The position numbers and the translations under genes are program-made. DNA of 47,155 nucleotides from Halomicronema sp. CCY15110 (GTDB taxonomy: Bacteria > Cyanobacteriota > Cyanobacteriia > Phormidesmidales > Phormidesmidaceae): contig NZ_JACSWC010000410.1 of the NCBI RefSeq assembly GCF_016888165.1, positions 1 through 47,155 of the forward strand, given 5' to 3'. Below the pieces are notes generated by a model. That model made no database searches. It worked only from the letters and a program-made list of their open reading frames with translations, and was not told the DNA's origin. Shown here one piece after another: positions 1 to 47,155 of the stretch (position 1 is its first letter; every line of letters starts with the position of its first letter).

Positions 1-632
1 AACAAGGAGCCACCGAACACTGCTGCCACACCCATCATGTGGAAGGGGTGCATCAAGATGTTGTGCTCAGCCTGGAACACCAACATGAAGTTGAAGGTAC
101 CGGAGATCCCCAGGGGCATGCCGTCAGAGAAGGAACCTTGACCCAAGGGGTAGATCAAGAACACTGCGGTTGCGGCTGCTACGGGAGCAGAATAAGCAAC
201 ACAGATCCAAGGACGCATACCGAGGCGGTAGGACAGTTCCCATTCCCGACCCATGTAGCAGAAGACGCCAATGAGGAAGTGGAAGATAACGAACTGGTAA
301 GGACCCCCGTTGTACAACCACTCATCGAGGGAAGCGGCTTCCCAGATGGGGTAGAAGTGCAGGCCGATGGCGTTAGAGGAAGGCACCACCGCACCGGAGA
401 TGATGTTGTTGCCGTACATCAAGGAGCCAGCGACGGGCTCACGGATGCCGTCGATATCAACGGGAGGAGCGGCGATGAAGGCGATGACGAAGCAAGCGGT
501 GGCAGCTAGGAGAGTGGGGATCATCAACACGCCGAACCAACCCACATAGAGGCGGTTCTCGGTGCTGGTTACCCACTGACAGAACTGTTCCCAGAGGGAA
601 GCAGACTGTTGTTGTTGGAGAGTCGTAGTCAT
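1..632 (-). CDS. psbA: Photosystem II reaction centre protein D1 (psbA), 3' end cut off by window edge
   Basis: D1 binds the P680 chlorophylls, pheophytin, QB and most ligands of the Mn4Ca cluster in the thylakoid membrane. Reading leftward from the ATG at 632 gives an unbroken D1 frame ([10 protein letters not shown]...) of about 210 residues out of the usual ~360. The remainder lies beyond base 1. His118 (chlorophyll Z ligand), Tyr161 (TyrZ), Asp170 (Mn ligand) and His190 fall at their standard numbers, which confirms the start. Residue 130 is Glu (GRE in the ...CYMGREWEL segment), the form found in high-light D1 copies, whereas low-light copies carry Gln. Cyanobacteria normally have several psbA genes, so this is probably one of a set. 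Identity is certain; the light-response class is an inference from one residue. Confidence 0.97.
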
Positions 633-722
633 TAATTAAATGAGTGCAGGTTTACAACCACACCGCTGGATGAAAGCGATGCAGCCTACCCATGAAGGGC
701 AGAGGAGTTATGTATGCCTCTA

Positions 723-751
723 ACATTACAGCGTCTGTAACAAAATGTAAA
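723..751 (-). promoter_or_regulatory. Putative sigma-70 type promoter of psbA
   Basis: On the minus strand TTTACA (746-751) is followed after exactly 17 nt by TAATGT (723-728). The spacing and hexamers are close to the sigma-70 consensus and typical of cyanobacterial psbA promoters. It would give a leader of roughly 85 nt ending in an AT-rich TTAATTA stretch just before the start codon, as many psbA leaders have. No transcript data are available here. Confidence 0.6.
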
Positions 752-792
752 CCACTCCAATAAAGTTTTCGACCCAGCTGATTACGCCCTGA

Positions 793-1776
793 TTACGCCA
801 CCGACCCCGCTTGGAATACTCGGCCAATTACTTCCTCAATGGGGGGATCGGTCACAGTCAAGTCTTGCACGGGCAGGTCAGCCAATATCCGCGACACCGC
901 AGTGGTCAAATCAGCCCGCTGCACAATCAGACTGGCGCTACAGCCCGCCAAGGTTTCGACCTCGCCATATTGAGCGAGCTTAGCCGCATCCATAGCTTGA
1001 GCCAGCTCGACTTTGACCTCGCGGTAGGGAGCAAAGCGATTGAGCAATCCGTCGAGACCGCCATCGTAAATCAGCTCCCCTTGGTAAATCAGCAACACGC
1101 GATCGCACAACGCCGTGATGTCCGCCATGTAGTGGCTGGTGAGCAAAATCGTGGCCTCGTAGCGGCGGTTGTATTCCTTCAAAAACTCCCGTACGGCCAC
1201 CTGAGCGTTAACATCTAGCCCCAGGGTCGGCTCATCCAAAAATAGAACTTTGGGCTGGTGGAGCAGTGCCGCCAGCATTTCTGCCTTCATCCGTTCTCCC
1301 AGGGAGAGTTTGCGGACGGGCTGCTTGAGTTTGTCGGCAATGTCGAGCATGGTCGCCAGTTCAGACACGCGATCGCGAAACGTGCGATCGCTCAAGCCAT
1401 AAATCGCCCCATTAATCCGTAGCGAATCCATTGCGGGCAAATCCCACAACAACTGCTGCTTCTGCCCCATTACCAACGTAATCTGCTGCAAAAAATCGGG
1501 AGCCCGCCGAAACGGCACCTGCCCCGCGACCTTCACCCCCCCGCTCGTTGGATGAATCAGCCCGGTGAGCATCTTCAGGGTGGTCGTTTTGCCCGCACCG
1601 TTGGGGCCGAGAAACCCGACAACTTCTCCGGGTTCAATTTGAAACGAGACGTGCCGCACAGCTTCAACGTTGCGATATTGGCGACGAAAGAAGTGGTTGA
1701 GGGTGCCCTTGAATCCCGGCTCTTTGATCGCGATCGGGTAGACTTTTTTGAGTGCGTCGACGTCGATAATGGGCAT
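793..1776 (-). CDS. ABC-2 type transporter ATP-binding protein
   Basis: This is a 327-residue ATPase subunit of an ABC exporter of the DrrA/NatA kind. It has an intact Walker A (GPNGAGKTT), a signature loop in the variant form LSLGERMK, Walker B with the catalytic Glu (VLFLDEPTLGLD) and a switch His (LLTSHYM). The ~80-residue C-terminal extension is usual for ATPases that pair with separate ABC-2 permeases. I chose the ATG at 1776 (MPIIDV...); a TTG 15 nt further upstream would add five residues. No permease gene lies next to it in this window, so its partner must be encoded elsewhere and the substrate cannot be told. It is convergent with nothing and transcribed towards psbA. Confidence 0.85.
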   Translation of the reverse strand: MPIIDVDALKKVYPIAIKEPGFKGTLNHFFRRQYRNVEAVRHVSFQIEPGEVVGFLGPNGAGKTTTLKMLTGLIHPTSGGVKVAGQVPFRRAPDFLQQITLVMGQKQQLLWDLPAMDSLRINGAIYGLSDRTFRDRVSELATMLDIADKLKQPVRKLSLGERMKAEMLAALLHQPKVLFLDEPTLGLDVNAQVAVREFLKEYNRRYEATILLTSHYMADITALCDRVLLIYQGELIYDGGLDGLLNRFAPYREVKVELAQAMDAAKLAQYGEVETLAGCSASLIVQRADLTTAVSRILADLPVQDLTVTDPPIEEVIGRVFQAGSVA

Positions 1777-1899
1777 GTTTGGAGAAAGCAAACCTTAATG
1801 CTAAAGCATAGATCCGCTGCGGCTGATATCTACGCGACAGTCTGGATCTTACAACCTACATATCATGCTCGATGGTGCGGTCAGGGAGCTGAACCTTTG

Positions 1900-2262
1900 A
1901 TGTCTAAAGAAATCACCAACACTGATAAAGAAGCCATTCGCCGAATTATTATTGCTCAGATCGAAGCCTTCAAAGCTGACGACGGCATTCAAGCCTTTTT
2001 ATACGCTGCCCCGTCCATCCGGCAACAGTTCAAGAGCGTCGGTAACTTTATGCGCATGGTACGGGGCTCTTATCAGGCCGTCTATCGTCCCCGCAGTGTC
2101 TTGTTTGGGGAACTGGACGAAATGCAGGGAATGCCCGCGCAAACCGTTTACCTGATGGCGCAAACAGGTGAAGTCGTGAAGGCGACTTATCTAATGCAGC
2201 AGCAACCGTCCAAGGACTGGCGCATTGCAGGGTGCTTTTTAATGCCTCTGGAAGAAATGTAG
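1900..2262 (+). CDS. DUF4864 family protein
   Basis: This 120-residue soluble protein begins MSKEITNTDKE. It has the layout of the DUF4864 family: an N-terminal helix (RRIIIAQIEAFKADD), a block around YAAPSIRQQF and FMRMVRGSY, then a beta-rich end with WRIAGCFLMPL. The fold resembles NTF2-like proteins, but no function is established. There is no signal peptide or membrane segment. An in-frame open stretch runs further upstream to 1552, but it overlaps the divergent ABC ATPase gene, so the ATG at 1900 is the sensible start. It is convergent with the cupin gene, with a possible terminator hairpin between them. Confidence 0.75.
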   Translation: MSKEITNTDKEAIRRIIIAQIEAFKADDGIQAFLYAAPSIRQQFKSVGNFMRMVRGSYQAVYRPRSVLFGELDEMQGMPAQTVYLMAQTGEVVKATYLMQQQPSKDWRIAGCFLMPLEEM

Positions 2263-2297
2263 ATGACATGACCACTGCGGCTGGCGGCATCCTCGCC

Positions 2298-2338
2298 GAC
2301 CGACTGGTGAGAGTGTCAGACCGCTCGGTCATCTTTCT
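2298..2338 (+). terminator. Possible rho-independent terminator after the DUF4864 gene
   Basis: Imperfect inverted repeat with outer arms GACCGA (2298-2303) and TCGGTC (2325-2330), extended inward with mismatches, followed by a pyrimidine-rich tail (atctttctct). It lies between two convergent genes and could serve the plus-strand gene. The stem is imperfect and the T-run broken. Confidence 0.4.
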
Positions 2339-2357
2339 CTCGTAACTTGCATCCGCG

Positions 2358-2702
2358 CTAGGGCGACTCAACGCGGATGCCAAAGTAAGTTAGCGTCAAC
2401 AGCTCGGAGCCGGTATTGCTGACTTCATGAATTTCGCCGGGAGCCACGGTGACGCAAACCCCAGGTGTAAGACGATAGGGCTGACCGTCGATGACGATTT
2501 CCCCAGTGCCCGATTCAACCAGAAAGACTTCGTGCAGATCTGGGTGTTGGTGAGCACCCGCCACTGTCCCCGGTGGAAACTGGGCCTGGGCAAATTGTGT
2601 GAGATGGGGCAAGTCTCCCGGTTGCAACATGACTTTTTTGCGAATGGCGGCATTGTGAGAAACGCCTTGAGCGGTCAGATCGGTGAGACGGGTGTGTTTC
2701 AT
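2358..2702 (-). CDS. Small cupin-domain protein
   Basis: This 114-residue single-domain cupin carries metal-binding motif 1 as H-Q-H-P-D-L-H-E-V-F (a GX5HXHX3,4EX6G-like block). Motif 2 is around P-G-E-I-H-E-V, with PGV upstream. Such proteins bind a divalent metal and act as small enzymes or ligand sensors; the substrate here is unknown. The ATG at 2702 is preferred over the open frame reaching 2783 because AGAGG lies about 6 nt upstream of it. It is divergent from the pentapeptide gene and convergent with the DUF4864 gene. A 17-bp tandem duplication sits just upstream. Confidence 0.75.
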   Translation of the reverse strand: MKHTRLTDLTAQGVSHNAAIRKKVMLQPGDLPHLTQFAQAQFPPGTVAGAHQHPDLHEVFLVESGTGEIVIDGQPYRLTPGVCVTVAPGEIHEVSNTGSELLTLTYFGIRVESP

Positions 2703-2713
2703 CGCGGCCTCTG

Positions 2714-2747
2714 GCTGTGAGTGGCATTGTGCTGTGAGTGGCATTGT
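2714..2747. repeat. 17-bp direct tandem duplication
   Basis: Two perfect adjacent copies of gctgtgagtggcattgt (2714-2730 and 2731-2747) lie upstream of the cupin start codon. This is probably a replication-slippage duplication in the 5' region of that gene. Confidence 0.9.
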
Positions 2748-2863
2748 GTGAATGTTGACGATAGGGGCAAGGGCGAGCTGCACCGGGCCTCAAAAACGGC
2801 GATCGCGCCCATACGTTAGGATCGCTTTAGCTACATTCAGCTTGAAGATTACCTCAGAGCGCC

Positions 2864-3382
2864 ATGAATATTTGTCAGCGAGGCCTTGCGATCGCGGCGC
2901 TTGGGCTTAGCGTGATCGCGTTGGGATGTAACCAGCGGACCCAAGATATCTATCGCATTGAAGTCGAGCGATCGTGCCAGCAATGCGACCTGCGGGGTAT
3001 TAACTTACAAAACCAGAGCCTGGGCAAAAAATATCGTATTTCCATCTCCAATCAACCACTATCGACCAACCCAGAGGGGTTAGGCTATGCCGCGCCCGTA
3101 GATCTCACGGGAGCCGATCTACGGGAAGCTAATTTCGAGTCGGCTAATCTCACCGGAGTCCTGCTCAACGATACGCAATTGGGCGATGCTGACCTGAGCG
3201 ATGCCAACCTCACCGACACCCAGTTCGTCGGCGCAGACTTACAAGATGCCAATTTGCGATCGGCAAACCTGGAAGGGGCCAATTTTCAAAACGCCAATCT
3301 GAGGGGAGCTGACTTGCGAGATTGTGATTTATCGGTGGCTAACTTACGGGGCGCAGATCTCACCGATGCGTTACTCGACTAA
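2864..3382 (+). CDS. Pentapeptide-repeat lipoprotein
   Basis: This 172-residue protein has an N-terminal hydrophobic segment ending in I-A-L-G-C (Cys22). That is a plausible lipobox, so the mature protein would be lipid-anchored. A ~45-residue linker with a CQQC motif follows. From about residue 78 there are roughly 18 tandem A(D/N)LxX units (for example GADLREANFESANL, LRGADLRDCDLSVANL), predicted to form a right-handed quadrilateral beta-helix. Pentapeptide-repeat proteins are very common in cyanobacteria and mostly of unknown role; some act in the thylakoid lumen. A good terminator follows at 3414. No operon partner is evident. Confidence 0.85.
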   Translation: MNICQRGLAIAALGLSVIALGCNQRTQDIYRIEVERSCQQCDLRGINLQNQSLGKKYRISISNQPLSTNPEGLGYAAPVDLTGADLREANFESANLTGVLLNDTQLGDADLSDANLTDTQFVGADLQDANLRSANLEGANFQNANLRGADLRDCDLSVANLRGADLTDALLD

Positions 3383-3413
3383 TCCACCAATGACAAAATC
3401 AAAAACGTTCTTC

Positions 3414-3446
3414 GCCCGTTTCCCACAATGTGAGAGCGGGCTTTTA
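3414..3446 (+). terminator. Rho-independent terminator of the pentapeptide gene
   Basis: Arms GCCCG (3414-3418) and CGGGC (3437-3441), with further pairing inside (cccaca/tgtgag), are followed directly by TTTTATTGT. It lies 31 nt after the stop codon. Confidence 0.7.
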
Positions 3447-3710
3447 TTGTCAGCAGAATTCTGCAACCCGCCTGACAGTGAACAGCCGAGGCGGCTGTTG
3501 CAACTGATTAAAGCCTGATTCCTAAGTACATGAAAGGCTTGAACCGCCTGCTGCGAGCACTTTTCCCATCCTGTGAGAAGAGCATGGCTCTACTGTCCCC
3601 CAATCCCTTCTTTCAACCATGGGCGAGGGGGAGACTGCCCACGGAGCTTGGGGGGTGAGGGCTGAGACGTGTGGACTTGGTCGGCAACGACACGCGAGAG
3701 CAAGTGCCGC
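3447..3710. other. Non-coding spacer, nothing recognised
   Basis: This is the spacer between the pentapeptide terminator and the 3' end of the HTH gene. Short open frames occur but show no family resemblance, ribosome site or codon character. No RNA gene or repeat was recognised. Confidence 0.5.
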
Positions 3711-4214
3711 TCACTCGGCACTGGGCGGTCGGTAAGAATCGGCGGGATTAAAGGCGGATGTTTCCGCGACGAGGCCCAGGTGTTTCATCGTGGAGCGATC
3801 GGGCGCATACACGCCATTCTCCCATTCACTAATGGTCTGACGGCGCACGCCCATGGCCTCGGCAAACTGCGACTGGGTCAGATTCAGATGTAAGCGCAGT
3901 GCTCGAATCGCTGCTTGTTCCCACTTAATCGCACCGTCTTCGCGCTGAATCTTGTACTCCGCCTGGAACTTTTTGAAGACGACTTGCTGCTGCTCCAAAT
4001 CCACTTTGTCAACGTGATAGCCCGCTTTAATCCAGGCTTGAGACTGGTTGCCGCCTTTGCTGCGGTTGGCCCACCAGGAGCTTTTTTGACGAGCGGTGGC
4101 GGGTAGTTTGCCCTCAATGCAAATTTCCAACTCCGCCAGGGTGAAGGTGCAACTACTGTCTTCAACTTGGGAGAGTCGTTGATAAAGGGGATAGTATTTG
4201 CTGCCAGGTTTCAT
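3711..4214 (-). CDS. DUF7662 plus XRE-type helix-turn-helix protein
   Basis: This 167-residue protein has two parts. Residues ~4-80 (KYYPLYQRL..., TLAELEICIEGKLP, ARQKSSWWANR, QSQAWIKAGYHV) match the pattern I recall for DUF7662, a small domain often found in restriction or mobile-element contexts. Residues ~105-155 form an XRE/Cro HTH: R-A-L-R-L-H-L-N-L-T-Q-S-Q-F-A, then GVRRQTISEWENG, the recognition helix region. It is therefore probably a sequence-specific DNA-binding regulator with an N-terminal sensing or nucleic-acid-binding module. The ATG at 4214 has only a weak GAGCG upstream. The gene stands alone, and no target is evident. Confidence 0.75.
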   Translation of the reverse strand: MKPGSKYYPLYQRLSQVEDSSCTFTLAELEICIEGKLPATARQKSSWWANRSKGGNQSQAWIKAGYHVDKVDLEQQQVVFKKFQAEYKIQREDGAIKWEQAAIRALRLHLNLTQSQFAEAMGVRRQTISEWENGVYAPDRSTMKHLGLVAETSAFNPADSYRPPSAE

Positions 4215-4641
4215 CGCGATCGCTCACAGGTCACTTTAGTCGGGCCGCATGTCTATGTTTGGCGATGGTTAAAACACCGATGATCGTTTCTCGGCCCGCG
4301 CCAGTGGCTTAATACTACTCAGGCCCACCCTGGATGACACCGAGGCCCCAAAAACTCACCAGTACCCGTGATGACCGCCGGGGGGACGGCGTGCCAGCGA
4401 TCGCCATGAGCAAAATCCTGGGGAACTGCATATCTAGGGCCTGTCATCATTTAGTCATCAAAGCCTTGCGGCAAAAGGACGACAGGCCCTAGTTTATTGC
4501 CGGAGTGCGGGCGCGGTAATGCTGATCCCATCAGGTTTCTGGAATTAATTGATGACGCGCCCTGGAATTGCGTCTTAGAGCACCTAGATTGAGACGGTTT
4601 CGCGAGTTGCTGTCTACGTAGTCTCCTCTCCGGTCAACTGC
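4215..4641. other. Intergenic region with a MITE-like element and a possible plus-strand RNA
   Basis: No convincing protein gene. It contains the 59-bp inverted-repeat element at 4434-4492, and its right part leads into a strong plus-strand terminator at 4642 that no plus-strand protein gene explains. Confidence 0.6.
4434..4492. mobile_element. 59-bp MITE-like element with perfect 12-bp terminal inverted repeats
   Basis: Left end CTAGGGCCTGTC (4434-4445) is the exact reverse complement of right end GACAGGCCCTAG (4481-4492). The ends resemble those of IS5-family (IS427-group) elements, which begin with G-G-G/A-C-C-T-G-T-C-like sequence and insert at CTAG or TA-type targets. The interior is only 35 bp, so this would be an extreme deletion derivative or a solo hairpin. 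It could also act as a bidirectional hairpin. Confidence 0.5.
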
Positions 4642-4673
4642 GCCCCGCTGGTCGTGCTCCGGCGGGGCTTTTT
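4642..4673 (+). terminator. Strong rho-independent terminator on the plus strand
   Basis: GCCCCGC (4642-4648) pairs with GCGGGGC (4662-4668) across a 13-nt loop, followed by TTTTT. The T-run is on the plus strand and touches the tsaD stop codon, so it is not the tsaD terminator. It implies a plus-strand transcript ending here. Confidence 0.65.
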
Positions 4674-5715
4674 AGGCGTATAGCGTCATGACCTCAGCCA
4701 AATCCATGCGCGATCGCGTCCCCAGTTGAAAGCCTGATTGATGCCCCCGCTCCAGATGATCGGCAGCAGCGCAACCAATCATCGCCGCGTTGTCCGTACA
4801 GTATTTCAGCGGTGGAAAGAGCACCGTGAGTCCGGTTGCCGCCGCCGCTGCGGCGAGATGCTGACGCAGACCACTGTTAGCAGCCACCCCACCCCCGATC
4901 GCGATCGTGGTCAAGCCATAATCTTGCGCACAGCGCATCGTCCGCTTTGTGAGGCCCTTCGCCACCGTCTCTTGAAAACTCGCGCACAAATCGTTGATCG
5001 GTAAGGGATCAACGCCGTCGTCTTTGAGCGACTGCACCAACCGCAATACCGCAGTCTTCAATCCGCTAAAACTAGAGTCGTAGGGATGAATGCCCCCACC
5101 CGGCAGGGAAATGTTGCCCTCAGGCAGTTTGAAGGCGGTGCGATCGCCCAGGGCGGCCAACTTGTCGATCACAGGACCACCGGGATACCCCAACTCCAGC
5201 AGGCGGGCCACCTTATCAAAAGCTTCGCCCGCTGCATCATCACGGGTTTTACCCAGCATTTCGTATCGCCCGCAGTCTTGGACGTGAATCAGGCTGGTGT
5301 GACCGCCAGAGACCAGCAAACAGAGGTACGGCGGCTGCAACTCGGGCTGACTGAGGTAAGAGGCGTAGATGTGCCCCTCTAAATGATGGATGCCTAAAAA
5401 GGGCTTGTCATGCAGCATGGCGAGGGTCTTGCCAGCGGTAACACCCACCATCAACGCGCCCACCAGTCCCGGAGCACAGGTCGAGGCCACACCGTCAATG
5501 TCGCCCCAGGTCACCTCAGCCTCTTGCAGAGCGGCTTCAACCACAGCGCCAAGGTTTTCGACATGGGCACGGGAGGCCACTTCGGGCACCACCCCACCAT
5601 AGCGGCGGTGAATGTCGATTTGTGAAGCGACGATATTGCTGAGCACGGTGCGATCGCGCACCACCGCCGCCGCCGTTTCATCACAACTTGTTTCTAAGGC
5701 TAAGACTGTTTTCAT
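4672..5715 (-). CDS. tsaD: tRNA N6-adenosine threonylcarbamoyltransferase TsaD
   Basis: TsaD transfers the threonylcarbamoyl group from TC-AMP to A37 of tRNAs that read ANN codons, working with TsaB and TsaE in the cytoplasm. The 347-residue length is normal. It has the ASKHA-fold start [14 protein letters not shown], the metal-binding H-H-L-E-G-H motif ([13 protein letters not shown]), the SGGHTSL loop, the GGPVIDKLA stretch, and [12 protein letters not shown] near the C terminus. It is divergent from psaF, with 172 nt between the two start codons. Nothing is missing. Confidence 0.96.
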
Positions 5716-5887
5716 TTACAAAACGCAGCGTGAAACTTTGAGAGATGTAAACCCCGCCCCAGCTTTGCTTTACCGGGCATCGAGGGCAAGGTATTATGAC
5801 CTCCAATTGTTAGGCGAAATGCCTACAAATAACTTAACGTTTTGACTTCAAAACTTTGACCTTTGCGTAATAAAGGGAAACCACTGT

Positions 5888-6388
5888 ATGCGACGGTTGT
5901 TTGCACTGGCTCTAGTAATTTCACTCTGGTTTGGCTTTGCCCTACCGGCATCTGCGAGCATCGCAGGTGACAATGTGTCTGGCCTCACCCCCTGTGGCGA
6001 AAATGCTGCTTTCCAGCAGCGTGCCGCTAATGCCACCACCGATTCTGCCAAGGCTCGTTTCGAGTTCTATGGCAACTCTAGTTTGCTCTGCGGCGAAGAT
6101 GGCCTGCCCCACTTGATTGTGGATGGCGACTTGGCTCATCTGGGCGAATTCATCATTCCGAGTCTGCTGTTCTTGTACATCGCCGGCTGGATTGGCTGGG
6201 TTGGTCGCGCTTATCTGATTGCAGTGCGCGATGAAAAAAGCCCCGAGGAAAAAGAGATCATTATCGACGTGCCTTTGGCCGTCAAATGCTCTCTCTCTGG
6301 GTTTGCTTGGCCCCTCACTGCGGCTAAAGACATGCTCAGCGGTGAGATGTTTGCCAAGGATGATGAGATTACCGTGTCTCCTCGTTAG
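5888..6388 (+). CDS. psaF: Photosystem I subunit III PsaF
   Basis: PsaF is a peripheral PSI subunit whose lumenal domain helps electron donors dock. The 166-residue precursor has a signal peptide ([19 protein letters not shown]) cleaved at about residue 24. The mature lumenal part contains the conserved Cys pair (GLTPCGEN and [11 protein letters not shown]). A transmembrane helix at ~100-118 ([20 protein letters not shown]) and the typical stromal end ([11 protein letters not shown]) follow. AGGGAAA lies 9 nt before the ATG. psaJ follows after 35 nt, as in most cyanobacteria, and psaL then follows within the same stretch. Confidence 0.97.
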
Positions 6389-6423
6389 GCACTTCGTTCA
6401 TTCACACTTGTTGGAGAGCATTC

Positions 6424-6549
6424 ATGAGTAAAAACTTGCTGACCTATCTATCAACGGCTCCCGTGCTGGCGACAGTTTGGATGGTCATCACAGCGGGTAT
6501 TTTGATTGAATTCAATCGCTTCTTTCCCGACTTACTCCTTCATCCTTAG
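6424..6549 (+). CDS. psaJ: Photosystem I subunit IX PsaJ
   Basis: A 41-residue protein starting [19 protein letters not shown] and ending [10 protein letters not shown], with one transmembrane helix. This is the standard PsaJ sequence and length. PsaJ lies next to PsaF at the PSI edge and binds antenna chlorophyll and carotenoid. TTGGAGAG lies about 8 nt upstream of the ATG as a ribosome site. It is co-directional with psaF (35 nt upstream) and almost certainly in its operon. A strong hairpin follows the stop codon. Confidence 0.95.
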
Positions 6550-6560
6550 GAAAGGGCTGT

Positions 6561-6608
6561 TTTGAGTAAGCGTAACGCCGATTATTCGGTGATCTGCGCT
6601 TACTCAAA
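6561..6608 (+). promoter_or_regulatory. Long perfect inverted repeat between psaJ and psaL
   Basis: The 12-bp arms TTTGAGTAAGCG (6561-6572) and CGCTTACTCAAA (6597-6608) are exact complements, and a second small stem (CCGA/TCGG) sits in the loop. No T-run follows on the plus strand (ttcatccctgc), so it is not a classic terminator. It may be an mRNA stabiliser, processing site or attenuator separating psaFJ from psaL. Confidence 0.6.
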
Positions 6609-6718
6609 TTCATCCCTGCTTCCTTTAGGCTTGAAGCAATTTGTCGTTGGCAAGATTGCTTGGATTTTGACTTACTTGCTGTGTTGCGTTCATCTTCGAG
6701 AGTAGGAGAACTCAAATT

Positions 6719-7201
6719 ATGTCCGATATGATTCAGCCAATGGGAGATCCCCAAATTGGCAACTTAGAAACCCCATTAAATTCCTCTGGGTTTACCAAGG
6801 CATTTATTGGTAATTTGCCCGCCTACCGTAAGGGGCTGTCGCCTCAGCGGCGCGGGCTTGAGGTAGGCATGGCCCATGGCTATTTGCTGTATGGGCCGTT
6901 TGCGCTGTTAGGCCCCCTGCGGGATTCTGAGATTCCGGGTTTGGCAGGGCTCTTGGGCGCTGCTGCCCTGGTGGTAATTTTGACGGCTTGCCTCTCGATT
7001 TATTCGGGGGCTGGCGTTAATCCCGCTGTGGCTAAAACGACCGCACCGTTCACACCGCCCGAAGCGCTCAGTACCGATGAGGGCTGGAGCGAATTTGCCG
7101 GGGGCTTTTTAATTGGTGGCATTGGCGGCGCAACGTTTGCGTATTTGTTGGCTGCCAACATGTCTACCTTGTTAGCAGTTGTTTCCGGTGGACACAGTTA
7201 A
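6719..7201 (+). CDS. psaL: Photosystem I subunit XI PsaL
   Basis: PsaL is the subunit through which PSI monomers associate into trimers or tetramers. This 160-residue protein begins MSDMIQPMGDPQIGNLETPLN and has the conserved block LSPQRRGLEVGMAHGYLLYGPFALLGPLRDSE. There are two or three hydrophobic segments (LAGLLGAAALVVILTACLSI and a C-terminal GGIGGATFAYLLAANM). TAGGAGA lies about 10 nt before the ATG. Its position directly after psaFJ is notable, because in many trimer-forming cyanobacteria psaL sits elsewhere with psaI. No psaI frame was found after it. A strong terminator closes the unit. Confidence 0.96.
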   Translation: MSDMIQPMGDPQIGNLETPLNSSGFTKAFIGNLPAYRKGLSPQRRGLEVGMAHGYLLYGPFALLGPLRDSEIPGLAGLLGAAALVVILTACLSIYSGAGVNPAVAKTTAPFTPPEALSTDEGWSEFAGGFLIGGIGGATFAYLLAANMSTLLAVVSGGHS

Positions 7202-7234
7202 CTCGTTTCCATACCCTCAAACCTCTGCTTGAAT

Positions 7235-7260
7235 GGACGTCTACGGACGTCCTTTTTTTT
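7235..7260 (+). terminator. Rho-independent terminator of the psaF-psaJ-psaL unit
   Basis: GGACGTC (7235-7241), the tetraloop TACG, GACGTCC (7246-7252), then eight T residues. This is a textbook terminator 33 nt after the psaL stop. Confidence 0.9.
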
Positions 7261-7659
7261 GGAAAATTAAGGGTGTATCTCAGATGTGGCAATTGATAGT
7301 GATTCGCGTCATTACAGGCCGCAGTTGCCGATAGGCCAAGGATTTTAGCTCCTGGTTTCCAGCCTGAAGAGGCACGAAACCATCTGCGATTAGCCATATT
7401 TCAGCTCGGCGGCGGTCAAGGTAAACAGACTTTTCCCCGTCGCGATCGCTGATGAACGCTAAACACCGTCTGGTGAAAGAAGCGCCCCGAAACCATGGTT
7501 TGCGTCATTCATTCAGTCCAGCGACCCTCGAAGCCCGGCATGACTGAACCTGCCCTTAACAGGCAAAGTAGAGGCTGAAACCTTGACTGGAAAAGCATTT
7601 GACCGCTAAATCATGGCAGCCCCTTAGAATAGACACAGCCTCAACAAGTAACCAAACTC
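7261..7659. other. Intergenic spacer, no gene recognised
   Basis: About 400 nt lie between the psaL terminator and the phosphodiesterase gene. No reading frame with recognisable character, no RNA gene and no clear repeat was found. The last 60 nt probably hold the promoter of the next gene, but no hexamer pair with good spacing stands out. Confidence 0.5.
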
Positions 7660-9048
7660 ATGCCAACGCCCCGCCTTCTCATCATCGGACTGGACTGCAT
7701 GGAACCCTCGTTGGTATTCGATCGCTGGCGCGATGATTTGCCGAACCTGAGACAGTTGATGACCCAGGGCAGCTACGGCCGCTTTGAAAGTAGCATTCCC
7801 GCCATTACCGTGCCGGCATGGAGCTGCATGATGACCGGGCGCGATCCTGGTGAACTCGGCATTTACGGATTTCGCAATCGGCGCGATCGCGATTATCACA
7901 GCATGGGTATTTCTGACGGTCGGGCGGTGAAATTTCCCCGCTTGTGGGACTGGCTCGGTGAAGCCGGATGGCGCGTTGCTGCGTTAGGCGTCCCTGGTAC
8001 CTCTCCCCCGTATCCGGTAAATGGCAGTCTCGTCTCCTGCTTTTTAACGCCCAGCACTGACGTGCCCTTTACCCATCCTCCCGAACTCGGCGACCAGATT
8101 CGCGCCTGGATGCCCGACTTCATGATGGATGTACCCAACTTTCGCTCCGATGATAAGCAACGGATTCTCGACAATCTGTTTCAACTCTGCGACCAGCGCT
8201 TTACCCTGGCCGAAAAGCTGATCGTCCAAGACCAGCCTGACTTTCTCATGCTGGTAGATATGGGAGTCGATCGCATCCATCATGCCTTTTGGAAACCGAT
8301 GGATCCGCGCCATCCCCAGTACGAACCAGACTCGCCCTTTGCCAATGCCATCCACGACTATTACGTCCACGTTGATCAGCGCATTGGCGAATTGCTGCAA
8401 ATCTGTGATGACGATACGGCGGTGCTGGTTGTCTCAGACCATGGCGCACAACCCCTGATGGGCGGTATCTGCATCAATGAATGGTTAATAAAAAACGGCT
8501 ATCTCACCCTCCACGAGCCCCCACCCGAGCCAGTCCCTCTCAATGAGGTGGCGGTGGATTGGAGCCAAACCCGGGTCTGGGGTGCAGGCGGATATTATGC
8601 TCGCATCTTTCTCAACGTCAAAGGTCGGGAACCTGAGGGGACGGTCACGATGACGGACTATGAGGCCTTGCGGGATGAGCTAGCCGCCAAGCTATCCCAA
8701 CTCACCACCCCCACCGGCGACCCTTTAAACGTCAAGGTGTTTCGCCCGCAGCAGATTTATCAAAAGGTGAGGGGACGAGCGCCCGACCTAATCGTGTATT
8801 TTGATGATTTAGCGTGGCGATCGGTCGGTAGTGTCGGCACGGGCGAACTCTACGCCGTGGAAAACGACACTGGCCCCGATGATGCCAACCACGCCCCCTT
8901 TGGCCTCATGATTTTTCACGATCCGCGATCGCCCCAAAACGGCCAAGTCCTAGAAGGCGCACAACTGTACGATATTCTGCCGACCCTGCTGCATCGCTAC
9001 GGCATCGAAGCGCCGAAAGATCTGCGAGGCAAGGTTCTGGCGCTTTAG
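7660..9048 (+). CDS. Alkaline phosphatase superfamily / nucleotide pyrophosphatase-phosphodiesterase-like protein
   Basis: This 462-residue soluble enzyme has the metal-binding set of the type I phosphodiesterase/nucleotide pyrophosphatase family. These are Asp in LLIIGLDCMEPS, the nucleophile Thr in ITVPAWSCMMTGRDPGELGIYGF, Asp and His in VDMGVDRIHHAFW, the Asp-His pair in VVSDHGAQPL, and a late His in DDANHAPFG. It has no signal peptide, so it should be cytoplasmic. It probably hydrolyses a phosphodiester or pyrophosphate, but the substrate is unknown. Related cyanobacterial and archaeal proteins are annotated only at superfamily level. The gene appears to be monocistronic. Confidence 0.85.
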   Translation: MPTPRLLIIGLDCMEPSLVFDRWRDDLPNLRQLMTQGSYGRFESSIPAITVPAWSCMMTGRDPGELGIYGFRNRRDRDYHSMGISDGRAVKFPRLWDWLGEAGWRVAALGVPGTSPPYPVNGSLVSCFLTPSTDVPFTHPPELGDQIRAWMPDFMMDVPNFRSDDKQRILDNLFQLCDQRFTLAEKLIVQDQPDFLMLVDMGVDRIHHAFWKPMDPRHPQYEPDSPFANAIHDYYVHVDQRIGELLQICDDDTAVLVVSDHGAQPLMGGICINEWLIKNGYLTLHEPPPEPVPLNEVAVDWSQTRVWGAGGYYARIFLNVKGREPEGTVTMTDYEALRDELAAKLSQLTTPTGDPLNVKVFRPQQIYQKVRGRAPDLIVYFDDLAWRSVGSVGTGELYAVENDTGPDDANHAPFGLMIFHDPRSPQNGQVLEGAQLYDILPTLLHRYGIEAPKDLRGKVLAL

Positions 9049-9158
9049 AAGCTAATTCTTTGACCCTCGCCCTGGCCGACCGATTGCACTCAGTAGCGCG
9101 ATCGCCGTACCGCTTGGGGGTGAAAACCGGATTGCTCGGCGGCCCGCATCTGTTTACA

Positions 9159-9187
9159 GTTCTTAACATATGTAAATGGTTAAGAAC
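9159..9187. promoter_or_regulatory. Perfect 9-bp inverted repeat directly before a start codon (candidate operator)
   Basis: GTTCTTAAC (9159-9167) and GTTAAGAAC (9179-9187) are exact complements, with arm centres 20 bp apart (about two helical turns). The right arm ends 1 nt before the ATG at 9189. This suits a dimeric repressor site, or an mRNA hairpin that would occlude initiation. Confidence 0.5.
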
Positions 9188-9188
9188 A

Positions 9189-9386
9189 ATGGCAAAGAAG
9201 CTGAAAGCGAGCGCTCAGGCGAGATGGCGCAAGACCCTGTTAAAAGGGACGCTGTGGCTGTCGTCAGAATTGGTGTTGGGCCTGATTGGCATGGATACAG
9301 TGGCTGACTACGGCGAATTTTTGACACAATCTCAAGTGGCGGAACACGTCAACCAGGCGATCTCGACTATCACGACGGTGATGTAA
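9189..9386 (+). CDS. Small conserved-looking protein of unknown function (65 aa)
   Basis: Begins MAKKLKASAQARWRKTLLKG, then LWLSSELVLGLIGMDTVADYGEFL. The strongly basic N-terminal helix is followed by a hydrophobic segment (~21-35), so it may be a small membrane-associated or amphipathic protein. I do not recognise a family. The frame is open further upstream to 9060, but that would read through the palindrome, so the ATG at 9189 is chosen. No Shine-Dalgarno sequence precedes it; the palindrome occupies that position. Residue composition and position between two real genes support it being expressed. Confidence 0.55.
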   Translation: MAKKLKASAQARWRKTLLKGTLWLSSELVLGLIGMDTVADYGEFLTQSQVAEHVNQAISTITTVM

Positions 9387-9528
9387 TTCACCCAATTCAA
9401 CCGCAGCGATGACACCGTCACAGACGGTCAGCCTTAAAATATTGCCAATTGCTCAAAATTGCATCGGTTGGTAGGGAATCTAACCCGCGACCGCTCTGAC
9501 AAATCGGTAGAATCATAGAAAGCAGTAG

Positions 9529-10149
9529 ATGGAATTGACGTCGATGATCCCAACCGTTATTGAACAGTCAGGCCGTGGTGAACGCGCCTTTGACATTTAT
9601 TCTCGTCTGTTGCGAGAGCGCATCGTCTTTTTGGGCCAAGAGGTCACCGCTGATTCGGCCAACTTGATCGTGGCGCAAATGCTGTTCCTAGAGGCCGAAG
9701 ACCCCGAGAAAGATATCTATCTCTACATCAACTCTCCCGGTGGTTCGGTGTCAGCGGGCCTGGGGATTTTTGACACGATGAATCACATTCGCCCCGATGT
9801 CTGCACCATCTGCGTGGGTCTAGCGGCCAGTATGGGGGCATTTTTGCTGACTGCGGGCAAAAAAGGCAAGCGCATGAGCCTGCCCAATTCCCGCATCATG
9901 ATTCACCAACCGCTGGGGGGAGCTCAAGGTCAGGCGACCGACATCGAGATTCAGGCCAAGGAGATTCTTTATCTTAAGGATCTGTTGAACAAGGCCCTGG
10001 CGGAAAATACGGGGCAACCCCTTGATAAAATTGCCTCTGATACTGAGCGTGATTTCTTCATGTCTCCCCACGAGGCGATGGAATATGGTCTGATTGATCA
10101 GGTCATCGATCGCCATGCCGTCGGCATCCGCCCCACACCAGTTGCTTAA
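9529..10149 (+). CDS. clpP: ATP-dependent Clp protease proteolytic subunit
   Basis: ClpP forms the double-heptamer serine protease chamber used with ClpX or ClpC. The 206-residue protein has the full catalytic triad: Ser101 (GLAASMGAF), His126 (IMIHQPLGG) and Asp175 (TERDFFMS). It also has the [15 protein letters not shown] oxyanion region, so it is an active ClpP rather than a ClpR. Cyanobacteria carry several clpP paralogues. The N terminus ([22 protein letters not shown]) resembles ClpP2-type copies. An alternative ATG at 9544 would remove five residues and has GGAATT upstream. A terminator follows at 10198. Confidence 0.95.
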
Positions 10150-10197
10150 GTCGGAAGATTGAAGTACTTGAATCAAGAATAAGGTGCTCACGACATC

Positions 10198-10232
10198 AAC
10201 GCTGGAATGCTGCAAAGTCTCCAGCGTTTTTG
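10198..10232 (+). terminator. Rho-independent terminator of clpP
   Basis: AACGCTGGA (10198-10206) pairs with TCCAGCGTT (10220-10228), followed by TTTTG. It lies about 50 nt after the clpP stop. Confidence 0.8.
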
Positions 10233-10804
10233 TTGTTTAAATCATGGTTCCTCGGTTAGATTGGCGCTGTATGAACCACATCTAAGTGCTTCGAAATCAG
10301 CCTGAGAGTCTAAATCTTATGATTCTGAGCCAGAAATCGCCCTACCCTTCGAGCGGGATCCCCTGCGCCTCAGTTTCCCTATCCCCAAAATAGGTTGCAA
10401 ATTTACGGTGTGCGGGACTTCGGTTACATCGCTTTGACCTGCACCGACAGAATGCTGCCAAAATGCCCATTCTATTAGGGCGTAGAAATGCGGGGAAGCC
10501 CTAGGATTTGCTCCGTAATTTAACGGTCTACACTTATTTGAAGGTGGCAAAACCATTAGAAATAGTCCATATTTCCTCTGAAACCACGCACAAAAAATCT
10601 TTGCGTCGTCTAAGGAGCATGAATAATCGGCAGTATTTCTAGCTATAAACTAACCGATTTAGACAAAAATCTTGCTTCTATTGAAAGTTCCTTCACTGAT
10701 CAGAAGGGAGTTGTGAGCTTCGGGTCAATAATCAGCTGACCTCTTACTCAAAGGTGAGGTGAACAGGCAAAGATAGGAATGTAACTGATTCAGCGTTTAA
10801 AGAT
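10233..10804. other. Long intergenic region before the PEP-CTERM gene
   Basis: About 570 nt that are more AT-rich than the flanks. A 79-codon minus-strand open frame (10317-10556) has no recognisable features and is not called. Several short dyads occur near 10705-10760 (ctgatcag, tcagctga, acctc...gaggt), close enough to the downstream gene to be regulatory. Nothing firmer can be said. Confidence 0.4.
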
Positions 10805-11509
10805 ATGAAATTATCCCTTACCGGCGTAACTCTAGGCGTCGCGATCGCAAGTGGTTTAGTGATCGCAAGTTCCCAATCAGCAGAAGCTGCTAGCGTGAAA
10901 GCGACTGTCACAGCAGATAACTTTTATGGATTATTTTATGGCAACGAAGATGGCAGCATCCTGAACTTTGTGGGGCGTAACGAAACAGGCGGTTCTGGCT
11001 CTCCAGGTCGATATAACTGGTCTCTGCCCGAAACCTGGGACTTTGAGGTAAACAACAACGATTACTTATACTTAGTAACTTGGGACGATGCTTCTGTCGC
11101 TGAAGCCTGGATTGGCGAGTTTGAGGTCGGTGGTGAGAAACTCCTGTCGACCGCAGAAGACTGGGAATATATCTTCAACGAAGATAACCCGTTTACTCGT
11201 GCTGGCAACCCAGTGCCTGAGGCCGATGAACTCGGAACAGCGATTAGCACCGGCGGTTGGCAAGACGGTACCACAGTTGGGAAGAATGGTATTCGGCCCT
11301 GGAATACAATTGCCGGAATTGATAGTGATGCCGACTGGCTTCAGACTGCTGAGCGGGGGGCTGACATGTACACCATTTTCCGAACTAAGGTCTCTTTGGC
11401 TGAAACTGCAGGGGTCGCTGATGTCCCTGAACCCGCATCGATGTTGGGCTTGCTCGCTGTCGGTGCGATCGCTGCGGGGGGCGCGCTGAAGCAGAAAGCA
11501 GCAGCTTAA
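10805..11509 (+). CDS. PEP-CTERM sorting-signal secreted protein
   Basis: This 234-residue exported protein has a signal peptide (SLTGVTLGVAIASGLVIASS, predicted cleavage after SAEA) and a ~175-residue acidic, aromatic-rich mature domain. A C-terminal sorting signal V-P-E-P-A-S-M-L-G-L-L-A-V-G follows, then a hydrophobic stretch and a basic tail (LKQKAAA). PEP-CTERM proteins are processed by an exosortase and placed on the surface or in the exopolysaccharide layer. No exosortase gene is in the window. The mature domain (LYLVTWDDASVAEAWIGEFEV and similar) is not one I can assign to a known family. A strong hairpin terminator follows. Confidence 0.85.
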   Translation: MKLSLTGVTLGVAIASGLVIASSQSAEAASVKATVTADNFYGLFYGNEDGSILNFVGRNETGGSGSPGRYNWSLPETWDFEVNNNDYLYLVTWDDASVAEAWIGEFEVGGEKLLSTAEDWEYIFNEDNPFTRAGNPVPEADELGTAISTGGWQDGTTVGKNGIRPWNTIAGIDSDADWLQTAERGADMYTIFRTKVSLAETAGVADVPEPASMLGLLAVGAIAAGGALKQKAAA

Positions 11510-11532
11510 ATTTTTGAGCTCCATAACGATGC

Positions 11533-11568
11533 GAAAGCCCCAGGTTTTGGTCTGGGGCTTTCTAATTG
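11533..11568 (+). terminator. Rho-independent terminator of the PEP-CTERM gene
   Basis: GAAAGCCCCAG (11533-11543) pairs perfectly with CTGGGGCTTTC (11552-11562), followed by TAATTG. The GAAAGC arm also gives a CTTTC tail on the minus strand, so it could act in both directions. Confidence 0.75.
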
Positions 11569-11674
11569 CGCAGTCGGCAGAGGTGAAACCGCTAACTGGG
11601 GTATTCCTAAACCGTCGGACTGCTCTGACCAAGCCCTTGGCGGACGAGCCTCAAAAGGGGCTCAAGCTCATCCC

Positions 11675-13288
11675 CTACTCCCACTCGATCGTGCCAGGGG
11701 GCTTGGAGGTGATGTCGTACACGACCCGATTGACGCCTTTGACTTCGTTGACGATGCGGTTGGAGATCGCCTCTAGCAGTTCGTAAGGGGCACGAGACCA
11801 GTCGGCAGTCATGCCATCTTCGCTAGAGACGCAGCGCAACACGATGGGATACGCGTAGGTGCGCTGGTCGCCCATAACGCCGACACTGCGCACGGGCAGT
11901 AGCACCGCAAACGCCTGCCAAAAATCGTGGTACATGCCCCGCACTCGAATTTCTTCGCGCACGATGTAGTCAGCATCCCGCAAAATATTGAGTTTTTCAG
12001 CCGTCACCTCACCCAAGATCCGAATCGCCAAACCAGGCCCAGGGAACGGATGACGCCGCACGATTTCTTCTGGCAAACCCAGCGATCGCCCTAGCTTGCG
12101 CACTTCATCTTTGAACAGTTTGCGCAATGGCTCGACGAGCTTGAACTGCAAATCTTTGGGCAAGCCGCCGACGTTGTGGTGACTTTTAATTTTCACCGCA
12201 ACCCGTTCCCCTGATTTGGGATCAACGTTGGTGTCGGCTGACTCAATCACGTCCGGGTAGAGGGTGCCCTGGGCCAAATAATCGAAGGGGCCAAGGCGGC
12301 GCGATTCTTCTTCAAACACCCGGATAAATTCGTGGCCGATGCGCTTGCGTTTGACCTCCGGATCAGTGACGCCTTCGACCTTCGCCAAGAAGCGCTCGCG
12401 GGCGTTCACGTAGCTCACGTGAATGTGGAATTCGTCTTCAAACAGCTTGACCAGGCGTTCGGGTTCGCCTTTGCGCATAAAGCCCTGATCGATGAACATG
12501 CAGGTGAGCTTGTCGCCGATGGCTTTATTCAGCAAAAACGCCAGCGTCGAAGAATCTACGCCTCCGGAGAGGGCCAACAGCACCCGGCGATCGCCCACTC
12601 TGGCGCGCACTTCGCGCACGGCTTCTTCGATAAAGGCTTCCGTTGTCCACGTGGGCTGGCAGTCGCAAATGTGATACACAAAATTGCGAATCAGCGCTTG
12701 CCCGCCGATGGAATGCACGACTTCTGGGTGAAATTGCACGCCGTAAAACTTGCGCTCGTGATCGGCGATCGCGGCGCTGGGCGTATTTTCAGTGTGGGCT
12801 AGCACTTCAAAGCCACTCGGCATTTGGGTGACAGAGTCCCCGTGACTCATCCACATGGTCGAGCCATCTTCCACGTTCGTGAGCAAGTCCGTCGGATCAT
12901 CAATAGCCAGCGAAGCCTTACCATACTCGGCCCGCGTCGCCCGCTCGACCTGACCGCCTAACTGCTGCACCATAAGCTGCATGCCATAACAGACCCCCAG
13001 CACCGGGATGCCCAAGTTCCAAATTTCGGGATCGCAGTGAGGTGCTCTTTCGTCATAAACAGAGTTAGGGCCACCGGACAAAATAATGCCCTGGGGATTG
13101 AGCTGTCTAAGCTGCTCCACGGTGGTGCGATAGGACAACACTTCGGAATAAACTTCCGTTTCGCGAATGCGGCGGGCAATCAGTTCGGAATATTGGGAGC
13201 CGAAATCGAGAATCACCAGCATTTGCCGATTCAGGGCGGTAGTGCTGGGCTCAGTCGGGGTGGTGGGAGTGTGGGTTTGGGAGGTCAC
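11675..13288 (-). CDS. guaA: GMP synthase (glutamine-hydrolysing)
   Basis: GuaA converts XMP to GMP using glutamine and ATP. The 537-residue protein starts with a ~20-residue Thr/Pro-rich extension, then the class I amidotransferase domain: [20 protein letters not shown], nucleophile Cys100 in LGVCYGMQ, and the H-P-E catalytic motif in [10 protein letters not shown]. Next are the ATP pyrophosphatase domain ([16 protein letters not shown]) and the dimerisation domain ending K-P-P-G-T-I-E-W-E, the invariant C terminus. It is co-directional with cbiD, 206 nt downstream of it, an adjacency seen in other cyanobacteria, and may share its transcript. Confidence 0.97.
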
Positions 13289-13494
13289 GGCAGCAATCCT
13301 GTGGTTAAAAACGACAATGGTGGCAACTTAGGGGAAAGAACCTCACAAGCGCCGATAATCACTATCACAACTGGGCTAAAGGAAAAAAATATCGCTAATT
13401 CTGAAATCTGAAACTTGAACCGAATGATCACGAGTCTCGTCCGGGCTCAATGATTTAACCGTAAAGTGTGTAACTGGCTTCAAAAAAGTTATTC

Positions 13495-14643
13495 CTAACA
13501 GCTTACCAAAAGAGTTTGCAGGAGTGTGGCGGCGCGATCGCTCATGGCCACAATTTCTCGCTGGCGGTCAAAGACGGCAGCGCCGACGACGATTTGGCGA
13601 TCAGCGTTGGCCTGAATATACGCGATCGCTCGCTGATCAATGCGTTCCACTAAGGTGTGATAAATACGTGACACCCAATCCTGCTGGTGGCGGTGATCCA
13701 GCTGCCGCAGGTGAGTCAAGCCCGCTTCCACAGTGGCGGCGGCGAGCAATTGCCGCACTTCGGCGGTGGGGAGTCCTTCGGCGGCGGCGATCGCGCTCAA
13801 AATTTCTTGGCGACCATCGGCCACATAGTGATGGGTGTGAAAAATGCCCCCCGCCAGCTTGATCAGCTTGCCGTGATAGCCCAACAGCAAAATTCCCTGA
13901 ATGCCACATAGCGCCGCCTCTACCAGCAGCGGCCCGAGCCAGTTGCCCGTTTTCACCCGCCGCTCGGCAGGAATGCCCAACGTGAGCGCCCGCTGCAAGC
14001 CATTTTCCCCCACACAAAACACCAGGGTGTCGAACTGTTGGGCCTGTTCGCGCACCGCTTGGCGAAAGGCCTCCAACTGGCCGGGCGCACTCAGCGGCTC
14101 CGAAATGCCCGATGTGCCCAACAGCGACAACCCATCCACCACGCCAAACGCCGCGTTGGAGGTGCGCAAGGCCAGCGATCGCCCCTCGGGCAAAATAATG
14201 GTGACCATTAAGGATTTATCGGGCGGCAGCAACGGTTCTAAATTGGCCTTCAATACAGCGGTCGCGTAGGCATAAATGGCGGGGCGATCATTTTCCTGAG
14301 TCAAGCGTCCCAGCCCTTCACCTCCCTCGACTTGGATGCGGTCAGACTGGCCCGGCTGCCCCCAACTCACGACGGCCCAAATGGGGGTGTGGCGCGTCAG
14401 GTCAAGGTTGTCACCAGGGTCACTGCGGGTAATTGCCAAGGCCGAACCATCCGGCAAAATCGCCATTTGCTCCACGGCAATGGTCGCGGTGCGATCGGGA
14501 TTCACCAAATTCACTTCGACCGCATCCAGCTCAGTCTCAGGGACTAACAGTTTTTTCAGGGCCGCGATCGCGCTGGCACAGGCAAAGACCGGTAACGTGT
14601 ACCCAGCACGCGGGGCTAACGAAGGATTCGTATCGGGCTGCAT
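13495..14643 (-). CDS. cbiD: Cobalt-precorrin-5B (C1)-methyltransferase CbiD
   Basis: CbiD methylates C1 of cobalt-precorrin-5B in the anaerobic (cobalt-early) corrin pathway. The 382-residue protein has family blocks AGYTLPVFACASAIAALK (the region usually reading GYTTGTCAAAA, here divergent), GEGLGRLTQ, LGTSGISEPLS, GENGLQRAL, GNWLGPLLVEA, and LLLGYHGKLIKLAGGIFHTH. The loss of the usual TTG-rich start (TTGxCAAAA to TLPVFACASAIAA) is typical of cyanobacterial CbiD. It is divergent from moaA and upstream of guaA. No cobalamin riboswitch was recognised in front of it. Confidence 0.93.
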   Translation of the reverse strand: MQPDTNPSLAPRAGYTLPVFACASAIAALKKLLVPETELDAVEVNLVNPDRTATIAVEQMAILPDGSALAITRSDPGDNLDLTRHTPIWAVVSWGQPGQSDRIQVEGGEGLGRLTQENDRPAIYAYATAVLKANLEPLLPPDKSLMVTIILPEGRSLALRTSNAAFGVVDGLSLLGTSGISEPLSAPGQLEAFRQAVREQAQQFDTLVFCVGENGLQRALTLGIPAERRVKTGNWLGPLLVEAALCGIQGILLLGYHGKLIKLAGGIFHTHHYVADGRQEILSAIAAAEGLPTAEVRQLLAAATVEAGLTHLRQLDHRHQQDWVSRIYHTLVERIDQRAIAYIQANADRQIVVGAAVFDRQREIVAMSDRAATLLQTLLVSC

Positions 14644-14646
14644 ACT

Positions 14647-14676
14647 TTGACAATAAAAATGTTGCTAAAGTGTAGA
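14647..14676 (+). promoter_or_regulatory. Possible moaA promoter
   Basis: TTGACA (14647-14652), an 18-nt spacer and TGTAGA (14671-14676). The -35 is a perfect consensus but the -10 is weak. It would give a leader of about 50 nt before the moaA ATG. It overlaps the region just upstream of the divergent cbiD start. Confidence 0.4.
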
Positions 14677-14735
14677 GCGATCGCGCTCATTCAGTCAGCG
14701 CGCCTCTCGTGTATTGTCCAGCGGATTGCCTGTTT

Positions 14736-15722
14736 ATGAACGCTATCGACTATCTCCGCATCAGTCTGATTGATCGCTGCAACTTTCAATGTCAGTACTG
14801 CATGCCCGAAGGGGCCGACCTGACCTATGCGCTGCAACAAGACTGGCTCACCCGTGCGGAGTTGCGTACATTGCTTCAGCACGTATTTATGCCCGTGGGC
14901 TTCACGCGCTTTCGCCTTACTGGGGGAGAACCCTTGCTGCGCCCCGATGTAGTGGAGATTGTGGACGATATTGCGCATCTGCCCCAGACCCAAGATTTGG
15001 CGATGACCACCAACGCCTTTTTGCTAGCCCAAAAGGCCGAAGCGCTCTGGCAGGCGGGCTTGCGACGCATCAATATCAGCCTCGATTCCCTGGATCCCGA
15101 CACCTTTCAAAGCATTATTGGGGGGAGAGGGAAATCGCGCTGGCATGACGTTTGGGCTGGCATTCAGGCCGCTCATCGCGTGGGCTTTGCGCCGCTGAAG
15201 CTGAATGTGGTGGTGATCCCCGGCGTCAACGATGGCGAAGTTCTGGATTTGGCCGCCCTCACGCTGGAGCGAGAATGGCACGTTCGGTTCATCGAATTCA
15301 TGCCGATTGGCAATAGTGATTTGTTTCAGCATCGCGGCTGGATTCCCTCGGAGGAGTTGCGCCAGCGGATTTGCGATCGCTGGGGACTGGCTGAAGGCAC
15401 CGTTCGCGGCAATGGCCCGGCGGATGTCTTCCAGATTCCCGGTGCGCAGGGGACGCTGGGCTTTATTAGCCAAATGTCGGAGTGTTTTTGCGATCGCTGC
15501 AACCGGATGCGGCTCTCGGCGGATGGCTGGCTGCGGCCCTGCCTGCTGAACGAGACGGGGCAAATCAACCTGCGGGAACAGTTGCGCAACGGGGTGCCCC
15601 TGGCGGAGATTCGCGCCCAAGTGGCTGAACTGGTAGACGCCAAACCCGAGATCAATTTCAAAATGCGGGAGTCTGGCACTACCGGAGCTTATAGCCGCAC
15701 TATGTCGCAAATTGGGGGATAG
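14736..15722 (+). CDS. moaA: GTP 3',8-cyclase MoaA (molybdenum cofactor biosynthesis)
   Basis: MoaA is a radical-SAM enzyme that, together with MoaC, starts molybdopterin synthesis from GTP. In this 328-residue form the SAM cluster motif is C15-x3-C19-x2-C22 (RCNFQCQYC). The second, substrate-binding cluster is formed by [12 protein letters not shown] and the later LRPC. The radical-SAM [10 protein letters not shown] motif is intact. The protein ends in Gly-Gly (SQIGG), the catalytically important MoaA tail. The ATG at 14736 is chosen because the family begins close to the DYLRIS motif; the open frame extends nine codons further. It is alone on this strand, and other moa/moe genes are not in the window. 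Confidence 0.95.
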
Positions 15723-15753
15723 GGGAGCGGCGAGAGCATCACATCCTGGTTGA

Positions 15754-15812
15754 GGTGAGTGGGTGAGTGGGTGAGTGGGTGAGTGGGTGAGTGGGTGAGT
15801 GGGTGAGTGGGT
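15754..15812. repeat. Octanucleotide tandem repeat (about 7.4 units), potential G-quadruplex
   Basis: A perfect period of 8 bp (ggtgagtg) runs from 15754 to 15812, between the convergent stops of moaA and mnmE. The plus strand shows repeated GGG runs separated by TGAGT, which meets the simple rule for a G-quadruplex. The copy number is likely to vary between strains by slippage. Confidence 0.9.
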
Positions 15813-15825
15813 CCCTACATCCCCG

Positions 15826-17211
15826 TCATTTGCCGATGCAAAAGCGGCTGAAAATTTCGTCTAGCATGGACTCGGTGATTTCTTCGCCTGTGACTTCTCC
15901 CAGGGCGTGAACGGCAGTGCGGAGATCGATCGTCCAAAAGTCGAGGGGCAGTTGATCAGAGATTGTCGTTTGGACTTGTTCTAAGGCGGTGCGGGCGCGG
16001 GTGAGGGCAGCCGCTTGCCGTTGGTTGATGGTGATGTCAATATTGCTGGCTTGCAGGCGATCGCCCTGCACTGATTGCAAAATGGTCTTTTCCAAATCGG
16101 TAATGCCCTGGTTGAGGGCGGCAGCTGTGTAGACGTGGGGCAGATTTCGATCTGGCAAGTCGAGGGCTGTGGTCGATTCGAGTAAGTCTTTTTTATTGAT
16201 TACCAAAATGATCGGACGCTGACGGATGAGTTGGTAAAGCGCCTCATCGGCGGGCGTCCAGCCCTGCTGGGCGTCGATGGTAAAGATCACTAAATCGGCA
16301 GATTGGGCCGCCGATCGCGATCGCTCGATGCCCATCTGTTCTACCTGATCGGTCGAGTCTCGAATACCCGCCGTGTCGAGCACTTGAATGGGAATGCCGC
16401 CGACCACCAGTTGCGACTCCACCACATCGCGGGTGGTGCCGGGGAGATCGGTGACGATGGCGCGATCGCTGCGGCTCCAGGCGTTGAGCAGACTCGACTT
16501 GCCCACATTAGGCCGCCCGACGATCGCCACCTTCAGACCATCGCGCAACAGCTCGCCCTGATGAGCCGTGTCTAAAATTGCCGTCACCGACTGCAACACC
16601 TGGGCCAAACGGGCGACCACTGCCGCTTCGTCCAGCGGCGGCAGATCATCTTCAAAGTCGATGCGGGCTTCGACCTCGGCCAAAATATCCAGACAGGCCG
16701 ATCGCAGCTCGCGAATGGGGAGCGTGAGTTTGCCTTGCACACCCGCCAGGGCAGTTTGCGCGGCCTGAGGCGACTGTGCTCCCACCAGTTCCGAGATACT
16801 TTCGGCCTGGGTCAAGTCCAGGCGACCATTCAAAAACGCGCGGAGCGTGAATTCCCCCGGTTGAGCCAGCCGTGCCCCCTGAGCCAAGCACAGCTGCAAC
16901 ACTTGCTGCACCGCCATGATGCCGCCATGACAGTGAAACTCCACCACATCTTCGCGGGTGTAAGACCGGGGCGACCACATCAGTAATAGCAACGCCTCAT
17001 CCACCGTTTGCCGAGTCCGGGGATCGCGGACGTAGCCGTACAAAATGCGGTGACTTTCCCAAGTTTGCTGACCTGGCGCGTGAAACAGGGTTTGAGCGAT
17101 CGCCCCCGCTGCCGCCCCCGACAGCCGCACAATGCCCACACTGCCCTGCTGCGGCACAATCGCCGTCGCGATCGCCGCGATCGTTTCTCCCTGCACAATC
17201 TCCTGTTCCAT
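15826..17211 (-). CDS. mnmE: tRNA uridine-5-carboxymethylaminomethyl GTPase MnmE
   Basis: MnmE works with MnmG to modify U34 of certain tRNAs, using a formyl-folate cofactor and K+-activated GTP hydrolysis. The 461-residue length is normal. The N-terminal folate-binding domain ([20 protein letters not shown]) is followed by a helical domain interrupted by the G domain. That domain has G1 [11 protein letters not shown]2 DLPGTTRD, G3 DTAGIR and G4 NKKD. The protein ends with the invariant catalytic C-terminal motif C-I-G-K. A variable octanucleotide repeat lies immediately after its stop. Confidence 0.97.
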
Positions 17212-17260
17212 GCTCTATCCTCATCCATTGATGTCGCTGAAAAGCTGCATGCCAGCCCAT

Positions 17261-18187
17261 TCACTCGACTTCAATCATTTCCTCAGTCTGGAGGTTACCC
17301 TGGGTCACTTCTAAATAAATGTGCTCCAGTTTGACAGGACTGCGGGAAATCGCGTCGAGGGGCACTCCCTCAAACCGGGCCAGCAAATCGCGCAGTTCCA
17401 ACTCATCGGGCACCCAAAAGGCCAATTCTGAGCCATACCATCGGGGCGTAAAGCCTAATTCCTGGGCGCGAGCGATCGCCACTTCCGGTTCTTTCGTTTC
17501 CACCGTCATAATTTCGCAGGCGGGAATGCGCTGCCGCAAATCAGCCAGGGAGCCCTCAGTCAAGAGCTGCCCCTGCTTGATAATGCCGATGCGCCGACAC
17601 AGCCGTTCCGCCTCATCCAGCAAATGGGTGGTAAGTAAAATCGTCATGCCCTGCTCGCGACTCAGCTGTCGAATCAGATTCCACACTTCATGGCGGGCTT
17701 CGATATCCAATCCGGTGGTGGGTTCGTCAAGAATCAGCAACTTGGGAGAATGGACGATCGCCACCGCCAAGCTCAACCGCCGCTGCATGCCGCCGCTGAG
17801 ATTTTCCACCGGGGTCTTAGCGCGATCACTCAAACTCACTGCCGCCAAGCAGTCGGAAACCCTGAGCGATCGCCGCCGCCGGGGCAAGCCATACACCTTG
17901 GCAAAAAATTGTAGATTTTCCTCACAGGTCAGCGATCGATAGAGCAGATTTTCCTGGGGCATCACCCCAATCCAGGGTTTTGTCGCCATACCAGCGAGCT
18001 GATTGTTGACAAACACTTGTCCTTCATCCGCCTGCAACAATCCACAAATCAGGTTAATGGCGGTGGTTTTGCCTGCGCCGTTTGGCCCCAACAGGCCGTA
18101 CACTTCCCCCGGCAAAATATCCAGGCTCAGATTTTGCAGGGCTTGCCGACCGCGATAGGTTTTGCTCAAATTTCGAATCGACAGCAT
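17261..18187 (-). CDS. ABC transporter ATP-binding protein (ABC-2 type)
   Basis: This is a 308-residue ATPase with Walker A GPNGAGKTTAI, signature LSGGMQRRLSLA, Walker B LLILDEPTTGLD and switch His in LLTTHLLDEAE. The ~90-residue C-terminal domain is typical of ATPases serving a polypeptide or drug ABC-2 permease. No permease gene adjoins it: mnmE lies 49 nt downstream and the divergent histidine kinase is upstream. Its substrate is therefore unknown. It is distinct from the ATPase at 793-1776 and has a canonical signature motif. Confidence 0.88.
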   Translation of the reverse strand: MLSIRNLSKTYRGRQALQNLSLDILPGEVYGLLGPNGAGKTTAINLICGLLQADEGQVFVNNQLAGMATKPWIGVMPQENLLYRSLTCEENLQFFAKVYGLPRRRRSLRVSDCLAAVSLSDRAKTPVENLSGGMQRRLSLAVAIVHSPKLLILDEPTTGLDIEARHEVWNLIRQLSREQGMTILLTTHLLDEAERLCRRIGIIKQGQLLTEGSLADLRQRIPACEIMTVETKEPEVAIARAQELGFTPRWYGSELAFWVPDELELRDLLARFEGVPLDAISRSPVKLEHIYLEVTQGNLQTEEMIEVE

Positions 18188-18381
18188 GGCTTCTTCTTTA
18201 CTAAGGCAAGGGCTGGAAGTCGCGACTAGAGGAAAAGGCTATCACGCTTAGCCAGTCCTGGCAGCCGCAGCGCTCGGTCAACCCATGGCCGTCTGTGAAA
18301 TTACCAGCATTCCAGCCCCCACGCAGACATATCAGGACGATTCGGGCAATTTAAAACCATCATTGGGGGCAAAAAAAGTTA

Positions 18382-20220
18382 ATGACTTTAGCACTTTTAC
18401 TCGACGGCGCGGGTTACATCCCCCATGGGCACTGTTATCTGTGGCAGACACCGCTCGTCGCGCTGCATGTCGCCGCTGATGGCTTGATCGCGATCGCCTA
18501 TTTTTCCATTCCCGTGCTGCTGATTTATTTCATCCGGCAGCGGCATGATCTCCCCTTTCCCGGCATTTTTTGGCTGTTCAGCGGCTTCATTGTGTCTTGC
18601 GGCATCACGCATTTGTTGGCCATCTGGACGCTCTGGCATCCCGACTATTGGCTGGCTGGCGCGGCCAAAGCGTTTACCGCCTGGATTTCGATCACGACGG
18701 CAATTTGGCTCTTGCCGTCGCTACGCCAGGCGTTGGCGCTACCCAGCCTGGCGGAAATGCGTGATCTGAACTACAGCCTGCAACAAGAAATCAACGATCG
18801 CAATCAAATTGCCGCCGCTTTGAAAGAAAGCGAACTCAAGTTTCGCGGCATTTTTGACCAGATGTATCAATTCATCGGACTGCTGACTCCCCAGGGCATC
18901 CTGCTGGAGGCCAACCGCACTGCCCTCGAATTTGGCGGCATTGAGCTCGATGACGTGCGCGGGCAGCCTTTTTGGGACATGATCTGGTGGCAAATCTCAC
19001 CCGCAACCCGGGAAAAACTACAGGGGGCGATCGCCCAAGCCGCCCAGGGCGAATTTATGCGCTATGAGGTCGAAGTGCAGGGCGCACAAGGCCAAGTGAT
19101 TACCCTCGACTTTTCCCTGCGCCCAGTGCTCGATGACGCGGGCAACGTCGTCCTCCTGATTCCTGAGGGGCGGGATATTAGCGATCGCATCCAGGCCGAA
19201 AAAGCCCTGCAGCTCCAAGCGGTGATTACCCGCAACATGGCCGAGGGCGTCTGTTTAGTCCGGGCCGACAACGGCGTGATTGTTTACGCCAACCCCAAAT
19301 TTGAGCACATGTTTGGCTATGACTCTGGCGAACTCAACGGGCAATCTGCGGCCATTGTGAATCATCCCGATGCGGCGATGACCCCAGAGGCCGTAGTGCT
19401 ATCGATTCGTGAAGCGGTGTTGGCGAAAAAGGAGGCCACCTATGAGATTTACAACATCAAAAAAGATGGCACCCCCTTTTGGTGTGAAGCAACCGCCGCA
19501 GTGTTTGATCACCCTGACTATGGGCCTGTACTGGTCGCTGTACAGCAGGATATTAGCGATCGTAAGGCCGCCGAAGCTCAGGCTCAAATTCAAGCCTCGC
19601 TGGAAGAAAAAGAGCTCTTACTGAAGGAAATTTACCATCGCGTCAAAAATAACCTGCAAGTTATATTTAGCCTACTTAACCTACAGGCAAATAATCTCAG
19701 CGATGCCCATGCTAAAGCGGCGATTCGCGAAAGTCAGAATCGGATTATTGCCATGTCACTCGTCCATGAAAAACTCTATCAATCGAGTGATTTAGCCCAT
19801 ATCGAGCTCTCTGAATACGTGACTAGCCTAGCCAAAAGCCTGTTAGCAACCTACCGGCCTGTAGTGGGCAAAATTTCCCTTGATATTAAAATCGCCGCCT
19901 GTCATCTAGACATTGAAACGGCAATTCCTTGCGGCTTAATCCTGAACGAGCTAATCGCTAATTCACTAAAATATGCATATCCCCAGAGTCAACCCGGTTG
20001 CTTGTCGATAGAGTCGAATGATTCAGATTCTCAGCAAATTATTCTGACGATTAAAGACGACGGCATTGGTTTGCCCCAGGACTTTGATCTTCAGCGGGTC
20101 ACCTCTTTGGGCCTCAAACTGGTGAGTAATTTGGCCAAGCAGCTACGCGGTGAAATCAAGATTGTGCCCTCCTGTGCCGGCACCGAATTTAAGCTTTCCT
20201 TTCCACAACCACAGGGGTGA
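18382..20220 (+). CDS. Ethylene-receptor-like (ETR1-type) hybrid-free histidine kinase with two PAS domains
   Basis: This 612-residue membrane kinase has three N-terminal transmembrane helices (~25-115) that align with plant ETR1 without gaps at a constant offset of 8. All six ETR1 ethylene-site residues I compared are kept: Asp33, Tyr40, Ile43, Pro44, and the Cu(I) ligands Cys73 and His77 (SCGITHLLAIW). A short coiled segment (~120-150), PAS 1 (~150-270) and PAS 2 (~275-395) follow. The HisKA_2-type phosphoacceptor is His419 (EIYHRVKNNLQV), and the ATPase domain has N box NELIANSLKYA and G box DDGIGLP. It differs from Synechocystis SynEtr1 in lacking the bilin-binding GAF. The response-regulator gene begins 3 nt after its stop, so the two form an operon. 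Confidence 0.9.
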   Translation: MTLALLLDGAGYIPHGHCYLWQTPLVALHVAADGLIAIAYFSIPVLLIYFIRQRHDLPFPGIFWLFSGFIVSCGITHLLAIWTLWHPDYWLAGAAKAFTAWISITTAIWLLPSLRQALALPSLAEMRDLNYSLQQEINDRNQIAAALKESELKFRGIFDQMYQFIGLLTPQGILLEANRTALEFGGIELDDVRGQPFWDMIWWQISPATREKLQGAIAQAAQGEFMRYEVEVQGAQGQVITLDFSLRPVLDDAGNVVLLIPEGRDISDRIQAEKALQLQAVITRNMAEGVCLVRADNGVIVYANPKFEHMFGYDSGELNGQSAAIVNHPDAAMTPEAVVLSIREAVLAKKEATYEIYNIKKDGTPFWCEATAAVFDHPDYGPVLVAVQQDISDRKAAEAQAQIQASLEEKELLLKEIYHRVKNNLQVIFSLLNLQANNLSDAHAKAAIRESQNRIIAMSLVHEKLYQSSDLAHIELSEYVTSLAKSLLATYRPVVGKISLDIKIAACHLDIETAIPCGLILNELIANSLKYAYPQSQPGCLSIESNDSDSQQIILTIKDDGIGLPQDFDLQRVTSLGLKLVSNLAKQLRGEIKIVPSCAGTEFKLSFPQPQG

Positions 20221-20223
20221 CCT

Positions 20224-22338
20224 ATGCCACGCTGTACCGTTCTTGTAGTCGAAGACGAAGTCGTGATTGCGATGGATTTGCAGGCGACCTTGATCGAGTT
20301 GGGATATGACGTGCAGGCGATCGCCACCTCAGGGGAAGAGGCTATTCAACAGGCGGCAGCGCTCCAGCCCGATATCGTCCTGATGGACATTCATCTGGGG
20401 CAGGGCATAGACGGCATTGAGGCGGCGCAGCAGATTGTCGAGGCGTTAGAGATTCCCATCGTTTATCTCACGGCCTATGCCGACGAAGCGACCCTGACCA
20501 GAGCCCGAGAAACCTTGCCGTTTGGCTACGTGTTAAAGCCCTTTGAACCCCGAGAACTCAAAGCCAATTTGGAAATCGCCTTTTACAAACATCAGTTTGA
20601 TCAACTGCTGAAAAGCAATCGGCAATGGCTGTTAGGGGTGCTTAACAGTATCAGTGAAGGGGTGGCCGCAACGGATGCCGAAGGGTTGATTAAGTTTCTG
20701 AATCCGGTGGCCGAAGGGTTGACGGGGTGGTCGGAGGCGGAGGCGATCGGCAAGTCACTAGAAGAGGTGTTGCGCCTGGTGCATGAATTTTCGCAAGAAT
20801 TAGTCGAAAACCCGGTGATGCAGGCGCTAAAGCAGGGCAAGATAATCAACGCCGACACCAACATGTTTCTCGCTAATCGCATCGGAGAAACGACCCCTGT
20901 AATTCCCAGTGCGGCCCCCATTCAGGAAGCCCAGGGCAAAACCGCAGGTGCTGTAGTGGTGTTTCGCGATATGAGCGAGCAGCATCAGTTGCAGGCGCAG
21001 TTAGAACATAATGCCATGCACGATTCCCTCACCCAATTGCCCAATCGAGCGTTGTTGTTCGATCGCTTGCAGCGAGCGATCGAACGCACCCAGCGATCGC
21101 CCGATTCTGGCTTTGCCGTCATGCTGCTAGACATTGATCGCTTCAAATTTATCAACGACACCTTTGGCCACACCGTGGGCGATGAACTGCTGGTCGCCGT
21201 GGCCCCGCGCCTACTGGAGCAACTGCGATCGGTAGATACGGTGGCACGACTCGGCGGCGACGAGTTTGCCATCCTGCTCGAAGATGTGACTGACCCCAAA
21301 GTGACCGTGAAGACGGCTCAACGCATCCTTCACGCCATCAGTCAGCCGTTGCCCCTCACGAACCACGAACTGCAAGTCACTGGCAGTCTCGGCATCGTGT
21401 TGAGCACATCGGTTAGCACCAATGCGTCTGACTTATTACGCGATGCCGATATTGCGATGTATCAGGCCAAAGCCTGTGGTGGCAACTGTTGTGAGCTGTT
21501 TGACCAGGCCATTCATCAGCAGGCCAAACACCGTATCCACCGGGAGGGAGAACTCAGACGGGCGATCGCCCAAGTCGCCTTTCAGGTCTACTATCAACCC
21601 ATCGTGAATTTGGCCACGCGCCAGCTGGTTTCGACAGAAGCCCTGATTCGCTGGCAAAAACCTGACGGTAGCATGGTGCCCCCCGATGAGTTCATTCCCC
21701 TAGCCGAAGAATTGGGGCTAATCGCTCCGATCGATCAGTGGGTGCTGCAAACCGCCAGTCGCCAACTGCAAACGTGGCACCCGTTGCAGCCTGCCCAGGC
21801 GCAGCCGCTCAAAATCAGCATTAACCTGTCGAGTCAGCAAATCAACCAAAACGCCTCCCTGATCGAATTAGAAAATGCGCTAGAGGCGCTTGGGGCAGTG
21901 CGTCAGAATATCCGACTCGAAGTCACTGAGAGCGTGTTTATTAAAAACATCGATCGCGCCACAGAGTTGTTTCGGCGGTTCCAAGCCTCGGGCATGCAGA
22001 TTTGGTTGGATGACTTTGGCACGGGGTACTCGTCCCTCAGCTATCTGCACCGTCTGCCCATTGATGGCGTCAAAATTGACCATTCCTTTGTCGCTGGTAT
22101 GGACGGCGACCCCAACAAGCTGGAAATCGTGCGGGCGATCCTAAGTCTGTGTCATATCCTCAACAAAGATGTCATTGCCGAAGGCATCGAAAACAACGCT
22201 CAGCGCCTGCTGCTCATGGATCTAGGGTGTCAATACGGTCAGGGATATTTATTTGCTCCCCCCATCCCCGCTGATCAGATTCCTCTCTGGTTTGACACTG
22301 GCCAAGAAACCCCTGCCCATAGTCGCTCTAGTCGTTAG
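20224..22338 (+). CDS. Response regulator with PAS, GGDEF and EAL domains (cyclic-di-GMP enzyme)
   Basis: This 704-residue cytoplasmic protein has a receiver domain (1-120, acceptor Asp55 in IVLMDIHLG, Lys105), then a PAS domain (~130-250). The diguanylate cyclase domain has an intact GGDEF at 344-348, preceded by a correctly spaced inhibitory site RSVD (335-338). The EAL phosphodiesterase domain has E-A-L at 472-474 and EVTES, DDFGTGYSS, KID and AEGIE blocks intact. Both catalytic domains therefore look active, so the net effect on cyclic-di-GMP cannot be predicted. Its start codon lies 3 nt after the ETR1-like kinase stop, which makes it the probable cognate partner. Confidence 0.92.
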   Translation: MPRCTVLVVEDEVVIAMDLQATLIELGYDVQAIATSGEEAIQQAAALQPDIVLMDIHLGQGIDGIEAAQQIVEALEIPIVYLTAYADEATLTRARETLPFGYVLKPFEPRELKANLEIAFYKHQFDQLLKSNRQWLLGVLNSISEGVAATDAEGLIKFLNPVAEGLTGWSEAEAIGKSLEEVLRLVHEFSQELVENPVMQALKQGKIINADTNMFLANRIGETTPVIPSAAPIQEAQGKTAGAVVVFRDMSEQHQLQAQLEHNAMHDSLTQLPNRALLFDRLQRAIERTQRSPDSGFAVMLLDIDRFKFINDTFGHTVGDELLVAVAPRLLEQLRSVDTVARLGGDEFAILLEDVTDPKVTVKTAQRILHAISQPLPLTNHELQVTGSLGIVLSTSVSTNASDLLRDADIAMYQAKACGGNCCELFDQAIHQQAKHRIHREGELRRAIAQVAFQVYYQPIVNLATRQLVSTEALIRWQKPDGSMVPPDEFIPLAEELGLIAPIDQWVLQTASRQLQTWHPLQPAQAQPLKISINLSSQQINQNASLIELENALEALGAVRQNIRLEVTESVFIKNIDRATELFRRFQASGMQIWLDDFGTGYSSLSYLHRLPIDGVKIDHSFVAGMDGDPNKLEIVRAILSLCHILNKDVIAEGIENNAQRLLLMDLGCQYGQGYLFAPPIPADQIPLWFDTGQETPAHSRSSR

Positions 22339-22356
22339 CGAGCTGGACTGTGAAGC

Positions 22357-22713
22357 TCACACTTGCGGCTCTGAGGGGCGGGCTTTGGTCGTCGTCACCT
22401 CAAAGGAAATGGAGGCAGACCGTTTGGCCGAGCTCGGGGGCAAGGGCGGAGCGGCGGCAGGGGCATCCGTCACGGTAGGTGGGGGGATACTCGCTGGGGG
22501 TGCATAGCGGTCGTCGATCGCCGAGGGTGGCGTCTCTTGGCCGGTGAGCGATTGCCAGACGGAATAGTTAGAAGCGAGCGCCAGCCCCAACCCCCCTAAA
22601 ACCATCCACGGCAGCGAGAGCTCTGGGGTCGCCAACCAGCTTTGCTGACTCAGCCAGTCAACCCCCCGAGACGTGATGAAGAGCAAAATACAACACAGCA
22701 ACCAAAGAGCCAT
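22357..22713 (-). CDS. Small two-helix membrane protein with Pro-rich tail (hypothetical)
   Basis: This is a 118-residue frame with two predicted membrane helices, WLLCCILLFITSR and SLPWMVLGGLGLALA. A Pro/Ala-rich, probably disordered cytoplasmic tail (PPASIPPPTVTDAPAAAPPLP) follows. I do not recognise a family. It faces the response-regulator gene tail to tail, 18 nt apart, and diverges from map. The ordered two-helix-plus-tail layout and the fit in an otherwise empty 500-nt gap favour a real gene, but no ribosome site is clear. Confidence 0.5.
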   Translation of the reverse strand: MALWLLCCILLFITSRGVDWLSQQSWLATPELSLPWMVLGGLGLALASNYSVWQSLTGQETPPSAIDDRYAPPASIPPPTVTDAPAAAPPLPPSSAKRSASISFEVTTTKARPSEPQV

Positions 22714-22858
22714 AAACGCGATCGCGACTCAATCCAGCTCAACACCAGAAGGGTAGCGAATTCCGCCCGGTTGTCAAGATCCGCCACCCTGCCCAATTTG
22801 ACCGGGCAACGTTACAGTAGAAGACAATGTCGTTGTCCAAACACCCAAAGTAATCACT

Positions 22859-23653
22859 GTGGAACAGCAAGAGGTCATTACGCTGCTATCGCGTCGGGAA
22901 ATTGAAAAAATGCGTCAGGCCGGTCGGCTGGCGGCGCAGCTGCTGGACTACCTGGAGCCGATGGTAAAACCAGGGGTGAGCACCCAAGAACTGAACGACG
23001 CCGCCGAAGCCTGGACGCAAGAGCACGGTGCCAAAAGCGCCCCCCTCGGCTATCCCGGTGCAGTTGATCCGTTTCCCCGCTCCATCTGCACTAGCATTAA
23101 CGAAGTGGTGTGTCACGGCATTCCCAGTGCTGACCAGGTGCTGCGCGATGGTGACATCATGAATATTGACGTCACCCCGATTGTGGATGGCTACCACGGC
23201 GACACCTCTCGCACCTTCTTGGTCGGCACCCCCTCCCCGCTTGCGAAAAAGCTAGTGGAAGTGACGGAAGAGTCGATGTGGCGCGGCATTCGGGCAGTGA
23301 AACCCGGGGCGCGCATCGGTGACATCGGCGCGGCCATTCAGGAATATGCCGAAGCAGAAGGGTTTTCCGTCGTCCGAGATTTTGTTGGCCACGGCGTTCA
23401 CCGCATTTTCCACACGGCACCGCAAATTCCCCATTACGGCACGGCGGGTAAAGGCAAAAAACTGCGCAAAGGTATGGTCTTCACCATTGAACCAATGATC
23501 AACGTCGGCACCTATGAAGTCGAGGTGCTGGCCGATGGCTGGACTGCCGTCACCGCCGATCGCAAACTTTCCGCCCAGTTTGAGCACACCATCGCCGTCA
23601 CCGAAACCGGGGTCGAGGTGTTGACCCAGGCCGAGAGCAAAGTACCTGCCTAA
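22859..23653 (+). CDS. map: Methionine aminopeptidase (type I)
   Basis: This enzyme removes the initiator Met from nascent proteins in the cytoplasm. The 264-residue protein, from the GTG at 22859, has the five metal ligands of the pita-bread fold: Asp in IMNIDVTPIV, Asp in YHGDTSRTF, His in GHGVHRIFH, Glu in FTIEPM and Glu in QFEHT. The substrate His of V-C-H-G-I-P is also present. An ATG 17 codons in (MRQAGR) is a possible shorter start, but the N-terminal helix (ITLLSRREIEKM) is normal for the family. Confidence 0.95.
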   Translation: MEQQEVITLLSRREIEKMRQAGRLAAQLLDYLEPMVKPGVSTQELNDAAEAWTQEHGAKSAPLGYPGAVDPFPRSICTSINEVVCHGIPSADQVLRDGDIMNIDVTPIVDGYHGDTSRTFLVGTPSPLAKKLVEVTEESMWRGIRAVKPGARIGDIGAAIQEYAEAEGFSVVRDFVGHGVHRIFHTAPQIPHYGTAGKGKKLRKGMVFTIEPMINVGTYEVEVLADGWTAVTADRKLSAQFEHTIAVTETGVEVLTQAESKVPA

Positions 23654-23816
23654 GTGGCCGCGATCGCCTTGAGTCTCATCACCCCGCGCGTTTCGCCTAT
23701 GCTTCAACAGGACTTGGCATTGACTTGCCTGCGAGGTCAAAGCAGCTGTAACAGTCACCCCTTAGGTGTGTCGTTAACGTTGCCTGCATTGGCGATCGCC
23801 ATCCGGAATTGAGACT

Positions 23817-24236
23817 GTGCTGCCTTTCGATTTCGTCATTATCGGGACACCGGTACCCCACCGCGCCAAGGATAAAAAAGCGCTGAAAGCTTGGCGGACC
23901 CAGGTGATGATTACGGCGCAGGACTGTTGGGGCGATCGCCCACCGCTGGCCGAGAAACTGTCCCTCCAGATCACTCATTTTTACGATCAGCCCGTGGGGC
24001 AACCAGACCCAGATCTCGATAATGAGCGGATTGTCAAACCCGTGTTAGACGCCCTTAATGGCGTGATTTATCAAGACGACTATCAAATCGCTGAGCTGGA
24101 TACGCGCCGCCGTAATCTCAACGGCTCTTTTCGAGTCAAAGGCATGTCTATGGCGCTGGCTGAGGGCTTCTGTCAGGGGGACGAGTTTTTGCATATTAAG
24201 TGCGATCGCCTGCGGCATCCAGAAAGCATCCTCTGA
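23817..24236 (+). CDS. RusA-like Holliday junction resolvase / endodeoxyribonuclease
   Basis: This 139-residue protein starts at a GTG. The core DPDLDNERIVKPVLDAL, then GVIYQDDYQI, matches RusA family catalytic blocks. The acidic residues that bind Mg are DxD in DPDLDN and the later DD. RusA-family enzymes cut four-way DNA junctions and are mostly prophage-borne, yet there are no phage genes around this one. Many cyanobacteria have a chromosomal copy, so it may be a resident repair enzyme or a domesticated phage gene. Confidence 0.8.
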   Translation: MLPFDFVIIGTPVPHRAKDKKALKAWRTQVMITAQDCWGDRPPLAEKLSLQITHFYDQPVGQPDPDLDNERIVKPVLDALNGVIYQDDYQIAELDTRRRNLNGSFRVKGMSMALAEGFCQGDEFLHIKCDRLRHPESIL

Positions 24237-24719
24237 GGTGAGGACGACCTTATTCGGCGACAACCAGCCTAAACCCCCTGGTTCATAAGAGATAGGCCAT
24301 CATTCAAATTGCCAATTCTTTGGCGATGACGGAGGTGGCCGCAGGGGGCGAAACGGTGAGGCCGCGATCGTGGCTACAGCGGCTCGGGTGCGGTGGCATT
24401 CAAGGGTATGGAATCAGTCCACCGATGGATAGGGCGGCGGCTGAAGACTTTATGCGCACCTTCACCCCCATGACTGCAACCCGGTTGATGCTCCCAATGG
24501 CGTAGGTTGCACCGATGCCCGATCGCCCCACAAAGCTGCCGAATCATCAGTGGATGGTGGGAACTCCAGTGAACCAGTGACCAATCACGCGACGCATTGT
24601 TAGGGCATCGTCGAACCTATCGATTATCTTAGGAAAGGACGCAACCCGTTGTTGACTTAGCGCAGCCGTTTGGTCGTGACGCTGAGCCAACATCCGCCCT
24701 CGTTAGGAGATTCACCACC
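24237..24719. other. Intergenic region before thioredoxin gene, no gene recognised
   Basis: About 480 nt. Open frames of up to 61 codons are present but show no recognisable character. I looked for the small RNA Yfr1, which lies near trxA in some cyanobacteria, and found no CTCCTCACAC core on the plus strand. The last 15 nt contain AGGAG, the thioredoxin ribosome site. Confidence 0.45.
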
Positions 24720-25052
24720 GTGGCCGCAGCAACCAAATATGTCACTCTGACCGATGCCAATTTTGAGACGGAAGTCTTGCAGAGTAATGTTCCCGTCGTG
24801 GTCGATTTTTGGGCGGCGTGGTGCGGACCTTGCAAGTTAATGAATCCTATTATCGACGGCTTGGCTGAAGAGTTTGACGGTCAGGCCAAGCTCGCCAAAA
24901 TCAACATTGATGAGTGTGAAACACTCGCCAGCCAGTACCACATTATGGGGGTGCCCACGCTGCTCTTTTTCAAAGATGGCAATCTGATCGATCGCACCGA
25001 AGGCGTGCTGGCTCAGCCCGCGATCGCAGAAAAAATTAGCAGCCTGCTCTAA
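24720..25052 (+). CDS. trxA: Thioredoxin
   Basis: This is a 110-residue single-domain thioredoxin with the redox site W34-C-G-P-C38 and the cis-Pro loop G-V-P-T-L. The start is GTG (encoding MAAATKYVTLTD), with TTAGGAG about 10 nt upstream; no in-frame ATG fits. It reduces disulphides in cytoplasmic targets, receiving electrons from ferredoxin- or NADPH-thioredoxin reductase. Cyanobacteria hold several types. The VVDFWAAWCGPCKLMNP segment is the m-type/TrxA pattern. No operon partner. Confidence 0.94.
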   Translation: MAAATKYVTLTDANFETEVLQSNVPVVVDFWAAWCGPCKLMNPIIDGLAEEFDGQAKLAKINIDECETLASQYHIMGVPTLLFFKDGNLIDRTEGVLAQPAIAEKISSLL

Positions 25053-25457
25053 CCCTGCTGTTGGGCTCAACCGCCCGTCTTGATGGGCTAGGCTGTATCG
25101 GCGGCAGTGGCAAATTTTCTAAACTGCTGGTTGTGCAGGACAGAACTAAGCTTAGACACGGATGACTAGATCAGTGCCAAAGCTTCATTCGCAACCGGTG
25201 GCCCTGACCATAAACTTGGCGGGGGACAGTGCCCGCGAACTGATGCCGACTGTATCGGTTGAGCCGACCGGGAACCTTGCCTCGCCAATTCGCCCCTTTA
25301 CATGGTTGAGAGCGGCACATCAGCGTCATGGGCCGTTGCCCTGGCAATCTGTGGTGGACTGCGATTTTCCCGCAGGTACCTTGCTGGTCAGGATGATGAC
25401 GATGTTGATTGATAGAGACCGATCGGGGTGAGCAGTCTAGGAGGTGACGCGATCGCA
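25053..25457. other. Spacer between trxA and the MscS gene
   Basis: About 400 nt with overlapping open frames on both strands (89 codons plus, 114 codons minus). None has recognisable motifs, so none is called. The end holds AGGAGGTGA (25439-25447), a full Shine-Dalgarno sequence for the channel gene. Confidence 0.45.
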
Positions 25458-27068
25458 ATGGGGGAACGTAGACGGTCACATCGGCAACCGTGGCGCGGGC
25501 TGGTGAAATCGCCAATCTGGCGGCGGCTCTGCACCTTGGTGCTGGCGCTGATGTTGGGTAGTAGCGTCATCGGCGGCGTCATGGCCCAACCCTTGGTGCT
25601 GAATAGTGCCCCGGTGGTGTTAGATGGTCGCCCGTTATTTGATGTGGCCGCCACCAATCAGATCAATGCCGATGAGCGGGCCGACACCATCAGCGGGGAA
25701 CTGGAAGACCTGATTGAGAATGATGAGGGGCTCAATGTCAGTACCGAAACCCGTAATAAAGCGCCGGTGATTTTGGTAGATGAGCGCTACCTCATGACGG
25801 TGACGCAAAATGATGCGGACTTAAATGATGTCAATTCTCCTGATGAGCTCGCCACCACCTGGGCCTTACAACTGGATCAGGAACTCGAAACCGCCCAAGC
25901 AGAACGCAGTAATGCGGTCTTGCAGCGTCGTCTCTTCTATTCCTTGGGGCTAATTGTCCTGACCTTGTTGGCACATCGCCTGATTGGTTACCTATGGCGG
26001 CGATCGCTGCGCCCGCTGTTGGAAAATTGGGTCACGTCTCGGGATGATGGCGAACAATCCCCGCCCGCCGGGTTCAATCTACTGCTGTCGTTAATTCTCA
26101 GCTTGATCCGGTTTGGCCTCTGGCTGGGCGTGATTACTTACATCACCACCCTGTTTCCGCTCACCCGCCGCTGGAGCTATTTTTTTCAGCGGCAAGTCCT
26201 CGAAGGTCTGCTGGCTCCCAATCTCCGCCTGGGACAGACCGAGATCTCCATCTTCAGCCTGTTTGTGCTGATTGGCATCCTGCTCGGCTTGGTAGTGGTG
26301 TCGGGCATCTTTGCTAACTTCTTGCGATCGCGGGTATTGCGCCTAACGGGGATCGATCGGGGATTACAGGCCGCGATCGCGGTCTTAGCCAAATACAGCA
26401 TGATTTTTGTCAGCACCGTGGTGCTGCTGCAAATCTGGGGGGTCGATCTCAGCTCCCTGGCGTTGATTGCCAGTGCCCTAGGGGTGGGGATTGGGATCGG
26501 CCTCCAAAATATCGTGAAAGACTTTGGCAGCGGCTTTATTTTGGTCTTTGAGCGCCCGATTCAGGTGGGCGATTTCGTCGCGTTTGGTGAATTTCAAGGC
26601 ACGGTGGAACATATCGGAGCCCGCAGCACCGAAATCAAAACGTTAGATCAGGTGTCGATTATCGTGCCCAATTCCCGCTTTTTAGAGCAAGAAGTCATTA
26701 ACTGGAGCCACCGCAATCCCGTCTCCCGCATTCGAGTCCCCGTGGGGGTGTCTTACAGCTCCGATCCCAAAGACGTCAAACAAGTGCTGATTGAAGCGAG
26801 TTATCAGCATCCCCAAGTGCTCTCCAAGCCGCCGCCGCTAGTATTTTTCAAAGGCTTTGGCGACAGTTCTCTCGACTTTGAATTACTCGTTTGGATTGCA
26901 GATCCCCCAAAGCAGCTAGTAATTAAGAGCGATCTTTATTTCTCGATCGAGGCGGCGCTGCGCCAACACCATATCGAAATTCCCTTTCCTCAACGCGACT
27001 TGCACATTCGCAGTGGGCAGTTACCCCTGGAGTTTCCCGAGCAGTTACGCCCCGGCGATCGCCTGTAG
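25458..27068 (+). CDS. Mechanosensitive ion channel of the MscS family
   Basis: This 536-residue inner-membrane channel has a signal peptide (CTLVLALMLGSSVIGGVMA) leading to a ~110-residue periplasmic domain. Membrane helices follow near 150-175, 200-235 and 260-290. The pore helix region is LALIASALGVGIGIGLQNIVKDFGSG, the Gly/Ala-rich TM3 of MscS, followed by the beta domain (IQVGDFVAFGEFQGTVEHIGARSTEI, VPNSRFLEQEVINWS). Such channels release solutes under osmotic down-shock or act in signalling. The ATG at 25458 has AGGAGG 13 nt upstream; a GTG ten codons earlier (25428) is an alternative. Confidence 0.92.
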   Translation: MGERRRSHRQPWRGLVKSPIWRRLCTLVLALMLGSSVIGGVMAQPLVLNSAPVVLDGRPLFDVAATNQINADERADTISGELEDLIENDEGLNVSTETRNKAPVILVDERYLMTVTQNDADLNDVNSPDELATTWALQLDQELETAQAERSNAVLQRRLFYSLGLIVLTLLAHRLIGYLWRRSLRPLLENWVTSRDDGEQSPPAGFNLLLSLILSLIRFGLWLGVITYITTLFPLTRRWSYFFQRQVLEGLLAPNLRLGQTEISIFSLFVLIGILLGLVVVSGIFANFLRSRVLRLTGIDRGLQAAIAVLAKYSMIFVSTVVLLQIWGVDLSSLALIASALGVGIGIGLQNIVKDFGSGFILVFERPIQVGDFVAFGEFQGTVEHIGARSTEIKTLDQVSIIVPNSRFLEQEVINWSHRNPVSRIRVPVGVSYSSDPKDVKQVLIEASYQHPQVLSKPPPLVFFKGFGDSSLDFELLVWIADPPKQLVIKSDLYFSIEAALRQHHIEIPFPQRDLHIRSGQLPLEFPEQLRPGDRL

Positions 27069-27122
27069 TCGCCCCCGGTGTCTAGGTGCCGGGCGGGGGA
27101 CTGCGGTTAACCGGGCCTGATT

Positions 27123-29360
27123 TCAAACGGCGAGAGTCATGTCTAACGGCAGGGTGATTTTGAAGGCGGTGCCGGTGCGATCGCTCGTCACCTGAATATC
27201 ACCGCCGATATGCATCAGGAGCTTTTGCACCAGTGCTAGCCCCAGCCCAGTGCCGCCCTGCTTCCAAGGGTCAGCACTGGGCACCCGGTAGAACTTGTCA
27301 AAGATGCGCGGTAGTTCCCCCGCCGGGATTTGAACCCCGCTATTGGCCACCGTGACGAGAAGCTGGTCAGCCCGATTCGCGATCGCTGTGACCGCAATCG
27401 TCTCGCCCGGCGGCGTGTATTTACAAGCATTGTTGAGCAGTTCCGCAAAGACGCGCTCGAGGCTGGCTTGGTCACTCACCACCGACGGCAAGGTGGCTGG
27501 CAAATCAATCTCAACCGCTTGTTGCCGGCTTTGCGCCCGTTCATAAAAGCTGTTGGTAATGCCCGTGAGCCAACTCGCCAAATTAATCTGCTGCGGCGTC
27601 ATGGGATGATTGCCCCCGTCGAGGCGCTGCAAATCTAGCAGGTCGTTAATCAGGCTAATTTCGCGCTCGCACTCTTCTTTCAGCACAGTGTAGTAACGCG
27701 CGACGCGGTGCTGGCTGTCTTTCGGTTTCTGCAACTCTTGATTCAGGTTTAGCTCCTGGTTCAAGGTGGCCCCCAAGAGTTGCAGGGCCACGCGCATACT
27801 GGTGACGGGGGTGCGCAACTCGTGAGACACCGTGCTGAGAAAGTCATCTTTCAGTTGGTTCAGCCGCTCTAATTCTTTCACTTGGGCTTGGGACGCTTGA
27901 TAGAGCCGAGCCTGCCGAATAGCGATCGCACACTGGTTGGCCACCTGCTGCACGAGTCGAATCTCTTGATCGGCAAACCCGTAGTCTTTTTCATTGATTA
28001 GCCAGAGGTCGCCCAGCACGCCGCGATCGTCCCGAATGGGACAGGCAAACATGGCGACATGTCCCCGCACGGGGTTTGGCTCTTTGGAGCAAAACTGGAA
28101 ATATTGACCGTCGAGCAGTTGATGATACACCTCGGGAAAGGCTTCCATCTGCGCGACCCGGCCTTGGTACGGGGGCAGCGACTCGTTATATTCGTAATAA
28201 ATCGTCGAGGTGCCTTGTTCGAGGTCGTACAAGGCGGTGTTGGAGCCCTTCGCGCCTAAAACGCCGGTCAACTCTTCGACCGCTGTTTGCAAAATTTGGG
28301 ATTCATCCAAACTGTCCCGCACGCGATCGGCAATGCGCTTGAGCGTCGCTTCAAAGTCCAACGCTTGCTGAAATTGGCGGGTGCGCTGCTCCACCTGAGT
28401 TTCTAACTCGGTATTGAGTTTGCGCACTTCGGTATACAGGTCGGCTTGAGCGAGGGCTCGCCCCACCTGAGTGGCCACATCCTTCAGCGAGGCAATTTCC
28501 CAAGGGAGCCACGGTCGTGGGTGACAGCAATCATGGACGTAAATCAGCCCCAGCAGGCTCCCCGCTTGAATGACGGGAATCGCCACATAAGACTGCACAT
28601 CAAAGGCCTGTAGGTGTTTCTTAAACGCCTCTGGCAACAGGGCGGCCTCCACATCCTCCACCACCTGCACCTCGCCCTGTTGGTATTGCGCCAACTCGGC
28701 GGGGTCAAAGCAAGTGAACTCCAGCAGAATTTCTTTGAGCGAGCATTGATCCGGCACGACGGCTTCGGCGATGACACCGACGTTATCCGGTCGCAAACTG
28801 TAAAACAGCACGCGATCGGCTTCTAAAAAGCGCCGCACCTCTTCCATACTGCGTTCCAGCAGGGTGGCAGGCCGCATGGATTGCAGCAGGTGTTTGGCGA
28901 TCGCCCCCAACAGTCGCTCGCGGCGCGACTCTCGCTGGAGACGCTGTTCGGATTCGACCCGATGGGTGATGTCTCGCAGTGTATGAACCAGGAAGATAGC
29001 CGCATCGGTGGCCATCACACTGATTTTGACCGCCAGAATGCGCGTTTCACTCTCGCTGTCCCGGAGGGCGATTTCCCGTTCTTGCATGGCGCGGGTGGCG
29101 GCGGCCTTGCCCTGTGACCCCTGCAAGATATCGAGCCCCACATGGGTGAGCCAATCTGGGTCAGGTGGCCCGAGCAAAGTCGATGACGGCAGCCCGAACA
29201 AATCGCAGCAAGCCTGGTTCACATACAGCCACTGGCCCTCGGCATCCGTCAAAAAGATGGGGTCAGCGATGGTGTCTAAGATCGTGGGGATCGCAGGAAG
29301 TGTATCGGTCACTTTTCGACTGGGAGAGACAGGATCAGGGGTGAATAACTCTTGAGTCAT
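27123..29360 (-). CDS. Sensor histidine kinase, PAS-GAF-GAF-HisKA-HATPase
   Basis: This 745-residue soluble kinase has PAS (~25-130), GAF 1 (~150-308), a linker helix, GAF 2 (~335-487), HisKA with His513 (STVSHELRTPVTSM), and an ATPase domain with N box ELLNNACKYTP and G2 box GTGLGLALVQKL. GAF 1 resembles cyanobacteriochrome GAFs in overall pattern (...LIYVHDCCHPRPWLPWEI), but the usual bilin-linking Cys-His pair before the F-x-V strand is missing: EAFKKHLQAF has no Cys. It is probably not a photoreceptor. No response-regulator gene is adjacent, so it is an orphan kinase. The ATG at 29360 is chosen over a TTG six bases upstream. Confidence 0.9.
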   Translation of the reverse strand: MTQELFTPDPVSPSRKVTDTLPAIPTILDTIADPIFLTDAEGQWLYVNQACCDLFGLPSSTLLGPPDPDWLTHVGLDILQGSQGKAAATRAMQEREIALRDSESETRILAVKISVMATDAAIFLVHTLRDITHRVESEQRLQRESRRERLLGAIAKHLLQSMRPATLLERSMEEVRRFLEADRVLFYSLRPDNVGVIAEAVVPDQCSLKEILLEFTCFDPAELAQYQQGEVQVVEDVEAALLPEAFKKHLQAFDVQSYVAIPVIQAGSLLGLIYVHDCCHPRPWLPWEIASLKDVATQVGRALAQADLYTEVRKLNTELETQVEQRTRQFQQALDFEATLKRIADRVRDSLDESQILQTAVEELTGVLGAKGSNTALYDLEQGTSTIYYEYNESLPPYQGRVAQMEAFPEVYHQLLDGQYFQFCSKEPNPVRGHVAMFACPIRDDRGVLGDLWLINEKDYGFADQEIRLVQQVANQCAIAIRQARLYQASQAQVKELERLNQLKDDFLSTVSHELRTPVTSMRVALQLLGATLNQELNLNQELQKPKDSQHRVARYYTVLKEECEREISLINDLLDLQRLDGGNHPMTPQQINLASWLTGITNSFYERAQSRQQAVEIDLPATLPSVVSDQASLERVFAELLNNACKYTPPGETIAVTAIANRADQLLVTVANSGVQIPAGELPRIFDKFYRVPSADPWKQGGTGLGLALVQKLLMHIGGDIQVTSDRTGTAFKITLPLDMTLAV

Positions 29361-30286
29361 GGCCAACAGGGAACTGAGACAATAATTAGCTGAGGACAGC
29401 CTGCCACCGAGCCAACTAAGGCCCTGAAAGGAAGCGTCGTGAGTTGTGAGGGCGACCTCAGCGGCAACTGCATCAACTTATTTAGATTCCAAAGACTGCC
29501 ATTGATGCGGGTACACCACGTAATGAGTCTGACTGATTGGCTGATAGCGGGCTCTCAATCTGGGGCATCGCGATCGCATCAGCGTGAGGCTGGAGTAACT
29601 CAGCAAAAGTACGGAGAAATACAGCCCCGCCTAAATGCTGCTCATAGTTTCTAGATAATCTTTACCAAATCCACATATTCACTATTCCCGGATTTTGGCA
29701 AAAAAGCTCAGCAGCGATCGCTTTTGTAAAAGAAAGTCCGTATTCCCTGGGAGGATGAGCAACCATAAAAATAGGTGCCTCAGTTGAAGCACCTAGACTG
29801 TTGTTGAGAGGAGAACAGGAACGCTTAACGGTTAAGCCTCCAAGTTGATTTCATTCTAGCTTATTGAAACTAGATGTCAATAGATCAGTGGCTGCAAACA
29901 TACTATTCTCGCCAGCTCTTGTGTGTTTTAGCTCCTTTGTGATCGTAATAATCTAGCTATATAAACGTTTCAGGCGTTTTGGTCGAGTGATGTGACGAGG
30001 CGGCGGTCCACCAAGGGAGCTGTCCTTTTGCGATCAGTTTTCAAACTAATTGCATGGACACCTCCCGGCTGGGCGATCGCTTATCCCGCCCGCCTTCTCG
30101 TCCGCAGAAGGCGGGTTTCATACTAGGAAAGAGAATGCTGCCAAGGTGTTTGAACATTATCGGTAGCGGCGAACGATCGTTCGCCCGCAACACCAGATTG
30201 GCGATTCAGGATTTCCTTCAGCCACGATGAAGCAACCCTGCCATCGAGCCGTTCGCCGGGGGCGATACGTTAGCGGTGCCGGTCGA
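29361..30286. other. Long AT-richer intergenic region with hairpins and a plus-strand terminator
   Basis: About 925 nt without a credible protein gene. It includes an AGGTGC/GCACCT hairpin (29773-29794), an AT-rich stretch with a possible -10 (tatata near 29957) and a strong plus-strand terminator (30089-30118). An unrecognised non-coding RNA on the plus strand would fit, but no known RNA family (6S, SRP, tmRNA, RNase P) could be matched by eye. Confidence 0.45.
30089..30118 (+). terminator. Rho-independent terminator with no protein gene upstream
   Basis: CCCGCCTTCT (30089-30098), a 7-nt loop and AGAAGGCGGG (30106-30115) form a perfect 10-bp stem followed by TTT. On the minus strand there is no T-run, so the direction is plus. 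The nearest plus-strand protein gene upstream ends at 27068. Confidence 0.6.
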
Positions 30287-32053
30287 TCAAGGGGCGGCAG
30301 TCGAGGCCAGGGCGATCGCGAGTTGGGGGGCGAGGTTGCCCGTCCAGCGGCTGGCGATCGGCATGCGCCACTCGGAGCCAAAGGCGCGATCGGTCACTTT
30401 CAGCACAGGGGGAGCCTGACGACGTTTGAACTCGGCGCGACTCATCAGGCGCACGACCTTTTGAACAATGTCGATGTCATGCCCTGCCGCCGCAATGTCG
30501 TCAATGGCTTGGTGGCGCTGCACCAGCCGTTCCAAGATGTCGTCCAGCACTTCATAGCTGGGCAGGGAATCCTGATCCACCTGGCCCGGCTTGAGTTCGG
30601 CGCTGGGGGCTTTGGTCAAGATATTGCCCGGAATGATGGGATCTACTTGGCTGGCATTAGCGGCCTTGACTAAGGCTGCCGGGTGCTGATTGAGCCATTC
30701 ACAGATGTGGTAAACGCGAGTTTTGGGCACGTCGGCAATCACCGCCAGGCCACCGTTCATGTCGCCGTAAAGGGTGCAGTAACCGACCGCCATTTCGGAC
30801 TTGTTGCCCGTGGAGAGCAGCAGGTGCCCGAATTTGTTGGCGATCGCCATCAGCAAGTTGCCGCGAATGCGAGACTGAATATTTTCTTCGGCAACGCCAA
30901 ACTCCTTGTCGGCAAACAGGTTTGCTAGGGTCTCGTCGTAGCCAGACATCAGCGGGCCAATCGCCAGGGTTTCGCTGTGGATGCCGAGGTTTTGCACCAG
31001 TTGCTCGGCATCGCTGATGGAATGGCCAGAGCTATAGGGGGAGGGCATGAGCACGCCGAGCACGTTATCGGGGCCAAGGGCAGCAGCGGCGATCGCGGCC
31101 ACTAGCGCCGAATCGACCCCGCCACTGAGACCAATGACCGCCTTGCTAAAGCCACACTTGCGGGCGTAGTCCCTGACGCCCAGCACGAGGGCTGACCAAA
31201 TTTCTTCGTTGATGTCCGCGATCGCGCCCGCGATCGTCCCCCCCTGCAAATCCGCGGCTTGGGGATCGTAGGTGAGCCATTGCAAATCCGCCTGGAAGGC
31301 GCAGGCCCGAGTCACTAACTCACCCTGACGATTGACCGCCACACTGCTGCCGTCAAAAATCAGGTCGTCATTCGCGCCAATCTGGTTGGCATACACAATC
31401 GGCACATCAAACCGCTGGGCGCTATGGGCCAACATGGCTTCCCGAATTTGCTGCTTTTGCGCCGTGAAGGGAGAGGCCGACAGGTTGACCACTAGATCCA
31501 CGCCGATGTCTTTTAATTGCGCGATGGGATTGTGCGGATACTTGCGTTGCCCCCAGAACTGCTCGTCGTTCCACAAGTCTTCGCAGATGGTGACGCCAAT
31601 GTGAACGCTGCGTCCAGCGGCGAGGGCGAGGTGAAAGTGGTTGGCCGCTTGTCCGGGCTCAAAGTAGCGGTCTTCATCAAATACGTCGTAGGTGGGCAGC
31701 AGTTGTTTGTGGAAAACTTGCTGGACCTGACCCTGCTCTAAATGGGCGATGCTGTTGTAAAGCGGCTTTTCCCCGCGATCGCTGGCCCCGGCATTGGGCT
31801 CCGCACAGCCCACCAGCACCGCCACTTCGGGAGGTAGCTGGGCGGCTAGACTTTCGAGCTGCTGACGCATGGCTGCAATAAAGCCGGGACGCAACAATAA
31901 GTCACGGGGCGGATAGCCACACAGCGACAATTCTGGCGTCAACACCAGGCGGGCACCGCCAGCCGCAGCGTGTTTCACAGCGGCGACAATCTGTTCGGCA
32001 TTGTGGGTGAGGTCGCCAATGGTGGGGTTGAGTTGAGCGATCGCAATTTTCAT
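30287..32053 (-). CDS. nadE: Glutamine-dependent NAD+ synthetase
   Basis: NadE amidates nicotinate adenine dinucleotide to NAD+, the last step of synthesis. The 588-residue two-domain form has an N-terminal nitrilase-like glutaminase with its Glu-Lys-Cys triad: Glu41 in LTPELSLCGYPPRDLL, Lys in HKQLLPTYDVFDE, and Cys in GVTICEDLWND. The C-terminal ATP-pyrophosphatase synthetase domain has VIGLSGGVDSALVAAIA and LLSTGNKSEMAVGYCTLYGD. It lies 136 nt downstream of nrtR on the same strand, completing an NAD cluster. Whether it shares the pncB transcript is not clear, and no palindrome like the one before pncB precedes it. Confidence 0.96.
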   Translation of the reverse strand: MKIAIAQLNPTIGDLTHNAEQIVAAVKHAAAGGARLVLTPELSLCGYPPRDLLLRPGFIAAMRQQLESLAAQLPPEVAVLVGCAEPNAGASDRGEKPLYNSIAHLEQGQVQQVFHKQLLPTYDVFDEDRYFEPGQAANHFHLALAAGRSVHIGVTICEDLWNDEQFWGQRKYPHNPIAQLKDIGVDLVVNLSASPFTAQKQQIREAMLAHSAQRFDVPIVYANQIGANDDLIFDGSSVAVNRQGELVTRACAFQADLQWLTYDPQAADLQGGTIAGAIADINEEIWSALVLGVRDYARKCGFSKAVIGLSGGVDSALVAAIAAAALGPDNVLGVLMPSPYSSGHSISDAEQLVQNLGIHSETLAIGPLMSGYDETLANLFADKEFGVAEENIQSRIRGNLLMAIANKFGHLLLSTGNKSEMAVGYCTLYGDMNGGLAVIADVPKTRVYHICEWLNQHPAALVKAANASQVDPIIPGNILTKAPSAELKPGQVDQDSLPSYEVLDDILERLVQRHQAIDDIAAAGHDIDIVQKVVRLMSRAEFKRRQAPPVLKVTDRAFGSEWRMPIASRWTGNLAPQLAIALASTAAP

Positions 32054-32189
32054 AGAAGTTACCGATACATAGTGAATGGCTTAACAGCTGGGATCACGAA
32101 CTGAGTAATGCACGGGGGGTACGAGGGGGAGAGCGCCGCACCGATTTGGGGGACACGAGTATCTGTCATCCTTCTTGATGAGCCCACAT

Positions 32190-32936
32190 TTAGATAAAGA
32201 CCATGGGCTTATCTTTCAACAGGTCAAAAGCGTCGGCATCAAACTGATAGAGGCTGGCGGGGCGACCGGCACCACGGGAAGTTTTGTTGCCCGTGTCTTC
32301 TAAAAAGCCCAGCTTCAGCAGCCGCGCCCGAAAGTTGGAATAGTCCGAAAAGCCCTCGCCCAAGACTGTGACATAGAGCTGATACAGGTCGCCCAGGGTG
32401 AAGATGTCGGGCAATACGTCGAAGGCGATCGGGCTATATTCCAGCTTGTTTTTGAGGCGCTGGTAGCCATAGGCGAGCACCTCAGCATGGTCGAAGGCGA
32501 GGGTGGGCACTTGCGCCAGGGGATACCAGGCAATGCCGCTGACGCCATCGGCAATGAGTTCGGCTTCGGCGAACCGCACCAGGGCAAAGTGGCTCACTGA
32601 GAGGTAACGCACGCCATAGGCTTCCTCTGCTTCACGGGGATCGCGCTCTGGCCCGCCAAAGGTATAGAGCTGTTCCAGATACAGATTTTCGACCCGAATC
32701 TTTTCGGACAGCACGCGGTAGGCGGCGTCCTCCAGCGATTCGCCCTGGCGCACCAGGGTGCCGGGCAGGCTCCAACAGCCGTCATAGGGGGCGTCGTGGC
32801 GCATGACCAACAGCACGAGCAGCCGATTTTGCTCCGTATCCACGGAGAAAATCACGTTGTCCACGCCGACCTTAAAGTCGGCTAGGGGTTCGGCGTTCAA
32901 GAGATGGCCTGTTTTTCTTGGGAGCTTTCCGTGCAT
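32190..32936 (-). CDS. nrtR: NrtR-type NAD metabolism repressor (Nudix domain plus winged helix)
   Basis: This 248-residue protein has an N-terminal Nudix fold (~20-150) and a C-terminal winged-helix DNA-binding domain (~172-235: FTLGDLYQLYVTVLGEGFSD, NFRARLLKLGFLED, RGAGRPASLYQF). That is the architecture of NrtR, which represses NAD genes and releases DNA on binding ADP-ribose. The Nudix box reads LPGTLVRQGESLEDAAYRVL then SEKIRV. Two of the Glu positions in R-E-U-x-E-E are Val75 and Lys79, so hydrolase activity is probably lost, as in other NrtR proteins. Its start overlaps the nadD end by 40 nt, and pncB-nadD-nrtR form one operon. A near-certain target is the palindrome before pncB. Confidence 0.88.
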   Translation of the reverse strand: MHGKLPRKTGHLLNAEPLADFKVGVDNVIFSVDTEQNRLLVLLVMRHDAPYDGCWSLPGTLVRQGESLEDAAYRVLSEKIRVENLYLEQLYTFGGPERDPREAEEAYGVRYLSVSHFALVRFAEAELIADGVSGIAWYPLAQVPTLAFDHAEVLAYGYQRLKNKLEYSPIAFDVLPDIFTLGDLYQLYVTVLGEGFSDYSNFRARLLKLGFLEDTGNKTSRGAGRPASLYQFDADAFDLLKDKPMVFI

Positions 32937-33496
32937 GGATACAAATTTCGTTGGTTAATATAAGCGCGAACGGCGGCGGGTAAGGCTTGGGCGTCTTCGG
33001 TTTGGCGGTAGTAAGACGACGACACCTCAAAGGTTTTGAGGGTTTCCGCGATCGCCACCTGTCCCCCCTGTTGACGAATCGCAGCTAAAGCGTGGTCGGA
33101 GGGTTGGTAGCCGGGGCGCGGCATGACCAAAATGTTGACGAGTTGAAACAACTCAGCAGCTTGGTACCAGCGGGGCAGCTGCTCGACCAAGTCGGCTCCC
33201 ACAATCAGGGTGAGTTCGGCGTGGGGCCACATCTCGCGGGCTTGCTGGGCACTGACCACACTGCGCCGATGGCTGAGCGCTGCATAGAGGGCGATGCGAC
33301 CGGGGGGCACCGGCAAGTCGTGAATCATCAGATCGAGCATGGCTTGGCGATCGCGCAGCGGGCACTGGTGCTGCTTAAACGGATTGTCAGCGGCCCACAC
33401 GGCCACATGATCAAAATGCTGAGCGAGCCATCGCAACACTCTGCCGTGGCCCCGATGGGGCGGGTCGGCACTCATTCCAAATAGGGCAATTCGCAT
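32897..33496 (-). CDS. nadD: Nicotinate-nucleotide adenylyltransferase-like protein
   Basis: NadD adenylates nicotinate mononucleotide. From the ATG at 33496 this is a 199-residue nucleotidyltransferase. The N-terminal ATP motif is ALFGMSADPPHRGHG (family GxFDPxHxGH, with Ser-Ala in place of Phe), then VWAADNPFKQH, LIVGADLVEQLPRWY, and the C-terminal EVSSSYYR in place of ISSTxIR. The frame is open back to 33589, but the family begins close to the first strand; ATG codons at 33508 and 33511 are alternatives. pncB ends just upstream and nrtR overlaps downstream. The order of reactions PncB then NadD then NadE is preserved in the gene order. Confidence 0.88.
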   Translation of the reverse strand: MRIALFGMSADPPHRGHGRVLRWLAQHFDHVAVWAADNPFKQHQCPLRDRQAMLDLMIHDLPVPPGRIALYAALSHRRSVVSAQQAREMWPHAELTLIVGADLVEQLPRWYQAAELFQLVNILVMPRPGYQPSDHALAAIRQQGGQVAIAETLKTFEVSSSYYRQTEDAQALPAAVRAYINQRNLYPCTESSQEKQAIS

Positions 33497-33596
33497 GGGC
33501 TTTTCCATCATGGGCAGGCAGGTAAAACAGCGACAGGCAGAGGATGAAACACAAAAATTGTTATTCGGGTGGGGCATGAGGTGCCCCATTGGTCGG

Positions 33597-34976
33597 TCAT
33601 GACTGGCCCCCGCTGCCCACCGTTGATTGGGTTCGGTGGCGGGTGGCCTGAGTCAATTGCTCCAGCGCGGGCGTAATTTCCACAGTGTAAGGGTTCGGGT
33701 CTTGAACTTGCCGTACCGCTGGCGACAGGGCAGCGACCGACTGGGCCGTGCGCTGGGCGATCGCTGGGAGGTCAGCCAAGGGGGCAATCAGCCGGCCATT
33801 TTGCATCACGGGTTGCAGCAGGGGCTGGGCTCCGGAGTCGGGAGATTCAGTCGCAAGGGCAAGGTAGTCTTGCACAGCGCGATCGCCCTCAGATTGTCGG
33901 AAAATTTGTTTGCGGCCCGGATAGGTAACCTTGCTCGACGACTCTTTCATCACCGGCATGCCATCAATCTCGACCAGTTTGTAAACGCCGTTAACTGGAC
34001 TGCCCGTGACCAGTCGCGTACCCAAGCCATAGCCATCAATCACGGCTCCGGCCTGTTTCAGCCGGACAATTTCGTATTCGTCAATGTCGCCACTGGCAAA
34101 AATGGGCACATCGGGCAGCAGCTCGCGCACCTGCTGAGACAGCAGGGCGAGATCGCCAGAATCTAGTCGAATGCCCGCCAGAGCCGCTTGTCCCTGCTGC
34201 CGATGTTCGGCCAGATGCCGGGCGGCGGCCACCGTGTCAAAGGTATCGATCAGCAACGGCGCACCGGGAAAGTAGCGATGGAAGGCGTCAAACGCATCGG
34301 TCTCACTGCCTTCGAGGGCGGCGATCGCCATCACCAGCGCGTGGGCCATGGTTCCTGCCGGCTTTTGCCCCAGTTGCAGCGCGGCCAAGACATTGGATGT
34401 ACTATCTAGGCCGCCCGCGATCGCGGCCCGCGCCGCCCACAGCGCCCCTTGGGGACTAAAGGCCCGCCGCGTGCCAAATTCCAGCAGTTTGGCTTCGGGG
34501 CCAGCGACATCGCGTAAGCGAGCCGCCCGTGTCGCAATGAGCGTTTGATAATTGAGCGTATTCAGGAGATAAGTTTCCACTACCTGGGCCTGCCACAGCG
34601 GGGCTTCGATGCGCAGCAGGGGTTCGTTGGCAAACACCGCCGTGCCCTCGGGTACCGCCCACACGTCCCCGGTGAATCGAGCGTGGCGGAGGGTTTCCCA
34701 AAAGGCCGTCGGGGCATGGGCAAAAATCCCCGTCGCTTGCAGCTGGGCGAGATGGCGATCGCTGAAAGTGAACGCTTCGAGATACTCGATCGCCTGAGTC
34801 AGCCCCATCGCGATGAGATAGCCAAAGTTAGGCGGCAACCGGCGGGTAAATAGCTCAAAGCTGGCGCGGCGCTGGTCTAGGCCCTCGCCCACGTAGCAGG
34901 CACTCATGGTGAGCTGATAGAGATCCGTCAGCAAGCTGTAGTCTTCGGGCAGGGCCTGCAAAGGTGAGAGTGGCAT
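33597..34976 (-). CDS. pncB: Nicotinate phosphoribosyltransferase
   Basis: PncB salvages nicotinate to nicotinate mononucleotide using PRPP and ATP. The 459-residue protein from the ATG at 34976 has family blocks LLTDLYQLTMSACY, FELFTRRLPPNFGYLIA, LEFGTRRAFSPQGALWAARAA, STSNVLAA, GIRLDSGDLALLSQQ and IFASGDIDEYEI. The open frame extends to 35012, but that would place the start inside a perfect palindrome, so the later ATG (MPLSPLQALPEDYS) is used. It is the first gene of pncB-nadD-nrtR and diverges from ubiA. Confidence 0.95.
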   Translation of the reverse strand: MPLSPLQALPEDYSLLTDLYQLTMSACYVGEGLDQRRASFELFTRRLPPNFGYLIAMGLTQAIEYLEAFTFSDRHLAQLQATGIFAHAPTAFWETLRHARFTGDVWAVPEGTAVFANEPLLRIEAPLWQAQVVETYLLNTLNYQTLIATRAARLRDVAGPEAKLLEFGTRRAFSPQGALWAARAAIAGGLDSTSNVLAALQLGQKPAGTMAHALVMAIAALEGSETDAFDAFHRYFPGAPLLIDTFDTVAAARHLAEHRQQGQAALAGIRLDSGDLALLSQQVRELLPDVPIFASGDIDEYEIVRLKQAGAVIDGYGLGTRLVTGSPVNGVYKLVEIDGMPVMKESSSKVTYPGRKQIFRQSEGDRAVQDYLALATESPDSGAQPLLQPVMQNGRLIAPLADLPAIAQRTAQSVAALSPAVRQVQDPNPYTVEITPALEQLTQATRHRTQSTVGSGGQS

Positions 34977-34993
34977 AGCGAACTCTGAACAAC

Positions 34994-35014
34994 TTATGGT
35001 CATTTTAACCATAA
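34994..35014. promoter_or_regulatory. Perfect 21-bp palindrome, candidate NrtR operator
   Basis: Arms TTATGGT (34994-35000) and ACCATAA (35008-35014) flank a 7-nt centre (cattttа-type, AT-rich). The whole 21 bp is palindromic apart from the centre. It lies 17 nt upstream of the pncB start codon on the minus strand, in front of the operon that encodes NrtR. Known NrtR operators are palindromes of about this length. Confidence 0.65.
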
Positions 35015-35280
35015 ATATTCGAGATGTCTCGTGAAATGACTACAGCGTTTATGAAGATTTCATGGCCTTAAGGTTGCTCAAGATCTGTCAGAGTTGCTTT
35101 CCAGGATGGCTTGTCAGGTTTGCGGATGGGGTGGGGATGGGGCTCGATACCAATTGTATGAGAGGGGGGATCGCTGCCAGCGTCGTACTATTAGTCAGCC
35201 TAATTTTGGTGAAAACCAATATTTTCCCTTGGAATGAGATTCCCTAACAGGGCTATGCTGAAGAGTGGAAACCTGTTGCT

Positions 35281-36171
35281 ATGACTATGGAAACGCGCGA
35301 TCTGCCCCGCCCTGAACCGACCTGGAAAGCTGTCCTGCGGCTGATGCGTTGGGATAAGCCTACCGGGCGACTGATCTTAATGGTGCCAGCCTTGTGGTCG
35401 TTGTTTCTGGCGGCTCGCGGCCTGCCGCCGGTGGGGCTACTGGGGGTGATCATCGTCGGGAGTTTGGTGACCAGTGCCGCTGGCTGTGTAGTCAACGACC
35501 TGTGGGATCGCGACATTGATCCTCAGGTGCAGCGCACCAAAGCCCGACCGCTGGCCGCCAAGGCGTTGTCGGTTTGGGTCGCCCTCGCCCTCGCGGTCAT
35601 CATGTTTCTCTGTGCCTATGGCCTCACGGTTTACCTCAATCCGTTGAGCTTTGCGCTTTGTGTGGCGGCAGTGCCCGTGATTGTGCTGTATCCTCTGGCG
35701 AAGCGGGTGTTTCCGGTGCCGCAGTTGGTGCTGGCGATCGCGTGGGGCTTTGCGGTGCTGATTCCCTGGGCGGCGGTGACGGGCACGTTGGAACTGGCGA
35801 CCTGGCTACTGTGGGCGGCGGTGATTTTTTGGACGCTGGGGTTCGATACGGTGTACGCGATTCCCGATCGGCAGTTTGATCAGCAACTGGGCATCAACTC
35901 CAGCGCCATCTTTTTTGGCCAGCGGACACCCCTCGTCGTCACGCTCTTTTTCGTCGCCACGGCGGTACTCCTCGCGGCCGTCGGCCTGGTGATGTCGTTG
36001 GGCTGGCCCTTTTGGCTGACGTGGGTGGGGGCGATCGCGGTCTGGTCGCGTGAGGGCTACTTGCTGGGTTTTTACAACCCACCGCCGTCTTTGTACGGCA
36101 AGATCTTTCGCCAAAATGTATGGCTCGGTTTCATCTTGCTGGCCGGCATGATTGGGGGCTGCTTCACTTAG
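35281..36171 (+). CDS. ubiA: UbiA-family 4-hydroxybenzoate polyprenyltransferase (plastoquinone pathway)
   Basis: This 296-residue multi-helix membrane enzyme attaches a solanesyl-type chain to 4-hydroxybenzoate in cyanobacterial plastoquinone synthesis. The two Asp-rich, Mg-diphosphate-binding loops are intact: VVNDLWDRDID (near 76-86) and GFDTVYAIPDRQFD. About eight hydrophobic segments are visible. It resembles Synechocystis Slr0926. The start MTMETRD is in frame with a second ATG two codons later. It diverges from pncB, and the 304-nt spacer contains the candidate NrtR site on the pncB side. Confidence 0.92.
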   Translation: MTMETRDLPRPEPTWKAVLRLMRWDKPTGRLILMVPALWSLFLAARGLPPVGLLGVIIVGSLVTSAAGCVVNDLWDRDIDPQVQRTKARPLAAKALSVWVALALAVIMFLCAYGLTVYLNPLSFALCVAAVPVIVLYPLAKRVFPVPQLVLAIAWGFAVLIPWAAVTGTLELATWLLWAAVIFWTLGFDTVYAIPDRQFDQQLGINSSAIFFGQRTPLVVTLFFVATAVLLAAVGLVMSLGWPFWLTWVGAIAVWSREGYLLGFYNPPPSLYGKIFRQNVWLGFILLAGMIGGCFT

Positions 36172-36211
36172 TTGATCGCTGGCATGCGGGACGATTTAGT
36201 CTGGACCTTGC

Positions 36212-37813
36212 TTAATCTTCGACCACAAATTCCATCAGCCGCCCTTGGGGACTGCCGAAGCGCAAGCGATCGCCCGATTGCAGACAGACTTCAGTGCGGT
36301 GGAGCTGTTGCCAGGTGCCCTGTTGTTCACAAAACGTGCCGTAGCGCGAGTCGTCACGCAAATAGTAAGCCACCGACTGCATGGCACTGGAGTTGTTCGT
36401 CTGGCGACAAAAGATTTCGGCATGGTGACCCGATACCCACGGCTCGGGGATGACGAGGTCGTTTTCGGGACGGCGACCAATACGGAGCATCCCGCCGTAG
36501 AGATACCAGGCTAAATGGGGATCATCAACGGCGCGAATGACCGCCATGGGATTGTTGGGGCAGGCATCGCCAGGGAGGCGGGTAATGTCCATCTCTTGGT
36601 CGGCGAGTACCTGACTATCAAAATCGGGGTGCCGATACAATACCGGCAACGTCCAGGCGGGCTGATTGAATTTGTACAGGGTGAGCAGTTGCTGGCGGGC
36701 GATCGCCACGGCCCGATCAACCGGATTGCGCTCCGTCAGCGCCTGGGCAAAGACCTGGATAAAGCTCAGGGCTTCTTCATCGGCAATGGCGTCACGCATG
36801 GCAATGACCGCCGGCACCCCGTGGTGCAACAACACTTCCGCCAAACTGCTGCGGGGAATCGGTCGCTGGTCTTGCTGATCGGGCCGCGCCCCCCAGCAGG
36901 TGTTAAACACGGCCAACTTCACTTGATTGAGCAGCAGCAGTTGGGCCAGTTCGGTACCATTCAGGGTCGATTCAGCTTGTAGGTAGATCAGGCCGCCATC
37001 GGGAGCGGGCACACCGTGACCGGCGTAGAAAAAGACATTGTATTCGCCGCGATCGATCGCCTTGATCAGTTCGCTGGCTCGCGGTCGCACCAGCACGTCA
37101 ACCTGGCAAGGCGCACCGGTGCGGACACTCAGACCAGACGTACTCTCCCCGGTTAAAACCCGCTTGAGTAGTTGGGCTTCGGCTTCGAGCTGGAGAGTGT
37201 CGGCGGCTTCGCGATCGCCGGGCACATCCGGTTCTCCCAGCACCAGCAACACTTTGAGGTGCTGATCCAGCCGAATCGCCGCCAGGGGATCGACATCGCT
37301 TGTAGTGCGGCTAAAGCGGACATATTCGTTTAACGACATGGCTTGGCGGCCGGGCTGGGGCTGCATGATTTCCCACGGTAGGCCGATCAGGTCAGGGTCA
37401 CGAATGTCGAGACACAGCGATAGGGGATTGCCCTGCCCCATGGCAATGCCCAAACTTTGGTCAAGGCTGCCTTTAATCGCACCGTCAAACAGCCACTGCC
37501 ACAGTTTGACGCCGAGGGTTTGCATCAAGCGACCCGAGTAGCCTTGCGCCTTGCCATCGGGGGACTTGAGCAGCTCGGGCGTGACCATTTGCGGCACATA
37601 GGATGCGGGGACATGGGGCACCGGCGGCAAGCCCCGCAGCGAGAAGAGTTCGAGCCAGCTTTGCCACAGTTGGTTGAGCTCGTCAGACCAGGGGCGATCG
37701 TGGTGGACGTAGCCACCAGGGTAAGGGGCTTCGACCACCCAAATTGCGTAGTGGGGGGTGGTGGCATTCGCCAGACGCTCGATGGCAATACGCAGACGGA
37801 TAGGCTCTGACAT
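36212..37813 (-). CDS. CHAT-domain caspase-like protein with C-terminal FHA domain
   Basis: This 533-residue cytoplasmic protein lacks a signal peptide or membrane helix. Residues ~185-400 form a CHAT domain (caspase HetF-associated) with the catalytic dyad His266 (FFYAGHG) and Cys306 (AVFNTCWGA). The domain end AWTLPVLYRHPDF is also typical. Residues ~440-530 are an FHA phosphothreonine-binding domain: LRIGRRPENDLVI, VSGHHAEIFC and YGTFCEQQG. The usual Asn of N-G-T-F is Tyr491, so phosphopeptide binding may be altered. The N-terminal ~180 residues are unassigned (PWEIMQP is common in CHAT proteins). The PP2C gene lies 97 nt upstream on the same strand, so the two are probably co-transcribed. 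Confidence 0.88.
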   Translation of the reverse strand: MSEPIRLRIAIERLANATTPHYAIWVVEAPYPGGYVHHDRPWSDELNQLWQSWLELFSLRGLPPVPHVPASYVPQMVTPELLKSPDGKAQGYSGRLMQTLGVKLWQWLFDGAIKGSLDQSLGIAMGQGNPLSLCLDIRDPDLIGLPWEIMQPQPGRQAMSLNEYVRFSRTTSDVDPLAAIRLDQHLKVLLVLGEPDVPGDREAADTLQLEAEAQLLKRVLTGESTSGLSVRTGAPCQVDVLVRPRASELIKAIDRGEYNVFFYAGHGVPAPDGGLIYLQAESTLNGTELAQLLLLNQVKLAVFNTCWGARPDQQDQRPIPRSSLAEVLLHHGVPAVIAMRDAIADEEALSFIQVFAQALTERNPVDRAVAIARQQLLTLYKFNQPAWTLPVLYRHPDFDSQVLADQEMDITRLPGDACPNNPMAVIRAVDDPHLAWYLYGGMLRIGRRPENDLVIPEPWVSGHHAEIFCRQTNNSSAMQSVAYYLRDDSRYGTFCEQQGTWQQLHRTEVCLQSGDRLRFGSPQGRLMEFVVED

Positions 37814-37910
37814 CGAAAATCATGAGGGAGAAAACAGACGCGAAAAGCGGTAGATCGGCATGCCCTGATCAAGCATCACTGGCGAGGGCCGACCAGCGTA
37901 GCCCGGATCG

Positions 37911-40151
37911 TTAGTCAGTACACAATCCCTGCTGAGGGCTAGATGTGTCAAGTAAGGGGGCCGCAAAGGTGGCGACATCGCCTTGCAGAACCCAGCCCTC
38001 ATCTCCTGGCATCGCGATCGGCCAGAGGAGAGCGGGGCGACCCCCCTCTAGGGCCGGTGGTAACGGCGCTTCGGAGCCTACGGTCGGGTTTGCCGTCGGG
38101 GTAGAACAGACTTGCAGACGCACCCATAACTCGCCAGCAGGCGTTTGTTGACGACTCCGCACCCGCACCACCGTCTGGGCAATCAGCAGCCGTTTGGGCG
38201 GATCGACTGCACTGGGGGCATCGGCGGCGGGAGGGGCCGGGGTCGTCATCAAGGTGGCCGCAGCGGTGGGGTCCGACAAAGTTTTGATTTGCAGATAATC
38301 GCCCACAGCCAGGTCAGCGATCGCGGTCGACCCGGTGGGTGGCTCAGCGGATGGCGAAAGGGTAGAGCCGCTAGGGGGCGCTGAGTCCTCCAAGGGGGCC
38401 GGGGCTCGGCGTTGCCACCATTGCCACCCGAGGGCAGCGATAATGCCGACCCCAGCGGCCACAAGCACACTGACAATGATTAGCGGCCATCGGTTTTTCG
38501 GCTGGGCTGGAGGGGGGGGGACGGGGCGCAGGGTCGTGGGAGCCGCTGCCGGGGGGCGAGCCGTGACCAGGGGCGCAGTGACATCGGGGGCGGCTTGCCG
38601 GAGCCCCTCCACCAGTTGCACCGGCACGGGGGCCACCGCCCCTCCGACTTGAGGACTCACCCGCAACAGCCCCACGGTGACGTTGTCATGGCCATTGTGG
38701 GTATTGGCTAAGGTGACCAGCCGTTGGGTCGCCTGCCCCACGTCGCGATCGCCCACCAACACGGGGTGTAGTTCCGCCGCCCAGAGCTGATCGACCAAGT
38801 CGTAATCACTGAGGCCATCGGAACAGAGCACAATCAAACTGTCGGCAGCGATCGCAAACAGCTGCACGGTGGGGTGCAGATGCGGGGTCGGGGCCATGCC
38901 CAGGGCTTGCACCAAGGCCCCCGCACCGGGATGCTGTAACGCTTCGGCATAGAGCCGCAGGCCCAGGCGCGTATCGCGCACGGCAATGTCATCATCCAGG
39001 GTGAGCTGGCGGCAATTGTGCGATCGCACCCGGTAAGCCCGACTATCGCCCAAATGTGCGACATACAGACAACCGTCGTACACCAGCGCCAGGACGATGG
39101 TGGTGCCCATGCGGCCCCGCTCGCGCTTGTGATCGGCATCGTTGCGCTGAGCGATCGCTTCATTCGCCCTCAACAGAGCCTGTTTCAGCGTCAGCACGAG
39201 GTCGGCGTGGGGCACGCCATTACGCACTAGCAACGGCTGGAGGGCTTGGGTGACTTCCGCGATCGCCGTTTGGGACGCAATGTTGCCGCCTTCATGGCCG
39301 CCGATCCCATCGCAAACCACTAATAATGGCGCTGGGGTGAGTTGATGGCTGGTCTCCGTCATCAGCTGCACAGTTTGCGCGGTGCCGCTGGCCGGAAAAC
39401 AGGCGTCTTCATTGCGGTTGCGGGTTGGCCCCTGATCCGACTGCACCGCCCATTGCACCTGGCAGGGCTGCTGGGCCGATTGCTGTTGCAGCGCCTGCGC
39501 AAGGGAATTCACCAGGCCCCCGACTTGGCCCTGCCCCGCGACCAACTGCTGAGTTAACCGAGTCAAATAGTCGCGGATAGTTGGCGCGGCCTGGTTGACT
39601 AAGCCCTGCCAGTGTTGGCCTAAATCCTTTAAATCGAGCGGTGACGGATCAACAGTCACCATCAACAGCCGCACATCCTCACCATCGACCCGCACGAGGT
39701 CGGCAGCAAGCAGGCAATGGGCGACTCGCTGATCCAGACACGGTTGCCAAAGTTGGGCCAACTGCCAGAGCCACGACAACTGCTCGATGGCAGAAGCTTG
39801 GGGCCATGATTCAGTCAGCGCGGGTAATAAGTCAGGAGGGGCGTCGGCGTGGAGCTGTCCCCGCAGTGGCACCTCGTCAAGCAGCAACAACGGCTGGCCT
39901 TCAGCCTGTGACACCTGGGTGACAGGCCGAGGCATCGCCGTCAAATAAGGCGACAACACTAAATACGGCATGGCCGCCGCAGGAACGTCAGCTAAAGCAG
40001 GCGGCGGCAACTGGGGTTGCGTATCGCGCACGAGGGGAAAGCGAATGACCTGATAGCGCTGCGCCAAATAGCTGCCCGCTGGCAAGGGTGCGGCCACGGT
40101 GCCCTGTGCCCAGAGATAGCGCTGTATCGGTGGCAACTGCGAATTCGGCAT
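37911..40151 (-). CDS. Membrane-anchored PP2C protein phosphatase with kinase-like N-terminal region
   Basis: This 746-residue protein has a PP2C domain (~232-498) with all metal motifs: RNRNED (244-249), VCDGIGGHEGG (279-289), MGTTIV (348-353), LGDSRAYR (367-374), CSDGLSDY and GHDNVTV. It should dephosphorylate Ser/Thr residues. The N-terminal ~225 residues resemble a degenerate protein-kinase fold (GSYLAQRYQVI, LLLDEVP, a late LLAADLVRVDGE), an inference by eye only. A Pro-rich linker leads to one membrane helix (555-578), then ~165 residues that would be extracytoplasmic. It lies just upstream of the CHAT-FHA gene on the same strand. Confidence 0.9.
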   Translation of the reverse strand: MPNSQLPPIQRYLWAQGTVAAPLPAGSYLAQRYQVIRFPLVRDTQPQLPPPALADVPAAAMPYLVLSPYLTAMPRPVTQVSQAEGQPLLLLDEVPLRGQLHADAPPDLLPALTESWPQASAIEQLSWLWQLAQLWQPCLDQRVAHCLLAADLVRVDGEDVRLLMVTVDPSPLDLKDLGQHWQGLVNQAAPTIRDYLTRLTQQLVAGQGQVGGLVNSLAQALQQQSAQQPCQVQWAVQSDQGPTRNRNEDACFPASGTAQTVQLMTETSHQLTPAPLLVVCDGIGGHEGGNIASQTAIAEVTQALQPLLVRNGVPHADLVLTLKQALLRANEAIAQRNDADHKRERGRMGTTIVLALVYDGCLYVAHLGDSRAYRVRSHNCRQLTLDDDIAVRDTRLGLRLYAEALQHPGAGALVQALGMAPTPHLHPTVQLFAIAADSLIVLCSDGLSDYDLVDQLWAAELHPVLVGDRDVGQATQRLVTLANTHNGHDNVTVGLLRVSPQVGGAVAPVPVQLVEGLRQAAPDVTAPLVTARPPAAAPTTLRPVPPPPAQPKNRWPLIIVSVLVAAGVGIIAALGWQWWQRRAPAPLEDSAPPSGSTLSPSAEPPTGSTAIADLAVGDYLQIKTLSDPTAAATLMTTPAPPAADAPSAVDPPKRLLIAQTVVRVRSRQQTPAGELWVRLQVCSTPTANPTVGSEAPLPPALEGGRPALLWPIAMPGDEGWVLQGDVATFAAPLLDTSSPQQGLCTD

Positions 40152-40259
40152 AGGGGGCGATCGCCTCGCTCATCGGTCAGGCCGAGCAGAGCCCCATGCC
40201 CCACTCAAGCTACGAAATTATGCCACACCCTCTCCAGCTGGCTGAGGAAAACTCCCGGT

Positions 40260-40601
40260 TTACCCTTCGGTTTCGCTCACCACGCGGGGCAGCCCCATGC
40301 TGTAGTTCAGCGCGCGGGTTTTCAGGTTATAGCTAATTTCACCCGCCTGTAGCTGCTCTTTAACGAAGTGTTCGAGGTCAGAGCCAATGCGACGCAGGTT
40401 GTAGTCCGTGAGTTCGCAGTTACCGGCAGCGGCGACCAAGCGATCGAACTCCGCGTTGACTTTTTTCAGGGCTTCATCGCTCCAGAGGAACTCATTGTCG
40501 GGGTCAATATCCAAAGTCAGCACCGAGTCGCTGGGTACTAACTCTTCGTCAACGACTTCAGCGGCATAAATCAAAACATGACGAGTGGTTGATTTCAACA
40601 T
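40260..40601 (-). CDS. ndhM: NAD(P)H-quinone oxidoreductase subunit M (NDH-1)
   Basis: NdhM is an oxyphotosynthesis-specific subunit of the hydrophilic arm of the thylakoid NDH-1 complex, used in cyclic electron flow and respiration. The 113-residue protein has the conserved start MLKSTTRHVLIYAAEV. Further conserved blocks are SVLTLDIDPDNEFLW, DYNLRRIGSDLEHFVKEQL and GEISYNLKTRALNYSMGLPR. Its length is standard. It is alone, 108 nt upstream of the PP2C gene on the same strand, with an intervening gap that gives no clear terminator. Confidence 0.95.
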   Translation of the reverse strand: MLKSTTRHVLIYAAEVVDEELVPSDSVLTLDIDPDNEFLWSDEALKKVNAEFDRLVAAAGNCELTDYNLRRIGSDLEHFVKEQLQAGEISYNLKTRALNYSMGLPRVVSETEG

Positions 40602-40866
40602 GAGCTCTTACAGTTCAAAAATAGTCGGCTAACCTGTTGTCATTGTAAAGGCAGGGCGATCGCTCGTCGGATCGAGATCTCATAGAGATTCATGAGGGCA
40701 GCCATAATCTTGTCCCCCACCCGGCGGCGATGCCCGATCCAACGCCGAATCACCCGTCCGGATCGGGCCAGTCCAGCCCTCGCATTGAGCACCGGGATGG
40801 TTAACCGACGGGGTTCTCCTTCACAATGGGAGAGTTGCCCCCTGCTGCTGAGTTTTGAGAACTGCC

Positions 40867-42093
40867 ATGTCCCATCCCCTAGCCCCCATTCTTAACCGAG
40901 CCTTAGACGGCGGCGATGTGACTCCCGATGAGGGCCTGGCTTTGTTATGCACGGCTGACCCGGTGGCGATCGCGGCCATTCAGGCGACGGCCGATACCTT
41001 GCGACAACGGCAAGCGGGCGACACCGTGACCTATGTGGTGAATCGCAACCTCAACTTCACCAACATTTGCGAACAGCACTGTAGTTTTTGCGCCTTTCGT
41101 CGCGACGATGGCGAAGACGGAGCCTTTTGGGTGGACTGGGGAGCCATGGCCGAAAAAGCCGCCGATGCGGTAACCCAGGGCGCGACGGAGATTTGTATGC
41201 AGGGGGGCTTAAATCCCGCCGCCAAAGTCAACGGCAGTAGCCTGCAATATTACATTCAACTCATTCGCAACATTAAAGATCCGTGGCCGCAGTTGCACCT
41301 CCATGCCTTTTCGCCCCAAGAGATCCAGTTCATCGCCCGCGAAGATGGCCGGAGCTATGCCGAGGTGATTACAGCGCTGCAAGCGGCTGGTGTGGGATCG
41401 CTGCCGGGTACAGCGGCGGAGGTGCTGGATGATGCGGTGCGGCGGGTATTGTGCCCGGAAAAAATTGACAGCGAGACCTGGCTTGAAATTGTCGGGTTGG
41501 CTCATCAATTGGGCCTATCGACCACCAGCACGATGTTGTGTGGGCACATCGAAACACCCGCCCAGCAAATCACCCATTTTGAGCAACTGCGGCAGCTCCA
41601 GCAGCAGGCGATCGCCCAAGCCAAGCCCGCCCGCATCACCGAATTCATCTTGCTGCCCTTTGTCGGCGAGGCGGCCCCCAAACCCCTGCGACGACGGGTG
41701 GGACGCGACCAGCCCGTGCTGCGCGACGTGTTGCATCTGACGGCGGTGTCGCGCATTTATCTGGGCAACTGGATTCCCAATCATCAGCCGAGCTGGGTCA
41801 AGCTGGGGCTGTCTGGCGCAATTGACGCTCTGCAGTGGGGCTGCAACGACATTGGCGGCACCCTGATGGAAGAGCACATTACCACCATGGCGGGGGCCAA
41901 AGGCGGCACCTGTATGACGGTGAACGACTTGCAAGGGGCGATCGCGTCGATCAATCGGCCCCATCAACAGCGCGACACCCTTTATCGCCCCGTCGATGCT
42001 GGCCTGTCCGCTGCCCCAGGGATTGGCGTGTCGGCCTCAATGGGGAATAGCGTGCCCGCGCGACAGTCCCGCAGCCATAAGCGCACAGCTTGA
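40867..42093 (+). CDS. cofH: FO synthase subunit CofH (5-amino-6-(D-ribitylamino)uracil-tyrosine transferase)
   Basis: CofH is a radical-SAM enzyme that joins a tyrosine-derived fragment to a riboflavin precursor. With CofG it makes FO, the 8-hydroxy-5-deazaflavin antenna of cyanobacterial photolyases. The 408-residue protein has the SAM cluster motif C68-x3-C72-x2-C75 ([11 protein letters not shown]), [19 protein letters not shown], and the late [15 protein letters not shown]-type block ([17 protein letters not shown]). A TTG four codons upstream is an alternative start. The last ~37 codons overlap, on the opposite strand, the end of the next gene. cofG is not in the window. Confidence 0.94.
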
Positions 42094-42644
42094 CCCATAA
42101 TGCCGTCGCTGCTCTCTTGCGGCGGCGTAGGCGGTCGGCTGGGCTGATCCGCTGCCGCCAAGCGGGAAAACATCAGCGTTAGCCGCCAGCCCTCTGCCGT
42201 GGGCACTAAAAACAACCAGTGATACTGTTCCTGCCGGATCGTCTCGTCGTCGAGATAGCGGCGCTCCAAGGTGGTGAAAAAGACTTGTTGCGTAGCGTCG
42301 TCAGCGACGGGTTCAAACGCCAAGGTTTCCAACGGTAAGGGCTCAAATTCGGCGCGGCCCGCCAGCAGCATCGTGCCAAACTGGGTGTCGTCGGGGGTGG
42401 TGCCCAGGGTGCGCCGAGCGACGCGATTGGCATAACTGGGCAAGTCGCGCAGCAGCCCAGTGGTCAAGGTTTCCACGTTTTGGGGGCACACCATGGGCGG
42501 ACGTAAAAAGGGCTCGATCGCGGCGGCGTTGGCCCAACTTGGGGCAGCGGCGATCGCCCCCATCGCCAGACTCAGCCCGCCGCTCAGGATTAACCGGAGC
42601 GCTACCATGCGATTGTGGGGTTTGGTTATCAACATCGACCTCAT
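41982..42644 (-). CDS. Secreted or periplasmic protein of unknown function
   Basis: This 220-residue protein has a hydrophobic N-terminal segment ([20 protein letters not shown], predicted cleavage after SWA). The mature part contains [33 protein letters not shown], a beta-rich middle ([44 protein letters not shown]), and WLRDCRAG near the end. I have an impression of a cyanobacterial conserved protein of this pattern but cannot name it. ATG codons at 42644, 42635 and 42608 are all possible; GAGG lies just before the one at 42635. Its last 112 bp overlap the 3' end of cofH. Confidence 0.7.
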
Positions 42645-42848
42645 GGGCGCGGCAGGGCTTGAGCAACCGTTCTCTGGGCTTAACCTATCTTAGGGCGATC
42701 GCAAATACCAGCCCTGCACTACGACAGATTGCAACGTTGGGCACTCGAAATCTCATATCCTTAGTATCCTTATCAAAAATCCAGTGTGGAATGTCAGGCT
42801 AAGGCAGTCCCAGGTTGAATCGGCGGCTCATCGGTGAGGAGTTTGGGA

Positions 42849-45800
42849 ATGGTGCAAAATCGTTCATTATTCGTAGTTTTGTTAGTGGCGGCAGGCTTCA
42901 TCACGCCGACCCTAACGGGAGCGCAGGCGGCAAAACTGGCGCAAGGGGTGGATAATCCTGATGCCATGGACAATTCCGATGCCGAGGCGGCCCCAACGCC
43001 AGCGGCCAGCGAGACGGCTGTCGGTGCTGACGCCAAGTTTCAAGTGCCTGCCGATGGCTTACCCGCTGACGCGAGCCTGACCATCGAGGGCACCGCCAGC
43101 ATGGCCACCATCACAAAATCGCTGGTGCAAGCCTTTGAAGCAAAATATCCCAACGCCACTGTCACCGTGGTCGAACAACCCGCCGAGGGGGCACTAAAAA
43201 ACCTGCAAGCGGGCGAGGTGGAACTCATTGCGATCGGTCGCCCGTTGACAGCCGAACAACAAGCCCAGGGGTTAGTGCCGGTTTCCGTCAGTCGGGAAAA
43301 AATTGCGATTATTGTCGGCGCGGACAATCCCTTTTCGGGAGAGTTAGAGGCTACAGACTTTGTCAACATTTTTTGGGGCACGGTCACCAATTGGCAGCAA
43401 TTAGGCGGGCCAGACCTGCCCATTCGCTTTATTGATCGACCCGAAACTAGCGATACTCGGGCGTCCCTGGGCGAATACGAGGTGTTTGGCGGTGACATGA
43501 CCGCTGGGGAAAAAGCGATCCAGGTCGAGAATGACAGCACCGCCGCAGTCGTCGCGGAATTGGGCGATAACGGCATCAGTTATGCGATCGCCAGCCAGGT
43601 GCTCGACCAGGAAAATGTCCGGGTATTACCGATGTACGGCACCACCCCCGACAGTGGGGACTATCCTTATTCGCAACCGCGCAACTATGTTTATCTGAGC
43701 AGCCAGTCCCTCTCGCCCTCGGCATCCGCCTTTTTGGCCCTGGCCACCGATGCCGAAGGCCAAGCGGCGGTCGCTGAGGCCAAAGCGGCAGAAGCGGCAG
43801 ATGTCGCCGTTGCAGACTTGCCCGACTACGTTTCAGCGATGCGCCCCGATGGTCAAGGCTTTGTGGTGGGCGATCGCGACGGCAACCTCATCCTGCGGCA
43901 AACCAACGGGACCGCTGTGGGCGAGCCCATCCCCGCCCATGCTGGCCCCGTGACGGCGCTGGCCTTTAGTGCCGATGGGCAACGGTTGATCAGCGGCGGA
44001 GCCGACGCCACCCTGCGCTGGTGGAATGCCGATGGCACCCCCATTGGCGACCCTAGCAATGCTGGCAATGAGGTCATCACGAGCCTCACGGCACAGCCTG
44101 ACGGTGGCGTGATTAGTGCGACCCAAACGGGCACCTGGCAGCGGTGGGATGCTACGGGCAATCCCGTGGGTGCACCCGTTACGGGTCACGCCGGAGCGGT
44201 GCGCGATACGGCCCTGAGTACGGACGGTAGCACCCTGATTACGGCCAGCGACGACGGCACCATTCGCCTGTGGAATGTGGCCGATGGCACCCAGCGGGGC
44301 GAACCGATTACCGGACATCAAGGCCCCGTGCGCTCGCTCGCCGTGTTGCCCGATGGCCGCTTCTTCTCCGGGGGAGCGGATGGCACCGTGCGGCAATGGG
44401 CGGCCGATGGCACCAACATTGGCGAGCCACTTACCGTCTCTGGCCCCGTCACCGCGATCGCGGTCAACGCGGAAGGCAACAGTATTGTCGTCGGTGATGA
44501 AACTGGGGCGCTGCAATATCTCTCTGGCGATGGCGTGCCCGTGGGCGAGCCGTTGACGGACGTAGGTGCTCCGGTCGAGGCCCTGGCCCTCACCCCGGAT
44601 GGTCAGCAACTTGTCGTGAGTGCGGGCGAGACGCCTCAGCTACGCGATAGTACCGGGGTGATTATCTCCGGCTCTGATCCCGACGGGGCTGATGGGGATG
44701 AGAGTGCGATCGCGGGGAATCTGCCCCCGTCGCTGCAAAATTTATGGGAACAACTGCAAGGCTTACCGCCCCAGGTGCTGTGGATTATTCCCCTAGCGCT
44801 CTTGGCGATTTTGCTGCTCGGGCTGCTGCGCAGCTTTCAGCAAGAGACCGACGACATTAGCGATGACGACGAGGAAACGCCCGAGTTGCTCCCCAGTGCC
44901 GACACTGCTGATGCGGTAGAAAGCTTGGCGGCGGACGATTTTTCAGCAGACGATTTTTCAGCAGACAACTTTGCGACGCCCGCTGCACCCAGACCCGCTG
45001 CAGCGGTTTCCCCGGCCCCAGCCGCTCCCCTGGCCGGATTTGCCTCCGACCTAACGGCAGAACCCATTGACGGCTCCCTCGCCCAAGCCAAACAAACGCT
45101 GCAAGAGGGCGTCAGTTTTGGCAAGGCGGGACGGTATCAACTGGCGCTTGACCGCTTCAATAAAGCGATCGAGCTAGCCGATATGGAACGTCTCAAGGCC
45201 GCTGCTGCCGGGACGACTTTAGTAGGAGCCAGCGCCGTCATTGCCCGGGGCTTAGCCCGACGCGGGGCCACCTTAGCCAACCTGGGTCGCGCGGATGACG
45301 CCCTCAAAAGCCTTAATCGCTCCTTAGAGATGGATCCCGACGATGCCGCCGCCTGGATTGGCAAGGGCAATGTCTTCATCCCGATGGGCCAACTGGACGA
45401 GTCACTGTTTTGCTTTGATAAAGCGATCGAGTTAAATCCCCACCTCGCCGCCGCTTGGCAAGGCAAAGGCCAAGCCCTTCAGCAAATGGGGCGCGATGCC
45501 GAAGCTCGCCAATGTTTCCAGCAAGCCGCATCCCTTGGCGGCCAGAACGACGATATCCCCCTCGACCTGGGCACCCCAGCGGTGAGTAACGCGGCCACAT
45601 CGGTCTTGGAGAGCATCCCAGCCCCCTCGATCAATGCGGCGAATGCCAAAGAGTCACCGAGTTTTACCGCTGGTATTAGCACCCCACCATCGCCGCCGCC
45701 CGCGCCACGTCCCACGCCTCAACCGGCTGAGGCAAATCTGCCCGCTGATATGCCCATCGGCCCCATCGGGCTCAGCGCCGCCGATTCGGTGCAGTCCCCT

Positions 45801-46400
45801 AGTTTTGATGATGAGTTACCGTCCGACTTATTAGCCGCGATCGACGATCTCCCCACGGCCGACCAACCCACGACCGAGACGGTCATCCAGGCCCCATCGG
45901 CCCCCTCATCACCGACGACCGCCGCCATCAGTCCGACCGAGCCCCTACCCGACACTCTGGAAACCGCCGTCCCCGCAGACATTTTGCAAGCCGTTGGCGA
46001 CTTACCCACCGAGGCCGAGGACGCCGACCCCAACGCGCCACTGACCAACCCAGTGAGCGTGCCCCCCGAGGTCGAAGCCATCCTGTCCGGGCAGTCAGAT
46101 ATCCCCGATCGCGAGGAAGTCGCCAGCAGTCCCGCTGCTGCCCGGCCCTCAGCCGCCGCCGCAGACGAGGATGAGGACGAGACGCTAGTCATGCCTCGGC
46201 CTGCCGTCACTGCCTCAGCACCGGACTCTGGTGTTGAGACAGCGTTGGATGGGTTACCGCCGGAAGTCTTAGCCGCCCTGGAAGGCATTCCGGCGGACTC
46301 TCCCGATAGCTTTGGCCTCTCGACGGCAGCCTCCGCTGAGCCCCCTGCCTCCCCCTCTGGAACCGAACCCTCTGAGGAAGATGAAAATACGGCTCCTTAA
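42849..46400 (+). CDS. Phosphate-binding-like plus WD40 plus TM plus TPR protein with repeated tail motif
   Basis: This 1183-residue multi-domain protein has a signal peptide (FVVLLVAAGFITPTLTGAQA) and a PstS-like periplasmic-binding domain (~75-310: LTIEGTASMATITKSLVQAF, IFWGTVTNWQQLGG, SYAIASQ). Six or seven WD40-like blades follow (~325-605: SADGQRLISGGADATLRWWN, GSTLITASDDGTIRLWN). There is a single membrane helix (~643-661) and an acidic linker. The ~150-residue TPR region (~745-895) includes YQLALDRFNKAIEL, DDALKSLNRSLEMDP and ESLFCFDKAIELNPH. A ~290-residue disordered Pro/Ala/Asp tail carries four copies of a short motif. The ATG at 42849 has GAGGAG 7 nt upstream. The N terminus faces outside the cytoplasm. 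Function unknown; it is not a transporter component in the usual sense. Confidence 0.88.
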   Translation: MVQNRSLFVVLLVAAGFITPTLTGAQAAKLAQGVDNPDAMDNSDAEAAPTPAASETAVGADAKFQVPADGLPADASLTIEGTASMATITKSLVQAFEAKYPNATVTVVEQPAEGALKNLQAGEVELIAIGRPLTAEQQAQGLVPVSVSREKIAIIVGADNPFSGELEATDFVNIFWGTVTNWQQLGGPDLPIRFIDRPETSDTRASLGEYEVFGGDMTAGEKAIQVENDSTAAVVAELGDNGISYAIASQVLDQENVRVLPMYGTTPDSGDYPYSQPRNYVYLSSQSLSPSASAFLALATDAEGQAAVAEAKAAEAADVAVADLPDYVSAMRPDGQGFVVGDRDGNLILRQTNGTAVGEPIPAHAGPVTALAFSADGQRLISGGADATLRWWNADGTPIGDPSNAGNEVITSLTAQPDGGVISATQTGTWQRWDATGNPVGAPVTGHAGAVRDTALSTDGSTLITASDDGTIRLWNVADGTQRGEPITGHQGPVRSLAVLPDGRFFSGGADGTVRQWAADGTNIGEPLTVSGPVTAIAVNAEGNSIVVGDETGALQYLSGDGVPVGEPLTDVGAPVEALALTPDGQQLVVSAGETPQLRDSTGVIISGSDPDGADGDESAIAGNLPPSLQNLWEQLQGLPPQVLWIIPLALLAILLLGLLRSFQQETDDISDDDEETPELLPSADTADAVESLAADDFSADDFSADNFATPAAPRPAAAVSPAPAAPLAGFASDLTAEPIDGSLAQAKQTLQEGVSFGKAGRYQLALDRFNKAIELADMERLKAAAAGTTLVGASAVIARGLARRGATLANLGRADDALKSLNRSLEMDPDDAAAWIGKGNVFIPMGQLDESLFCFDKAIELNPHLAAAWQGKGQALQQMGRDAEARQCFQQAASLGGQNDDIPLDLGTPAVSNAATSVLESIPAPSINAANAKESPSFTAGISTPPSPPPAPRPTPQPAEANLPADMPIGPIGLSAADSVQSPSFDDELPSDLLAAIDDLPTADQPTTETVIQAPSAPSSPTTAAISPTEPLPDTLETAVPADILQAVGDLPTEAEDADPNAPLTNPVSVPPEVEAILSGQSDIPDREEVASSPAAARPSAAAADEDEDETLVMPRPAVTASAPDSGVETALDGLPPEVLAALEGIPADSPDSFGLSTAASAEPPASPSGTEPSEEDENTAP

Positions 46401-46720
46401 GCCGGCTCCATTCAAGCCAGCTCACTTCTTATGCTGACATGACAATCGTTGCAGCTCAGAGTATTGAGCGTGCAACGGTTGCAGCCCCTCACCCGATGCA
46501 TCCAGTCACTGTAATGCGGTGGGGGCGCAATCAAACCGGGGCTGACGGCGATCTCGGCCTCAGCGGCCACAGTGATTGCTGGCGGTAATGATAATTGGGA
46601 GCGGTTACCGTGCGGTCTGCGCATTATCGGCTACTCCCGAAAACCATGCTGAGAATTGCTGATGTTTTGACTCCCCAATTGCACCGATCTTCATAACTGT
46701 GATATTTTATGAGTCTGCTA
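46401..46720. other. Intergenic region between the large sensor-like gene and tRNA-Val
   Basis: About 320 nt. It includes a minus-strand frame at 46412-46624, listed separately with low confidence, and the leader of tRNA-Val. No clear terminator follows the stop at 46400. Confidence 0.4.
46412..46624 (-). CDS. Possible small Cys-rich protein (70 codons)
   Basis: This minus-strand frame begins at ATG 46624 with GGGAG about 12 nt upstream. The C-terminal half contains two close Cys pairs, GCNRCTLNTLSCNDCH, which look like a small zinc-binding or redox site (CNDCH also fits the haem c pattern CxxCH). The first half (SQLSLPPAITVAAEAEIAVS) is less convincing. No signal peptide is evident. I do not recognise the family. 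The Cys pattern is the only reason for listing it. Confidence 0.3.
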   Translation of the reverse strand: MRRPHGNRSQLSLPPAITVAAEAEIAVSPGLIAPPPHYSDWMHRVRGCNRCTLNTLSCNDCHVSIRSELA

Positions 46721-46794
46721 GGACGTATAGCTCAGTTGGTTAGAGCACCACGTTGACATCGTGGGGGTCACTGGTTCGAGTCCAGTTACGTCCA
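46721..46794 (+). tRNA. trnV-GAC: tRNA-Val (anticodon GAC)
   Basis: A complete cloverleaf: acceptor GGACGTA pairs with TACGTCC (46787-46793) with discriminator A. The D arm is AGCTCAGTTGGTTAGAGC. The anticodon stem CCACG/CGTGG encloses loop TTGACAT with anticodon GAC. The T arm contains TGGTTCGAGTCCA. CCA is not encoded, which is normal in cyanobacteria. The T loop and A boxes are canonical. Downstream sequence carries short direct repeats and a truncated gene, as seen at some tRNA integration sites. Confidence 0.97.
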
Positions 46795-46890
46795 TTAAGG
46801 ATTACATCCCTTCTGCCAAGGCTTCAAGGGCAATTCTGAATAGTCTGCTTATACTTGGTAGAACTCTCTGAAGCTTCTTGAGACAGTTTT

Positions 46891-46910
46891 TTGTGTGCAG
46901 ATTGTGTGCA
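46891..46910. repeat. 9-bp direct repeat downstream of the tRNA
   Basis: TTGTGTGCA occurs at 46891-46899 and 46902-46910, 11 bp apart, about 100 nt after tRNA-Val. Closely spaced direct repeats of this kind can be recombinase arm or core sites, but no integrase gene is present to support that. Confidence 0.35.
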
Positions 46911-46950
46911 AACAGAAAACAGCCCTGAATTTGCACGAATAAATCAATTG

Positions 46951-47121
46951 ATGTCAGACGCAACACCGGCCTATCGCGGATACCGTCTCCAAACTCTGTA
47001 TGCCCTCTCTCGGATCCTTGGATCCACTGAAGGATCAGATCTGGTTTTCCAACCAGAGGGCTTAGAGGATCTGGATATTCTAGTACCGCATAGCGGAAAT
47101 GCATATACCCTTAAGGAGTGA
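46951..47121 (+). pseudogene. Truncated N-terminal fragment of a large nuclease/NTPase-like protein
   Basis: This is a 56-codon frame from an ATG with an in-frame stop. It reads YRGYRLQTLYALSRILGS then DLVFQPEGLEDLDILVP, close to the N-terminal pattern I remember from large multi-domain defence-type proteins with a Cap4/DUF4297-like dsDNA nuclease head (a GYxxQxxYAL helix followed by a VxxEGxEDLDI strand). In those proteins a VQVK-type strand follows. Here the frame stops at 47121 before that motif. The remaining window is too short to find a continuation in another frame. It is a degraded or broken gene beside a tRNA, or a very small genuine protein. Confidence 0.35.
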
Positions 47122-47155
47122 GTTTTAGAGGCTGACGTCGAATGCCTGGTCCCGC

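What the first reader, a model, noticed from the sequence alone, without database searches (positions are those of the whole stretch)
42849..46400. Single protein joining a PstS-like binding domain, WD40 propeller, membrane helix and TPR tail
The order seen is signal peptide, phosphate-binding-like domain, WD40-like blades, one membrane helix, TPR region and a long disordered tail. It suggests a transmembrane receptor: a ligand domain and propeller outside the cytoplasm, and a protein-binding scaffold inside. I do not know of a described system with this architecture. PstS-like domains normally serve ABC uptake, and none of that machinery is encoded nearby.
Basis: partly seen in the sequence, partly recalled or inferred. 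Interest (0 to 1): 0.8.

Follow-up and report, generated by a model that had tools for sequence, protein, structure and literature searches.

The report
Cyanobacterial membrane receptor from PstS-like protein
This cyanobacterial gene encodes one membrane-spanning protein with a phosphate-transporter-type binding domain and a seven-bladed propeller on the outer side of the inner membrane and a protein-binding scaffold inside, and it belongs to a large family of receptor-like proteins across cyanobacteria for which no description was found.

Summary
Confirmed: window 42849-46400 encodes one 1183-residue protein with signal peptide, PstS-like domain (2.6e-32), seven-bladed WD40 propeller, one membrane helix, TPR module and disordered tail. 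It is not a chance fusion: 14 relatives align over this order, down to 36% identity; the TPR module occurs in 39 of 63 genomes of the order.

It is one branch of a class-wide family. 185 of 291 genomes hold the binding domain at 1e-30, lone forms included. Of 100 long ORFs read, 89 add DUF4912 or TPR parts. The PstS loop SGT is replaced by SDTR.

The window protein has no recognised enzyme part, but some relatives do: acetyl-CoA synthetase in three genomes, and a glycogen phosphorylase in at least 13, which lacks the expected cofactor lysine.

In the window's branch a tail motif occurs 46 times in 20 of 20 TPR-module proteins and in none of 89 others, a candidate TPR ligand.

Best reading: a ligand-sensing receptor-adaptor. 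Ligand, partners and function are untested. Ten literature searches found no description.

The parts
42849..46400 (+). whole coding sequence, 1183 aa, ATG start to stop
   Evidence: start region conserved in alignment A1
42849..42926 (+). signal peptide, residues about 1-26
   Evidence: hydrophobic N-terminal stretch; cleavage site read by eye, no predictor at hand
43062..43751 (+). PstS/Sll0540-like periplasmic binding domain, residues 72-301
   Evidence: PBP_like_2 2.6e-32; 9l8j Sll0540 2.1e-44
43434..43460 (+). family signature DRPxxSDTR (residues 196-204) in the place of the PstS SGT loop
43830..44669 (+). seven-bladed WD40 propeller, residues 328-607
44784..44843 (+). single membrane helix, residues 646-665
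45066..45551 (+). TPR module with a long extra helix, residues 740-901; marker of this orthologue group
45819..45854 (+). tail motif copy 1, PSDLLAAIDDLP
45972..46007 (+). tail motif copy 2, PADILQAVGDLP
46254..46316 (+). tail motif copy 3 with its extension LPPEVLAALEGIPADSPDSFG, 61-100% identical in 13 of 14 orthologues compared

Best explanation
It is a single-pass receptor-adaptor. A PstS-type binding domain beside a propeller in the periplasm detects a small ligand, probably an anion. Through one membrane helix this changes the spacing or clustering of the chains and so what the cytoplasmic TPR module holds. The TPR module most likely binds the repeated P-x-(D/E)-hydrophobic-x-x-A-hydrophobic-x-x-hydrophobic-P motifs of its own or a neighbouring chain, or of a partner carrying such a motif. 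Relatives that carry acetyl-CoA synthetase or a phosphorylase-like domain suggest that the family's inner side is tied to central carbon metabolism. Shown here: domain order, conservation, family, changed pocket loop, co-occurrence of motif and TPR module, enzyme-fused relatives. Supported: topology. Inferred: ligand binding, signalling, TPR-motif binding, the metabolic link for this protein.
For: Conserved order in orthologues. Class-wide relatives with the same outside-helix-inside plan; more K+R after the helix in 68 ORFs, before it in 5, ties 13. 33 of 105 ORFs carry a near full-length copy (45-68% identity) of a Rho_N-DUF4912 protein that stands alone in the window's genome. Three genomes fuse their only acetyl-CoA synthetase over the family cut-off to the receptor. 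Binding-domain residues under constraint: R131 in all 100 ungapped, D196 and R204 in all 101 long-form sequences, D202 in 93 of 101. Motif in 20 of 20 module proteins (46 copies, about 0.7 expected after shuffling) and 0 of 89 others (about 2.8 expected). The last motif is 61-80% identical where the binding domain is 49-52%.
Against: No ligand, partner or phenotype is known. The motif pattern was written after seeing some of these tails and the 20 proteins are homologues, so its statistics are not independent. In G034, G038 and G039 the orthologue lacks the binding domain, so ligand binding by it is not needed in every member. The enzyme-fused and Rho_N-DUF4912 relatives lie outside the window's orthologue group, and the window genome keeps its phosphorylase and acetyl-CoA synthetase as separate genes on other contigs. 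Gene neighbours are kept only in the genus and one further genome.
Confidence: 0.5

Rival explanations
1. Envelope tether or organiser: binding domain and propeller hold another envelope protein or polymer permanently, TPR and tail hold cytoplasmic partners, and there is no regulated small-ligand signal.
For: Three PBP-less orthologues keep propeller, helix, TPR and motifs. Relatives carry up to eight DUF4912 domains, whose model resembles tandem FNIII domains, a scaffold-type fold. The fused phosphorylase domains look catalytically dead.
Against: Strong invariance of pocket-region residues across 101 sequences suggests that a ligand site is kept; the fused acetyl-CoA synthetases keep the two motifs looked for.
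Confidence: 0.25
2. Uptake accessory: a membrane-anchored collector of phosphate or another anion that feeds a Pst-type permease encoded elsewhere.
For: Binding domain is of the Sll0540/PstS kind; the genome has a PBP-permease cluster at C205.
Against: No ABC-transporter genes among 10 window ORFs scanned; no convincing Pho-box-like site upstream; SDTR loop; a large conserved cytoplasmic part that uptake does not need.
Confidence: 0.12
3. Artefact: a chimera of neighbouring genes or of assembly.
For: Some relatives are broken in draft assemblies (G047 and L008, G061).
Against: Uninterrupted orthologues in many genomes, some on contigs over 1 Mb (G002, G003, G021, G043, G046).
Confidence: 0.02

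Closest known systems
Sll0540 of Synechocystis (PDB 9l8j), a PstS homologue
   Same: closest solved relative of the binding domain, E 2.1e-44; lone relatives of about 310 aa sit beside long forms in several genomes
   Different: lone binding domain in the solved construct; SGTQ where the long proteins have SDTR; it shares the acidic residue at position 113
PstS / TIGR02136 phosphate-binding proteins
   Same: same fold and superfamily
   Different: TIGR02136 cut-off not reached (77.2 against 206.6 bits); membrane-anchored, not in a pst cluster as far as the contig shows
PBP-TM-DUF4912, PBP-TM-acetyl-CoA synthetase and PBP-TM-phosphorylase-like proteins of cyanobacteria (unnamed family found here)
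   Same: same binding-domain subfamily, DRPxxS(D/E)TR signature and plan; some orthologues of the window protein still end in DUF4912
   Different: the window clade has a full propeller and the special TPR module and lacks DUF4912 and any enzyme part
BvgS-type sensor kinases with Venus-flytrap domains (recalled, from no call)
   Same: periplasmic binding-protein fold coupled across the membrane
   Different: no kinase or cyclase was recognised here

Membership tests
PstS phosphate-binding proteins | PBP superfamily domain | tested here: met
   PBP_like_2 113 bits, cut-off 27
PstS phosphate-binding proteins | reaches the NCBIfam PstS subfamily cut-off | tested here: not met
   TIGR02136 77.2 bits against 206.6
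PstS phosphate-binding proteins | SGT loop and small-residue GSS-type loop that hold phosphate (roles recalled) | tested here: not met
   SDTR in place of SGT; E at position 113, where Sll0540 too has an acid
PstS phosphate-binding proteins | encoded with pstCAB | tested here: not met
   only 755 bases downstream could be seen and 10 window ORFs were scanned
PstS phosphate-binding proteins | binds phosphate | not testable with these tools
   needs protein
WD40 propellers | WD40 repeats that close a seven-bladed ring | tested here: met
   Pfam 108 bits; strands of the model and 7bie TM 0.92
TPR proteins | tandem TPR helical pairs | tested here: met
   TPR_1 76 bits, helices 741-895
Venus-flytrap sensor kinases (BvgS type) | C-terminal kinase domain | tested here: not met
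   none in the best 25 of 47 Pfam rows or in NCBIfam
cyanobacterial PBP-TM receptor family (this report) | signal peptide, Sll0540-like domain with SDTR, one helix, cytoplasmic part | tested here: met

The most novel reading that the evidence does not exclude
Cyanobacteria own a class-wide family of receptors that recruited a phosphate-transport binding protein to watch the periplasm and to act on central carbon metabolism: one branch carries the cell's acetyl-CoA synthetase, another a dead glycogen phosphorylase that could pair with or titrate the active one, others DUF4912 or TPR adaptors. In the window's branch the signal is relayed by ligand-controlled assembly, the TPR module of one chain gripping the repeated tail motif of the next.
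Probability: 0.2. Interest if true: 0.88.

Novelty: new variant of a known kind. Interest (0 to 1): 0.7.

Why it matters
These proteins resemble phosphate-binding proteins, so a family of probable cyanobacterial receptors, several per genome in places, may be hidden under a transport name. Relatives fused to acetyl-CoA synthetase and to a phosphorylase that has lost its expected cofactor lysine hint at a direct line from the periplasm to carbon metabolism. Natural variants without the binding domain or without the propeller make the role of each part testable.

Tried and rejected
This changed the statement, the novel case and the interest score (0.62 to 0.7); the odds of the explanations were left as they were.

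A Pho-box-like tandem repeat: 10 matches with up to 3 mismatches in the window against 4.1 expected (1 of 100 shuffles as many); the one nearest the gene (42668) has 3 mismatches and was not taken as evidence.

Gene neighbourhood: the cofH-like gene 40855-42093 and the secreted-looking protein 41982-42644 stay beside it in G002, G003, G004, G006 and G058, not in the other loci compared, some of them short. No functional link was drawn.

One origin of the WD40-plus-TPR order: the tree puts 14 of 16 such proteins in one clade (96/89), with L070 and L100 outside; holding all 16 together is not rejected (p-AU 0.268). L100's TPR aligns only with the generic part of the module, so a separate assembly is likely but not shown. 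The bootstrap had not settled. WD40 needs at least 6 and TPR 7 changes on that tree.

The census uses profiles built here from Pfam-placed segments, on ORFs taken mostly from the best hits, so its proportions are not a random sample. Its groups 'none' and 'TPR' hold the ACS and phosphorylase fusions L110, L117 and L148, which these profiles could not see.

A stricter pattern for the last motif missed the window protein itself and was dropped for alignment identities. A first recalled pattern for the phosphorylase cofactor site found nothing in the fused domains; two searches showed why.

The tail of L168 (1397 aa) found only a weak coiled-coil match to myosin.

Literature: 10 searches. DUF4912 gave one plant paper (listing only). 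sll0540 gave four papers, of which I saw only passages: PMC3610870, PMC3564720, PMC5053081, PMC11221513. The paper behind 9l8j was not found; its title is known only cut off. All other papers were seen as listings. None of the searches was on phosphorylase or acetyl-CoA synthetase fusions, so nothing is claimed about print for those.

Full report
What is there. The window is contig C347 of a 6.15 Mb genome. Named relatives of the gene are Leptolyngbya, Leptolyngbyaceae and Halomicronema assemblies. One frame, 42849-46400, encodes 1183 residues. Pfam finds PBP_like_2 at 72-301, WD40 and TPR repeats, all above their cut-offs. The AlphaFold2 model, on 15 sequences, gives a binding domain, a seven-bladed propeller (328-607), one helix (646-665), TPR helices (741-895) and long disordered stretches with short helices at the tail motifs. 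Foldseek confirms the propeller (7bie, TM 0.92 by target) but matches the binding domain to Sll0540 (9l8j) poorly in overall shape (TM 0.50, rmsd 10.7), so that assignment rests on sequence, 2.1e-44.

Conservation. The window protein and 14 relatives align over this order, identity to the window protein 84% to 36%; one relative (L083) starts at a contig end. Of eight relatives scanned by Pfam at 1e-12, seven show PBP, WD40 and TPR; L070 passed for PBP and WD40 only and has a shortened TPR part. The TPR module alone finds 20 genomes above 110 bits in a class sample of 291, all in the window's own family, then a gap to 73 bits. In the order I count 39 of 63 genomes with the module, a few of them with partial matches; G014 and G059 match only the generic repeats.

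The wider family. The binding domain matches 61 of 63 genomes of the order at 1e-8, 185 of 291 of the class at 1e-30 and 35 of 117 in a phylum sample, all 35 in the same class. These counts include lone forms of about 310 aa, which in several genomes sit beside long forms with stronger matches. I read 105 ORFs with this domain. By added parts: DUF4912 only 62, none recognised 16, WD40+TPR 10, WD40+TPR+DUF4912 6, TPR 6, WD40+DUF4912 4, TPR+DUF4912 1. Of the 100 of at least 400 aa, 73 have DUF4912, 23 TPR, 20 WD40 (16 with six or more blades), and 89 have DUF4912 or TPR.

Enzyme-fused relatives. The profiles used in the census could not see enzymes. Pfam scans covered 57 family ORFs besides the window's (at thresholds from 1e-12 to 1e-3). 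Three carry enzyme folds, all: acetyl-CoA synthetase in L110 (G105) and L117 (G072), glycogen phosphorylase in L148 (G210). A family search shows that in G072, G105 and G138 the receptor-fused copy is the only acetyl-CoA synthetase over the cut-off (these genomes are 93%, 87% and 79% complete); the two motifs looked for are present in all three. For phosphorylase, reading the long ORFs found gives 13 of 291 genomes with binding domain, helix and phosphorylase in one gene: G085, G134, G145, G178, G189, G210, G213, G230, G236, G259, G265 and G292 in one frame, and G274 interrupted by a stop; in G145 the binding-domain match is partial. The list was cut, so 13 is a lower bound. In seven of the 13 (G085, G189, G210, G230, G236, G259, G274) another PBP ORF follows on the same strand. 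In 15 of 15 such phosphorylase domains aligned (these 13 and two at contig ends, G300 and G315) the lysine of the GNMK motif, recalled as the cofactor-binding lysine, is replaced by I, M or A, while the lone phosphorylase beside two receptors in G198 keeps it. The fused domains therefore look like pseudoenzymes. None of this is in the window protein.

Topology. Of 100 ORFs examined, 95 have a hydrophobic N-terminus and 86 a helix above the threshold after the outside part; most of the other 14 show a tryptophan-rich helix just below it. K+R within 15 residues is 75 before and 223 after the helix; 68 ORFs have more after, 5 more before, 13 tie. The window protein contributes 0 against 1. 33 of 105 ORFs carry, at 45-68% identity over more than 250 residues, a copy of a Rho_N-DUF4912 protein that stands alone in the window's genome and shows no signal peptide by eye; none of the 33 belongs to the window's own orthologue group. 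DUF4912 models well (both copies mostly above 90) and the best Foldseek hits are tandem FNIII domains (8.5e-8), with low whole-chain TM; no single-domain comparison was made.

The pocket. In 101 long-form sequences D196 and R204 are invariant, S201 is kept in 100, R131 in all 100 ungapped, D202 in 93, where Sll0540 and 4q8r have glycine. An acid at 113 is common but Sll0540 has one too. That these loops hold phosphate in PstS is recalled. I infer an anion-type site that is not plainly a phosphate site.

Natural variants. In G034, G038 and G039 the orthologue has signal peptide, propeller, helix, TPR, motifs and DUF4912 but no binding domain (Pfam on G034). In G060 it has binding domain, helix, TPR and DUF4912 but no propeller. 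In G061 the same order is split over two overlapping frames, perhaps a draft error.

The tail motif. The pattern P..[LVIFM]..[AVMI][AVILM]..[LIVFM]P occurs 46 times in the tails of 20 of 20 module proteins, 0.7 expected from shuffles, and never after the binding domain in the other 89 PBP ORFs, 2.8 expected. It was drawn after seeing several tails, and the proteins are related. L122 has three near-identical copies. The last copy with its extension is 61-100% identical in 13 of 14 orthologues; the fourteenth, L081, has a different C-terminus. TPR domains commonly bind short peptides (recalled), so a TPR-motif contact is the simplest use.

Verdict. It is a new variant: known parts in an order, and in a family, for which I found no description in the papers searched.

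Noticed in passing
L161, L165, L166, L169, L172-L180 (G210, G292, G265, G085, G259, G145, G134, G230, G236, G178, G274, G189, G213): Receptor proteins of this family whose cytoplasmic part is a glycogen phosphorylase that has lost the lysine of the GNMK motif in every copy aligned.
   Followed up: partly
L110 (G105), L162 (G138), L171 (G072): Receptor fused to acetyl-CoA synthetase, the only copy over the family cut-off in each of the three genomes.
   Followed up: partly
L120, L121, L122 (G034, G038, G039): Orthologues that lack the binding domain but keep signal peptide, propeller, helix, TPR, motifs and DUF4912.
   Followed up: partly
L160 841-2232, minus (G000:C303): Stand-alone Rho_N-DUF4912 protein of the window's genome; copies are fused to 33 of 105 PBP ORFs.
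   Followed up: partly
L101 and L111, C-terminal about 120 residues: A shared C-terminal domain not named by Pfam, mostly beta in the model.
   Followed up: no
L068, L097, L117, L148/L161: Two long PBP ORFs lie next to each other on the same strand with different inside parts.
   Followed up: no
window 36212-40151, minus: A CHAT-FHA protein and a PP2C phosphatase lie side by side.
   Followed up: no
window 30287-35012, minus: NAD synthesis cluster: NAD synthase, NUDIX regulator-like protein, cytidylyltransferase-like protein, nicotinate phosphoribosyltransferase.
   Followed up: no
window 41982-42644, minus: Secreted-looking 220-aa protein without a Pfam match, divergent from the receptor gene and kept beside it in the genus.
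   Followed up: no
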